From Buxus sempervirens (taxonomy: Eukaryota; Streptophyta; Magnoliopsida; Buxales; Buxaceae), in the NCBI GenBank assembly GCA_947561395.2, contig OX387184.1, forward strand, positions 35,330,766-35,394,765: a stretch of 64,000 nucleotides of DNA, in the 5' to 3' direction. This document shows positions 1-64,000 of the stretch, piece after piece (positions within the stretch are counted from its first letter, which is position 1; each line of letters begins with the position of its first letter). A program made the position numbers and the translations under genes. Below the pieces are notes generated by a model. It did no database searches and was not told the DNA's origin. It worked only from the letters and a program-made list of their open reading frames with translations.

Positions 1-2660
1 ATCATTGAACATCACTTCTCATTCATAACTCTTGGAAGATGACTGTGTAGGCAAGCATGGATGGTAGCCTCCAGCTCTATTACATCCTCCCTTTATAGGC
101 CCTGTATATGATGCAATAGAAGATAAACACAATTGCCCACATACAAGATCCATAGACTGAAAGCTATTAGATATCAATGCCTCCTCTAGCATAACAATAT
201 GCTTCTTCCCCTTTCCCAAATGCTTTTACTGTTAGTGTGAATAATTGATCCACTGTAGCCCTATAAAGGGGCCACCTAGTCCTTATCCTAAGTATCATAT
301 TGAAATTGACTCCTTATTATCTTTTTAATTTTTTTTTCAAGCATTCTTAGAAAATTTTTAAATTTTCTTAATTTAATTTTTTTTTTCAAGTCTTAAAATA
401 AAGCCTTCTCTTTTTAACAATCTTTTACACATTATTACCCACCTTTAAGGTTTTTCTTTTGTAGACTGAATTTTACCTCCATATTCTCGAGAGACCACTT
501 TCCATACTCAATTAATATAATTGTTCATTTATCTTAAATTTGTGTTAGTTTGTTTCTAGAACCCATGATTCCACTTTCACTAATTTATCTTTGCAATTGA
601 CAATTATCCCCTTAGGTGCCACCATTATATATATATATATTGAGAGGGGGGGGGAGAGACGGATCATTTTTTGTTTTCTACTTCATTTCCACATCTTAAT
701 GCAAAAATCTGTTAGCAACTTATCATCAACCTATTTTTCAAAGAAAGGCATTCTTCTCAAATGACATTAAAATCTTTGCAAATTCCTAAGTTTTGAGGAA
801 AATTCTACTTCAACTTAAAATTTGTTCCACTCTTTGGAACAAATAGTGTTCAACTCTCTTCAAAAGAGCCTATTTATTAGTGCAACATCCTAATCCATAC
901 AAACTCAAAAATTGCTTCTTCCAACTCGTTCCTCAATCCAAAGCCCCATGTTTCATGCATTTTATCATATCCTCCAACTCCTCTCCAACACGACCATTTA
1001 AATTCCCACACATAAATAATTTCTGGACCTAAACGATTCATTTCTTACTCAGATTATTTTTTGATGTTTCTTTGAAACCTAACTGGTGCATATGCACTAA
1101 TAATGCTAGGAATCTCTATCTAAAGGCTAATTTAAATAGAATTAACTACATCATCCTTTGTATCCTTTCTAGCCAACATTCTTACACCATTTCCATTGTT
1201 GTCCCTTCCCATATATCAGAATTCATACTGATCAAGCTCTTCAACTTTGTCTCCTTTTCATTAGTTTACTGCTTATAGATTACACTAATTCTCCTTCTCT
1301 TCTTCACACGCACTTCTACTCTTTTGGACAGGCCTTTTTATTCGCATCCCTCTACTTCAACACAAGAATTATTGCCTACTTACCACTTCAAACAAGTATT
1401 GTTGTATTGCATCATTGACAAAGGACACCTCACTATTGCTCAACCAAGTTATTCTGTAACACATCATCTTTGGATGACACCTTGTTACAAGATCAAATAA
1501 TGATTAGGATTCATTTCGTGAGAGATTTAACCAAATTCAACTATCATATCTCACTTGAGCTCGGGACCAGGGATGCCCAAAAAATATATCAAAGCAAGAT
1601 ACATCAATGACAAGGTTGACAAAGTTCCGACTCGTTCCATTAATCTTTTTGTATCTGCCTGTTGAATTGGTTTTACATTGTATGACATTTTCATGTTGAA
1701 AAAATTTTATGGATGTTTTTAAATGTCAGTTGTCATTCATGCCAAATAGTGTGAAATTGCTTCTCTAGTTGCCTCTTTATGTCATATAAATTGTCCTATA
1801 TTTTCAGTCTGTTAATATGTCTTGAAATTAAATTAGAAACTTCCTACTTTCCTTAATGTTCCCCTTGTTTACCAAGTTTTCTAGCCAGAGGAAAATATCT
1901 CAATATACATTGATTGATGCTTCTCCTTCCGAAAGGAACATCCTAGTCCAATTGAAATTTAAACTTCAAGATTGATTACTTTCTGTAGCTCCAAATGAAC
2001 ATACATTTGGAACTTCCATCTCCAATTTGGAAATGCAGGCTGTAACTTTTCTTATAAGAACGATATATTTTAGATGCTGAACACTATGATTCCCATATAA
2101 CCTAGTGCTTTATGCCCCCACAAGGAGGGAAGAGGGGGGAGAAGAAGAAAACATGAAAAATATAGTTGCAACAATAATTACCAACACAAGTTCTATGATT
2201 TATTTAGGAATACCATTCTAAAATTGCAATATAGCAGTTTCACTCTCCAACAAGATCTCCAACAAAAGTATTTGAAATGCTTAAAATAATTATTATTAAA
2301 AATTAAAGAAAATAAATAATAAATAAAAAATAAAACAATCCTAGAAAACTCATTACTATAGAGTACATAAATTTTTCTGTAGAAGCTTTAAATTATAATT
2401 TCTACATTTAGGCCTTAGTCTTCTTTAGAAGTGGATGACATCAATATCATCTATATCAGCCTGTCATTATATTCTCTGTGCAACTTGAATTCAAAGTACT
2501 TATAGGCAAGCACTAGCCACAATTACCTTAAAAATTAATATATCAGTCACAAGCTAGGCAAGGAAATTTAATGCCACACTATATCACCAATTCTGATGGA
2601 TTTTCATCAACCTATTAGTTTAACATTAATAAACAATAGTAGCCATATGCAATGTGCTTC
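1..2660. other. AT-rich non-coding stretch, no gene seen
   Basis: I see no convincing coding exon on either strand. The only local structure is a short (TA)n tract near 625-640 followed by a G-rich run. If the VPS52-like gene read from 2795 downward continues leftward, this is intron and its later exons lie beyond the window edge. Confidence 0.5.
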
Positions 2661-2662
2661 AG

Positions 2663-2745
2663 ACACTAAATACCTGCAAGAAAATAACACTTGAATAACT
2701 TACATCATCAGTACTAAATAACAATTGAATAACTTACATCATCGG
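2663..2745 (-). repeat. Local duplication that copies the VPS52 5' splice site
   Basis: The plus strand shows two diverged copies of ACTAAATA...TTGAATAACTTACATCATC. Read on the minus strand, each carries GATGATGTAAGTT, giving candidate donors at 2737 and 2703, 34 bp apart. Use of the downstream donor would shift the frame. Confidence 0.6.
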
Positions 2746-2795
2746 TCTTACATTCTTCAAGTTCTTGTTGAAGTCCCTCCAATGATATGTCATCA
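2738..2795 (-). CDS. VPS52: VPS52-like coding exon with SLEGLQQELEEC motif
   Basis: A 58-nt exon with acceptor ...TTTGTAG and donor GTAAGTT. It joins the previous exon in frame and encodes DDISLEGLQQELEECKTDD, the conserved start of the VPS52 coiled-coil region. A second copy of the donor lies 34 bp further downstream. Confidence 0.8.
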
Positions 2796-5700
2796 CTACA
2801 AACCAATATCATCCAAATGTCATCATAGTTTACGAAGTTGAGAAATTAACACAGTTTTTCCTTTATGGATGTTGAGAATGACTACAAATGAAAATTAAAA
2901 ATTTTCCATCAAGCCAATACAATACAAGTGTTGATAGAAGTCAGAAAACATGGATTGATGTGGTAAGAACTATAAACATTAGACATGCAAAATACCCTAA
3001 CAATGAATCATTCCTAAATATTTATCTCAATTCATAGACAGGCTCGAAAACCATGTCTGAGAAGGATGTTGAGAATGATTACTGTTTGAAAACAAACAAA
3101 ATCATAACACCAGATCAATAAAGGTGTCGCACAGAAAACATGGATGTATATGGTTACATATCCATCAGTTGTGTAAAACACCCTAACAACAAATAATTTT
3201 CCTAACATACATCTCAACTCATTGATAAGCTGCAATATCATGGCATAGAAGCATGGAACCAAGGCAAGGAAAATGTTAAGTCATCAGATAATGGACTTTA
3301 TCTAATGGAAATGCCATATGAAAAACATAATAAAAAAATGTTATTTACATTACGGAACTTTTGCACAAAAAATTAAGAAAATTCCCAAAGAAACTTCTCA
3401 AAGGAATGCCTCTTCCTTCCATACTCAAAATCAGGAAAATGCCATTCAAAACATGTCTTTGATTTTCTACATTTCATTAATGAAAGATTTAAGAATGTAC
3501 ATCAAAAGCAGTGAAAAAGGGTGTCATTAAGAGAGAAGGAAAGAGAACAGAACAACAAACAACAGAGGGCAGCCCACTTAACAGATACTCAGACTACAGC
3601 CTACAAAGAAACAACAGACTGAAGCCCTCCCATCCCAGAAAAAATTTCCTGATTAGGCATATATGGAATAATGACTCATCATCGGGGCCTTGCCAGAAAA
3701 TGGCAAGGACGTTAGCAAATATCGACACCTTAGCAAGGAAGAGGCACAGCCGCTAAAACATCAAACTAGATAATTGAACATATAAGAAAGTCTCCAAGAA
3801 GCACTATACATATTCCCAATAAACTACCCTCCATAATGAGGCCATAGCAGCAAAGAGACTAAGACTGTAATACCAGGGATTTTTATCTAATAAAATAATT
3901 AATTTTCTATTTAAATTTGATGTGTTTAATTAATAATTTAATGATGTTATTAAATACGGAATGAAGATGAGGTTCAGATTTGGTTCGAAGAGGTTTAATC
4001 AAGGTAAGAAGGATTTAGTTTATTCCTTTAATCTTATTGGTTAGGATGATGGCTTATGGTAGAGTGACAAGTATAGAATAATAACATAATAAAATAGGAT
4101 TTTTATATTAGAAACTTGCCTAGTTGTGTGCATGAGTTCCTAAAATATGTGTGCTATTCTCTAAACCTATTGCATCTGGCGGCTGAAGGAAGAATGAAGA
4201 AAGGATGTTACACGTTCAGGCCTTGCTGAAAGTCATATCTCTTTGGTGATCTCTGAAGTTTGGTGAGAAACAAGTTGCTGTGGTCGTTTGTGGTTGCCTT
4301 TACTTGGTAAGTAGTGACCCTTTTAACTAAAACCTTGCATGGATTTATTGGTTAGAAGTTGAATTGAGATGTTTTTGGATTGATATTGATTGATGAGGGA
4401 GTTTTTATGCATATGTTATGATCTGGTAAGTTACTTGACGGTTGGTTCATTCAAAGCATGTTTTACATATGCGTTTTCATGAAAAATTATGAATACTAGG
4501 TGTTACCTTTTATTCATCATGTTCTTTTGAGTTTTGAACAATCTGGTAGAGGTCTATTGATGTTTTGGAAGATACTGAAATCATGTTTTTGCATAGAAGG
4601 ATTTGTATTTATGGTTTGAAACTCATAACTTCCAGAAACCTAGAAAAACTCAAATTTAGCCTTCACGCTTGAGCCAAGCTCAAGTGCAAGCTCAAGCGCC
4701 ATGGCTAAAAAAAACCGTGCCGCCTGACTTGAGCTCGAGCGTCTTGTTTTAGAGTTTTACAAAAACTTTAGAACCTGAGAGTGAAATTTTGATTCCCGAC
4801 CTACACACGAGCACAAGCTCAAGTGCCAACACTTGTTTTATCCCTTCACGGCCGACCTATTTCTCGAGCTCGAGCGAGACATCGCGCACTCAACCTAAGG
4901 GTTGAGCGCCACACCGGCGCCTGAACTTAGAAACCCCCTACGCTTTCACGCTCAAGCCACGCCCGACCCAGGCTCGAGCGACAGGCTGCATTTTTTCACT
5001 ATTGACCAAATTGGCCTATTTTTCAAATCTAAATGAATTTTTATGCAATTTCAACTCAACTCCAAACAATATTAACTTGTTTTAAAGAAGTTTTTCACCG
5101 GAAAAACAATTTTATAATATAAATAAAAGATTTTGGATATGTTCTGCTGAGGAAGGATGATTTTTGGATCTTTACTTGAACTTAATGGATTTCTTCTTCT
5201 CCCATGTACCTTGGAATGTTTTAGTTGGTTCTTCTATGTATCTTGAAAATAGTAATTCTTGTCCTCCCATGTATCTAGGGTTGAGACACCTTTTTTGTCC
5301 ATGTAGCTTGGAGTGGTGTGATTCTTTCTCTCTCATGTGTCTTGCGATGAGCCTTTCTTTTTCTCCATGTACCGTGAAGTGACTTTATGCCACGTTGTGC
5401 ACCTTTTATTATCAGATTCTAATTCATTCAGTGTTTTGTTAGTGTCTAGCAGGCATAGCTTAGTTTGGATCCAAACCTTAGCTAGGTAATGAAATGGGGT
5501 ACTCTTTGCTAGGTTAACCCTATTGTCCATATATACTTCCATTGTGTATCTCAATGAAGCCTTCTTGTATCTGGTTGTATTGTAGCAATCCTTCCACCGT
5601 TTATCTGGCAAACTTCACATATAAGACGTGAAGTGGCAATTGGAACAGGTCCTTAACCTTTCAAAGATGTCTTATTTCATGAATCCTATGATGTCACACA

Positions 5701-8700
5701 TTGTTTGGTATTTGGTTTGAACTATGGGATCTGATGAAACTTGAAATTTACTTGCTTATTTACTTGGTTTATCGGTATTGCTTTTATTGTTCATAACTCA
5801 TGCTACTGTCTTGAAAAAACTTGTGAAAATGTTTTATTCATGAATTGTTGATACTTACAAGGATTTATATCTCACGTCATCATTTTCAAATGTTTTTTTT
5901 TTTAAGTGAGCTATGGATGAAGATGATCAAGACCTGCAGCATAGGATTGAACAGAAAACCCCTAGAAGCATCCATATTGTATGGTGCAGAATTGGGCATT
6001 TGGAATCTAGTCTCACCCTCCAAAAACGTAGAATTCAGAACTTAGGAACTTAATAAGGATGGATTATAAGTCCATGAGCTGCAAGAATATCTTAAAAACC
6101 TTGCTTGTCACATCAGACTCACAGTGGCTACCTCATTAACAAATCCAATTTTTCCCACCGTGATTGAACTGCCACATACTTCCCAGGACAAAAACACTAT
6201 CAATTGGAGTTACCAGAGCCTCCTTTAGTGAGGAGAAAGAGTTTCAGAAACCCATTCTATACTCCGTTTCCCTTCATATATATAGGACTTTAGGATGGCA
6301 TGCTCTATTAAAAAAAAAATCAAAAAAACAAAAATCATTTTTTACAGGGAGAAAAGGAGTGAAGTATGAAAGGCCGTCAGTGAAAACAGAAATTCTCTAC
6401 AAGATTGATATGGCAGGTTCGGTCAATATTAACAGCTCTACAGACACTAAGTGTGAACAATCATGGTTGTTCGAACTAAATTATAGAAGCCTCTGCTGAA
6501 ACAATTTTAACGGATATTCAAAGATTCTGCTGAATATGCTGGCACCCTACTAAGGCATCACAATTCACAAGAAGTATACTACTATCATGCAATTTCCATT
6601 CTACAAAACAAGAGATTAAGTGCTGCACGACGCTGCTGAAAAAGAGCCCACGTTTAGCTATTGTATTGCTATATACCAAGTTCACTTCCCTGATCTGAGA
6701 ACCCATTTTCACCCACATAATTTTACATTTGGCAAGATAAGTTATATAATTAATTATGTCGGCCAAAAAAACCCAATTATAGTAACCTTTGTAGGGAGGA
6801 AAAAAAAGGGCAATTCCTAACCAAAAAAACCAAATAGACATTTGTTCTAGCAAGCAATTTGGAGCACAAGGCAGATGAAAGTACAGTCTTGATTTCACTA
6901 CCTATTGATCTCATAAAAACAAATTAATTGTCCTGAATTCTCTTATTAATATGAGCATGGATTTCTGCTGTGAGGCAGGGTCTTCAGGTTGAAAAGTCAT
7001 ATTCATTTCTTGAAAAGCTATATTGATTTCTGAATTCTCTTTATAAATGAAGTTAAGGAGGAGTTGTACCTGCTTGCATCATCTTCAAAAGCTAAATCCC
7101 CAACAAACATTCCTAAATCGAATCCAGCTTTCTGGGTATCATGTGCCTCAACATAAGAGCCATCCTGAAGTCATTGTTGAAAAGTTATTAGAGACTATAT
7201 AGCACCATATCTTTCAAGTAAAAGACGATATGAGACTGCAAACCAATCAAAAGAATGGTATGATATTTATAATCTAATCTCTACACCATAAGTTCACAAA
7301 GAATCATGATGCTTACATTTTAAGGTTTTCCCTTCTTTTTCAATTAGACGCGTTTTAAAAGCCTGAAATTTTCAGTTTTGGGGATATCCAAATGAGTGGA
7401 CTCTGAACATGAACTCCAAATTCATAAGTTCAGCCCATCAATCAAAATATAAAAATTGACTTCATATGAAGGTTTCCTTTATATGAGAGTTCAAATCCGA
7501 GGTTCAATAGCAGGAATCAAATCTCAACATTATGAAGCCATCATGGTTTCACAGGTTTTCCACAAAAGGTTAACAGAAGTAGCTCAGCTCATAGGAAACT
7601 TGACACAATAAATTAGAACCATGCTAAGAGAGAAATGAAGTTTATTCCTCCCCCTCTCTTTTTTTGGAAAAACCTAACCTTCTCAGTTTTTGTGACTTCT
7701 CTGTAAATCAAAATATAAAAAAGGGCATAAAAACAACCAAGCTCTGCATTAATAAATAAAAAGGCACAAGTAACAGCATTAATTGTATGAAATTAGAAGG
7801 TCAAGGCTCCACCATTGGGTTTGTAACAGAAGAAGCCATCTTGTCCAGCCAGTGCAAGCTTTATTAGCCCTAAGAAAATTTTAGAAAAAAATTGCAAATC
7901 AAATAAGGCTTCTTATGAAGTGACATCAGCCACAAATTCAAATGTTTACCACAAAATAATTCTTTCCCCATACATCAAAGTGACATCAACAACAGAACAT
8001 GATTTAAATTCTGGCATACCCACCTAATTTTTATATGCATGATTGCCTAAACAAAAAATCTGCATCATGTGGGTCCAATTTAATTATGGGAAAATGCACA
8101 GGTATCACTTGCACTTCAAGGTGGCAATAAAGTGCTTCGAGTTATGATCAAAGGACAGAAAAAATATTACATTCAAGCAAACATATTTATCGATTCAAGG
8201 AGACAAAACCATAAAGAATACACAGATTAATCACTTCAAGACAACTAAACGAAGTCCAGCAACCATCAGAAAGATCCATATAATATCATCCAACAGCAAA
8301 ATCTTATCCTTAATTTCCAAATTGCGAAAAATATACTTCCTTTTTTTTTCTTCTTTTTTGATTGTGGTCAGAAAATGCTAACCATTGCTTTCAAGCATCC
8401 TTCATAAAGAAATCATAAAGGCACAATGCCAGGAGGCTAAATTATTACAAGCAATGATTTATTGCAGAATGAAGCGTATTTCAAATTGAAAACAGCTGAC
8501 ATTAGACCTTCAGCAGTTTAGAACCGGGAAACAATTAAAGATTCAGAAAATCAAGCTACCAATCAACTTGAGTTCAAATGAAGATATGAAGTTTAAACAA
8601 CAGCATTAAAAAAATAAAATAAATAAAGTAACAAGAAACAATTGGAATAATTAAGAAGAATATCTCCCACTGCTCCAACCTAGAAAGTAATCAGATTCAA

Positions 8701-9895
8701 TTAAACTCTTACCCTTTTTCTGCAACAGAAAACCAAAATCAACTTTAAAAATTAATACATGAGATCAGAAAAAAAAAAAGGACACTCTACTCCAATTTAA
8801 AATGGGTAAAGTTTCTATTTTGTTTTTCAGGCCATCGACAACTATCATAGTGAGGCAACAGTTTGGTGGCACTAAGCTAAAAAGGAAAATGGAAGGAGTA
8901 AAGAAGATATGTTGCCTCTCAGTATTCTCAAATAAATTCTAACATATACAACATAGAAACCAACTTAGAAGACCACATAAAAAATTTAAGAACTAAAAGG
9001 GAAGGGATCTGTCACGAGCCTGCAGATATCAGGACTCAAATTTAACTCACAGAAAATGATAATATACAGGAATATCAAACCCAATCTCCCGGAACATTTA
9101 AATGGCATGCAATGATGTATCAAAGAATGAAATCAGAAAATTTTCGGACTGAGACCACATTACAGAACTAAGAATATAAAGGGCCAATCAGAGAAATTTC
9201 CTGGCAGACTAAATTACAGAAGTGAGCATCTAAAAGTTGCATGTATAAAACATAAATCAGCGAAACTACGCTAAAGTTCTCGGAAACTTTTATAGAAGAT
9301 TGCATCAAAACTCAAAATGGAAACTGGGCATACAATTTTCTGGAAGAAAGTACATCAAGCACGAAGCGATCTCATGCTAATGAAAGCTCTGACATCGTAA
9401 CAGATCAACTGACTTCACAGATAGTCTACAGAGATGATAAGGATATGAACTAAAGGACGCAGATTGAAACCAAACAAAAGTGATTCGATAATTTAGTCGA
9501 ATGAGTCCATAAAATAATCCAAGCCCGAAATGAAATCTACAAGCAAGTATCCGTGGAAACTGAGATTCAGGATAAAACATTTCCAAGCAGATGCTTTAAG
9601 AGTGTAACTGAGGCTTTCTTCAATTGAGTGACAGTGGCAGAGATTGACTCCCTAAAATGATCAAATCATTAGCCTCCACTAAGGGATTAACAGAGCCGAA
9701 AACAGAGATTGACTTCCTTTTTTTCTTTATTCCAATTTACAGAGGTTCTGTTTCTTACAGATCAGCTCCTCGTCCGAGTCTGGTGTAATCCGGCTGTCTC
9801 CCGACGTGCCTCCCCTCTCCTTCTCCGGCTCCGGCGTCGTCGGCTCCCTAACTCTCTCGATCCGATCTCCAGAAAATTTCACCTCCGCGAGAGAG
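2738..9895 (-). CDS. VPS52: VPS52-like GARP complex subunit, 5' part of gene only
   Basis: VPS52 is a subunit of the GARP/VFT tether, which captures endosome-derived vesicles at the trans-Golgi; the Arabidopsis homologue is POKY POLLEN TUBE. Two spliced coding exons read the family's N-terminal signature: exon 7070-7164 contains GFDLGMFVGDLAFEDDAS, and exon 2738-2795 continues in frame as SDDISLEGLQQELEEC. Recalled plant VPS52 N-termini have the same order. Exon 7070-7164 is 95 nt (31 codons plus 2 nt); the first base of the next exon completes a Ser codon and that exon ends in phase 0, so the junction is intact. Exon 9764-9895 looks like a non-coding leader. The start codon must lie in a short exon between 7165 and 9763 that I could not locate. 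Later exons (the bulk of a protein of about 700 residues) are not in the window. Confidence 0.8.
4660..4990 (+). repeat. Cluster of CTCAAG/GAGCTCGAGC palindromic words
   Basis: About ten near-palindromic words built on CTCAAG, GCTTGAG and GAGCTCGAGCG are packed into 330 bp. They occupy the same relative position as the word clusters in the other LTRs of this window. Confidence 0.5.
5196..5385 (+). repeat. Degenerate ~40-bp tandem repeat with ATGTAYCTT core
   Basis: Six diverged units share a core close to ATGTAYCTT. In several, the flanks pair with each other: TTC/GAA around 5235, CCC/GGG around 5270, TCC/GGA around 5305. The position corresponds to the hairpin array at 31918-32043 in the related LTR. 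Confidence 0.45.
7070..7164 (-). CDS. VPS52: VPS52-like coding exon with FDLG-FVGDL motif
   Basis: On the minus strand the exon is bounded by acceptor ...CTTCAG and donor GTACAA. It encodes DGSYVEAHDTQKAGFDLGMF followed by an acidic VGDLAFEDDAS stretch. The frame is closed by a stop a few codons upstream of the acceptor, so an earlier exon must carry the ATG. Confidence 0.8.
7165..9763 (-). other. VPS52-like first intron region, no further exon resolved
   Basis: AT-rich sequence with poly-A and poly-T runs. It should contain the short exon with the VPS52 start codon, but none could be assigned by eye. Confidence 0.4.
9764..9895 (-). other. Probable 5'UTR exon of the VPS52-like gene
   Basis: A GC-rich island in AT-rich surroundings ends on the minus strand at a good donor, ATCT|GTAAGAAAC. 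It has no ATG, as expected for a leader exon. The right edge (transcription start) is approximate. An 82-codon plus-strand reading across it is treated as chance. Confidence 0.5.
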
Positions 9896-10300
9896 AAACT
9901 TTCAATTTTTTATTTTTTATTTTAAAAAAACACACTTCCTCAATTTTAATATATTTACACTTATGCCCTTTACATTTCTCATAAAAGCACCCCACTTGAA
10001 AATAGACAAACTTCCCAAAAGTTTCCTTCACATTTGAAAAAAAAATTATGTGTATTGAAAACCCTCAATTGGCTACCGTATCTCAGGATTCCTTTGTTAG
10101 CAAACATTTTTTACTTCCTTTCACTGAAAAATAAGTGAGATGTTCTCTGGATCATGATTTTGAATCACCGCCTAAAAAGTTGTATATGGGTGACTCCACA
10201 CCTGCTGTTGCATTGAAAGAGGGGAAAATTATGGAAATGGGTCATTTTTTAAAAATATTTATAAAAACAGTCCACTTTTTAAATGTAATTGCTCTACAAA
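9896..10300. promoter_or_regulatory. Probable promoter interval between divergent leaders
   Basis: AT-rich stretch between the minus-strand VPS52 leader exon and the plus-strand leader-like segment at 10640. No TATA box or other motif stands out. The assignment rests only on the head-to-head arrangement. Confidence 0.3.
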
Positions 10301-10373
10301 TTTAGGCGACTGTTGCTCTTTTGCAAATGGCAAAATTTCCCTTGTTCATAAGAGAGGGAAACACGTGAAACCG

Positions 10374-10637
10374 CCTTCCCTGAAATCCCTTCATTCCAAA
10401 ACACATTGGAATGCAAAGGTCCAGGAGTTTTCATGCATCGAAGGACATTTGGTTCAAGGAAACGAGAGATCGTGCATTTCCATTGCCAACGACAACGAAG
10501 CATTAGGCCATTTCCATGACCCTCTTACCCAAAATCGATTCCCTAAATTCCCTTCGTTCCAAAACAGTATTGGAGACAACAAGGGTTGAGGGGTTTTTCG
10601 GTGTCGAACGCCATTTGGTTTAAGGGAAAGAGAGGAG
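10374..10637 (+). repeat. Two diverged copies of a ~100-bp segment, ~165 bp apart
   Basis: Both copies run CTTCCCTRAAWTCCCTTC-TTCCAAAACA, then a variable middle, then CATTTGGTT-AAGGAAA. The copies are about 10374-10470 and 10539-10637. They look like an old tandem duplication upstream of the plus-strand leader. Confidence 0.55.
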
Positions 10638-10639
10638 AT

Positions 10640-10743
10640 CCTCTTTGCGAATGTCAAGGAGATCATCTTTGCGAATCGGAACAAGAGGGAGAGAGAGGGA
10701 AGCTCGCCACCATCATCTTTGCGAACCGTCGCCGTTGTCCAGG
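10640..10743 (+). other. Candidate leader exon of the Ulp1-like gene
   Basis: A purine- and GC-rich stretch ending in CCAGG|GTAAAGTT, a plausible donor. The next plus-strand acceptor leading into an ATG is at 17818. This would make the solo LTR at 11163 an intronic insertion. It is inference from arrangement only. Confidence 0.25.
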
Positions 10744-11763
10744 GTAAAGTTATGTTCATTCTATGCTTTGAATGATGCGGCATTAGGTGATTGTTGCCAT
10801 TTTGGGTTTGTTTCTGTTTCTTATGAGAGACCTTATTATAGTTTGAATTGCAAACTAGAAAGGTTCCAAACACTCTCGCAGAAGTGTGAGTTCTCTTTGC
10901 TTGCATTCATATTGACCATCACTCCACATAATCCTATCTGTACTCCCCACCAACCTAACTGTTAGAAACCATCAAGATTGAAGTACATAATGTTAGTTCT
11001 CTGTGTTTTAAACACATCTAAATTATGTATAAAACTTCATATAATGGTTAAAAAAATGCAAGAAACTAAAGTTCTGTCATCAGTTTGTTAACGATACTTC
11101 TCTTCAATAACAACATCCATTGTTAGACTAACCAATGTTAATTGGGATAGTATCATAATGTGTGTAAGCACCTCATTTTTGCACCCCTCTAAAAGCCAAA
11201 AAATGAAAACCCTAAGAGACAGGTCAAACCCTAGGTAGCAAAAATTGACTTTATGATAAAAAATGAATTGGCTGCCATACCCTATCCCAATGGATAAGAA
11301 ATCCTGACATGGTTCCAACACAATTGAGTTGGCGTAAATCAGAGTCCGGATAAAAAAGTTATGGTCAAAGCACTCTTAAGGGCAAAACTGTAATTAAATG
11401 TAGAAAAATGGCCACGTGGCAAATGTGCAAACCACGTTTGCCAAGTGGCAAATTAAAGGACAAAACACAAATACCAATGAGATTTCTCTCATTAATGAGA
11501 GATCATGAGTGAGATCTCTCTCATTAATGAGAGATCATGAATGGGATTTCTTTCATTAATAAGAGAGCATGAGAGATCATAAGAGAAATTTTGCCACGTG
11601 GCAAATGTGCAAACCATGTTTGCCAAGTGGCAAATTAAAGGACAAAACACAAATATCAATGAGATTTCTCTCATTTATAAAAAAATCATAGATGAGATTT
11701 CTCTCATTAATGAGAAATCATGAGTGGGATTTCTCTCATGATATCCCCCTCCCCTAACCTTAC

Positions 11764-11773
11764 TTATAAATAA
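11764..11773 (+). promoter_or_regulatory. LTR TATA box
   Basis: TTATAAATAA, followed about 280 bp later by a GTAAGC splice-donor-like site. The layout matches the R/U5 region of the other LTRs here. Confidence 0.5.
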
Positions 11774-14700
11774 GCCTCCCTCTCCACCTCATAAAAGGGA
11801 ATTTTTTTAGGCCTCCCTCTCCATCTCCCAACACACACACATAGGTTCCCCTCTCCTAACCCCTCTCCCTCACACCCCAAGCACTTTAACCCATTCCAAA
11901 CCTCTTCCTACCCTCTTCTTCTCCATCTTGAGCCAAGAAAAACACCAAGGAGGTGCTAGAGAACTCAAAAGAGGTGCTCCAAGTTGCTGTTATACTTCAA
12001 AGGACCTCCATACCAACTCAAGGAGACCTCCAAACCCCAAGGTAAGCTTTCTTAGTGTATTTTATTCAACATATATGAGAATGAGTAAAATGTGAGCATG
12101 TTTCAATACTTTTGTTCTCTCTTGCTGTATTTCGTTCCTCAATCTTATTTTCTCCATCTTTCTATTCATTTCCTCCTTAAAAATAAAGTCTCATGGTAAG
12201 GGGAAAGGTTCATGCTCTAAAGAAAGGAAGAGGGACCATGTTAAAAGAGTCTAGAGCATCATTTTAAAGCTCATTTTTTTTGTTTCCTCCCATCTTATTT
12301 CATTCAACTAAAGGAGAGCATGTTTACCTCATTCAAGTCCATTGTACCCCTTAAATCCCCCCAAATCCCCTTTTTTAATGGCTTTCAAGTTATTATCATG
12401 CTTGCCTTTCTTTGTTTCTTTCTTTCACCATGAAATATGTCTTGTATAATGTTGTAGGTTTTCATGTACTTAAATAGCACACTCCCCACCTCCATTGCCA
12501 TGATCCCACTTACCTTTTTATCTACTGTTTTGTTATCTTCTGCATGCTCCCCCTCTCTCTTCATGTACACTAAGCACATGCACATGCATGGTTCACTTAG
12601 ATGACATGCTTAGGTTTCTTCATTTTAGTTTCACTTTACTTGTGTATATATTGATATGAAGGACACACATGAGTTCACTGTTGTAAAGCATATTCATCTC
12701 ATCTTCTTTGTTCCAAGTTGGCCAAGTTCCTATCTATGCTCACTCATGTTAAACACCAACTCACTAAGCTCCTTTTCTTGCTTAAAGTGTTAGGATACAC
12801 CATGGTTTACTTGCTGTTTTGGATTGTCTCTTCAAATATGTGTACACACAACACTACGCACATGCATGTTAAACTTAGAATATATGCCTAGGCTTTTCCT
12901 TCTTAGATACTTTACTTGCATGTATGAGTACTTATGTCACACACACACACTTCACTACACTTGGTTCACTGTTTTGGGAGCATCCTTAGAGGTTTGAACA
13001 CCAAGCTACCATGTATGCATGCCTAGTGAGACCATGTACATAGCATGTTTGCACATACTCACACATACTCTTTTTAAAGCTCTTAGAATCATGCTTTTCT
13101 TTTATCTCCTTAATACTTGATGTATCTTATTGTTGAATGTGTTTGTTCCATGGTTTGGCTGAGACCCGGGCTTGGGCCTGTCGAGCCCTACTTCTTTCAA
13201 AGAAAGCCCACTTACCAAAGTGAGGTGGGATCCACATCCCTTACCAAACAAAGCTTTAGGTTTTTAAGCCTAAGCCTAGGTAATGGGCCCCAAGCCCATT
13301 CCTACCCCATTTGGGGATAAACCAAAGATGATAAGCTAAAAGGGCCCATTGGGTGGACCCACAGACTATCCAGGCCCACCAAATGACATAAAATCTTAAA
13401 CAAAAACAATCAAATTAAAACCAAACCCCAAAAGGGCTCTTAGGTTTAGTTTAAAGCTCACCAAAGGGACATGTGGGCTACCCCTAGTCTACCAAGGATT
13501 CCGCGGGCCTTCCAACAGGCCTGCCCAATCAAACCAAGATCACTAAATAAACGAAGTTAAAACAATAAGGGGACCTACACCACTTAAGTGGTCCCCACAA
13601 AGACTTAAAATAAGGAATGCATAGCTACTTAGGGTTGGGTGAGATACTTCAAGATTGACTCAGCTAAATTAACCAAGATGACCCGTGGGACCTGTGCGCG
13701 TGTCGAAAACGCGGCACGGGGAATTCGGAGTCGCCACCGCCTGATGGGGTGCAGGCGGACACCTGGGTGCCTAATCTTGTGTCTATTAGGGCTTTTTGGT
13801 CTGCGGCTTGAGATTCTAAGTCTGTTCTCGGTTGCGGTCTAGGGAAGTCCGTAGACACCCTAGTCCGCCCCGTCGGATGACGGGTCCCGTGGGTTCCCTG
13901 GTTTGAGTCAGCTTACATTGGTCTCACCTGATTCCTAATCCGATATGCAGTTTGGTTAAGTCTGGCGGGACCACCTGAGTGGAGTGGGTCCCTTTAATTG
14001 CTTTTATCTTGATTACTTAGGTGATCTGAGTCTGGTTGGGTGGGCCTCGTTGGAAGGCCCATGGTCTCCTTGGTGGGCTTAGTCAAGCCCGTGTGCCCTT
14101 GTGGGCCTTGGCCTATCCTAGGAGGCCCTTTAGGCTTTGGTTGGTGCATTGATTTTACTTTAGGTTCAGATTTAAAATTTAAGTGTTTTTCATGAAAAGG
14201 TGGGCCGGATAGGTTCATGGGCCCCTAAGGTGGGCCCACATGGTGGCCAAGTATTTTTATTGGATTTATCTTTTTAATCTGCCAAAGTGAGTTGGACACT
14301 GGGCTTGAGGCCCGTAGTCCAAATCTGGGCTTGTAAGCCCAAGTTACCAGAAGTTAGGGTTTGCACCCTTCCTTGGTTCGGTTGGTGGGCTTTGGCGGGC
14401 CCGGTAGGCCCTTGCCCTTGGTCTCGGCCAAACCACGCAATTCATGCATCAATTTCACATAACAAGGCTCGGGTGGGCCGCATTGGGTTTGGCCCACCCG
14501 GTTCAAATTGTTCGTTTTACTTAAGTTATTTAATGGCATGCTTTGGTGTTTATTGGGCTTGGTGGGCCCCGTTGGAAGGCCCACTGGAAGTCAAGTTGGA
14601 CCGGGAGTCCAAGTCACATGTCAGGTTTCCGGGTGACCCGGAAACCCTGTTGGTTTATCCGGTTTGGTTCGGAAATGGCACTCACATTCAGTAATAATCA

Positions 14701-14814
14701 CAACAAAAAAATACACAAGATTGACACTCTATCAGAAAAAAAATTGGCTCACTGTGCTGGGTCCAAGGGGAGGTACCCGGGGGCCCGTAGGCGCTAAGAA
14801 CCAGGCAAAATTTT

Positions 14815-15030
14815 GGACCTGGCGCTCACTCGATACTAAGTGAGCGCGAGCTGGGCGGGAGGTGAGCGCGAGATGGGCGCGAGATGGGAGCCAGAATTAC
14901 ACATGGTTTTAAGTGAGCGCGAGCTAAGCGCCAAGTGGGCGCCAGCTCAGCGGGTAGTGAAATTAAAAGGGCGCCTACTTCCTAAGTGACCTAAGTGAGC
15001 GCCAAGTGGGCGGCTGCTCACTGCGATTTT
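14815..15030 (-). repeat. Cluster of GCGCTCACT/AGTGAGCGC words in LTR
   Basis: Repeated half-words GTGAGCGC, GGGCGC and GCGCTCACT lie in both orientations, for example GCGCTCACT ... AGTGAGCGC around a short spacer at 14823. The same word family recurs in the unrelated LTR at 31070-31315. Confidence 0.5.
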
Positions 15031-16324
15031 TAACTCTCTGTTTCTTCGAGATATCCATCTTTGGCCGATTTTTTTCGGCCTGTAACCGTTCCACTAGTCT
15101 CCTAACATGCCCAGAACACTTCCCAACTAATTTTGGATTTAATCTAAACACATTTTAGACACAACTCCATATCACTAAAAAAGGAAAACAAACCCGATTA
15201 TCACAAAACAACACAGTCCAGTTAATGGGGTGATGGGAGCATGCTTACAGGGGCACAACAAGGAGCAAACAGCATATGGCAGGGGGTTGGGGGGCATGTT
15301 AGCAAGTCCGGCAATATAAGATAAAAAAAACAACATGCAAACACTGGATGCACTTTCCTCCACTCGACTGGACCTCCGAGCCGGCACACTAACATCCAAA
15401 GAAGGGAGGGAGGAGGGGGGGTTTACAGGGATACATCAGATGAGTTAAATGAGGAGCCGGTTCTTCACAGGAGCGCCAGGTACCTCATGAGCACTCGGTG
15501 GAGCGATAAAACCCTTGTCTTCTTCACGGGGTCGTGCATGAGGTCTCCCTTACCCTGGAGACCTCCATGTCACCCAAAATGGAGGAGCAACAGAATGCGT
15601 AGCAAGGGAAGGGAAAACAACAGTTGTGATGACATGCTTACGACTCCCATTTTATGTATGTGAACAAGCGAGAAACATTACCTGAAGTTCCTACGTTCTT
15701 GTGCAAAGCGGCGGCTTCTCCTTGAGTTGGCACAATCACTGGAGCTCTCCTCTCTAGCACCTCCAGCAGCAACCAGCCTCCGCTTGTTTGCGTGGGGATG
15801 AAGAAGAAGCAAGAATAGGGGGTGTTGGATCAAGGTGGAGGCTTGGGGAAGCCGAAGCCACTGAGACAAGGAGGGTTCGGGTGGGGAAGAAACTTGGGCA
15901 CGGCACCTTCAAAAATCCCAACCCCAAAAAAAAATGTTCGAACAAAATTTTTTCAACCCTTTGCGCGAGATTTCGCGCGGTTTATATAGACAAGAAAAAT
16001 GGGGTATGCGCCCACTTTGGCGCCCAGCTCCAGGTGAGCGCATGCCGCACGCCACGTCCGCACGAGCGGCATAATGATGAAAACCCATTAAATGCCGCCG
16101 CGCGTTTGGTCGGAAAATCCGAATTTTCGGATTTAGTCCATGGCAAATTTCAATTTAATCCGATATTCTCGGATTTTTACAGATTTAGTCCCTGGGATAT
16201 TTCGTACATTTAGATATTTACGGATTTGATCCCCGAGATATTTTCCTGCGCAACTGGCCACGTGTGCAGCTTTTTGCCACGTGCGCAGATTGCCGGTTTT
16301 GCTGCTCGGGAATTTCGTCAGCTC

Positions 16325-16720
16325 ATATTTCCTTCATCCGGGCTCCGATCTGGGAAAACTTAGTTGCGTTAGAATCGTATCGGCGCCCTCCATCCCATGA
16401 CCTAGGGGTAGGCCTCTGGGTCGGATTTTTAGCAGAAAGTCAACTTTTGGCTCTGCTCAAGTTTGACCGCCCGCAGAACCTTCATCCGGACTCCGATTCC
16501 TGCAAACTCAGTTGTGTTGGAATCGTGTCGAGATTCTCTATCCAATGATATAGAGCAAGCTATCTGGATCGGATTTTAGCAGAAAGTCAACTTTTGGCTC
16601 TGCTCAAGTTTGACCGCTCGCAGAACCTTCATCCGGACCCCGATTCCTGCAAACTCAGTTGCGTTGGAACCGTGTCGAGATTCTCTATCCAATGACCTAA
16701 AAGCGAGGTGGCCAATTTTC
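16325..16720 (-). repeat. U3 direct repeats, ~145 bp, three copies
   Basis: The text TTCATCCGGACYCCGAT...CAAACTCAGTTGCGTTGGAA recurs three times before the LTR 5' end (minus strand). Equivalent repeats occur in the U3 of the other TGTAAGCACC and TGTAGACACC LTRs, near 35156-35400, 43955-44330, 44690-44910 and 49918-50150. Position and repetition suggest promoter or enhancer units. Confidence 0.6.
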
Positions 16721-17054
16721 ACTTGATCAAAAAGTCAACTTTTCACCCCTTAGGGTTTGACTTTCTGTCCAGGGTTTGCATTTATGGTTTTTATGGGAGC
16801 GCAAAAATGAGGTGCTTACAGGACCTATCACCCGACAAGGCAGACCGGGGTGTCTACGGACTTCCCCAGACCGTACCGAGAATTTAGCTAGAATCTCAAG
16901 CCGCAGACCACTAATAGACAAGCATTAGGCACTCAGGTGTCTGCCTACACCACATCAGGCAGTGGCGACTCCATTCCCAAATTTCCCAAAAGAGAGGTGC
17001 CCACTTGCATGCGCTTTAAGTCAGTCATGCAGCTCACGAATTGACGCGCGCACA

Positions 17055-17818
17055 ATGTGCAATAGCCAATTTTTCCAAGAAGAAGACACTTATGATGGGG
17101 AGAAGGAAGAAGAGAGAAGAAAATAGCAAGTTTTGGCTTTTTTTTTATGTTTCTTATCAGAGACCCTGTTTGGTCTTCCTCTTGCCCTTTTAGTACCTTC
17201 AATTTGCATTATCTAGCAAGTAGCACTTCTTCGCAGGTTTCTACTTGCGTCTTTTTTATATATGCCTAAACCATCTTACATTACTTTCCTTCATCTCATA
17301 TCTTATTTGTGATATTCTAGACAGTCTAGGACTCTCGGTTATATTAATTCATTATGTAATCTTCAGTAGTCTTTGTCATACATCTATAACCATCCTCAAT
17401 CACCTCCCTCCACCAAAAGGGGTTGGGGGTAATCATCTTCACCTTTTTTAAATTCTATAGAGGTGATTAGTAATTATTTTTAAAGTAGAGGTTTTTCTTC
17501 AGTTCTTTCTCATACTTTTCTTAGATAGCTAATACTAGAATCCGACTTACCAACAACAAATTAAAACAGTCTAATGGTATGATTTGAGTAGGTTAAAATA
17601 AATATGCTGAGTACATTGCATGTTCACATGTGCAACCTGTGGTTTAAATAATAATTTTCAATTAGTTTCAAAATAGTTTGCAATATTTCATTTGTTTAAT
17701 TCAGTTTGTTGTTGAGATAATTGAAGTTGCACTTTGGTTTCCTTTGAAAAGTAGACAGGAAGGAATTGTGTTCTTTATGTGATTTAATTGTTATGTATGT
17801 GAATCTTATTTGGATTAG
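17055..17818. other. Non-coding stretch before the Ulp1-like gene
   Basis: AT-rich sequence following the target duplication of the solo LTR; no exon was recognised. If 10640-10743 is a leader exon, this is the rest of the first intron, ending in acceptor TTGGATTAG at 17818. Confidence 0.35.
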
Positions 17819-19670
17819 GCATGGATGGTGCACGGGATCACAAGGGCCCTGATGATTTCACCGATCTGCCGAGTGATATTGATCCGGTAAGGAATTCCAT
17901 TGCATCCTTTCTTTGCTTTTACACATTCTTCTATACATTTCATTTTATTAACATGTTTTCATTGACATAGGTCATACAAGCACATATTGTTCAGATGATC
18001 GGGTTTGCCCACAACTTTACGAGGCATTGTACTACTTTTGGTGCCTCCTTAAGCCACTCCCAGCCACAATCCCATAGGTCGGAGGCCACAACACCCAAGG
18101 CGGAGCCGGTCAGTTCCAGTTGTCATAATGTGCCTCCTCGACCACCACTAGAGCAATCTCCAGCACATGCTGATGTCACGCCTTATGCACACCCACATGT
18201 TCCATCGCCTTCTTTGTCGTAAGTGTACCACATGATGGACCCTGGGCTACATCGGACAATCCTAGTAGTATTCAGCCCCGTCCTAGAGGAAAACAAATAA
18301 AGCACCGTGTACGCAAGTTACAGTCACCCTTTGTTGTGGAGCATAGATTTCCCCCATTAAAGGAAGCAGAGACAAAGGCGTGGCTTTATGGCATGTCAAG
18401 GGGCTCACCGATATAAGTATAGGTCTTCTTTGTGTGGCCATGAAAAAGACTTAATTCATTTTCTATTTTATTTGTTGTTTTATATCTTCGACATAATTAA
18501 GAAATTTACACCATGAAATATTGTGTTCGTTGTTGGCGGTTGTTAAGTTTGCCTTATTATTAGAAATGGTGTAGGGAAAAGCTTGTAGATTTTGGTGAAA
18601 CCTACAAACACGACACGAGGTAGCTGCTCTTGGTCCTCGACGAAGAGTTAGCGACTTAGTAAGTTTTTTGTATTGAGAATTGTGTCATTTGTTTTAGCTT
18701 ACAGTAATGTTTGGAGTAGTTTTCTCACTCAAGTGAATGTGGAATAGGTTATTAATGTGTATATTATTGCCCATGTCAAATCTATGCGGGAGCATGCATC
18801 GACTATCCGTCGCCACTATATTTCACCCTACACATGTGTATGTATACAAGATCCTACGTTAGCACGCATACAATAAATAATTCATAATGCATATGCAGTA
18901 GTTTATTAACTAAGATATTATACTTGTGAATTACAGGCTTTGATCCTAAAAGGAGCATTGAGCATGGCAGATGGTGTACAAAAGCATTTTGCACGAGATG
19001 TTCTAGGATTTAATTTGCTTCAGTGTCATACGGTATGTTGTCCTTCGAATTTTTTATTATTCTCTCCTAGATCATTGGTAATAGCCAGTACACTTTGTAT
19101 TGTTAGTTGGCAGGTTTTCTTATGCATCTTGAAGAGGAGCCATTGGTTCCTTGTTGTTTTGAACATGCGAGAGAAGCGGGTGGAAGTGCTAGACTCCTTG
19201 GCGAATAAATGGCCAAATCATTATCGTGCTGTCTCAACTAAATTGGTATGTAAAGTACTATATAATATCAATATGTTATATAATTTGATATTGAATGGTG
19301 CAATTGGCATTGTAGACAAAATTTTTGTTGATGTCTTTGAGGAGCTTAAAGCAGGTTGTGACAAGAGAGTGCAGGAGTGGCCAATTCACCTTGTGGCCAT
19401 GCCCCGTCAAAGTAGTGCATACGTTATGTTACTTTATCACTCATGTGTTACGATAAGTAATTGAGCATACATGTGATATTAAAGTGTGCCCTTACGTTGC
19501 TTACTTGGTTACTGCCATTGACTCCCACTAACATAAGTAACTTCTATTACTTGTCATGGCCAGCTTGACTTGATTCCTTCCATTTGTTGTGTAGTATCAA
19601 CTACGGTGTATTCTTAATGAAGTTTATGGATTATTGGGCTGAGCATCAATTGTCCCATGGGTTCGGGTAG
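17819..19670 (+). pseudogene. Decayed Ulp1-like (C48) cysteine protease gene
   Basis: Ulp1-type proteases remove SUMO/ubiquitin-like proteins and use a His-Asp-Gln-Cys site. Exon-like blocks: 17819-17886 (ATG at 17821), 17971-18218, a block near 18240-18415 reading RKLQSPFVVEHRFPP, 18570-18660 with a stop, 18748-18834, 18937-19032, 19114-19245, 19316-19415 and 19595-19670. The catalytic core is readable: His in SHWFLVVLNM and Asp in EVLDSL (19114 exon), then MPRQSS with the oxyanion Gln. The Asp-Cys-Gly box reads NYG at 19599-19607, so Asp is Asn and the nucleophile is Tyr. Both changes are G-to-A on this strand. Frame breaks around 18220 and 18620 also argue against function. It may be a host gene or a copy carried by a Mutator-like or CACTA element; no terminal repeats were found. 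Confidence 0.7.
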
Positions 19671-20357
19671 GAGTTTATGTATATTCATATGCAAGTGTAT
19701 TATGCAAACACTTACACATTTTTTTATATACTCATTTCCAATGTAACAAGAAAATATGGGATATTTTCATAAGCAATTGATTACATACCTCATGCTTCAT
19801 CCATCAAACTCAATCAAGTTCCCATTTTAATTGGAATGCGAATGGGCACGCTATAATAGGATTGGGGGTTGTTATTTATTCTTTTTCCTTAAAGTATTTG
19901 AATGTTCTTTATATGTTCTCATTAAACTAAACCTTTTGTTTTAGAACAACCTGTAACAGAAGAAATTGAGATGTCACATCCATCAGTAAAACATTTCCGC
20001 CTACTAAATGGCTGGCTATCGTGTCATATTTTTCAGCCCTTTTTCATAATTTTCCCTTATTTGTTTGTATAGTCCTATAGCATTGTTTGCAATTTTCATT
20101 GTATCAAGTCACTTTTCCTTCCATTTTGATTGTAGTTTTTGACCACAGTGGTTGTGTGTGTTCAATTTGTCACTAGATTTTTTTTGTACTGATTCTTTGT
20201 TCCTAACTAGGATTTCATCCCATATCCACAATGACATGGTTGAATGTTATGTGCTCATGTTCAAATGTTTTTAGAATTCTATTTTCAAATGCATTGAAGA
20301 TATCCAAATAAATGTAAAATTTTTTTGCTGCATTCAATGACTGTTTGTATTTAGATT
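19671..20357. other. AT-rich non-coding stretch
   Basis: No coding or repeat structure recognised between the Ulp1-like relic and the minisatellite. Confidence 0.4.
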
Positions 20358-20643
20358 GAGTCCTACGTTTGATGCATTCGAGTCCCACATTTTCTGCACT
20401 CTAGTCCCACGTTTGCTGTGCTTGAGTCCCATGTTTATCGTGCTCGAGTCCCATGTTAGACGCACTAGAGTCCCACATTTGATACATTCGAGTCTCATGT
20501 TTGCTGCACTCGAGTTCCACGTAAAATTTGCTCGAGTCCCACGTTGGAGGCTCTCAAGTCCCACAACTGATGCATTCGAGTCTCACGTTTGCTGCGCTTG
20601 AGTCCCATGTTTACAGCACTTGAGTCCCACGTTTAATGCCCTC
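20358..20643 (+). repeat. 22-bp minisatellite, 13 units
   Basis: Consensus near GAGTCCCACGTTTGATGCACTC. Thirteen consecutive units fit exactly 22 bp each (286 bp) with substitutions but no indels. The junction hexamer varies among CTCGAG, TTCGAG, CTTGAG, CTCAAG and CTAGAG. Open frames on both strands here are by-products of the repeat. Confidence 0.85.
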
Positions 20644-20670
20644 GAGTACGAAGTTGTGCTCGTGTCCCGC

Positions 20671-22011
20671 TGTAAATCACAACATTTTAACTAATAAATT
20701 AAAATTTGATTATAAGAGGATTAATTATTATTATTATTGATGGAAATTTCAGAAAAGGAGAATGAAGTTATTTAAGGAATCATCAAGAATTAAAAGGGGA
20801 AAATTATTATTTATGGTAAGTGTTTATTATTTACAAATTTATGTTACAGTTATAATTGAAATAACATGAGTTATTTAATGATTTAACATTGATTATGTAA
20901 GAGGAATTTAAGATTAAGACATAGAAGCTTATGATCAATTTAGTTAGAGGTGTTGGAACTATTTAAGGTAAGCCTATTGATTTAATATGTTATTTCATAT
21001 AATATTAATTAAGCATTCAATTATAACTTAAGAAGTTCTGATGTGGTGAGGTATTATGTGGAGGAGAAATCAGCAAATCATAAGAAATCTTAAAAGATAG
21101 TTGGGCGGCAAAAGTGGAGTATAAATAGGGGTGGTTGGTTGGTTAGATTGTTTGGTTGGCTTGAGAAAATTCTGGAGAAGAGAGAAGCTTCTGAAGAATA
21201 GAAGAAGAAGAAAAGAGTAATTAGGATCTGGTCAGTAGAGCTGGAGAAACAAGAGAAGCAAGTGGATCTGTTTTGGCCGATTGTAGATTAGAAGAGTTAG
21301 ATTTGAGGATTCAGTGAAGGATTCGTCCAAAATCAGATGGAGTTCATCTAAGGTAAGTTTTAATTTTGTAATAATGGAGTAATTTCGAAATTATATAGAC
21401 CTAGAAAGTTAGATAAGATCTGAGTGAGTTTAATGGAGAATTTTGAACTGTTTTAGTGTTTTAAAAGGGAATTGATGGTGGAAATCCTAGATCTGGTAGA
21501 TCAGTAGAAGAAGAATGCAATTCAAGCTCATTGGAGGTAAGTAGCACCTTTCCAAATAGATTTACATTGAAGAAATTGGGTTAAACGAATTAGAAAATGA
21601 ATTTGATGTGCTGATTGTAGATTTCATGAATTTTGTGCTAAGAATATGAAATCACAAAGATCTAATCTATAATTGTGTTAAATTAATATTTATCATGTTA
21701 GGAAACTTCTATTAATGATTTAGAGAGTGATTACAGTGATTTTTATTGAATAAAACATGATTTGGTAGTTTAAATGATGAAAAATCAGAGAAATTACAAT
21801 TCTGTTTGCGATTGAAATTTTTGCCTAGCACCTGCAATTGAGCTCGAGCGCGATCCCAAGCGCCTAGCCTGTGTTTTCTTAAAAATCTCAGAACCGGAAA
21901 GTTAAATTTTCCAGAGAAGCCGAGCGCCCAATAGGACGCACCGCCCAACAAGACGCTCGAACGTCCATGGAATGCATTAAATGAACATATCCATTAAAGA
22001 TATAACATATC
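20671..22011 (+). mobile_element. Tekay/Del-like LTR, 5' part
   Basis: Starts TGTAAATCACAAC and has a TATA box (TATAAATAGG at 21120). It carries leader motif GGTAAGTAGCACC at 21536 and ends in a GAGCTCGAGCGC word cluster (21825-21960), where another LTR begins at 22012. The order of motifs matches the LTRs at 3866 and 30280. Confidence 0.5.
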
Positions 22012-22728
22012 TGTAAGCACCTCATTTTTTCACGTCCCGAAAAGCCAGAAGTGAAAACCCTGGAAAACAGATCAAACCCTAGGGAGTAGAAATTGACTTT
22101 CTGATCAAATTTGAATTGGCTACCATACTCCATCCCAGTGGACAGGAAATCCAGACACGGTTCCAACGCAACTGAGTTTGCTAGAATCGGAGTTCGGATG
22201 AAGGAGATATGAGCAGAAGAACCCTAAGGGTAAAACTGTAAATAAATGCAAAATTTAGTCCACGTGGCAAGTGTGCTAGCACAGTTTCCAAATGGCAAAC
22301 TAAAGGGCTAAAGGACGAAAGAGGGAAATGACAAAACACAAAAGCAAAATATCTTGATTAAAATAATGATATTTCTTAAAATATCCTAATTATTTAATAA
22401 TAAAATCAGATAATGATTCTCTCATCAAATCACATTTATGGCTAGTCAAATCAGCCAGCTAGGAGAGAGTGTCGTGTCTGCAACGTATGTATGGACATGC
22501 TTCAAATGTATACCGTATATAGGCAAAATCTTATCCAGAATCTTATCTAGAATCCAAGAAAATCTCAGATAGTCCAAAAAACCGCACATAACATACGGGC
22601 TTAGCAAAATTGAACCAAAATGGCCTGCCCGCACTTCCCATACAGTTTTGGAAGATATCCACAAAATCTTATCCTCTGCACGAATCTGCCACATGGACGA
22701 TTTGCAATGATCGCGGACAAGACGTCTC

Positions 22729-22749
22729 GTCCGTATATAGTATACGGAC
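22729..22749 (+). repeat. 21-bp near-perfect palindrome in LTR
   Basis: GTCCGTATA, loop TAG, TATACGGAC: a 9-bp perfect stem 41 bp upstream of the LTR TATA box. Related CCGTATA words lie at about 22510 and 22760. Confidence 0.7.
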
Positions 22750-22789
22750 ATGGCCTACCCGTATACTATATATGGACATACCTATTTTC

Positions 22790-22798
22790 TATAAATAC
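22790..22798 (+). promoter_or_regulatory. LTR TATA box
   Basis: TATAAATAC in the plus-strand LTR, upstream of a pyrimidine-rich leader ending at a GTAAGC donor. Confidence 0.5.
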
Positions 22799-23066
22799 AG
22801 CCTTTGCACCTCAGTGCAAGGGGTTGGCTTGCCTTTGGTTGTTCTCAAACCCCTCTCCCCCATCCGAGACATCTTCCTAACCCTACTCTTTCACCCCCAA
22901 GCTCCCAAACCCCTTCTAATCTCCTCAAACCTCTTCCTAACATCTTCTTCTTCAACTCAAGCAAGGGGGAGACTTGGGAACTGGTTGGAGAACTCAAGGA
23001 GAAGGCCCCAAAGTACTGTCCTAGCCTCAAGGGACCTCCATACAATACCAAAGGAGTTTCTCCCCC

Positions 23067-23972
23067 CAGGGGCGGAGCTACATACAAGTCAGGGTGGGCG
23101 GTTGCCCACCTTGACCTCTTAATTAACCTTTGTGCCCCATATAGAATCTACCCTTATGCCCCCATTAAAAATTTTTATTTGCCCACTAAGACACTAACTA
23201 TGATCCACGATCTTGTGTGGCAAGAGTGAGTCAAGAGTGGTGATCCAACAGTTTTCATTTTGACTCCAAATGCCAATATTAATTGCATGACACGTCCTAA
23301 GTAGATAAATAGAAAAATGCTAAATCAAAGTGAGAGAGAGAGAGAGAGTCAACAATTTCGTGTTGAAATTGAGGGGTTCTCGTGTACCATCCGATCCCAA
23401 ACTCATGATATCTCCTTCGTGGTGAGGCAAAGTTAATCCAATTCGCAACTTATTATCCAAAGGATTTTTTTCTCTTACGGAACTCATGGTTCTTGAAGGT
23501 GAAGGTGAATTAGAAACTTAATTTTTTTTATGTTTGCTTTGCAAGAGTTACAAGGAGTCGAAGTGCTTGCTAAGAGGATGGTTTTAAGTAAGAGAAATAA
23601 GGTGTATCCATTGGTCTACCTGCATATTACATTGATACTTATTCTACTTGTTGCCACAGATAGTGTTGAAAGCTTTTTCAGTTATGCACTTTATTAATAA
23701 TAGACGACAAAATCGAATCGGCGATGAATGGATGGACCATAGCCTAATCACTTATACTATGAGGGATATATTTAAGACCATTCACAATAACAAGATCATT
23801 TAGAGATTTCGAAGTATGAAGCGCTGTCGAGTGCACTTATAATTTTTTTATGCTTTTATCAAAATTTTATTTTGATTAGTTGAAGGAAAACTATACTTCT
23901 TTTTTATTGTGACCATTTTGGCTTAAACATTACTTTGCCCACCCTAACTTAAAATCCTGGCTACGCCATTGC
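23067..23972 (+). mobile_element. Non-autonomous hAT relic, target duplication TCTCCCCC
   Basis: Begins CAGGGGCGGAGCTAC and ends GGCTACGCCATTGC, imperfect inverted termini typical of one plant hAT group. Eight bases, TCTCCCCC, flank it at 23059-23066 and 23973-23980. Inside is a decayed piece of transposase. It interrupts the LTR that starts at 22012. Confidence 0.75.
23600..23800 (+). pseudogene. hAT transposase C-terminal dimerisation fragment
   Basis: The reading LVYLHITLILILLVATDSVE followed by SFFSY matches the hAT dimerisation region, which normally reads LP-VATATVER-FS. A frame change follows, then GDEWMDHSLITYTMRDIF-like text. Stops and frameshifts show it is dead. Confidence 0.65.
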
Positions 23973-25360
23973 TCTCCCCCATGGTAAGCTTCTTGATGGT
24001 TTTTATGTAACATATGTTAAGTTGAATGAAATATGTGCATGAATCACCCCACTTGCTGTTTCTTCATTTTTAGTTTGTTTGTCATCTCCTTTTCTTCTTC
24101 CTCTTTTCATTTCATTCACCAAGTGAGTTTCCCATGGTAAGGGGAACGGATTAAGTCCAAAAGGGAGGAGGAGGGACCACTTCAACACCCTTTAAAATCA
24201 CTCTTTAAGGCATCTTTTTTTATATACTTCCTTTTAGTTTGTCTCATTTGGTCAAAGGAGAGCATGTTATCCTATTTTTATGTTATATGTACCCCTTTAA
24301 ACCCTCATCTTCCCTTCTTCTACTTGCTTCCATGGATGAGTTATTGCATGGCTATTACTATCTATTGATAGAAGAATGATCATGTGTGTATGGTTGTGAT
24401 TTTGAGTGTAGGTTTTAAAGTATGCCCCCTATACCCCATGAAAACCATAAGTTTTAATCCATCTTGTTGTTATGGTTGTCCTTTATGATCCTTCTCTTTA
24501 ACATTAAGCATATGGTATATGAGTAAGACATGAATTAGAAAGCATGACTTATGTTCCTCCTTCTCTTCGTATTTTATTTCTTTAACTACGTACATCACTT
24601 CACTTATTCCCATAGCATGAGTACATCCACACACAAGCACACTGATTTTAGCATATCTTGGTACTTATTTGTTTGTTCACATAAATGTTTAGATATTGAA
24701 TATGTATGTGCATGTTGTGGCCGAAACTTTTCAAGCATGATCTTCCGGGTCTTTGCCTTAGTCTCTTCCCATAAAAGACTAGGGTGGTGCTTCGAAACCA
24801 GGGTGGTGGACCACATCCCCATCAAAATCCCCGTGAGTTTAAACTCAAAAGTGGAGAGGGAGAAGCTCTAAGCCTTCTCTCTCCTTCCCCTGTGATTGAA
24901 CACCTAGAGAATTAGGTTTATTGGGCTAAAATCAACTTGGAAAGCCACTGTGGGTCAACACAGTGACCCACAGATGTATGGAGACACACATGAGGAAGGG
25001 GCCCCTGCTCCCTCCTGAAAAATTGGATTTTTGTGGTTTTCGGGTCCTGTCGGTATACACAGGGCAGTTTAGCCTGATCCGTATGTGTCATATGGATTAG
25101 GCCAAATCGTATGGGTTATACGGGCAGGCCACAGTAAATATAGAAATCTGATTTTTTTGGGATAAATAAGATTAATTTTAATTCAAATCAATTAACCTTA
25201 ATCCAATGTGGTCTCTGCGTAATCAGAGACCTCTCTTAGGGCTTGAGCCCATCCAAGGCCCAATGTGACTTCCTTGTGGGCCTTCCAACGGGGCCACACC
25301 CCCTTGCTTAACCCAAGTCCAACCCTTTGTGTCTAGTGGTCTACCAAAACAAAATAGATA

Positions 25361-26820
25361 AAACGGGCGCTCAATAGAGCGCTTAAACAATCGTGTTGAG
25401 CGGTCAATAATAGAAGTAATACAGGTGAAACGTTTGACATGGTTGCTCGAGCAACCTATCAGGCGCTCACCCAATTGCGGCAAAACCTAGAAATCCGATT
25501 TCTGTAATTTTTCTCTTTTAATCCTTTAAATCATGATTCCAACAATTCAAACCACTTCTAATACATCTAATATCATCTTTAAATCATATTAAATCATTTA
25601 AAAAAATCAAAGCACAGATTTAGTTCAAATCTAAATCTAAATCTTAGCAAATCAACATTAGAAGCATACTTAACAGATTTTATAAACCCCATCTAAGATC
25701 ATTAAAATCCACGAAATCTACTGTATTAAATAGATGGTTTGGTTTCTCAAATTATCATATATTAATTCATAATCAAACTCAAATGATTAAACGTAAAATT
25801 ATACAACGATAAAACAAAACGGGGTGTTACTACTTGCTTCAAAATGCAAAATCCTTCTTTTCAAGTTACCACCGAGATTTTGTTACTATCACACCCCTCT
25901 AGAGACCTCAGAACACGAACTCCACTGTTCATATTGAAGCTCCACCAGTCGTGAATAAAACCCCCATATTTGAGGCCGATCCAGCGGTTGAATCTCTTAG
26001 GTCTCACTTTGATGAACGTTGGTCAGAAATTTATGCATCACCTTCTCTCTCTATATTCTCTAAACGTAAGAGCCCTCCTTTCTCCTCCTTTTCCTCTATA
26101 TGATTTGATTAGAAGAAACCCTAATTCCTCTCTGAAGCTTCCCTTTTATACGCTCATTCAAAATAGAAGTCCTGTTTGGTTTAGGAAACTTTCTAACTAA
26201 CCCCACTAAGTTTCCTAATCTCATTTAGAAGCTTTCCTAATCTTTTACAACTTTTCATTCTAATTCTTTCCTCTTAATTCTAAATAAGAGAAATTTCTAT
26301 TTTTCCGAATTTTAGTGCTAATTATTTCTTTTATTTCTAATTATTTCAAAAACTCCCCAAAACTCCTCTTTTCCTCAACTTAAGGCTCCTAATAAACTAT
26401 AATTACTAATATGCCTTTTTCCCAATTATTAAGCTATAAATTTCATTATTAATAATCAATTTAAACCCAACTTAGGTCTAACATAATTTTTCAAGTCTAA
26501 TAATAATTTAATTAATCTATTTAATTATTTACCAATAATTAGTAGGAGTTGACCTAAATACCCCTTTCTTGATAATTTCATATCTACCCATTGGATTTTT
26601 CTAAAATTTTTAAATTTATTATCTATAGTATTCTTGGCTATAATACATACTTGGATTAATACCTATCTTTCTCAAACTTCATATTTAACTACTTTCCCAA
26701 TTATTCTAAATTAATTCTTCACTTTTCCTATTACTATTAATTAAAGTAAAATCTATGATTAATCTTCCAATTAATTTAAATTACTATTCCAATTCCCAAT
26801 AACTCATAATTACTATCATT
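25361..26820 (-). mobile_element. Tekay/Del-like LTR on minus strand, part A
   Basis: Contains a GCGCTCAAT/GAGCGC word cluster (25365-25470) and, on the minus strand, leader motif AAGTAGTAACACCCC at about 25825, followed by AT-rich U3. It is broken at 26820 by the hAT transposon and resumes at 36014. Its own 3' end is missing on the left. Confidence 0.5.
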
Positions 26821-26839
26821 TAGGGGTGCTTGGCAGGTC

Positions 26840-26900
26840 GGCCCGGCGTGCCACGGGCCATGGGCCAGGCGGCCCACGACACGCGTAGCCCATTTAGTCG
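26840..26900 (-). repeat. hAT subterminal GC-rich region
   Basis: GGCCCGGCGTGCC, GGGCCATGGGCC and GGCGGCCCACG words lie just inside the left terminus. They resemble motifs at the other end and are likely transposase-binding sites by analogy with other hAT elements. Confidence 0.4.
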
Positions 26901-27247
26901 AGACCCCTGGGGGTATTAAACCCTTTTTTTTAAAAATGCAGAAAAATCCTAAAAAATCACAAATAAATTCTGAAAAATACTTTTATTATTCAAAAAATTG
27001 TCTTACACATATTGGGATAGATTTTGCCCAAAAAAAATATAAATTTATTAATTATCACAAGTACAATTACAACTTTGCAAAGAATACATAATTACTTGAA
27101 CAAATAATACTGCATCACTATAGTATAAGCACATCCCAACTAGGTTGGCACCCACTCATCTATCTTTCATTTGCAGTTTAAAAGAAAAAAAAAAAGAGAA
27201 AGTAAAGTTCCTATACTTTGATTATAAAAATTATAACAAAACTTAGA

Positions 27248-29164
27248 CTAATCTGGATGACTAAATTCATCAATATTCAAATCATCGAAGTCTCCAGCAA
27301 GTTGATCATCTTCATATTCCTGATCTTTTAGTTCCGCCCTTAACCAATTTGTAAGACTGACACATACTTGCACCATCTCTGGCGTTAATCTGCTCCTGTA
27401 GTCATCCATGGTTCGTCCACCTGCGATAAAAGCTGATTCCGATGCAACTGTAGACACCGGAACCGTTAGTAGATAACATGCCATGGTGGCAAGCACAGGA
27501 TAACTAACCTGATTTTGCTTCCACCATGTCAAAATATTAAAAGAATTATACTCTTCCATAGTATTGAAATTTATTGGAGGGCTTTTGAAATAAATCCTTA
27601 ATTCAAATGATCCCCCACTACTAGATGCTGGTTGTTTTCCCTTTCTTCTCCCACTTAAAAAATTCCAAGGGGAATTATCTGATAGTGCTTGTTGGGTTTG
27701 AGTATGACCATGTGTACTACTACTAGTATCATATTCACAAAAAAGTCTTTCTAATAGGGTTCTTATTTTACGTATATATATTTGAAAAGAAGAATTCATA
27801 TTCTCATTTATTCCATCTATTAAGTCTTCAACTCCTAATTTAATCCTAGGGTCCATTGTAGTAGCTAAATAATATAAATTAAGCATATCTTGCCAATATT
27901 TTAAAATTTTAGCTTCCATTGCAGGGCAAATATCCTTAGCAATGGGAATTTTTCTATATTGTTGAAAGCAAATACTTATTTGATATAAACAAGTTAAAAT
28001 ACTCGAGGATGTTGGGTAATAAACCGTTGATAAATATCTTGTTGCATCATAAAAAACTTTTAAAAAATCTCTTAAAATTTCTGCTATTTCCCAATCAAGG
28101 TCTATTAGTTCACTTTCAGTCACTTTAGTTTTATAAAATATTGTAAGTTCTTGTCTTAATGCTAGTGCAGCTTCTAGCATTAAATATGTTGAGTTCCACC
28201 TATGTTCAACATCTAGGGTAATTTTTTTAGGTTGCTTTCCTAAACTTTCACAATAATATTTAAATTCCCTAGCGGTTGTGCTAGATTGTTTTAAATATCT
28301 TACTGCATCTCTAATATTTGTTAAATGATGTTGGACAATTTTTAAGCCATCCTGCACAACTAAATTTAGGATGTGACAAGCACACCTAACATGAACTAAG
28401 CTTCCATCTATATTTAAGTTTAACTGTTGTCTTAATATTTCTACTGCAACATTATTAGCACTTGCATTATCAAGTGCTAGATCCATTATTTTATTGTGTA
28501 TTTTATATTTTCTTAGATTTCTACTTATAGCATTTGATATATTTAGTCCAGAATGCCTAGAATCTAGTGCTTCAAAAGTTAGTATTCTTTTTTCCATATT
28601 CCAATTTTCATCTATACAATGTGCAGTTATAGCTAAATAACTTATTTGTTGTCTAATTGTCCAAATATCTGAGGTTAAAGCTATCTTAAAGTTATTGTTC
28701 ACAAAAGTTTCTATTAATCCGGTTTTCATTTTTTCGTATAATTTTATAGCATCCTTTCTTAAAGTATGACATGAGAAAGATTTAAATTGTGGTGCAAGAT
28801 ATTTGGTTATTAAACGGTTAAATCTTTTAGATTCTATTAATTTAAAGGGTAATTCTTCTTGTATTACCCACTTTACTATTTCAAGCCTAGTTTCTTCTTG
28901 ATTAAAAACAAAATTACTCAAATTAACACTACTGCTAGAAATTTGGGCTTGCCTAGGGTCTAATTGGCCATGTTTTGGAAGGCATTTCTGCAAATGCCGT
29001 TGCAAGTGGCCTGTACCACTTTTTCCTTTACAACTAAAAGTTTTCTTGCAGTGGTTACAAACTGCCTTCTCTTCACTCCCTATATTTTCAATTGTAAAAT
29101 TGAGCCAAACATTGGAGGTTATACTCCTCTTGGCATTCTTAGGTGGTAGGGAAGATGATCCCAT
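27248..29164 (-). CDS. hAT-family transposase
   Basis: 638 codons open from ATG at 29164. A BED-type zinc finger has CNHC at residues 36-39 and an HLQRHLQKC run at 53-61. The RNase-H-like core carries the hAT catalytic triad: Asp166 in LTSDIWT, Asp232 in ALDNASANN, Glu576 in VASESAF. The C-terminal dimerisation domain spans about 555-612 and ends in the usual GGR-MDDYRSRLTPEMVQ block. An in-frame ATG 51 codons upstream (29317) reads MDPRRHPMFFNTEQREFLRP and then meets a single TAA at 29222-29224 before rejoining this ORF, so the longer product is cut by one stop. The internal ATG may still give a near-complete enzyme. The solo LTR at 29539 now separates the gene from its promoter. Confidence 0.9.
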   Translation of the reverse strand: MGSSSLPPKNAKRSITSNVWLNFTIENIGSEEKAVCNHCKKTFSCKGKSGTGHLQRHLQKCLPKHGQLDPRQAQISSSSVNLSNFVFNQEETRLEIVKWVIQEELPFKLIESKRFNRLITKYLAPQFKSFSCHTLRKDAIKLYEKMKTGLIETFVNNNFKIALTSDIWTIRQQISYLAITAHCIDENWNMEKRILTFEALDSRHSGLNISNAISRNLRKYKIHNKIMDLALDNASANNVAVEILRQQLNLNIDGSLVHVRCACHILNLVVQDGLKIVQHHLTNIRDAVRYLKQSSTTAREFKYYCESLGKQPKKITLDVEHRWNSTYLMLEAALALRQELTIFYKTKVTESELIDLDWEIAEILRDFLKVFYDATRYLSTVYYPTSSSILTCLYQISICFQQYRKIPIAKDICPAMEAKILKYWQDMLNLYYLATTMDPRIKLGVEDLIDGINENMNSSFQIYIRKIRTLLERLFCEYDTSSSTHGHTQTQQALSDNSPWNFLSGRRKGKQPASSSGGSFELRIYFKSPPINFNTMEEYNSFNILTWWKQNQVSYPVLATMACYLLTVPVSTVASESAFIAGGRTMDDYRSRLTPEMVQVCVSLTNWLRAELKDQEYEDDQLAGDFDDLNIDEFSHPD

Positions 29165-31069
29165 CTCTTGGGAAGGAAATTCACTTTCATGATCTTGGAT
29201 GGGAGGGTCACCATATGGGGGTTAGGTTATATCATCAGAAAAGGTTGAGTCAGAAAAGGGTCTAAGAAATTCCCTTTGTTCAGTGTTAAAGAACATAGGA
29301 TGCCGCCTAGGGTCCATTATCAAATTTTGGAAAAAACATTCTTAATAGGTAATATAATAATAAATTTTTGGTGATACTAATTTATAAGAAAGGTAGAAGG
29401 AGAGACTTACTTATAATAATAATATTTATACTAATTTTAAAATCAGAAAATTAAATAGAAGAATACCTCTTTAGAACGAAGTTTGAACTTTGCAGTTGAA
29501 GCCTTCAACCTTCAGAGTCCAATTTCCCACTTCTGATGTGTGCGCACCCGATTTCGGTCGCACGACGAGGCGCACGCTAAACGATGAGTGCCTCGGGATT
29601 GTTTGGAGTCACCACTGCCTGATGGGGTGCAGGCAGACACCTGGGTGCCTAAGTTCGTCTACTAAGGCTTGGTTTGCGGCTTGAGATTCTAAGTAGGTTC
29701 TTGGTTGCGGTCTGGGGAAGTCCGTAGATACCCCAGTCCACCCCGTCAAGTGACGGGTCCCCTAGGTTTCCCTGGTTTGAGTCAACTCTGGTTTCTCACT
29801 CACCCGATTCCTAATCTAGCATTCAAATTTGATTTAAGTCTGGCGAGACTGCCAGAGTGGTGTGGGTCCCTTTCCTTGATTTTATCTTTTTAGTTAAAGT
29901 GAGATGAGTCTGATTGGGCGGGCCCCGTTGGAAGGCCCGCGGATTCCTTGGTGGGCTTGGTTGAGCCCACGTGTCCCTTGGTGGGCCTTGGTCTAGCCTG
30001 AGAGTCCCTTTGGGCTTGGTTCAAATGGATTGATTTTACTTTAAAGTTTAAGTTGAATTTAAAGTGATTTTCATGCAAATGTGGGCCGGGTTGGTTTGTG
30101 GGCCACACAGCCGGTTGCCAAATGATTTAATTTATCTTTGATTTATCTTCACCAAAATGGGCCAGGCATGTGGCTTGGGGCCCTTTACCTGGGCTTGGGC
30201 CTGAAAGCCCAAGGCTTCTTGAGTTAGGGTTTAGAAACCCTAACCTTGGTTGGGTTCAATGGGCTTAGTGGGCCCGATATGTAAGACCCTGATTTTTGGT
30301 GAGTTTATTTTTGTTTTATTTATTATTATTATTATTATTATTAAAATATATAGCTTGGGCGCTAGTTAACCTAAGTGGCCGGAACATGTAGGGTTTCCAG
30401 TGGGCGAGCGCGCATAGGATCAAGGAGTTAAAGAGGGATCGGGCGGCGTATGTATCGCAAGGGAAATATACCAAAAGGGGAAAGTAGGGTTTGGGTGTAA
30501 ACGAATACTCGTATCGTACTTATGGAAATATTTTCGTTAGTCTCGTTATCTGGAGAACTGGGCGACTTGGCGATTGCGGCTATTAATGGCGATTAGGGTT
30601 ATTCCCGTGAAGACAAGAATAGGAAGAACTACTAGGAGGTTATTGGAGTCGGATTTCTGTGGGTTATTTCTCTCGCGAGCAGAGGATTCGTGCGGCTACC
30701 ATTTCATCTTCGCGCGCAGCCGGAGTCGTGCTCGGCCGGTTGTGAAAGAGGCTGTTGTTCTGGGATTAAGCGCATACGGTGAGTAGCACTGATTTAAAAC
30801 CGAGGTTTTAGTTTTCTTCGTGACATATTTCGAGTGCCATGGTTGTATGGTTGTATTGTGAGTTCTGGGTTTTTCTGGAATACCGTAAGTCCGAATGTTA
30901 GATTGAAAAATTAAATTGAAATTAAAGATTTTTAGATTAAATCCAAAATTGGTTGGGAAGTCTTCTGGGAGCATTGGGAGTGTATTGGAGCAATTACAGA
31001 CCCAAACAAACCAGCCAGAATTGGAGATCTCGAAATAACAGAGACTTGAAATTCGTAGTGGGTATCCGC

Positions 31070-31315
31070 CCACTTGTGCCCACTTCGGGAAGTAGGCGCT
31101 TAGAAATATTGATCTGGCGCTCTTCTCACGCCTTTCTCTCGCTCAGCTCGCGCCTACTTAAAATAGACGCGCCTATCTCGCGCCTATCCCGCTCTCTTCT
31201 CGCGCCTTTCTCTCGCTCAGCTCGCGCTCACTTAGCGTCGAGTGAGCGCATAGTCCATTTTCGCCTGATTTCTATCCGCCGACTGGCGCTCACTTCAGGA
31301 AGTGAGCGCATACCC
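31070..31315 (+). repeat. Cluster of GCGCTCACTT/AAGTGAGCGC hairpin words
   Basis: Includes GCGCTCACTTcAGGAAGTGAGC near 31285 and GCGCTCACTTAGCGTCGAGTGAGC near 31225. Half-words GCGCCT and CTCGCGCC recur between them. The palindromes share stems but differ in loop. Confidence 0.55.
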
Positions 31316-31917
31316 AATTATACTTGCCGAATTTGATTTCCGACTGAACCAAGGGGGATTTTGATGTCTTGGGGTTTATACCACTTCACCAATCACTTGT
31401 TCTGGTAACCTTGGAACCTGCATTTCTTATTTAATTCCTAGGAGAATTCTAGTGGCAAATTCTTAAAGGTTTCTAAGGATGAGTTTAGGTTATTTTATGC
31501 ATGTTGTGCTGGATACCAAAACACTAGGAGTTCTTAGTTGTTTTCTCCGCGAATTTATACACTGTTCTAATTGAGAAATTATTGACTTCTGGTTTTATTT
31601 GTTTGGAAAATGCTGGATGTATTGTCTTGTTATAAATAACTGAGTTTTATTTCAAATTGGCATGTGTTATGAATTTGGGGAAATACTGAAAGTACTTGAG
31701 GTACTGCTTGGTCCAGAGGGACAGATGATGAACTGTGATGAGTTTTACATAATGTGGAATGAATGGTTTTGCTTTAATGTTGGAATTGAGATTATACGAT
31801 GTTTTACTGTTTTGGTCTAGTTTGTCCTGGATCCAGAGTCTAAGCTTAGTAATGTAATGTTATTTGTTGGTTGTTGGAATTGCATGGCCTTGTGTGTTGC
31901 CACGACCGGTGTAGAGC

Positions 31918-32043
31918 AGCCAGAAACCCTGAGTAGGCCTGGTTGTCAATGCAGAAACCCGGGGAGTAGGCCTGCATTGGATGACGAAACCCTGAGTAGG
32001 CCGTCATTTCAGAGTTTCCGAAACCCTGAGTAGGCCGGAACTG
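31918..32043 (+). repeat. Four-hairpin array with constant loop GAAACCCTGAGTAGGCC
   Basis: Four copies of a loop close to GAAACCCTGAGTAGGCC are each flanked by a different self-complementary stem: GCCA/TGGT, CAATGCA/TGCATTG, ATGAC/GTCAT, AGTTtCC/GGAACT. Loop sequence is conserved while stems differ but still pair. One loop reads GAAACCCGGGGAGTAGGCC. Confidence 0.75.
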
Positions 32044-32944
32044 TGTACATGGAGGTGTGGAGTGTCTACTTGGCATGTTTAATTTATCAACTAAACGATA
32101 GTCATGACATTGACCAATTGATGTGTTGCCGTACTTAACTGAGATGTGATTTGACTGATGAAATGGGTTTTGGTTTGAACTTGAAATTGATATTAGTTGT
32201 TTAATCGTACGAAATGTTTATCGATGCATAGATTTGAACTGTGATTAACTATTTCTGCATGCATGTGCTACTCGCTGAGATATTCATATCTCACTCTGTT
32301 GTGTTGTTGTGAATTTCAGATACTCGTGGTGAGGCGACTACTGGTGTAGATCCTGCTGAGGCTTATAGGGAGGAAGATTACTATTACCTTCCTTAGACTT
32401 GTAGGTTATCTTGTTCCGAATTTGAGTACTTTGAATAATTGAGGTGTATTAAAGTCTAATTGGGGGCTGAACCATATGATTCTAGTTAGGTTCTAAATGT
32501 TACATTTCTTGGATAAATCAAATTGTGCACTCTGACAGGTTATAGTAGATGATTATCCAGCGATCATAATTGTTTTACGATCCTTGCCTAACCTCCATGA
32601 GACGTGTTATATCTTTATTGAACAAAACGGATCCGGGGCGTTACACGATAGGCCCTGCCCGTGGTCTCGGCCAAACCAAGCCTAGATCTAAGCAACATGC
32701 TTCCCAAATGGGCTTTGGTGGGCCTCAATGGGTTTGGCCCACTCAATCAATATGATTATCTTGATTTAATAAAAAATAAGTTTGTCGGGCTTGGTGGGCC
32801 CCGTTGGAAGGCCCACTGGAAATCAAATTGGGCCGGGTCAGTACATGGCCCATCTTGGGTCTCCGGTTGACCCGGAAACCCTTCTGGTTTGCTTGGATTG
32901 GTCAACAAAGCTTAAAAATAGCAAAGATCATCAAAATTAGCAGA

Positions 32945-33110
32945 AATGGCATTCTGGCAGTGTAGCCGGCCTGAGATGCCGGTTACTCCATGGAACATAT
33001 GTAGCCGGCCTAAGATGCCGGATATACATGGAGACCAGTGTATCCGGCATCTCTAGCCGGCTACAAACAGGGCCCTGTTGATCTGACCTGAGTTGTCGGA
33101 TCAACCTAAA
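32945..33110 (-). repeat. CCGGC hairpin cluster in LTR
   Basis: Four adjacent inverted repeats. One is GTAGCCGGC ctgagat GCCGGTTAC at about 32960. Another is GTTGATCTGAC ctgagtt GTCGGATCAAC at 33077-33105. The loop CTGAGRT recurs while the arms differ. Confidence 0.65.
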
Positions 33111-34540
33111 AACTTGGTTTTTTGGATTTTTGCATTGGGCATGGGTTCCTGGGTCTTCTAGGGTGTGCCAATGATTGCGTGAGCCCCTGTGTGGGCCCAC
33201 AGTGGTTCAAATGGAACTTAAAAGGCTTCTTTTTTGGGGGTTTTTAAAAAATCAAGAACAAAGGAGAAAGTTAGAGATTTCCTCCTCCTTCTGAACCAGG
33301 ATCAGCAAAGGGACAGGGACTAAGTGTCCCTGTTTAAGGTTTCCTTAGCTGCAAAGTCCATTACGTAACACACATACGAATAGGAATTGATCAAAAGAAG
33401 CTAATAAATAAATTTCACCTCAAAGTGTATGCATGTTCCCTACATTTAAGTGCTGAAAAATACTTTTATGAACACAAAAATTTGATATATAGGATGAGTA
33501 AAGCATGACCTAACTATACTTCTAATGATCAAGCATGTGAGCATGTATATGAAATTCTTAAGGAAAGGTGGTGTAGCTGATCTCATATGGACAAAATAGT
33601 AACTAAAATGAGATAAAGTCATGGTATGAATGTACAAAACAGCAACAAAAAATTCATGATTTCGTTCATACACAAAATAGTAAGAAAAACATGATTTTCT
33701 TCATAAGCATGCTTCAAGTGACTAGTGAAGATGTTACATACATACTCAAAGGAAAAACAATAGCTAAGCCATGTATTAAATAAGCAAAATTAGTCCTAAC
33801 ATACAACATCCATGATTCACAAAATAAGATAAGGAAGTATAAACCACTCATAAAAAACAACTAGAGAAAGGATAAGGGGGGTTACACAAGGGATACAAAA
33901 GATGGCATGCACAAGAGGAACATGCTCCTCTTTTTGATGAAAATAGAACAAAATAAAGAAAACCAGCAAATTAGTGGCCGAATGGGGGGTACATGACCAC
34001 CTTCAAGCCATCAAAGTACCTCCCATTCTTTCTTTATACTACCAACACCTCACCTTTCTTGCCATGTGGGAGTAACCATTCTCAAAGTGGCTTACAAGAG
34101 ACTAGTGGGGGAAGGAGACATGCAATATCCCATAACAAAACATCATATATGCAAACATGCTTCAAATCACTCTATATTAGTATATGTTAAACAAAAGTCA
34201 TGGGGAAGCCATACCTTAGGGTTGGAATCTTCCTTAGAGATGTGCTTGAGTCCTCTTGTGGCACACCAATCCTTGGGCAGCACCTCCTCCTCTCCAAATG
34301 ACCTCCAACACCTCCTTCTTAAGCAACAATGGAGGGAGAAGAAAGTGGGAAGGGTTTCTTCAAGGCTTGGAATGGCTTGGAAGAGATGAAGAGTTTGGGA
34401 GAGAGAATGGAGCTCTTGGAGAAGAAGATGGTGGGAGATAAAGATTGCTCAAAAAAGTGAGAGAGCCCCCCATACGTATGGGACTTGGGGGGCTTTATTA
34501 TGTGGATGGTACATGTGGATGCCCATGGGGGATGCATGCT

Positions 34541-34542
34541 TG

Positions 34543-34589
<47 letters not shown>

Positions 34590-34699
34590 TGAGGTGTTGC
34601 ATGCATGGATGATACACATGCATGCACATGGGGAACACCAATCATGAGAGATAGAGAGAGATGCATCCATGATGCATGCATGGGTGATAACGGGGGAGG

Positions 34700-34738
<39 letters not shown>

Positions 34739-34800
34739 TATGCATGATTTATGCATGGATATTCATGAGGGGGAGAGAGAGAGAGAGATAAGTGCTTGCA
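34541..34800. repeat. (GA)n microsatellites with ATGCATG spacers
   Basis: Three long GA runs (about 34543-34585, 34705-34735, 34773-34790) are separated by ATGCATGCATGG-rich text. Apparent Ser-Leu repeat frames on the minus strand are only these runs. Confidence 0.8.
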
Positions 34801-35155
34801 TGCATGGTGCATGGGGGTGCACATGGGGAACATGCCTTTATGAAGGATAGAGAGAGGGAAAGAAGATGTGGTGGGGAATTAAGCATGTGGGGGATGAGTT
34901 ATGGAGGAGAGAGAGGGAGAGAAAGATGTGGTGGGGAATTAGACATGTGGGGGTGATTTTCTTGGTAATTGCAGATTAGTCCCTGAGCTATTTTCACATC
35001 AACTTGATATTCACAGATTCATCCCCAAGTAATTACAGACATGCCATCAGATATTTTTGACTGTCCTGATATTTTACGGTTTTGCCCCCAGACACCTTTT
35101 TCTGCTGTTTTTGCCACGTGGGCAGTTTTTAGGGTTTCTTGTTTTACCCATAACT

Positions 35156-35400
35156 TATTATCCAGGACTCCGATTCGAGCAAACTCAGTTGCGTTGGAAT
35201 CGTGTCAGGATGACCTGTCCACTGGGACAAGTTTGGGCACCTGATATGGGGTTTAGCAGAAAGTCAATTTCTGCTCCCCGTCAAGTTTGACCGCCCGCAG
35301 AACCTTCATCCGGACTCCGATTCCAGCAAACTCAGTTGCATTAGAACCGTGTCAGGATTCTCTATCTACTGAGATGAAGCAAGGTGGCCAACTATCACCT
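35156..35400 (-). repeat. U3 direct repeats, two copies
   Basis: Two copies of the ATCC-GGACTCCGATTC...CAAACTCAGTTGC unit, matching those at 16325-16720 and elsewhere. Confidence 0.6.
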
Positions 35401-35646
35401 AATCAAAAAGTCAACTTTTTGTCCCCTCGGGGTTTGACTTTCTGCCAGGGTTTTCATTTTCAGCACTTTCAAGGGTGCAAAAATAAGGTGCTTACATGAT
35501 GCTTGAACAATTAGAAGAGAGTATCGCCAATTTCCAGAGTCCAATTTCCAATTAGAACAATTAGCAAAGTAACTATTTCTTGATAATCAATTAGAAGAGA
35601 GTAGGAGATTGTAGAAGAGGTGTAGTTGGAGTGGGAAAGGGTAAGC

Positions 35647-35656
35647 CTATTTATAG
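35647..35656 (-). promoter_or_regulatory. TATA box of the hAT transposase
   Basis: Reads CTATAAATAG on the minus strand, inside the hAT and upstream of the transposase. The inserted solo LTR now lies between it and the ORF. Confidence 0.45.
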
Positions 35657-35809
35657 AAAATTAAAAGTGGTTTTTTTACCACCTCTACCCTCCAATATGA
35701 TTGTTATTTTGCAGTTGGAAGGGTAGAAAAGGTCTTTTAATAATCAATTACAACCATACCTCCAAATATAGCTGTTATATAGTTGTTTGGAAGATGAGCG
35801 GCTAGCTCT

Positions 35810-36000
35810 CTAGCGGGCTGACGCGCGTGTGCCTGCTGGCCAGTGCGTGCGGGCCGCGTAGGTGCCGGCCCAGGCCGGTACGCGCGCTGGCATGCCGCGG
35901 GCCGCGTGCCCTGGCGAGCTGTGCCTAAACGGGTTGCGTGCCCTGGTGAGCCGTGCCCAAACGGGCCGCGGCCTCGAGCCCCCAGGCACAGCACGACCCG
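35810..36000 (-). repeat. hAT subterminal repeats including a ~38-bp duplication
   Basis: Very GC-rich. GCGTGCCCTGG-GAGC-GTGCC-AAACGGG occurs twice between about 35899 and 35970. It mirrors the GGCCCGGCGTGCC words at the other end. Confidence 0.5.
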
Positions 36001-36013
36001 ATAAGCACCCCTA

Positions 36014-36182
36014 CTATCATTTATTTAATTACTAATATATACATACTTGGAACACAATGCTAATCCTCGGATACTTGGATTAATTCTTTATTCCTTAATT
36101 TTTTTTCTGGTTTATCTAACTTATTATCCAATATTTAAATTTATTTATTATATTACTATATTCAAAAATTCTGGGTTCTACA
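36014..36182 (-). mobile_element. Tekay/Del-like LTR on minus strand, part B (5' terminus)
   Basis: Continuation of 25361-26820 across the hAT. On the minus strand the LTR begins TGTAGAACCCAGAATTTTTG at 36182. The AT-rich U3 text joins cleanly to 26820 when one copy of CTATCATT is removed. Confidence 0.55.
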
Positions 36183-36690
36183 AACTTTACTCTCCATTAT
36201 CATCCTAGCAAGGCAAATGTAGTAGCGGACGCCTTGAGTCGTAGAGGTGCTTCACAGGATGAGATTTCTACACTAGCTACTTACGTGTCTAGTCAATGCA
36301 GTCTTGTAGATACTGTTAGAGACTGGCATGGAGAGTTTAGTACTCATGGGGATGGATTGATTATTGCACGGGTCATGTGGAGCATGATTTGATTCAGCGT
36401 ATCCGTGAGCGGTAGTTATCAAATCCAGATTTGACTCGTACTAGAGAGCTAGTGGCTAAAGGTGATGAGACAGAGAGGTCAAAGATGGATTGCTGAGATT
36501 TAGAGGTTGGATTTGTGTGCCAGATGATGTTGATATCAAGGGTTTGATACTTGATGAGGGCCACAGATCCAGATATGCAGTTAACCTGGGTAGAACAAAG
36601 ATGTATAAGAATTTGAAAGCTGCCTATTGGTGGTCAGGCATGAAGAGGGAGACAGCCGAGTTTGTAGCCAGATGCCTTACTTGTTAGCAA
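36183..36690 (+). pseudogene. Chromovirus pol fragment: RNase H end and integrase start
   Basis: Plus-strand reading TLHYHPSKANVVADALSRRG is the end of a Ty3/gypsy RNase H. Further on, GWICVPDDVDIKGLILDEGH and YWWSGMKRETAEFVARCLTC are the integrase zinc-binding region. The second zinc His position reads Asn, and the residue after CLTC is a stop where Gln is usual. A frame break lies near 36400. It stops abruptly at about 36700, so it is a truncated relic. Confidence 0.75.
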
Positions 36691-36725
36691 GTAATTTGGG
36701 CATGTTTAACTCATTAGTAGTACCT

Positions 36726-36850
36726 GGACGTTCCTCAGCCAATATCCGATTCAACCATTGGCGGCTTTAGTGTCGCTATCTGGGGTAGGCTATGCCAGGA
36801 CGCTCCACCAATATCCGACTCATCCATCGGTGGCTTTGGTGCCCTACAGG
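36726..36850. repeat. Two ~55-bp diverged direct repeats
   Basis: GGACGTTCCTCAGCCAATATCC...GGCGGCTTTAGTG and GGACGCTCCACCAATATCC...GGTGGCTTTGGTG, about 73 bp apart. No function assigned; the surrounding 36700-37200 has no recognisable gene. Confidence 0.5.
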
Positions 36851-37299
36851 TTTGGACCGAATGATCTCGGAAAGATACAGACGGGTGTGATCTAAGCTCA
36901 AAGTCTTAGGTGTTTTAAACACTTGCCAAGTTTCACGATCTCAATGAGAGAGATGCAATTTAAAAGAGAATTGGGTGGTCGCGGCGACTAGGAGTATTAT
37001 AATTATCTGAGAAGAGGTGGTCTGTCGGAGACCGAGTTGCCCTATTTGGGGGAATTAATTCTTTTATTTCAAATTCTTGTCTTGTTAAGTTTGAACAACA
37101 TATCATAATGAAAGAAAATTCATGCTTAATAAAAAAGAGCCGTCATGGCACATAGTACATCATCATGCTTATCAAATACAAAAAAGCCAAAGTCTAGCTA
37201 GGTTGGCTATCATCGTAGTGGGAGGACATGTCTTGCCTCCTTAAGGCACGCAGAAGCTTGTTCCACAAACGTCGGTCCTCCTTAGCGCACTTGCGCATT

Positions 37300-37893
37300 A
37301 ATTCCATTTCATGTTGCAAGGCCATATTGGCCTACTTACTCTCCCGTTCTGAATCCACATAAGCTGAATAGATATGGGAGTGGGTCTCCTGTAGTTCAGC
37401 CACCTTGTCCCAATATGTGTTAGGGGGCGGAACTGGAATGTCACTTGAAGTGATAGGTTGAAGAGGTGGGGGGCCGTCGTGGCCAAACTCCCGAGCTATC
37501 CACTGTTCGTAATCTCGAAAGTGGGATTGGGTGAAAATGTCCTCTTGGTATATATGCACACCGTCTTCCATTCTATCAGTAGCTGCTTTCTCAACTCCTT
37601 GGTGAGCGGACCAATCAAATCGTTCGCATCGTCTTTGACCGGGATTCCCTGCGGCTTCCCAAACTGTCTCAGAACCCGAATCGGATAGTATGGCACAGCA
37701 TGGGTAAGGCCCATTAGGCTGAGGCATTCTCTGTTCTTGAAAGCCAAGATGGGGGTGTAGGTGAAGTTGAATGTACCCCACCATCTGATATTTGTTTCTC
37801 CATTTATATGGAGCAAGTGGTCTAGCCAAGCCTTACGAGTGGGTAAGTCAGGGCGAATCTCTCTTCGGGCCATCCAGGTGACGTTGTCACGGG
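37300..37893 (-). pseudogene. DUF7745-like ORF of an LTR element, C-terminal piece
   Basis: Reading down the minus strand from the insertion at 37893: RPDLPTRKAWLDHL, then NTRWWGTFNF-type text, then MGLTHAVPYYPIRVLRQFGK, the hallmark Y-P-RQFG region of DUF7745-like plant transposon proteins. A frame change near 37560 leads to a Pro-rich tail ending about 37330. Function is unknown; the family is usually found in gag-less or pol-less LTR elements. Confidence 0.6.
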
Positions 37894-38939
37894 TGTGCGC
37901 GCGTCGGAAACGCCGCACGGGAAAAATTGGAGTTGCCATCGCCTGATGGGGTGTAGGCGGATACCTGGGTGCCTAATCTTGTCTATTGGGCTGGTCTGCG
38001 GCTTGAGATTCTGAGAAAGGTCTTGGTTGCGGTTTGGGGAAGTCCGTAGACACCCCAGATCGCCTCGTCGGATGACGGGTCACATGGGTTCCCTGGTTTG
38101 AGTCAACTCACTTTGGTTCTCACCCGATTCCTAATCCAGCATGTGACCTGGTTAAGTCTGGCGGGACCACCGGAGTGGTGTGGGTTCCTTTAATTGCTTT
38201 TATCTTGCTTAGTTAAATGCTCTGAGTTTGATTGGGTGGGCCCCGTTGGAAGGCCCACAGTGTCCTTGGTGGGCTTGGTCAAGCCCACAAATCCCTTGGT
38301 AGGCCTTAGTCTAACCTGAGAGGCCCTGTGGGCTTAGGTGAAATGAATTGATTTTACTCAGTTTATTCAAGTTGGAGACTTACGTGATTTTCATGCGATA
38401 CGTGGGTCTGCATTGGTTTGCGGCCCCCTAGGTGGGCCCTCATGACGGTTGCCAAAATATTTTTAGATTATCTCTTTTTAATCTGCCAAAGTGATTAGGA
38501 CATTGGGCTTGGGGGCCCGTAGTCCATTTTTGGGCTTGAAAGCATGAATTCCTTGGAGCTTAGGGTTTGCACCCTTACTCAGTTCGGTTAACGGACTTGG
38601 CGGGCCCGATAGGCCCTAGCCCTTGGTCTCGGCCAAACCATGGAATTCAAGAAACGTCATTCCACAAAACAAGGTTCGGGTGGGCTGCATTGGGTTTGGC
38701 CCATCCGAATCGATATAGTTAATTTCACTTAGCTTGCTTAGGTTGCATGCTTGAATTCCTGTATGTTTGTCGGGCTTGGTGGGTTCCGTTGGAAGGCCCA
38801 CAAATGTTCCGAATTGGACCGGTGGTCCAGGTCCCATGTTGGGTTTTCGGGTGACCCGGAAACCCTATTGGTTCACTTGGTTATATGGTAAATATCATCC
38901 AAATTCAACAAGGAGCAAAGAACACAAAAATGGCATTTT

Positions 38940-39011
38940 TGCCATGTATCCGGCCTTAGTTGTCGGATATACACAAGCCATAGGTGATCCAACCTGAGTT
39001 GTTGGATCACC
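38940..39011 (-). repeat. Two hairpins sharing loop CTKAGTT
   Basis: TATCCGGC cttagtt GTCGGATA (38947-38969) and a perfect 11-bp stem GGTGATCCAAC ctgagtt GTTGGATCACC (38983-39011). It is homologous to the hairpins at 32945-33110 in a sister LTR but with different arms. Confidence 0.7.
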
Positions 39012-41299
39012 TTAAAACTTTACTTTTTCGAGGTTTGGCAATCGGGATTTTCTGTGGGTCTCCTAGGGGTCTTCTACAAGCCATGTGGGGCCTTGGAAAG
39101 GGCCCACATTGGTTCAGGTTTGAGGTGGCATCCACTTTAATCCCTTTTGGGGTTTCCAGCAGAGACAAAAGGAAAAGGGACATGGGAGTTGCTGCCCCCT
39201 TACTTTTCTCAGCAATGCAACAGCAGCAAGGTAGGGGTCTTGGCACCCCAAATTCCATGATTCCATGTCATCAATCAATAAACAATTAAAGATGAACAAC
39301 CAGACATTCCAAGCTAAATAAATTAATCACCAAAAACCCACACGTTATAAGGCATGGAACAACAACAATTAGTGAACAGGGACTAATGGGCAGGGATTAA
39401 AACATTACTAAATGGGGTGAGGGATGCATGGGGTTTAGTGTATGGGGCTGCCTTCATTCATGGACTTGGGGATCATCCTAGGGATGCAAAATTGGCAATT
39501 AATCTTGCTGGGACAGCAGTTGTCTCAAGTGGCTTTGGATATGCAAGAAATCCGCTAAGGTAAAGGAGGTGGGGATCATGCTTTCTCATGTATACCAACA
39601 ACAAGTTACGGGGAAAGGGAACATGCAATCCTACCCAAAACAAAAGGATAACATAGGGAAAGAGAGGCATATGTATTGGCCAACTTGCTGGGAACGGCAG
39701 TAATGTAGGGGCTCCTTGCTGTCCCTACAGCAACTTAAGGGGATTAATATAAAGGGGGTTGTGGGGTGAGGGGAGGGTACACTTGTACCTTAGGAGATCT
39801 GCTGGGGGTGCAGGGCAGCCATTAGCAACCTGAACCTACTGCTGTTCCCTAGCAGCAGTTCGCATGGATCTTGGGTGGGCTTGGAGGGCCAAGTTAAACA
39901 AGGTAAAGGCATGCCAAAAGAACACAAAAGGGGACAGCCTACATGTGCATGTATGTGCTTCTCACACCTGCTGTGCATGCTCATATATATGTAAACAATG
40001 GACAGAAAGGACCTGCTGTACCACGGAGGAACAACAACTACCCAAGTGAGTGCTCATGCCAATTGAGTCAAAACAACATAAGGAGAGGGGAGGGACTATG
40101 GAGCCGTTGGGACAGCAAGCATCACATGGATTGAAATGGGTACAGCAATGACTCAACCCAACAAACTCATGGGGAAAGGGATCATGTTCCCATGCACCCA
40201 GAGAGTAGCAGCAGCAAAGGATAGGGGGATTGGGGAGCATGTTTAAATACACAAACAAAAGGACAGCAAAGGGTAAAGGGGTTGGGGGAGCATATATCAG
40301 CACAAAGGAAAGAAAAACATGTGGACAGGGGTTGAGCAAGCAGGTTTGGGTCTCCTGGGATCAGAGAAAGAACACCAAAGCATGCATGCAAAAATAGGAA
40401 CAACAACTTGTCTACATGCAAGAAGATCTCAAGTGGAACTCCAACTAGCATGTGTAACCCGCAATCCTATCAAAACCTGAACCCGAGACGCATGCTTAAA
40501 CTCACGAAAATTTAGAGAAAGGGAAGAGGAGGGGGCTTATATGGGTATACAAGGGATGACCAAGTATGAGGAGACATGCCTCCTCTCAAAATAACCCAAC
40601 CAAACCCGAAACAGTAGCTGTAGTGGCCGAAAATGCCTAGAAAAACCTCACCTTCTCCCCTTTAAAACCATCTACGTACCTCTCCCTTACTTGGAGGTCT
40701 TCATGTGGTGAGATGAGAATAAATAAATGCTTAACATATCATGGAGATGAGCTCATTCAAGAGAAGAAGACATGCTTGGGAAAGGCCATAGAAAATTCTG
40801 GTTTTAATATATGTGAAATACAATATGTTAAGGAACCTTACCTGGTGGTTTTTGCACCCCTAGGCAAGGTGGAGACAACTCTTTGGAAGCAAAACCAGGT
40901 GCTGGATGACTTCCCTCCAGCAGCAACAGCAGTGAACCTCTTCTTTGTTTTTTGGTAGGAAGATGGAGAAGAGGAAGAATGCAAAAGGTTTTATGGCCTT
41001 GAGATGGGGTGGGGGTTGGAAAGCTTCTTTGAGGGTTGTAGACACCTCCTTGGAGCTTGTACAAGAGCTGGAGGCTTCTTTTCCAGCAACCACAGTAGCA
41101 ACACCTTCTTTTGGTGGGGAGTACTTGAAGAGGAAGAAGGGAGGGAAGGGTTAGAAGTAACTTGGGGTGGCCTAGGGAGGTGGTGGAGGCAAGGAGCGCT
41201 GAGAAGAAGGTGGTTGGGATGCACAAGGGAGGGGGAAAAAGCTCCAAGGCCAGCAACCCTCGGCCAGGGGGTTGCTGGCCTTATTTATACAAAAAAAAA

Positions 41300-41370
41300 T
41301 TGTATCTGACCATATAGGTTGGATACACTACATCCTTAGTGTATTCGACCTATATGGTCGGATACACATA
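41300..41370 (-). repeat. GTAT-GACC hairpin pair
   Basis: GTATCTGACC atata GGTTGGATAC and GTATTCGACC tatat GGTCGGATAC, two adjacent hairpins with 10-bp stems allowing G-T pairs. Confidence 0.6.
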
Positions 41371-41801
41371 GGTTCACTTGTATCCAAGGTTCTACGTTTC
41401 CCATCCGCCAAAACGCGGCGTGCCGGTGGAAATTTCGTTGGCACGCCGCTCCGTTTCATGTATAAAAACTAATTTTTTTTTTGTTTCGTCCGTGCCGCTC
41501 GGCACGCCGCTTGTGCCGGTGACAAATCGTCGAAATTTCGGTGATTTGCTAGTGATGCACCCAGAACGATTTCCCCCGGCGAAACGCATCGCCGAGGATC
41601 CCTGTACAGAAATTTCGGTGGCACGCCGCGGCGTGCCGCCGAAATTGTAAACCTTGCTTGTATCTGATATTAAATATTGGATACAAAATACAATAATTTC
41701 GAAATTTTAATGCCACCGCGAATTTGTCGGGGAATCTCGCTAGAAAATCTTTTGTATGCGGCAATACAGGTCGGATATGCACAAAAATAAGTATAGCCGA
41801 C

Positions 41802-44422
41802 TGTGCGCACCTAAATCTAGCCTAGATCGCACACCGGGCGCACTTTCAGTGCGTGCCACGGGACTTTTTGGAGTCGCCACTGCCTGAGAGTGCAGGCAGA
41901 CACGGGTTTGCCCTAACTGGGTCTAAGTCTTGTATGCGGTTTATTAGAGTTCTAGATAAGTCCTCGGTTACGGTCCGGGGAAGTCCTAAAGACACCCCGG
42001 TCCGCCTCGCCGGTCTGACGGGTCCCTCGGGTCTCCCTGATTTTTGAGTCAAGTTCACCCTTTCCTAGGCCAGCATTCTACCTTATTTGGTCCTGTGGGG
42101 CCCTCTTAAGGTGTGGGTCCCTTTTATTTGATTTTATTTTTTTTTATTTATGTGATGTGGGTCGGATTCGGGTCTCGTTGGAAGACCTGTGGGTGGCCAA
42201 GGTTGGGCCTGGGGCCCAGTAGGGTCATTGGGTAATCCCTTTTGGTTTATTTATTTAAATTATCTTCAGATGCCATAGGCCTAATGGGCTTGGAGTTGGC
42301 CCATTAGCCAAAGGTCAAGGGGCGCCAGTCAAAATTTGGGCCACACATGTGGGCCCGGGGTGTCCTGGTGGGCCCATCTGGGCCCATGGTCTTTCAATAG
42401 GCTAAAAATAGCCCAAATAGCCTATTTGAGTCGGGTTAAACCAAGTCGGGTTGGTTCGAGCTCATTCAGGTCGAAAAAGATAATTTTTTAAGTTATTTTT
42501 CAATTTGACCGTATTTGATTCACGGTCTGGTCAGAACCGTAAATTTAATGCGGTTCAGGCCAGACCGTATATCAAATACGGTCATGCCTGGATCGTAAAT
42601 TTAATGTGGTTTTTGCCGAAATTTATTGCTTTGCTCGGATTTCGCCGAGGATCATCTCGGTTAGCTTCTTGGGAGGTCCGACGACCTCTGTTGACACTTT
42701 CCAGCTTTCCATAGCAATGCATTCGCTCCAATTGGCCTTGAAGTTCTTCCCTTTCTCTCTTTTGCACTCTTTGAAGAAATAAGATTTTCTTTTAATCACC
42801 CACAGCCAATACCAAGAAGGGAAATAGAGGGGGAGAATAGGGGTACATGGGATGATTTAGGAGGACAAATCTCCCATAATCAGCAAGCAAAATAACCCAA
42901 GCAAAGCAACTTAAGGTTAGTTTAAAAATCCTTTTGAACTTAAAATGGCTCTTCTCCTTTCAAATGGAGTTTCCTCCTTATTATGGAGAACTCATAACTA
43001 TGCAAAAATGAGAAGAAACAGGTGAGATAAATACTATAAAATAAACAGTAAGTTAAAACCAATTTGGAAAAGATCAAAATGAATATATATGAATTACAAT
43101 GTTACCAGAAATGCCTTTATACCATTACCTTCTCTTTTCGATGTGTGTGTTGATTCTCCGAGAATTTTGGCAGCGCTTCCGCACTCCCGTTGATTTCCAA
43201 AAACGAGATTGAAAAGAGCCTCCTTATCCTAGGTTTGGAGAGAAGGAAGGGAGGAGAAATTTGGGCAGCGCTCCCGCGCTCCTGTTGATTTCTCAAAGTG
43301 GGTTTGAACAGGGTCTCTCCTACTTCGGGTTAAAAGGGATAGAGGGTAGAGACAAAAGGGTATGGTATAGGGGCAAAATGGTAAAAAGTCTTGGGCTAGT
43401 AAAGTTTGGGCAGAGTAGGGTCGTGGAAAAACACCACAGAGGAGAGGGGGAGAGCTTATGGGGGTTGGCCTCTCTAGGAGGGAGAGAAAAGGGAGAGGGT
43501 AAAGTGGGAGAGAACTAAAGGGGAAAAAGGGGGAGATTTTTCCCATGCTTTGGAATGGGGGGTGGCCCCCCCTTTTATAGTTGAAAAAATGACCCTTTTT
43601 GGAATTTTAATCACCTTTTGTGACTGAATTTTTATTTCATATTTCATGTAACTAAAACATAAATATTTTCATTCTTATCCATCCAATAAGTATGTGGTTA
43701 ATAATTTTTGTTCAATTTTTATTTATTTTAATTGAAAGATTCTTTTAGGTTTTAATATTATTTTATTCTTAAGACTAGTTTGTTAGAAGACACATGTCTT
43801 TTGTATTTTTCTTTTTATTTTTGATTTAATTTAATTGTTAGATATTTACAAAATATTATTACTTTATTCTTAGATTTTTATTTTTTTGCCCTTTCTTCAA
43901 TCTTGCCACATGTGCAGATTTTCCAAAATTTTTGACTGCTCATAACTTTTTCATCTGGTGTCTGATTTGAGCAAACTTAGTGTCGTTGGAATCAGCTCGG
44001 AACCAGCTATCTATTGAGATCAAGTTTGGCAGTAAATTCGGGCTTTTTAGCATAAGTGCAAATTCGCGTCCCGGAGCCAGTTTTGCTCATATCTCCTTAT
44101 CCGGGACTCCGATTCCAGCAAACTCAGTTGCGTTGGAGTCGTGTCGATGTGCTCTTTCTGCTGATGTCCAATTGAGCAGCTAATTTGGAGTTTTGCAGAA
44201 AGCCAATGTCAGCTATTTCCAGATTTGACCAGCCCATAACTTCTTTATTCGGACTCCGATTTGAGCAAACTCAGTGGCGTTAGAACCGTATCGGAATCCT
44301 CTTTCAAATGGTATGAAGTTTGGTAGTCAATTTGCACCTGATCAAAAAGTCAAAATTTTGACCCTTTCAGGTTTGACTTTTAATTTTCTTCATTTCAGGG
44401 GTGCAAAAATCAGGTGTCTACA
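41802..44422 (-). mobile_element. Solo LTR, TGTAGACACC family, target duplication CCGAC
   Basis: Minus-strand start TGTAGACACCTGATTTTTGC at 44422; end ...GGTGCGCACA at 41802. CCGAC lies at 41797-41801 and 44423-44427. Length is 2621 bp. It contains three U3 repeats (43955-44330) and a CCGTATTT hairpin cluster (42508-42600). It is nested in 37894-45018. Confidence 0.85.
42508..42600 (-). repeat. GACCGTATTT hairpin cluster
   Basis: GACCGTATTTGATTCACGGTC, GAACCGTAAATTTAATGCGGTT and GACCGTATATCAAATACGGTC, spaced by CTGGTCA and CAGGCCA. Arms GACCG/CGGTC and GAACCG/CGGTTC change together. Confidence 0.65.
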
Positions 44423-45018
44423 CCGACATTTAAGATCGGATACAAATATGATATTTACGGATTTAGCCCCTGAATATTCGCAGATTCATCCGATACTCTT
44501 AGATATTCACAGATTTGGTCCCCGTGAAATTTTGCTTTAATCCCTGGGATATTTTGCATGTTTGGATATTTACGGATTGCCCCTTGAGATATTTTGCTGC
44601 GTTTGTCACCACGTGTGCAATTCTTTTGCCACGTGTGCAGCCTTTGGGTTTTGCTGCTCGGAAACTTCGACAGCTCATATCTTCTTCATCCAGACTCTGA
44701 TTTGGGCAAACTCAATTGCGTTAGAACCGTATCGGAGCCCTCTATCCAATGACATAGGGCTAAGCACCTGGCCCGGGGCTCAGCCAAAATTCAACTTTCA
44801 GCTCATCCTCAAGTTTGACCGGCCCACAGAACCTTTATCCGGACTCCGATTCCAGCAAACTCAGTTGCGTTGGAACCATGTCGGGATTCTCTATCCATTG
44901 AGATAAATCAAGGTGGTCACGCGATCAAAAGGTCAAATTTTCACCCCTTAGGGTTTGACTTTCCGTCCAAGGTTTGCATTTCAGGCTCTTCTGGGAGCGC
45001 AAAAATGAGGTGCTTACA

Positions 45019-45507
45019 ACGGGTTAGCCCATAATGTGCACTGATGGGTTCTAAGACCATAAAGTGGTCCTGCAGCCAAATTTGGAGGAGAGGAGTGCAC
45101 CCCTGAAACCTCCGGGTTCCATTTTTGAACAAGGTAAGGGAATGAAACAATTGAGCTAGGATCAATGGCATGATTCGGTACCCAGCCTGGAGTTGATCCA
45201 TAATTTTCATGAGGGCCAAATTAATGGTGTCTCCCGAAGTCGGAAAGAAGATTTGCGACAGAACCACAAGGGTGAAGGTGTCAAACTGAACCCGAGGTCT
45301 TTCTTGCTTTTTGTTTCTTATCTTTTCAGCTCTGAATGTTTTGGAGACCCTCGTGAATGATTTGTCACCTCCTAGAGTCTGGAATTCTCCCCTTGAGAGG
45401 CCAAAGAAAACTCAAGCTTCATTCTTGTAGCTTTCTTTGAGACTTGGCCTGGTGGGTTCTCCAAGGTCGCCTAATCAGAGGAATGGGTCAAATTCCTCAA
45501 TTGTGGG
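45019..45507 (-). pseudogene. DUF7745-like ORF, middle piece
   Basis: Minus strand: from TIEEFDPFLRLGDLGEP-type text near 45490 through NKKQERPRVQFDTF to LALMKIMDQLQAGYRIMPLI, then FQGCTPLLQIWLQDHF. These match the central part of DUF7745-like proteins. The piece is bounded on both sides by target duplications of inserted solo LTRs (GTGGG and ACGGG). At least one stop is present. Confidence 0.65.
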
Positions 45508-45875
45508 TGTGCGCACCTAAATTTGCCTAGATCGCTCACGAGGCACACGTGGGTTCGTGCGTGCCTCGGGGCTTTCAGAGTCGCCACTGCCTGAGAGGTG
45601 CAGGCAGACACGGGAATTGCCTATCCGGGTCTAAGTCTGGTTTGCAGCTTATTAGAGATCAAGCTAAGTCCTCGGTTACATCCGGAGAAGTCTGAAGACA
45701 CCCCGGCCCGCCCTGTCAGCTTGACGGGTCCCTCGGGTCTCCCTGGTTTTCGAGTGAAGTTCACCCTTCCTAGATCAGCATGCACCCTTTTTAGTCTGGT
45801 GGGGGCCTCTGAAGGTGTGGACCCCTTTTATTCCATTTTTTATCTTTTTATTTAAGTGAGGTGAGTCGGGTACAG

Positions 45876-48190
45876 TGTAACGCCCCGAACCCGGGTCAAT
45901 GCAAACCGGCACCCGACCCGAACCCGGTTCGCTACTGTAACAACCAGAATTCAATTCAACAACCAAATCTGAGGTGTTACTGGCCCATATCAAATATACA
46001 TCAAGAATATAACAGACTAAAAAAATTAAATAATCCATTCACTTTATTATATTATCAGAGTGCGGAAGTGTAGTCTAAAATCCTCAAATAAACATTAAAG
46101 TTAATCATCAATCCTTAATATCAAAGTCTGGTAAAATAAAATGGTTACTATCTCTCTCATCTCTCTGGTACATCAAACCAAATGAATAATAATCTAATCA
46201 AAAGTACTAAGTCTATATCAATCATCCACCTCAAACAATATCCGGATAAAAGTAATCCTCCGGTGAATACTCAGCTACCTCTTCCTGGAAATCACTATGA
46301 TCCCTATCAGCTAAAAAATGAAATAAAAGTAGGGTGAGATACGAATATCCCAGTAGGTAACACATGCATGATTAAACAGTTAATATAAGTAAAATAACAG
46401 TTCATGCATGATTAAGCAATATCGACTAATCGGGCTCGTATAATCATTTGTATCATTCATGAATACAAAACAGTATGATAAACAGTTCTAGAGATGAATT
46501 TCAGCAAGTTCTATTATAAGAATCCAATATCCAAATCAATTACACAATTCGTACTTTGCTAGGATGCACTAAACAATCACATCCGATCAATATCTCACTC
46601 ACATGCCTCCAGCATGTATACAATAATAGAAACAAGTGTTTGTGATTTCAGTGTCATTGTAGGACTCACAAAGATAGATAAACCTTTGAGATGATTCTCA
46701 ACCAATCGCTATACCACCGTGCGGCTTAGGAGCAATGCTACTAATCATACTTAAGTCCCATGCAGCGCAGCTTAGACAAGAGCCGTAGTCACTGTCTTAT
46801 TGCACACGTACCCATCAGGGTTGGCATGTACCACAGCATGCAGCACCAGAATCAATACATGGAGATGGTTGCTTATCCACATGTACAAGGAATCACCAGC
46901 GGCTCATCGGGGTGTCCCTCCAGACATAGGACCTTCCTAGACAAACTAACTTACAAAGGAAGCGCGTCATACAAGGGAGAAACTCAACCCAAATGACATA
47001 TCCCTCAGCTATCTAGCAACAACTATGGATCCATAACCAGCTATGCCCACTAGACTCCAAAATTCCTTAAAATATAATATTTCTATAAGGGTTGGTGCCT
47101 AGCGGCATATAAAGGTTAAATCTGTCAATTACCTCAATATTCGGGTCATCTGAGTTCTGAATTCTATTTATGAAGTTTTCTGGTTTATAGTGTAATTTAA
47201 AAAATGTTCTAGTAATTAGATAATAGTTAGGTTTTCCAAAAACTAGATTTCTCAATTACTTTCAAAGTTTGGCAACTAATGTCCTAAATATCTTCCTAAT
47301 TTATTTTTTTGTAAAACAGGGAATTAGATAATTTATTTTAGTCTTAAAACATCTTAATTAATCATTAAAATTGTCTAAAAATAGTTTGGAATTGAATCAG
47401 GGTTTGAAATTACGAAAATCGGGAAAATCTGCACAGAGTGCCTAGGATCGCCTCGGCGGTCTGTGGTCGGCGGTAGTGCAAAATAGGATGCCGACGATAA
47501 GTCTTCCAGCAGTCTTCGGCGGTCTAAGATTTATAACTCGCACCGAGGATCGTCGAGTACAGTCGAGGTCGGCGATCTCCCAAAAACAAACAGAAACACT
47601 TTCAAAACGTGATTTTTCTCGTCCAATACCATTCTAACATACTTATAACATTGATATTAAACTAAGTACATCAATAGCTCATATAAAAACATGCTTTTGC
47701 AATTAAACGAACGTAAATACCAAAAACGAATGTAAACGGGGTCACCTACTTCTTGAACGTGCGTGGTTTCTCCTTCTCTTCTCTAAACAATGATGCTCTA
47801 TCACCCAGCAATACCCTGGACGATGAAGAACCCAAAACCCAGTCCTTTCTTCCTCCTTCTTCTTCCTCAGTCGCTCGGTCGTTCAATCTTGGTTTGTCGC
47901 TTGCGGCTAAAGCATACGAACGAGAATACAAGGTATACGATTTAGGTTATTAAACTAATATATATACCTCTTGATCCCATGTATCTCACATACAACTTTC
48001 CTACACACACTGCCCAATCAGAACACATACCTCGATATCTCATGATCGGACGGTCAGATCTGCGTCGAACTCTGGATCTCCACTAATTATATCATCCCCT
48101 ACATTAATAAAATATTTCCATCAATTATAACTCTCAAGAATATTATTTATTAATTTATATTATTATTTAAGGAAAATTCGAGGTTTTACA
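45876..48190 (-). mobile_element. Tekay/Del-like solo LTR, target duplication TACAG
   Basis: Minus-strand start TGTAAAACCTCGAATTTTCC at 48190; end CGGGGCGTTACA at 45876. TACAG lies at 45871-45875 and 48191-48195. Length is 2315 bp, same family as 30280-32645. It shares the leader motif (AAGTAGGTGACCCC near 47740) and GGGATATTCGTATCTCACCC near 46335. Confidence 0.85.
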
Positions 48191-48554
48191 TACAGGCCCC
48201 GTTGGAAAGCCTGTCGGAAATCAAGATTGGGCTTGGGCCCAGTAGGGTTATTGGGTAACCCTTCTTGGTTTAAGCTATTTATTGAATTAGTTAATTATTT
48301 TAAAGGCTTAGTGGGCTTGTGTTTGGCCCAATAGCCAATATGCAAGTGGCCTTGGGCCCGTTCGTTTGAAAACGGGCCTGGGTTAGGCCGGTCAGGAGTG
48401 GGCCCAGGAGGCCTTGGTGGGCCCATTTAGGCCCACGGCCCACAAGTGGGCTTAGTAAAGCCCAAACAACTTTTCAGGGTCAGGTCTTACCGGTTCGGGT
48501 CAAATCAAGTCCAACCGGGTCGAAAAATTACATTTGTTAAGTTATTTTTAAAGC

Positions 48555-48640
48555 AGACCGTATTTGCTATACGGTCTAGTCTAAACTGTAAATGTAATAT
48601 GGTTCAAGCCAGACAGTATAGAAAATACGATTTCTGCTTG
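48555..48640 (-). repeat. GACCGTATTTGC hairpin words
   Basis: GACCGTATTTGCTATACGGTC followed by two decayed members. The layout matches 42508-42600 in the sister LTR. Confidence 0.5.
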
Positions 48641-49451
48641 ATTTTACAATTTTGCATCGATTTTGGCCGAGATCAGTCCGGTTGGTTTCCTGGGGTGTCC
48701 GAACATTCCTTACTGGTTTCCAGGTCCGTCACATCAGCTCATGAGCTATGCTCTTGGTTCTAAAAGTGCCTTTTCACTTCTTTTTAGTGCTCTTCACTGG
48801 GAGGATCTCCCATGTCTCCACTATTCCCTTGAGTTGGCTTTTGGCATGCATGTTAATAGGATTTATGGAGAAAGGAAGTTGAGAAGCGGATTAAGGATAC
48901 ATCAGGATATTATGAGGAGGACAAATCCCTCCTAAGATGAGTAAAATGAGATGAACATTTGCTTAAATTCATTTTTAGACCATTGAGCTACTCTCCTTCC
49001 CTTAGGTGGGGTCTTCCTCTCATCATGGGGAGCCTAAAGCCATGCCAAACAGAAGCAAACCAGTGAGATAAAAAAATAACAAGCTAAACAGTAAATTTAG
49101 AAAAGATCAAACAAGCTAAACAGTAAATTAAGATCAATTTGAATGTATATTAAACAATACATTACCAGAAGCCTTCCTTGACCATTACCTTTCACTTTTG
49201 ACGTGTGATGGCTCTCCAAGTGATTTTGGCAGCGCTTCCGCACTCCCGTTGATTCTTCAAAATGGGTTTGAAAAAGGATTCTCCTATTCCTAGGTTGAAA
49301 GGGTAAAAGGAGAAGGGATTAGGTATGGTTGAGGGGCAAAATGGGGATTTTTATGGGCTAGTGGATTTTTGGCAAAGCTTGGGCAGGGGTTGGACATGGA
49401 AAAGGTAGAGAAAGAGAGGAGGACCAACCAAGGGGACCAGCTTACACAAAT

Positions 49452-49467
49452 GGGGGGGGGGGGGGGG
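49452..49467 (+). repeat. Run of 16 G
   Basis: A homopolymer of 16 G inside the LTR 45508-50246 (C-run on the sense strand). It could form G-quadruplex and is a likely length-variable site. Confidence 0.9.
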
Positions 49468-49498
49468 CTGGCCCTCTATTTATAAGCATTTTTTTCGT

Positions 49499-49705
49499 GC
49501 CCGTATTTGAAGTACGGGCATGCCTTGCCCGTATTTCAAATACGGACATGCCTTGCCTGTATTTCAAATACGGGTGAGCCCACGTGATAAAATCTAGCGA
49601 ATCCACCAGTTGTCGCCGTACGGGACGCGTGTCCCACTTCTAGAAGCTTAGAACTATATTTCGAATACGATCGTGCCTTGACCGTATTTTAAATACGGTC
49701 ACGCA
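49499..49705 (-). repeat. CCCGTATTT/AAATACGGG hairpin cluster
   Basis: GCCCGTATTTGAAGTACGGGC, GCCCGTATTTCAAATACGGAC and a third copy are joined by ATGCCTT spacers. After a gap comes GACCGTATTTTAAATACGGTC at 49680-49700. Position 2 of the stem is C:G in one group and A:T in the other. Confidence 0.7.
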
Positions 49706-50246
49706 CGTTTTAAAAATGGCGGATTTCAAACCCTTCTCCAATTTGGTTTTGAGCAAAGATTTTATCCAATTTTCCTTTTCTTTTTGATTTATTTTAATTC
49801 CAAAAATAAAATATTTTAATAATAATAATAATTTTAATCAAAATTTTTATTTTTCTTGTCCTTTTCTGCTTTTGTGCCACATGGGCAGATTTCTTGAAAC
49901 TTCAACTGACCACAACTTTTCCGTCCGATGTCCCATTTCCACAAACTTAGTGTCGTTGGAATCAGCTCGGAACGCCCTATCCAATGTGATCAAATTGGGT
50001 AGCTGAATTGGGGTCGAGCAAAAAGTCAACTTTTCTCTCCCCAAAAGTTTGATCGGCTCATTACTTCCTCATTTGGACCCCGATTCCAGCAAACTGGTTG
50101 CATTAGAATCGTGTCGAAAAGCTTTTTTCAATGGGATGAAGTTTGATGGCCAATTCTCTTTAAATTAAAAAGTCAATTTTTTGACCCCCTCAGAGTTTGA
50201 CTTTTCATTTTCTTCATTTTAGGGGTGCAAAAATCAAGTGTCTACA

Positions 50247-50520
50247 GTGGGAGTCAACTCATTGGTCCCGAATCGAAAGACTGAAAGCTGGGGATCCCAG
50301 AAAAGCAAGGCTGCTTGGATCATATCCTAGTTGATTGGCACGTTTAACAAGGACAGGGTGTGCCCCATACGGTATTGTGTCTCCCATTCAATCTACTCAT
50401 CCCCTCGGAGCTGCCTTGTCTAAGAGCGGATTCAGGGGGTATCCCAAGCACACTTCTCTATCCTAGGGAATCGGACTCTCTCAGATGAGGACAAAGATGC
50501 CATGCCAACTATCAGATCGA
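50247..50520 (-). pseudogene. DUF7745-like ORF, N-terminal piece
   Basis: Minus strand: MASLSSSERVRFPRIEKCAW near 50500, then after stops LLFWDPQLSVFRFGTNELTP ending at the GTGGG target duplication. VFRFG-ELTPTIEE is the N-terminal signature of DUF7745-like proteins and is completed across the inserted LTR at 45507. Confidence 0.6.
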
Positions 50521-51959
50521 AATTCCGAATCAATTTTAGGGTTCCACACCAGACTTTTAATCAGTTCTAAAACATGCATAATTTCAAGCAAAAGGATGAA
50601 CCACTTCCAATTTTAACATGCTTCTACAGGATAAAGCAAAAATTAAAATAGCGCGGAATTCAAATTCAAGCACACATGGTGTGTGGTCCTAAGGGTTGGT
50701 GCCAATTGAGGCGCAACTCCTAGACATACTTGCGTAAGGGAGCACGTCCAAGTCTTGATTAGTCTTTTGTCTTTCATCTGCTTCTGGTGTCGGACCACAG
50801 TGAAAATCAAAACTTGCCATCGAGAGCGAAAAATTACAAGATGTTTACAAAAACTGCAAAGAACTCATCCTTAAGGCTGTGGGGAGCCAGAAGGAAGGAT
50901 AAAAATTGCTTCCCAGGCGGGTAGGCTAAAAATTCCTAGATCTAGGGTTTAGTGCCCCTGTTCTGATCTGGCCTGCTTTCATCTGTTTGTTTGATCTGGC
51001 TGACTTTCATCTGCTTTAAAAGACTAATCCGGACTTAAAGTGCTCCCAGCGGACTCTAATGGCTCAAGGCCCATAGCTTACAGGACTCAATGCATGGATC
51101 TGGGGTGGTTCCCCTGATCAAAGTTAAGTTGGTTTCCTAAACTAGGGCTGAGGTAGCCCAGAATCTAAGGTTTACTCAATTTGATGCAAAAGTGGGGGTT
51201 GCTGCACCTAATGGACTCTTGGGTTTTAGATTGATTTTACTCCTCTTGTATTTATCATTCACATCACAATCACAATCACAAAGTGCGGTTTATTCAGAAG
51301 CGTTAGGTGGGGAAGGATACCCAGCCCGAGTCATATGCCTATAAGGGTCTGGACCAGTACTGGATCCTCGCGTACCACGGCAAGAAACCTGTGGTGCTAA
51401 TGGACTCCAGAAAACTGGGGAGATGAGTTTACCTTGCTTTCCCCGGCAAGCCACGGGAGCGTAGGGCTAATACCATCCCAAAAGTCAGTTCATAGGAATC
51501 AGAAGGGTGGCTGCTAGAGAGGTCTAAGTTTTGGATGAGAAGAGCATTATCTGCACTCATTCATTCATTTAGGGTCGGATCATTCACGTAGTCTCCCTCA
51601 TGCGTGTCACCCACCGCAGTTTTATCACAAAACTGGAAAAGAAATCCATCCACGGTGTGGTGGCGTGCCCGTGTGTGCAGTTGGGCTGCATGCTGTGTCT
51701 AATCGGGTGAGTTTTGTCTAGATTTTATTGATAAAAGAATTTTTACCGTCTCATATAGTAAGGTGAAGAATTGGCATGCAATACAAGGTTCTGGGAGCGT
51801 CCCCAGGTAGGTGGAGGGTCTCCGGGAACCACTTAAATTCCACTTTCCTTAGGCAATCATCGCGTCCTTTATGACAGGACTCCCCGAAAGATGTATTTGC
51901 GTGTATTCTACGCTTTACTAAACAAACTGGTAAGAACCCTAAAACCAACTAATCCCCTT
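50521..51959 (-). other. Leader region of the DUF7745-type element
   Basis: About 1.4 kb between the ORF start and the LTR end at about 51960. There is no coding signal. No standard tRNA primer site could be recognised next to the LTR, so the element's lineage is uncertain. Confidence 0.4.
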
Positions 51960-52251
51960 TGTGTTGACTCATTCTAACTAGGGGTTCTATTTGGTCGAAA
52001 AAGTCCCGAGCGGAGTCACCAAGCTGTACTGGTCTGCGGCTTGAGATTCTAGGTAGGGTCTCGGTTACGGTCTGGGGAAGTCCGTAGACACCACGGTACG
52101 CCCCGTCGGTTGACAGGTCCCATAGATTTATCCTGGTTTGAGTCAACTCGGTCTTTTACTCACCCGATTCCTAATCCAGCATGCAATTGGGTTAAGTCTG
52201 GTGGGACCACCTGGGTGGTGCGGGTCCCTTAATTGTTTTTATCTTGTTAAT
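51960..52251 (-). mobile_element. LTR of the DUF7745-type element, inner part
   Basis: Contains the block GGTCTGCGGCTTGAGATTCT and the GTCCGTAGACACC block seen in the TGTAAGCACC LTRs. Thus this LTR belongs to the same wider family. It is cut at 52251 by the gag-only element and continues from 63946 past the window end. Confidence 0.65.
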
Positions 52252-52411
52252 TGTAGACACCCCAAATTGCACTAAAAATGAGAAAATAATTGAAAATATT
52301 AATTGGGATTTGAAACAGGTCAAAAAAAAGTGTAAAATCTGGCCAAACTGGTCATGACCGTATTTTGTTTACGGACTGGTCATACCTGCAGTTGATATAC
52401 AGTCACGGCGT

Positions 52412-52460
52412 GCCCGTATTAATAATACGGGCAGGGCGCGACCGTAATATATATACGGTC
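52412..52460 (+). repeat. Two co-varying hairpins in LTR U3
   Basis: GCCCGTATTAATAATACGGGC (52412-52432) and GACCGTAATATATATACGGTC (52440-52460). The second stem pair is C:G in one and A:T in the other. Copies occur in the right LTR near 62278-62330. Confidence 0.75.
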
Positions 52461-52670
52461 ACGGGGGTCTTTGTGCGAATTTTACCTTTTTAATTTTTGA
52501 GGCTTATCTGCACCCAAATATCTCTCTTGGATAATCGAATTCTCTTATTTATCTGTTCGAATTATCTCATTTATCCTTGGTTGGATATGGATGGGCATTA
52601 TCTCCAATTTTCACTCTATCCTGAGAATCAGGATATATCCTTCTGGACCAGCCTTGCCCCTGTGCTTGCC

Positions 52671-52680
52671 TATAAATAGA
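52671..52680 (+). promoter_or_regulatory. LTR TATA box
   Basis: TATAAATAGA, duplicated at 62537 in the right LTR. Transcription would start about 30 bp downstream. Confidence 0.65.
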
Positions 52681-52780
52681 GGGTCTCTCCTCTAGCTTAG
52701 GGCCACGAAATTTTGAGTCCAAGGAATTCTAAGAAGCTCCAAGAGAAGAGAAAGAACTCCTGCTGCCTGCCTGCTCAATC

Positions 52781-52789
52781 CAGGTAAGT
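52781..52789 (+). promoter_or_regulatory. Conserved 5' splice site in LTR leader
   Basis: CAG|GTAAGTC, a consensus plant donor about 100 bp after the TATA box, intact in both LTRs (62647). Similar donors sit at the same place in other LTR families here (12042 and after 23980), suggesting a spliced leader. Confidence 0.5.
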
Positions 52790-54077
52790 CCCCTATCCTT
52801 TTTTATTCTCTGTCTTCAATTCTAGAAGTAATAGGATCATCTCTATTGCTGTAGAATAAGGCCATATCTATTTTGTATCCCTAAACTTGTCTCCAAGTAC
52901 CTCAAGGGTCTCTCTAGCCGTAAAACGTGAAGAGAGAACTAGGGGAAAGGGGAACAGGTGGATCCCTAGAATAGAACCCCATATCTGTTTTTTTTCTTTT
53001 AGAATAAAGCCTCTGATTGTGTTTGTGTAACCAAACCTATCTCCAAGTACCTCAAGAGTCTCTCTAGCCGTAAAACGTGAAGAGAGAACTAGGGGAAAAG
53101 AGAACAGGTGGATCTGTAGGGTAGATCCCCATGTGCTCTAATTTGTGAGATATGGCTGTTTTAAATATCCTGATCATGTTTTAATGCTTTTTATGATATA
53201 TCTGAATGAATTACATGAATCTATGATGTTTATAGCATGAGATCCTCACTTTTTGATAAAATTTGGATTTTTGCCACTTTTGCGCCTACAGCACTGTTTT
53301 CGTGATTTTTGCGATTTTAGGCTAGGATCTTGGATTTATCATGATCAATATGATAGATCTGAATCCAGAAGCCTAAAAGTAAATTCTAGAGTTTCATGAT
53401 GTGGTTTTTGATTTGTTTTCCCCTTTTGAGAGAAGACCCTACGGTCTAAATTCTCCCTTTTTTATGTTTTTCATAAACGTAGGTATTTTTGGTTTTGATT
53501 TTCTGATTTAATGTGAAATTTGGGCTTTATCTATGTCTTGGACTATTCAAGTTCAATTTTGAAATATTTTATAAAAATCATATTTTTCTAGATTTCTAGA
53601 ATTTGACTTGAAGCCAGATTTTTGGATTTTTCAATTTAAATTGTTTTTATTCAATTTTATCTCAAATTTGTTTTGATCATGAAACCCTAGGAATGGTATG
53701 ATCATGTTTGATAGTTCTGGATCAATCAGACTATTCATATGAAAAAACCATATATTTTTGCCTTTTTTTTGTGATTTTTCATGATTTTTATAGCAAGCTT
53801 TTTCCTTTAATTTAATATGAACAAAACCTGGCAACCACCTTGTGTGGATGAATAGGGGTGCCTAACACCTTCCCCTGTTCATAACTTAATCCCCTTACCC
53901 ATCTCTGGTTGTTTTTTTTAGGAGGGATATTTTGCCCTAAAATTTGCCTTTTGTGCTTATTTGATATTTTGGTGTCCATTCACACCTAAATTGAATGGTG
54001 GCGACTCTTTGTTTTATTTAATCTCGTGCGATGATTGAGGAAATCATGTAGATTGATTTTTTCCCATGTCTCACAAC

Positions 54078-54096
54078 TGGCGACTCTGCTGGGGAC
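54078..54096 (+). other. Primer-binding site
   Basis: TGGCGACTCTGCTGGGGAC starts 2 bp after the left LTR. It begins with the TGG complement of CCA. Its sequence fits the tRNA-Arg primer used by Tat/Ogre elements; the tRNA identity is from memory of that group. Confidence 0.75.
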
Positions 54097-55294
54097 TTGT
54101 GGATTTGAGCCTTTTGGTGTTTTAGTTCATGTTTTTGATTTTTTGATTTGCTTGCTATTTTATGTTCTTAAGCATGTTGAGTATATTTTAAATCTGAATT
54201 ATTGCTTAAGAATTCATGGGGGTAGAAACATGCTTAATTTTGATTTATAGGATTGTTTCTACAAACATGCGTAGGGGAGGTCCGTTTTGCTGAACCATGC
54301 TTATTTCTTGCTATATTTTTATGATAGCATGTTTTAATTTTCAGCATGATCTCCATGATGATTTTGGGTGTATAACATGATCATATGTTTGCATGATAGA
54401 TGATTTTTTTTATGAGCATGTTTTGGGGGCTATAGGATTGCTTTATTTACGTGTTTACTTTAAATATGCTTTCCTATTATGCCTTGGTTTGTTTATGCAT
54501 GGCTGCGAAAATAGTGGCAAGGGTTTGGGACGTTGTGAATGCACCCTATTTTTACAATGCACTGTGCACCTTTTACTTTTACACAGCCTACCCTTAACCT
54601 ATAGGAAGTTGAACCCGAATGTGTGTAGCTTGGCGCAACGAGGTCGATACTTCGGAAAGCGAAAGTGAAAACATTCACCTTAGAACTTTGAGCTAATGAT
54701 GTGATGATAACGTGGATCTGGGATTCTGGTCATCACTAGGCTTGAGTGCTAAGTTGCCATTAAGCCAAAACCCAAAACCCCTACGCTTGAAGGTGGAGTT
54801 ACACGTTTTTTGCTAAAGTATACAATTACGTGGGGATATGGGTTTGTATGATTGTGGGAAGGCCGCATGGCTTACAAACCAGGGCATAATGCGGATGCCA
54901 TATTGAAGGTAAACAAGGTAACAAAGTAATCCTATTGTTTTGCATTATTTTCATGTCATAGGGGTGTCATGGTACCCATTGGGTCGGGATAAAATTGGTC
55001 CCAAAATATGCATATTTTCTAAAATTGGTGCAACCCATAGGAAGAGTTTCTAACTCTGTTTAGAATCAATCCTACCCAATGTTCATACAAGAGGCAACAA
55101 AAGGGTACCAAATTCTTGAGTATGGTGTCAATTCGAAGAGTACATGTGCCCTCCTAAGCATGTGTTTTAGCAAAAAGGCCAAAGTCCACTTTGGGACAGT
55201 TTAGAAGCTCTGCAATGGGTGAACCGTACGTTTGGATGAACAATGAAAGTGACCAAACCATGTAAAAACTGAAAAAATATAACAAGGTTCCGTA
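54097..55294 (+). other. 5' leader of the gag-only element
   Basis: About 1.2 kb without a supported ORF between the primer site and the hairpin words at 55295. Short open frames at 54035-54668 on both strands lack any family resemblance. Confidence 0.4.
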
Positions 55295-55435
55295 AAACCG
55301 CATTTAGTACACGGGCTGGGCTTGCCCGTATTGGTTATAAGGGTTAGGCTCGCCCGTGGATTGCATACGGTCACGGCTTGCTCGTAATTTGAATACGGGC
55401 AGGGCTGGACCGTACTGTGTATACGGTTTTCTCGG
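55295..55435 (+). repeat. GCCCGTA/TACGGGC word cluster in leader
   Basis: ACGGGCTGGGCTTGCCCGT, GGCTCGCCCGTGGATTGCAT, CTCGTAATTTGAATACGGGC and GACCGTACTGTGTATACGGT, the same vocabulary as the LTR hairpins, here internal. Confidence 0.55.
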
Positions 55436-55568
55436 AATATTCAACTTTAATCTGTTTTTCTCACTAAAATCTTCCTTTAACCTTTAAATAATGATAAAGG
55501 GAAACAAGTTTGAATAAAATGCTTCAAAAAAAAATAATTGAGATAAAAAAAAATAGAGAAAGGTTCCT

Positions 55569-56871
55569 TGGGCTTCTGAAAGCCTTTGAATTTCAGACTT
55601 TTTCAAAACTCTTGGGCTTCTGAAAGCCTTTGAATTTCAGATTTTTGAAAAAAATCCGGGGCCTCTGAAAGCCTTTGAATTTCAGATTTTTCAAAAAATT
55701 CCTCGGGCCTCTGAAAGCCTTTGAATTTCAGACTTTTTCTTAAAAAAACTTTTCGGCCTCTGAAAGCCTTTGAATTTCAGACTTTTTCTCAAAAACTCCT
55801 TGGGCCTCTGAAAGCCTTTGAATTTCAGATCTTTTGGGCCTCTGAAAGCCATTGAATTTCAGACCTTTTTCTTTTGGGCCTCTGAAAGCCTTTGAATTTC
55901 AGATTTTTCAAAAATCCTTGGGCCTCTAAAAGCCTTTGAATTTCAGACTTTTTTTTTTCAAAAACTCCCTGGGCCGTCTAAAAGCCTCTGAATTTTAGAC
56001 AAACTTTTTCTTTGGGCCGTCTATAAGCCTCTGAATTGTAGACACATATCCTTTGGGCCGTCTAAAAGCCTCTGAATTTTAGACAATCATTTCTTTGGGC
56101 CATCTAAAAGCCTCTGAATTTTAGACAAATCATTTTTGGGCCGTCTAAAAGCCTCTGAATTTTAGACAAACCTTTTCTTTGGGCCGTCTATAAGCCTCTG
56201 AATTATAGACACATCATTTCTTTGGGCCATCTAAAAGCCTCTGAATTTTAGACAAATGATTTCTTTGGGCCGTCTAAAAGCCTCTGAATTTTAGACAAAT
56301 CATCTTTTTGGGTCGTCTAAAAGCCTCTGAATTTTAGACAAATCATCTTTTTGGGCCGTCTAAAAGCCTTTGAATTTTAGACAAATCATTTCTTTGGGCC
56401 GTCTATAAGCCTCTGAATTATAGACACATATCCTTTGGGCCGTCTAAAAGCCTCTGAATTTTAGACAAATCATTTCTTTGGGTCGTCTAAAAGCCTCTGA
56501 ATTTTAGACAATCATTTCTTTGGGCCATCTATAAGCCTCTGAATTATAGACACACATTCTTTGGGCCATCTATAAGCCTCTGAATTATAGACACATATCC
56601 TTTGGGCCTCTGAAAGCCTTTGAATTTCAGACTTTTTTCAAAAATATCCCTGGGCCTCTGAAAGCCTTTGAATTTCAGACCTTTTCCAAAAATATCCCTG
56701 GGCCTCTGAAAGCCTTTGAATTTCGGACATTTTCCAAAAATACCCCTGGGCCTCTGAAAGCCTTTGAATTTTGGACCTTTTCCAAAAATATCCCTGGGCC
56801 TCTGAAAGCCTTTGAATTTCGGACCTTTTCCAAAAATACCCCTGGGCCTCTGAAAGCCTTTGAATTTCAGA
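55569..56871 (+). repeat. 30-unit hairpin array with three co-varying stem classes
   Basis: Unit about 43 bp: TTTGGGCC, hairpin, then a T/A-rich spacer. Class A (units 1-9 and 25-30): CTGAAA gcctttgaa TTTCAG. Class B (10,12-14,16-19,21,22): CTAAAA gcctctgaa TTTTAG. Class C (11,15,20,23,24): CTATAA gcctctgaa TTATAG. Outer bases extend the stem (T...A or GT...AC). Both arms change together. Arm-level deviations: units 27 and 29 (TTTCGG), unit 28 (TTTTGG, two changes) and unit 11 (TTGTAG) are all G-U compatible on the plus strand; only unit 9 has an A-C mismatch. Antisense open frames here are by-products. Confidence 0.9.
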
Positions 56872-57115
56872 TCATTTTCTCTTTTTGTGGGACCTGTTGG
56901 AAGCCCTAGAATATTCCAACAATTCAATTCAAAAAAAAAAAAAAAAGAAGCAAATAAAGAAAAAAATCCAAACTCGTGTTCACCCAGCTTGCACATAGGC
57001 ATTCCTAGGCATGTGAATGAGATTAATTGGGCACTGATATTTTTCCTTTATTTTATGACCAGGTACCAATACACTTGCAATCATAGCCCCTGTAACCAGA
57101 TCAAGAGCTCGAGCC

Positions 57116-58174
57116 ATGAATCCCATTGAAGACGAAGCTGATGCTCCTCACCCAGATATCGTCTTGTTACAAGAGCAAGTGGCAGGACTAGCCCGAATGC
57201 TAGAGAACATACTGTCAGTACAGGCCCAACAAGTGCAGGCTCAACAAATGCAGGCCCAGAACCAAGCATCCACTTCCAACCCTGTACCTCCACCCCAAAT
57301 CAATATTCCACCCCCAGTGCAACCAATTCCTGAACCCATCCATGAAACCACTTATGAACCTATGGTGACCAAGGATGAAACAGTTGAATCAGAAAAGGCT
57401 AAGGAAAAGGAAAAAATGAGGGAAGAAATGGAAAAGAAGTTCATGCAAAGACTGGAAATGATCCAGGATGAACTAAGGGAAGTAAAAGGGGTAAACAACT
57501 TTGGGGGCACCAATTTTGAAGACATGTGCCTATACCCCCATGTTAACCTACCGGCTAAGTTTAAATGCCCAGATTTTGATAAATATGATGGCACTGGCTG
57601 CCCAATGAGCCATTTGAAGTTATACTGCGGGGCTTTATGCCATTTTGGCCGGGATGACGGCATACTAATTCAACTCTTCCAGAGGAGTTTAACTGGAGCT
57701 GCTTTGAAGTGGTTTACCACTTTGGATCATGGGAAAATAAGAAGGTGGAAGGATTTAGCAGATTCCTTTTTGGCACAATACAGGTTCAACTCTGAGATTA
57801 TACCAGATAGGTATGACATGATGAGGATGACAAAGAGAAATGATGAGACCATAAGGCAATATGCTAAAAGGTGGAGGGAGTTGGCTGCACAAGTCAAGCC
57901 ACCCATGGGAGAACCAGAAATGATTTCAACTTTCATCATGACATTGGGGCAACCATTTTACAGTCACTTGGTGGGTCAAACTACCACCAACTTTGCTGCC
58001 CTAGTGCAAGTGGCAGACAGAATTGAAGATGGGATCAAGTCTGGGAAAATAGCTGATTACTCTGCAGTGTTGAACCAGGAAGCTTCCACCACTTTCTCTA
58101 CACAGAAAAAGGAGAATGGTAATGGAAGAATAAAGAATGAAGAAAGGAGAGAAGCAGAAGTGAATATGGTGTAA
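57116..58174 (+). CDS. gag: Gag polyprotein, N-terminal and capsid part
   Basis: 352 codons from ATG. Residues about 1-80 are Pro/Gln-rich with QAQQ repeats. A charged coiled-coil follows (about 85-125). The capsid-type retrotransposon gag domain spans about 145-310, including KCPDFDKYDGTG, ALKWFTTLD, FLAQYRFNSEI and VGQTTTNFAALVQVADRIEDG, as in Tat/Ogre-group gag. Gag would coat RNA in virus-like particles in the cytoplasm. The frame ends at TAA 58172-58174 but stays open in the same frame afterwards, so this stop looks like a recent mutation that separates capsid from the zinc knuckle. Confidence 0.85.
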   Translation: MNPIEDEADAPHPDIVLLQEQVAGLARMLENILSVQAQQVQAQQMQAQNQASTSNPVPPPQINIPPPVQPIPEPIHETTYEPMVTKDETVESEKAKEKEKMREEMEKKFMQRLEMIQDELREVKGVNNFGGTNFEDMCLYPHVNLPAKFKCPDFDKYDGTGCPMSHLKLYCGALCHFGRDDGILIQLFQRSLTGAALKWFTTLDHGKIRRWKDLADSFLAQYRFNSEIIPDRYDMMRMTKRNDETIRQYAKRWRELAAQVKPPMGEPEMISTFIMTLGQPFYSHLVGQTTTNFAALVQVADRIEDGIKSGKIADYSAVLNQEASTTFSTQKKENGNGRIKNEERREAEVNMV

Positions 58175-58829
58175 CTTCCCAGGGAACCCTTTCAAATCAA
58201 TGCCCATCCACCTCCTATCAAGCCAACCCATCAAGTTCCTTTGCTGCCTATCCAAATTAATGTCCCTTTTGCACAGCCTGTGAAGGAGGAAACAGAAGTA
58301 AGGAAGAGAAGAGAATTTTCTAAACTGCCTATGAGACCAGCTGAACTTTTGCCTACTTTACTTCAAAAGGGTTACGTGACTTTGAGGTTGCCAAATCCTC
58401 ATGCAAGCAAAGGGAAAGGTTATGATTCATCTGCAATATGTGATTATCATATGAGCACTCCAGGGCATACCACTGATCGTTGCTTGGCCCTAAAGCATGC
58501 AATCCAGGATTTGTTGGATAATAACTCCTTATCATTCAAATTCAGTCACTCCCATCCCACCTACTGATAACAATGGGGCAGGCGGCTCAAATGCAATAGG
58601 GGCAATTTTCTCTGGAGAAAGAAGATTTGACCCTTCTCAGCTTATCGCTCCTATTGGTCCAGCAGCCAGGGTTTATCTTGAAAGAAATGCTCCTGGTTAT
58701 GAGCAGGAAGGCTTGCCTTACTCAGCAAGAGAAAGAAATTATCAGAAAAAGGGAGAAAAGTCAACTTTTGCCTTTGAGAACAGGGGCAGTTTTCGAACTC
58801 CCATGTTCTTTGAAAAGAAACTCTCATAA
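58175..58829 (+). pseudogene. gag: Gag C-terminal part after a stop and a frameshift
   Basis: Same frame as the capsid part up to 58567. It includes a knuckle-like CDYHMSTPGHTTDRC (C-x2-H-x4-GH-x4-C) and ALKHAIQDLLD, typical of Tat-group gag. A change of frame near 58535-58560 continues as TDNNGAGGSNAIGAIFSGER to about 58829. No protease or polymerase follows. Confidence 0.7.
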
Positions 58830-61500
58830 GAAGAATGCACATTTCCTGAGGATCCTAAAGAGCCTTGTTCTCAGGAAGTGATTTCAATAAAGGCTCTTCA
58901 AAAAAAAAAAAAAAAGATTTTTTCCTTTAACATTTTTCTAGAAAAAAATAAAAAGTTTTCAGCAAGGTCCTTTTACTTATGAATCATATCTCTTATTGAA
59001 TTTCATTGAGTTGAATATGACTTTGACATTGGGCTCAATTTTGAGACCAAAATCGAAGAAAAAGACATTTTATGTGAAAATTCAAATCTTTTTAAGTGTC
59101 ATGAGAAGAATATTCTGCAAAATTATGAAGTGACCAATTTTATGGCCTTTTGAACCAAAGATGACCCACAGTCTTCAATAGAAAAGATAGAAGATGATTT
59201 GAAGTTTTTTTCATTAGAATACAGAAAGAATCGAACCACTTGCTGATTCGTTCAAAGGGAAGTTGATAATATTGTTTGAAGAAATTTTAGGGCTTTGCAC
59301 TTGAAAATATGGGAGAAGATTTGACATTTTCGTTGGAAATAGAATTGGGCATCATTTGATGGAAAGAATCCAAATTCAAAAGATTGATTTAAAGGTGAAG
59401 AGCTTGTTCATAACAGAGGTTCTATTTGAAGATGCTTTTATCTTGACAGAAGGTGATTACGAAGAAAAAAAAAGAGAAGAAAAAATCCTAAGCCAGTCAT
59501 GTAGTACAACTTTACCAAGTCTAAAAATTCAATTTTTCTTAAAATGATAAGAGGCCTTTCTTTCTTATATCCCCAAAAATTTTAAAATCCCTAGTTAAAC
59601 CCTTTGAGCTTGATACATTTTTCCAAGTAACCTAAACTGAGAATTGTAACCCCACACTGGGGCAAATTTATTAAGGCATAAAAAAAAAAAAGGAATGAAG
59701 GGACAATTATTGAAGTTCAAAAGGGATTTTGAATATGTTTTCAGAAAAGGGGGCAAAGAAATGAAAAAAAAAAAGGAAAAAGAAAGAAAAAAAAAGGAAG
59801 AAAAAAAAGATAATCAAATGCTATTTGGAGAATGTCTTCAAAATTGTGAAAAAAAGAATGGAAAAAAGAAGTTCAATAGTGGAGAATAAGTTGAGGGAAG
59901 AACTTCATTACTGGGGGCAATTTTGTATTCATTCCAAGGGAAGAAATGCCTTAAAAATTACAATTTCAGTTAACCTATTTGATCATAGGGTATTTGAGCT
60001 TTTTATTCCTTTTCTTTCTAAACTAACACCAAGCCTTTGTTTCGTCCCATTCATAAGTCCTCTTTGATTAAGAAATTTTGAATTAAGGCAGTTTTGACTA
60101 CATGGTTGTTGGTGATGAAGGATAAAAAAAAAAAAAAAAGATGAAAAAAAAAAGAAAAAAAAAAGAAGAAAAAGAAAAAGGAAAAAATGGAGAAAATGTA
60201 GTGAAAACCCGGAAGAGTGCTACATGGCAAATAATCAGCTATCTACAAGAAGGAAATCGTCAGAGAGGAAAGTCCAGAATTGGTATAGATCCAGGTGAAG
60301 TCCTCATGTTGGTGGTTATTTTGAGATACAGTCACTCTTCAAGTGATTAAGGAAAATTCTCTTTTCAAGACTGAAGCAACATAATCATAACTATGATATG
60401 AATCATCTGTGAACAAGTTGATGGCCATCAAAATTGCCATTAGGAAATTATTGCTGAAGTTGAAGTCATAAATTCTCATATCATGGATGCAATGGAGAAA
60501 CAATTGCTCTTCAATTGGATGAAGGAAAATGTCTTTCTAGACTGGGGCAAAATAGTCAGATTGAAAGAGTTGTCATATCTGGAGCATCAATTGACAAGCC
60601 GATGGTCATGGGAGTGATTCTAAAGGTTCCGAAGGCTTATTTTGGTCTTTCTGCATTTTCTGAAATAATCTTCTCATTATTCAGCTTGATTTTAATTCTT
60701 TTGGACTATATGCTAATAAGTGATTGGATCATTTTTAAAAAAAAATATATAAAAACACAAAAAAGCAAAAACTATATTTTTGGCCTATGATGAGAATCTA
60801 TATCTTTTCATAAAACATTGGTTTTGTAAGCATTAGAGAATTCTGAGGCCACTAGTATAAAACATATTTTCTTATGTTTGCATTTGCATTCTTCTATTAG
60901 GGTTTCTTTTTGGCAAAGGTTAAAAAAAAAAAAAAAAAAAGAGAAAAAGAAAAAAAAAAGAGAGAGAAAAAGGAAAAAAGAGGATCATCTCTATTGAGGG
61001 GCAAATACTTCTTCAAACTGGGGCATGCTCAGTGTCTTTCCTTCTGGGTTTTCATTGGAATGAATTCCAACATCTGGAAGAAGCAGTCAAGCTTTAGTCT
61101 TCGAATTTGAAAGAAAAAAAAGGCTTCGAAGCAATGGCATGTTTTCTTCATTAAACAAGGGTTCCCAATTCTTCAATCATGAAGAAGGATTTTACTGGGG
61201 CAACAAGAAGGCATGAAAGACAGATCATGGGTTGTAAAGGCATGAGGTTAGATCAACAGATCATGATCCATCAATCAAGATGAGGGCATTCACTTGGGCA
61301 ATTAAAAAGCATGAAGACAGGTTATGGGCAGTAAGGGCACATACATCATTATTGAGAGAGTAAGAAGATAAAGAAGCAAAAGCAAGTTGCAGAATATTCA
61401 AGCACAGGTTCGGGCATCAAATGACACCCAGGTATATCAAATAAGAAAATCAATCAGGAAAATTCAAAAAAGTGAAAAACATCAAAATCAATTGAGTTTG
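58830..61500 (+). other. Long non-coding 3' region with A/AG tracts and GGGGCA motifs
   Basis: No pol remnants recognised. AAAG-rich tracts at 58900, 59760-59810, 60125-60185 and 60920-60980 create low-complexity open frames. ACTGGGGCA or close variants recur at about 59655, 59913, 60540, 61018 and 61194. Diverged duplications are visible, for example 60350-60440 against 60520-60610 and 61194-61250 against 61290-61345. Confidence 0.55.
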
Positions 61501-61539
61501 CAGTGGTCAATTTTAAATCCACATTCTTTTCAAAATTTG

Positions 61540-61593
61540 CTTATCTCAGATTTCTTTTCATAGCCACGAGAGCTCTAAGAAATCTGAGATAAG
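61540..61593 (+). repeat. 17-bp-stem hairpin with loop TTCATAGCCACGAGAGCTCT
   Basis: Perfect stem CTTATCTCAGATTTCTT / AAGAAATCTGAGATAAG around a 20-nt loop. The loop core recurs at 61898 with a different stem. Confidence 0.8.
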
Positions 61594-61890
61594 GAAGAGA
61601 CACCACTCCATCAGACTTCAAGCAGGGGTTTCATTGGCTATCTTTGAATCCATGTTTTTATCATTTCTTTGTTTGACCAAAGCAAGTTCAATTAATGAGA
61701 TGTTTTTCAAATGTGCAAATTTGAGTTGTGTCTGTTCTTTGCTGTTCATTGTGCTACAACTGCAGGCCACCCAGAAAAATTGTCTTTTTCATCATTTTCT
61801 CCACACTTTTCAAAAGATCAATGTCTATATTAGTTGTAAGTTGCAAGGATTGCCACCATACTCACTTTTGTTTAAAAATTTTGTCTCAAA

Positions 61891-61922
61891 TCTCACTTCA
61901 TAGCCACGAGAGCTCAGTGAGA
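61891..61922 (+). repeat. Second hairpin with the same loop core
   Basis: Stem TCTCACT / AGTGAGA around TCATAGCCACGAGAGCTC. The 18-nt loop is identical to that at 61558-61575 while the stem is unrelated in sequence. Confidence 0.8.
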
Positions 61923-62103
61923 AGAGAGAGGAGGATTTGGCCCTTAAGTTGAGGGACTTCTTAGCAAATCTTCCACAATCAATTTTTTTTTCAAAAATCA
62001 TCCATTTAATCCTTGCAAAGTGCAATTGATTAGACAAAAATCTTAGAAAGTGCAATTGGTGGGTCTTTTTGCTCTCTGCTTGTAATTGGTTCCAATTATC
62101 AGC

Positions 62104-62117
62104 AAAGAGGGGGCAGC
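62104..62117 (+). other. Polypurine tract
   Basis: AAAGAGGGGGCAGC directly before the right LTR, the form seen in Tat-group elements; it primes plus-strand DNA synthesis. Confidence 0.85.
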
Positions 62118-63945
62118 TGTAGACACCCCAAATTGCACTAAAAATGAGAAAATAATTGAAAATATTAATTGGGATTTGAAACAGGTCAAAAAAAAGTGTA
62201 AAATCTGGCCAAACTGGTCATGACCGTATTTTTTTTACGAACTGGTCATACCTGCAGTTGATATACGGTCACGGCGTGCCCGTATTAATAATACGGGCAG
62301 GGCGCGACCGTAATATATATACGGTCACGGGGGTCTTTGTGCGAATTTTACCTTTTTAATTTTTGAGCCTTATCTGCACCCAAATATCTCTCTTGGATAA
62401 TCGAATTCTCTTATTTATATGTTCGAATTATCTCATTTATCCTTGGTTGGATATGGATGGGCATTATCTCCAATTTTCACTCTATCCTGAGAATCAGGAT
62501 ATATCCTTCTGGACCAGCCTTGCCCCTGTGCTTGCCTATAAATAGAGGGTCTCTCCTCTAGCTTAGGGCAACGAAATTTTGAGTCCAAGGAATTCTAAGA
62601 AGCTCCAAGAGAAGAGAAAGAACTCCTGCTGCCTGCCTGCTCAATCCAGGTAAGTCCCCTATCCTTTTTTATTCTCTGTCTTCAATTCTAGAAGTAATAG
62701 GATCATCTCTATTGCTGTAGAATAAGGCCATATCTATTTTGTATCCCTAAACTTGTCTCCAAGTACCTCAAGGGTCTCTCTAGCCGTAAAACGTGAAGAG
62801 AGAACTAGGGGAAAGGGGAACAGGTGGATCCCTAGAATAGAACCCCATATTTGTTTTTTTCTTTTTCTTTTAGAATAAAGCCTCTGATTGTGTTTGTGTA
62901 ACCAAACCTATCTCCAAGTACCTCAAGAGTCTTTCTAGCCGTAAAACGTGAAGAGAGAACTAGGGGAAAAGAGAACAGGTGGATCTGTAGGGTAGATCCC
63001 CATGTGCTCTAATTTGTGAGATATGGCTGTTTTAAATATCCAGATCATGTTTTAATGCTTTTTATGATATATCTGAATGAATTACATGAATCTATGATGT
63101 TTATAGCATGAGATCCTCACTTTTTGATAAAATTTGGATTTTTGCCACTTTTGCACCTACAACATTGTTTTCGTGATTTTTGCGATTTTAGGCTAGGATC
63201 TTGGATTTATCATGATCAATATGATAGATCTGAATCCAGAAGCCTAAAAGTAAATTCTAGAGTTTCATGATGTGGTTTTTGATTTGTTTTCCCCTTTTGA
63301 GAGAAGACCCTACGGTCTAAATTCTCCCTTTTTTATGTTTTTCATAAACGTAGGTATTTTTGGTTTTGATTTTCTGATTTAATGTGAAATTTGGGCTTTA
63401 TCTATGTCTTGGACTATTTAAGTTCAATTTTGAAATATTTTATAAAAATCATATTTTTCTAGATTTCTAGAATTTGACTTGAAGCCAGATTTTTGGATTT
63501 TTCAGTTTAAATTGTTTTTATTCAATTTTATCTCAAATTTATTTTGATCATGAAACCCTAGGAATCGTATGATCATGTTTGATAGTTCTGGATCAATCAG
63601 ACTATTCATATGAAAAAACCATATATTTTTGCCTTTTTTTGTGATTTTTCATGATTTTTATAGCAAGCTGTTTCCTTTAATTTAACATGAACAAAACCTG
63701 GCAACCACCTTGTGTGGATGAATAGGGGTGCCTAACACCTTCCCCTGTTCATAACTTAATCCCCTTACCCATCTCTGGTTGTTTTTTTTAGGAGGGATAT
63801 TTTGCCCTAAAATTTGCCTTTTGTGCTTATTTGATATTTTGGTGTCCATTCACACCTAAATTGAATGGTGGCGACTCTTTGTTTTATTTAATCCCGTGTG
63901 ATGATTGAGGAAATCATTAGAATTGATTTTTTCCCATGTCTCACA
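62118..63945 (+). repeat. Right LTR of the gag-only element
   Basis: 1828 bp, starting TGTAGACACC and ending TCTCACA, followed by TTAAT. It matches the left LTR including TATA (62537), donor (62650) and tandem duplication. A 5-bp difference lies in the pyrimidine tract near 62865. Confidence 0.92.
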
Positions 63946-64000
63946 TTAATTAAGTGGTCTGAGTCTGAGTGGGTGGGGCCCGTTGGAAGGCCCACGGATT
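63946..64000 (-). mobile_element. LTR of the DUF7745-type element, resumed
   Basis: After TTAAT, the text GTGGTCTGAGTCTGAGTGGG and GGCCCGTTGGAAGGCCCACG matches the same region of the TGTAAGCACC LTRs (for example 14020-14060). It continues off the window. Confidence 0.65.

What the first reader, a model, noticed from the sequence alone, without database searches (positions are those of the whole stretch)
55569..56871. 30-unit hairpin array with three co-varying stems around a nearly constant loop
Seen directly: stems switch among CTGAAA/TTTCAG, CTAAAA/TTTTAG and CTATAA/TTATAG while loop GCCTYTGAA and flank TTTGGGCC stay. Classes are arranged A(9)-mixed B and C(15)-A(6). Across 30 units I count six base-level deviations in the six-base arms (units 9, 11, 27, 28 twice, 29), and five are G-U pairs on the gag-sense strand; on the other strand these would be A-C mismatches. 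That asymmetry suggests pairing in genomic RNA, perhaps for packaging, dimerisation, translation control or Gag binding. Alternative: quasi-palindrome correction by template switching during reverse transcription could create matched arms without selection. I know of no description of this.
Basis: partly seen in the sequence, partly recalled or inferred. Interest (0 to 1): 0.9.

Follow-up and report, generated by a model that had tools for sequence, protein, structure and literature searches.

The report
Hairpin array in retrotransposon leader
A plant jumping element carries dozens of near-identical hairpins in front of its coat-protein gene; the stems differ in matched pairs between the main repeat types, and the array seems to lie in an intron, which would confine it to the unspliced RNA copy.

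Summary
It lies between PBS and gag of an LTR retrotransposon in which I found no pol (52252-63945, TSD TTAAT). The genome holds 29,845 exact unit matches and 2,666 near matches to the hairpin that ends the array.

In 61 arrays, class A shows 81 G-U versus 78 A-C events; genome-wide at one pair, 783 G-U versus 918 A-C. 116 of those 159 events fall at CTG/CAG, as 5mC decay after insertion would give. Recent double changes are not in excess.

New: the leader looks like a 4,279-nt intron: conserved CAG|GTAAGT in the LTR, T-rich CAG|GTAC before gag, U content stepping at both ends, upstream AUGs falling from 79 to 0. The array would then mark unspliced RNA. Splicing is unproven; packaging or export is inference.

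The parts
52247..52251 (.). target-site duplication TTAAT, 5' copy
   Evidence: identical TTAAT at 63946-63950
52252..54075 (+). 5' LTR, TGTAGACACCCC...TGTCTCACA
   Evidence: 98.47% identical to 62118-63945 over 1830 columns; ends read
52671..52679 (+). TATA-like box TATAAATAG; transcript start assumed about 30 nt downstream
   Evidence: sequence; start site inferred
52781..52789 (+). predicted 5' splice site CAG|GTAAGT (exon 1 ends 52783)
   Evidence: the only AGGTA[AT]GT in the element apart from the 3' LTR copy; intact in 38 of 40 aligned loci, rank 4 of 181 nine-mers in the surrounding 200 bp
52784..57062 (+). predicted leader intron, 4279 nt, holding U5, PBS, leader and hairpin array
   Evidence: U 35.3% against 19.0% in exon 1 and 21.9% in exon 2; splice sites. 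Splicing itself not shown
54078..54095 (+). primer binding site TGGCGACTCTGCTGGGGA
   Evidence: abuts the 5' LTR; conserved in most loci that reach it. tRNA type not tested; Arg is recalled
55568..56871 (+). array of 30 hairpin units (A 1-9, B/C 10-24, A 25-30)
56895..56921 (+). terminal hairpin T31, TGTTGGAA-GCCCTAGAATA-TTCCAACA, a diverged relative of the units
   Evidence: fold -9.0 kcal/mol; 2,666 genome matches with up to 3 mismatches
57040..57062 (+). predicted 3' splice site, T-rich tract ending CCAG|GTACC
   Evidence: best pyrimidine score of 90 [CT]AG sites scanned; AG|GTA in the 18 of 24 loci where it was found
57116..58174 (+). gag (Retrotrans_gag), first ATG after the predicted acceptor, in-frame stop at 58172-58174
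   Evidence: PF03732 E 5.5e-13
62118..63945 (+). 3' LTR, preceded by AAGAGGGGGCAGC (polypurine tract-like)

Best explanation
The array is a multi-copy cis-acting RNA element of a Tat-like Ty3/gypsy retrotransposon. Shown: each unit is a 7-8 bp stem with a nearly fixed 9-nt loop; the stem is kept through paired changes between unit types; the core is conserved while the neighbouring bases vary; it lies between PBS and gag in one orientation. Strongly suggested: the whole leader from the LTR R region to just before gag is an intron, so Gag is made from a short spliced mRNA without upstream AUGs, while only unspliced RNA keeps PBS and array. Inferred: the hairpins mark the unspliced RNA as genome, most likely as repeated binding sites for Gag (packaging or dimerisation) or for an export factor. 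Stem changes seen inside single copies are mostly methylation-driven decay after insertion and tell nothing about function.
For: All 42 inner pairs of six stem types are Watson-Crick; only the true pairing of arms reaches this among 720 whole-arm permutations, and 0 of 20,000 column shuffles do; tool count: covariation score 0.575 against 0.235 +/- 0.073, 0 of 500 shuffles. In 1,048 class-A units core sites differ in 0-4.9% while the two bases after the stem differ in 38.5% and 40.6%. No inverted hairpin among 2,619 pattern hits in 65 arrays (hits overlap between patterns). Sense RNA of the B/C block folds below 20 of 20 shuffles (z -2.39), antisense does not (z -0.04). Intron: 79 ATGs in the 4,415-nt unspliced leader, 0 in the 136-nt spliced one; donor intact in 38 of 40 loci; U content steps 16 to 44% and 42 to 20% at the two borders. 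Three acceptors (L092, L093, L096) carry 16 nt identical to the end of exon 1 joined to exon 2.
Against: No strand asymmetry of G-U over A-C: 81:78, 783:918. No excess of compensated doubles in class A: 5 doubles at partner sites, 4 compensated (two of these adjacent units of one array), 3.1 expected; non-partner control 10 against 9.25. Some imperfect stems are shared by two or more arrays. Stem types are few and related; shuffles ignore descent; type E is one array only. The A-B and A-D differences are transitions at CTG/CAG hot spots, so mutation bias could have helped. No exon 1-exon 2 copy in the genome with up to 3 mismatches, although spliced RNA would lack the PBS. No transcript data. 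A single class-A unit does not fold better than its shuffles (z -0.62).
Confidence: 0.4

Rival explanations
1. Neutral minisatellite: the array is a by-product of slippage or template jumping during reverse transcription, like other tandem repeats of Tat-lineage elements; a few founder units that happened to be palindromic were multiplied.
For: Classes are founders shared by copies across the genome; unit number varies from 5 to 50 in the sampled arrays; arm changes inside classes are independent; Retand papers describe family-specific tandem arrays of unknown function (passages).
Against: Does not explain perfect pairing in all six types nor why the core is conserved while adjoining bases vary.
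Confidence: 0.25
2. Quasi-palindrome correction: template switching inside the hairpin during replication or reverse transcription rewrites one arm from the other, giving matched arms without selection.
For: Explains paired transversions such as B to C; one array (L080) holds two adjacent units with a new matched pair.
Against: Recent mismatches are not corrected: compensated doubles are near expectation and over a thousand G-U or A-C mismatches at one pair persist. No loop inversion seen. Does not explain conservation of loop and GGGC flank.
Confidence: 0.15
3. The array acts on the intron itself: it slows or regulates splicing, or brings donor and acceptor together, setting the ratio of gag mRNA to genome.
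For: Array lies near the acceptor of the predicted intron, ending 191 nt before it; GGCC flanks pair between units in the fold.
Against: No splicing data; unit number varies widely between copies.
Confidence: 0.15
4. The leader is not an intron and Gag is made from the long leader by internal entry or shunting, the hairpins being part of that.
For: Plant pararetroviruses shunt over structured leaders (abstract seen).
Against: 79 upstream ATGs, strong splice-site pair and U-content steps.
Confidence: 0.05

Closest known systems
Tandem repeats of Tat-lineage (Ogre/Retand) LTR retrotransposons
   Same: Family-specific tandem arrays in the non-coding part of large Ty3/gypsy elements; gag PF03732; gag relatives named in Theobroma and legumes.
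   Different: Described arrays lie between pol and the 3' LTR (passages of PMC11963269); this one lies between PBS and gag and its units are hairpins with paired changes. That paper's text has no 'hairpin'.
Retroviral packaging/dimerisation signal (psi) downstream of the major splice donor
   Same: Structured RNA in the leader, downstream of a donor in or near the LTR, so lost from spliced RNA (comparison recalled).
   Different: Here dozens of tandem copies, and the spliced RNA would be the gag mRNA. No Gag binding shown.
BARE1 separate RNA pools
   Same: Plant retroelement that separates Gag translation from genome RNA, in part by splicing (passages of PMC3735527).
   Different: BARE1 removes a 104-nt intron at the end of gag; here a 4.3 kb leader intron is predicted upstream of gag.
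Diaspora (soybean Ty3/gypsy)
   Same: Very long leader with predicted donors in the LTR and acceptors at gag; the authors state that no intron upstream of gag was reported for any LTR retroelement as of 2005 (passages of PMC1142308).
   Different: 'tandem repeat' and 'leader' do not occur in that text; no conservation test in the passages seen.
Intronic Ogre and EVADE elements
   Same: Plant LTR retroelements with functional introns (passages of PMC12786077; the primary Ogre paper PMC2596294 is not held).
   Different: The Ogre splicing described is between ORFs, not upstream of gag.

Membership tests
LTR retrotransposon | two LTRs, TG...CA ends, target-site duplication, PBS next to 5' LTR | tested here: met
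   LTRs 98.47% identical, TSD TTAAT, PBS at 54078
Ty3/gypsy, Tat clade (Ogre/Retand) | Retrotrans_gag and additional RNase H between RH and INT | tested here: inconclusive
   gag PF03732 met; no pol found in this copy (only ORFs of 150 aa or more looked at, four of them scanned), so the RNase H feature could not be tested
Tat-lineage tandem repeats of the pol-3'LTR region | array located between pol and 3' LTR | tested here: not met
   array lies between PBS and gag
Conserved structured RNA | covariation above background between homologous sequences | tested here: met
   between six unit types; not met among recent changes inside class A
Conserved structured RNA (sense strand) | G-U preferred over A-C on the functional strand | tested here: not met
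   81:78; 783:918
Described Rfam family | match at gathering score | tested here: not met
   one match, far below gathering score, outside the array
Spliceosomal intron | conserved donor and acceptor, U-rich interior | tested here: met
Spliceosomal intron | spliced RNA | not testable with these tools
   no transcript data; 0 spliced genomic copies, inconclusive
Retroviral-type packaging signal | binds Gag and is needed for packaging | not testable with these tools
   needs RNA binding and packaging assays

The most novel reading that the evidence does not exclude
A plant LTR retrotransposon splits its transcript by a 4.3 kb intron upstream of gag, so that spliced RNA makes Gag and only unspliced RNA keeps PBS and a tandem array of dozens of covarying hairpins that serves as a repeated, length-variable packaging or dimerisation signal; non-autonomous copies may compete through unit number.
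Probability: 0.2. Interest if true: 0.85.

Novelty: new variant of a known kind. Interest (0 to 1): 0.6.

Why it matters
How plant retrotransposons tell genome RNA from messenger RNA is little known; a conserved leader intron holding a multi-copy hairpin signal would give a testable answer in a family with over two thousand copies in one genome. The work also shows that G-U/A-C asymmetry read from one copy is unsafe: in transposon arrays methylation decay dominates, and the informative contrast is between founder types.

Tried and rejected
Sense-strand G-U preference: rejected. Ongoing compensation or arm correction: no excess. Related arrays in viral contigs: 16 contigs with one hit each and no array. 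Rfam: nothing relevant. Full exon 1-exon 2 copies as proof of splicing: none. The earlier junction search gave 139 matches, 100 listed; of the 8 I fetched, all have intron sequence upstream, so they are ordinary acceptors, three of them with a 16-nt exon-1-like tract. Further B/C/D arrays and rare B/C stem variants: not obtained. Literature: eight searches listed no paper that I recognised as describing a hairpin array between PBS and gag or an intron upstream of gag; I opened passages of five papers only.

Limits of the sample: 60 of the 65 arrays are from contig C1, picked because the terminal hairpin matched exactly (62 of the 100 places listed, of 2,666 counted), four by the first hairpin hits, one is the window (L027 and L028 belong to both). 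Arrays L033, L034, L059, L087 were dropped as near-identical copies, and 6 units with more than 3 changes, leaving 1,264 of 1,342 units. Units were found by similarity to the core (up to 5 mismatches, 4 positions free), which favours conserved cores, though 1,335 of 1,342 had 2 or fewer mismatches. Spacer positions were compared without alignment, so length variation inflates the farther ones.

Full report
WHAT IS THERE. The window lies in a 676.5 Mb genome of 247 contigs; the gag relatives with a named source are from flowering plants such as Theobroma and Trifolium. An LTR retrotransposon spans 52252-63945 with TSD TTAAT and LTRs 98.47% identical. Order: 5' LTR, PBS at 54078, leader, hairpin array 55568-56871, terminal hairpin 56895-56921, gag 57116-58174, about 3.9 kb with no open frame of 150 aa or more, 3' LTR. 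The gag frame has an in-frame stop at 58172-58174, after which the same frame goes on for 130 codons. Pfam was run on four ORFs only; no pol was found, and the short ORFs were not scanned.

THE ARRAY. Genome-wide the unit pattern has 14,853 + 14,992 exact matches, reversed-pattern control 0; the terminal hairpin has 2,666 matches with up to 3 mismatches. In 65 arrays I found 1,342 units; the 61 non-duplicate arrays have 5 to 50 units, median 19. Perfect stems: A 894, B 144, C 68, D (TTTGAAA/TTTCAAA) 8, E (TCTGGAA/TTCCAGA) 2. D has 829 exact matches genome-wide. In L025, a B/C/D array, units resembling the terminal hairpin form a short array upstream of it, so that hairpin is a repeat type too.

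STRAND TEST. The two arms are reverse complements, so a strand-neutral process must give equal numbers of G-U and A-C deviations. Class A, identical units counted once: 81 G-U, 78 A-C, 47 other (binomial p 0.87); B 4:3, C 2:1. Genome-wide at the G-C pair: CTGAAA/TTTTAG 783, CTAAAA/TTTCAG 918, p 0.001 in the opposite direction if units were independent, which they are not. Of the 159 class-A transitions 116 are C-to-T or G-to-A at the CTG/CAG positions (32+31+29+24). That CHG sites are methylated and decay this way in plant transposons is general knowledge, not tested here.

COMPENSATION TEST. Recent level: among 1,005 class-A-context units, 5 had both partners changed, 4 of them compensated (two are neighbours in L080), against 3.1 doubles expected; non-partner doubles 10 against 9.25. 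So there is no excess. Type level: A, B, C, D, E and the terminal hairpin T31 have 42 of 42 inner pairs Watson-Crick, with two-sided changes at inner pairs 1, 2, 4 and 5; 1 of 720 whole-arm permutations (the true one) and 0 of 20,000 column shuffles reach this (arms aligned by hand). On the MAFFT alignment, which misplaces the T31 gap, 93.8% of cells pair and the score is 0.575 against 0.235, 0 of 500. The outermost pair is unpaired in A and E. Descent is not modelled, and A-B and A-D are single-step transitions at hot spots in each arm, so the strongest items are B-C (a double transversion) and T31 (three pair changes).

CONSTRAINT. In 1,048 class-A units core sites have minor fractions of 0-4.9% and GGGC before them 1.7-4.5%, while the two bases after the stem have 38.5% and 40.6%. 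Imperfect units shared by two or more arrays exist. No inverted unit was seen.

INTRON. CAG|GTAAGT at 52781 is the only such donor in the element apart from the 3' LTR copy. In one search, 42 of 64 loci gave an alignable donor region; the nine-mer is intact in 38 of 40, rank 4 of 181, median 0.46. The acceptor was found by pattern in 18 of 24 loci, each AG|GTA (17 CAG, one TAG); 8 of the 18 had been chosen for a junction-like sequence; among 12 others from the array sample 9 were found. L025 and L026, missed by the pattern, show it by eye. U content: exon 1 19.0%, intron 35.3%, exon 2 21.9%; border windows 16 to 44% and 42 to 20%. The transcript start is assumed from the TATA box. From there 79 ATGs precede gag unspliced and 0 spliced; one of the 79 lies in the array. 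Full junction copies: 0. Three acceptors with 16 nt of exon-1 sequence may be chimaeras of spliced and unspliced RNA; chance is not excluded.

FOLDS. The B/C block, sense, z -2.39; antisense -0.04, 20 shuffles each. Single units: A -5.9 (z -0.62), B -7.0 (z -3.45), C -7.6 (z -4.08), T31 -9.0 kcal/mol (z -3.75); the antisense units also fold (z -0.27 to -2.51).

LITERATURE. Passages only of PMC6317226, PMC11963269, PMC3735527, PMC12786077, PMC1142308. The last says that no intron upstream of gag was known in any LTR retroelement in 2005; I found no later report in the searches named, in a library that lacks most subscription journals.

VERDICT. The best reading is a conserved hairpin signal carried by unspliced RNA; splicing and function need experiments.

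Noticed in passing
52355-52470 and 62220-62335 (LTRs), 55300-55426, 49495-49575: Another dyad-symmetric repeat, about 28 nt, built from TACGGGC/GCCCGTA and TACGGTC/GACCGTA: neighbouring hairpins in the LTR carry different but matched arms. It also occurs in the leader just upstream of the array and at another place in the window.
   Followed up: partly
L025:490-800: Upstream of a B/C/D-type array lies a short tandem array of units resembling the terminal hairpin T31, with a second TTGGTTGG...CAATCAA segment in each unit.
   Followed up: no
L092, L093, L096: Acceptor regions in which the last 16 nt before gag's exon equal the end of exon 1, possibly from template switching between spliced and unspliced RNA.
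   Followed up: partly
11478-11739: 32-nt tandem repeat with palindromic core TCTCTCATTAATGAGAGA inside a duplicated block.
   Followed up: no
20358-20647: 22-nt GAGTCCCACGTTTGATGCACTC tandem array in 88-nt higher-order periods.
   Followed up: no
27248-29221 (-): 657-aa open frame of a hAT transposase (PF05699, PF14372, zf-BED).
   Followed up: no
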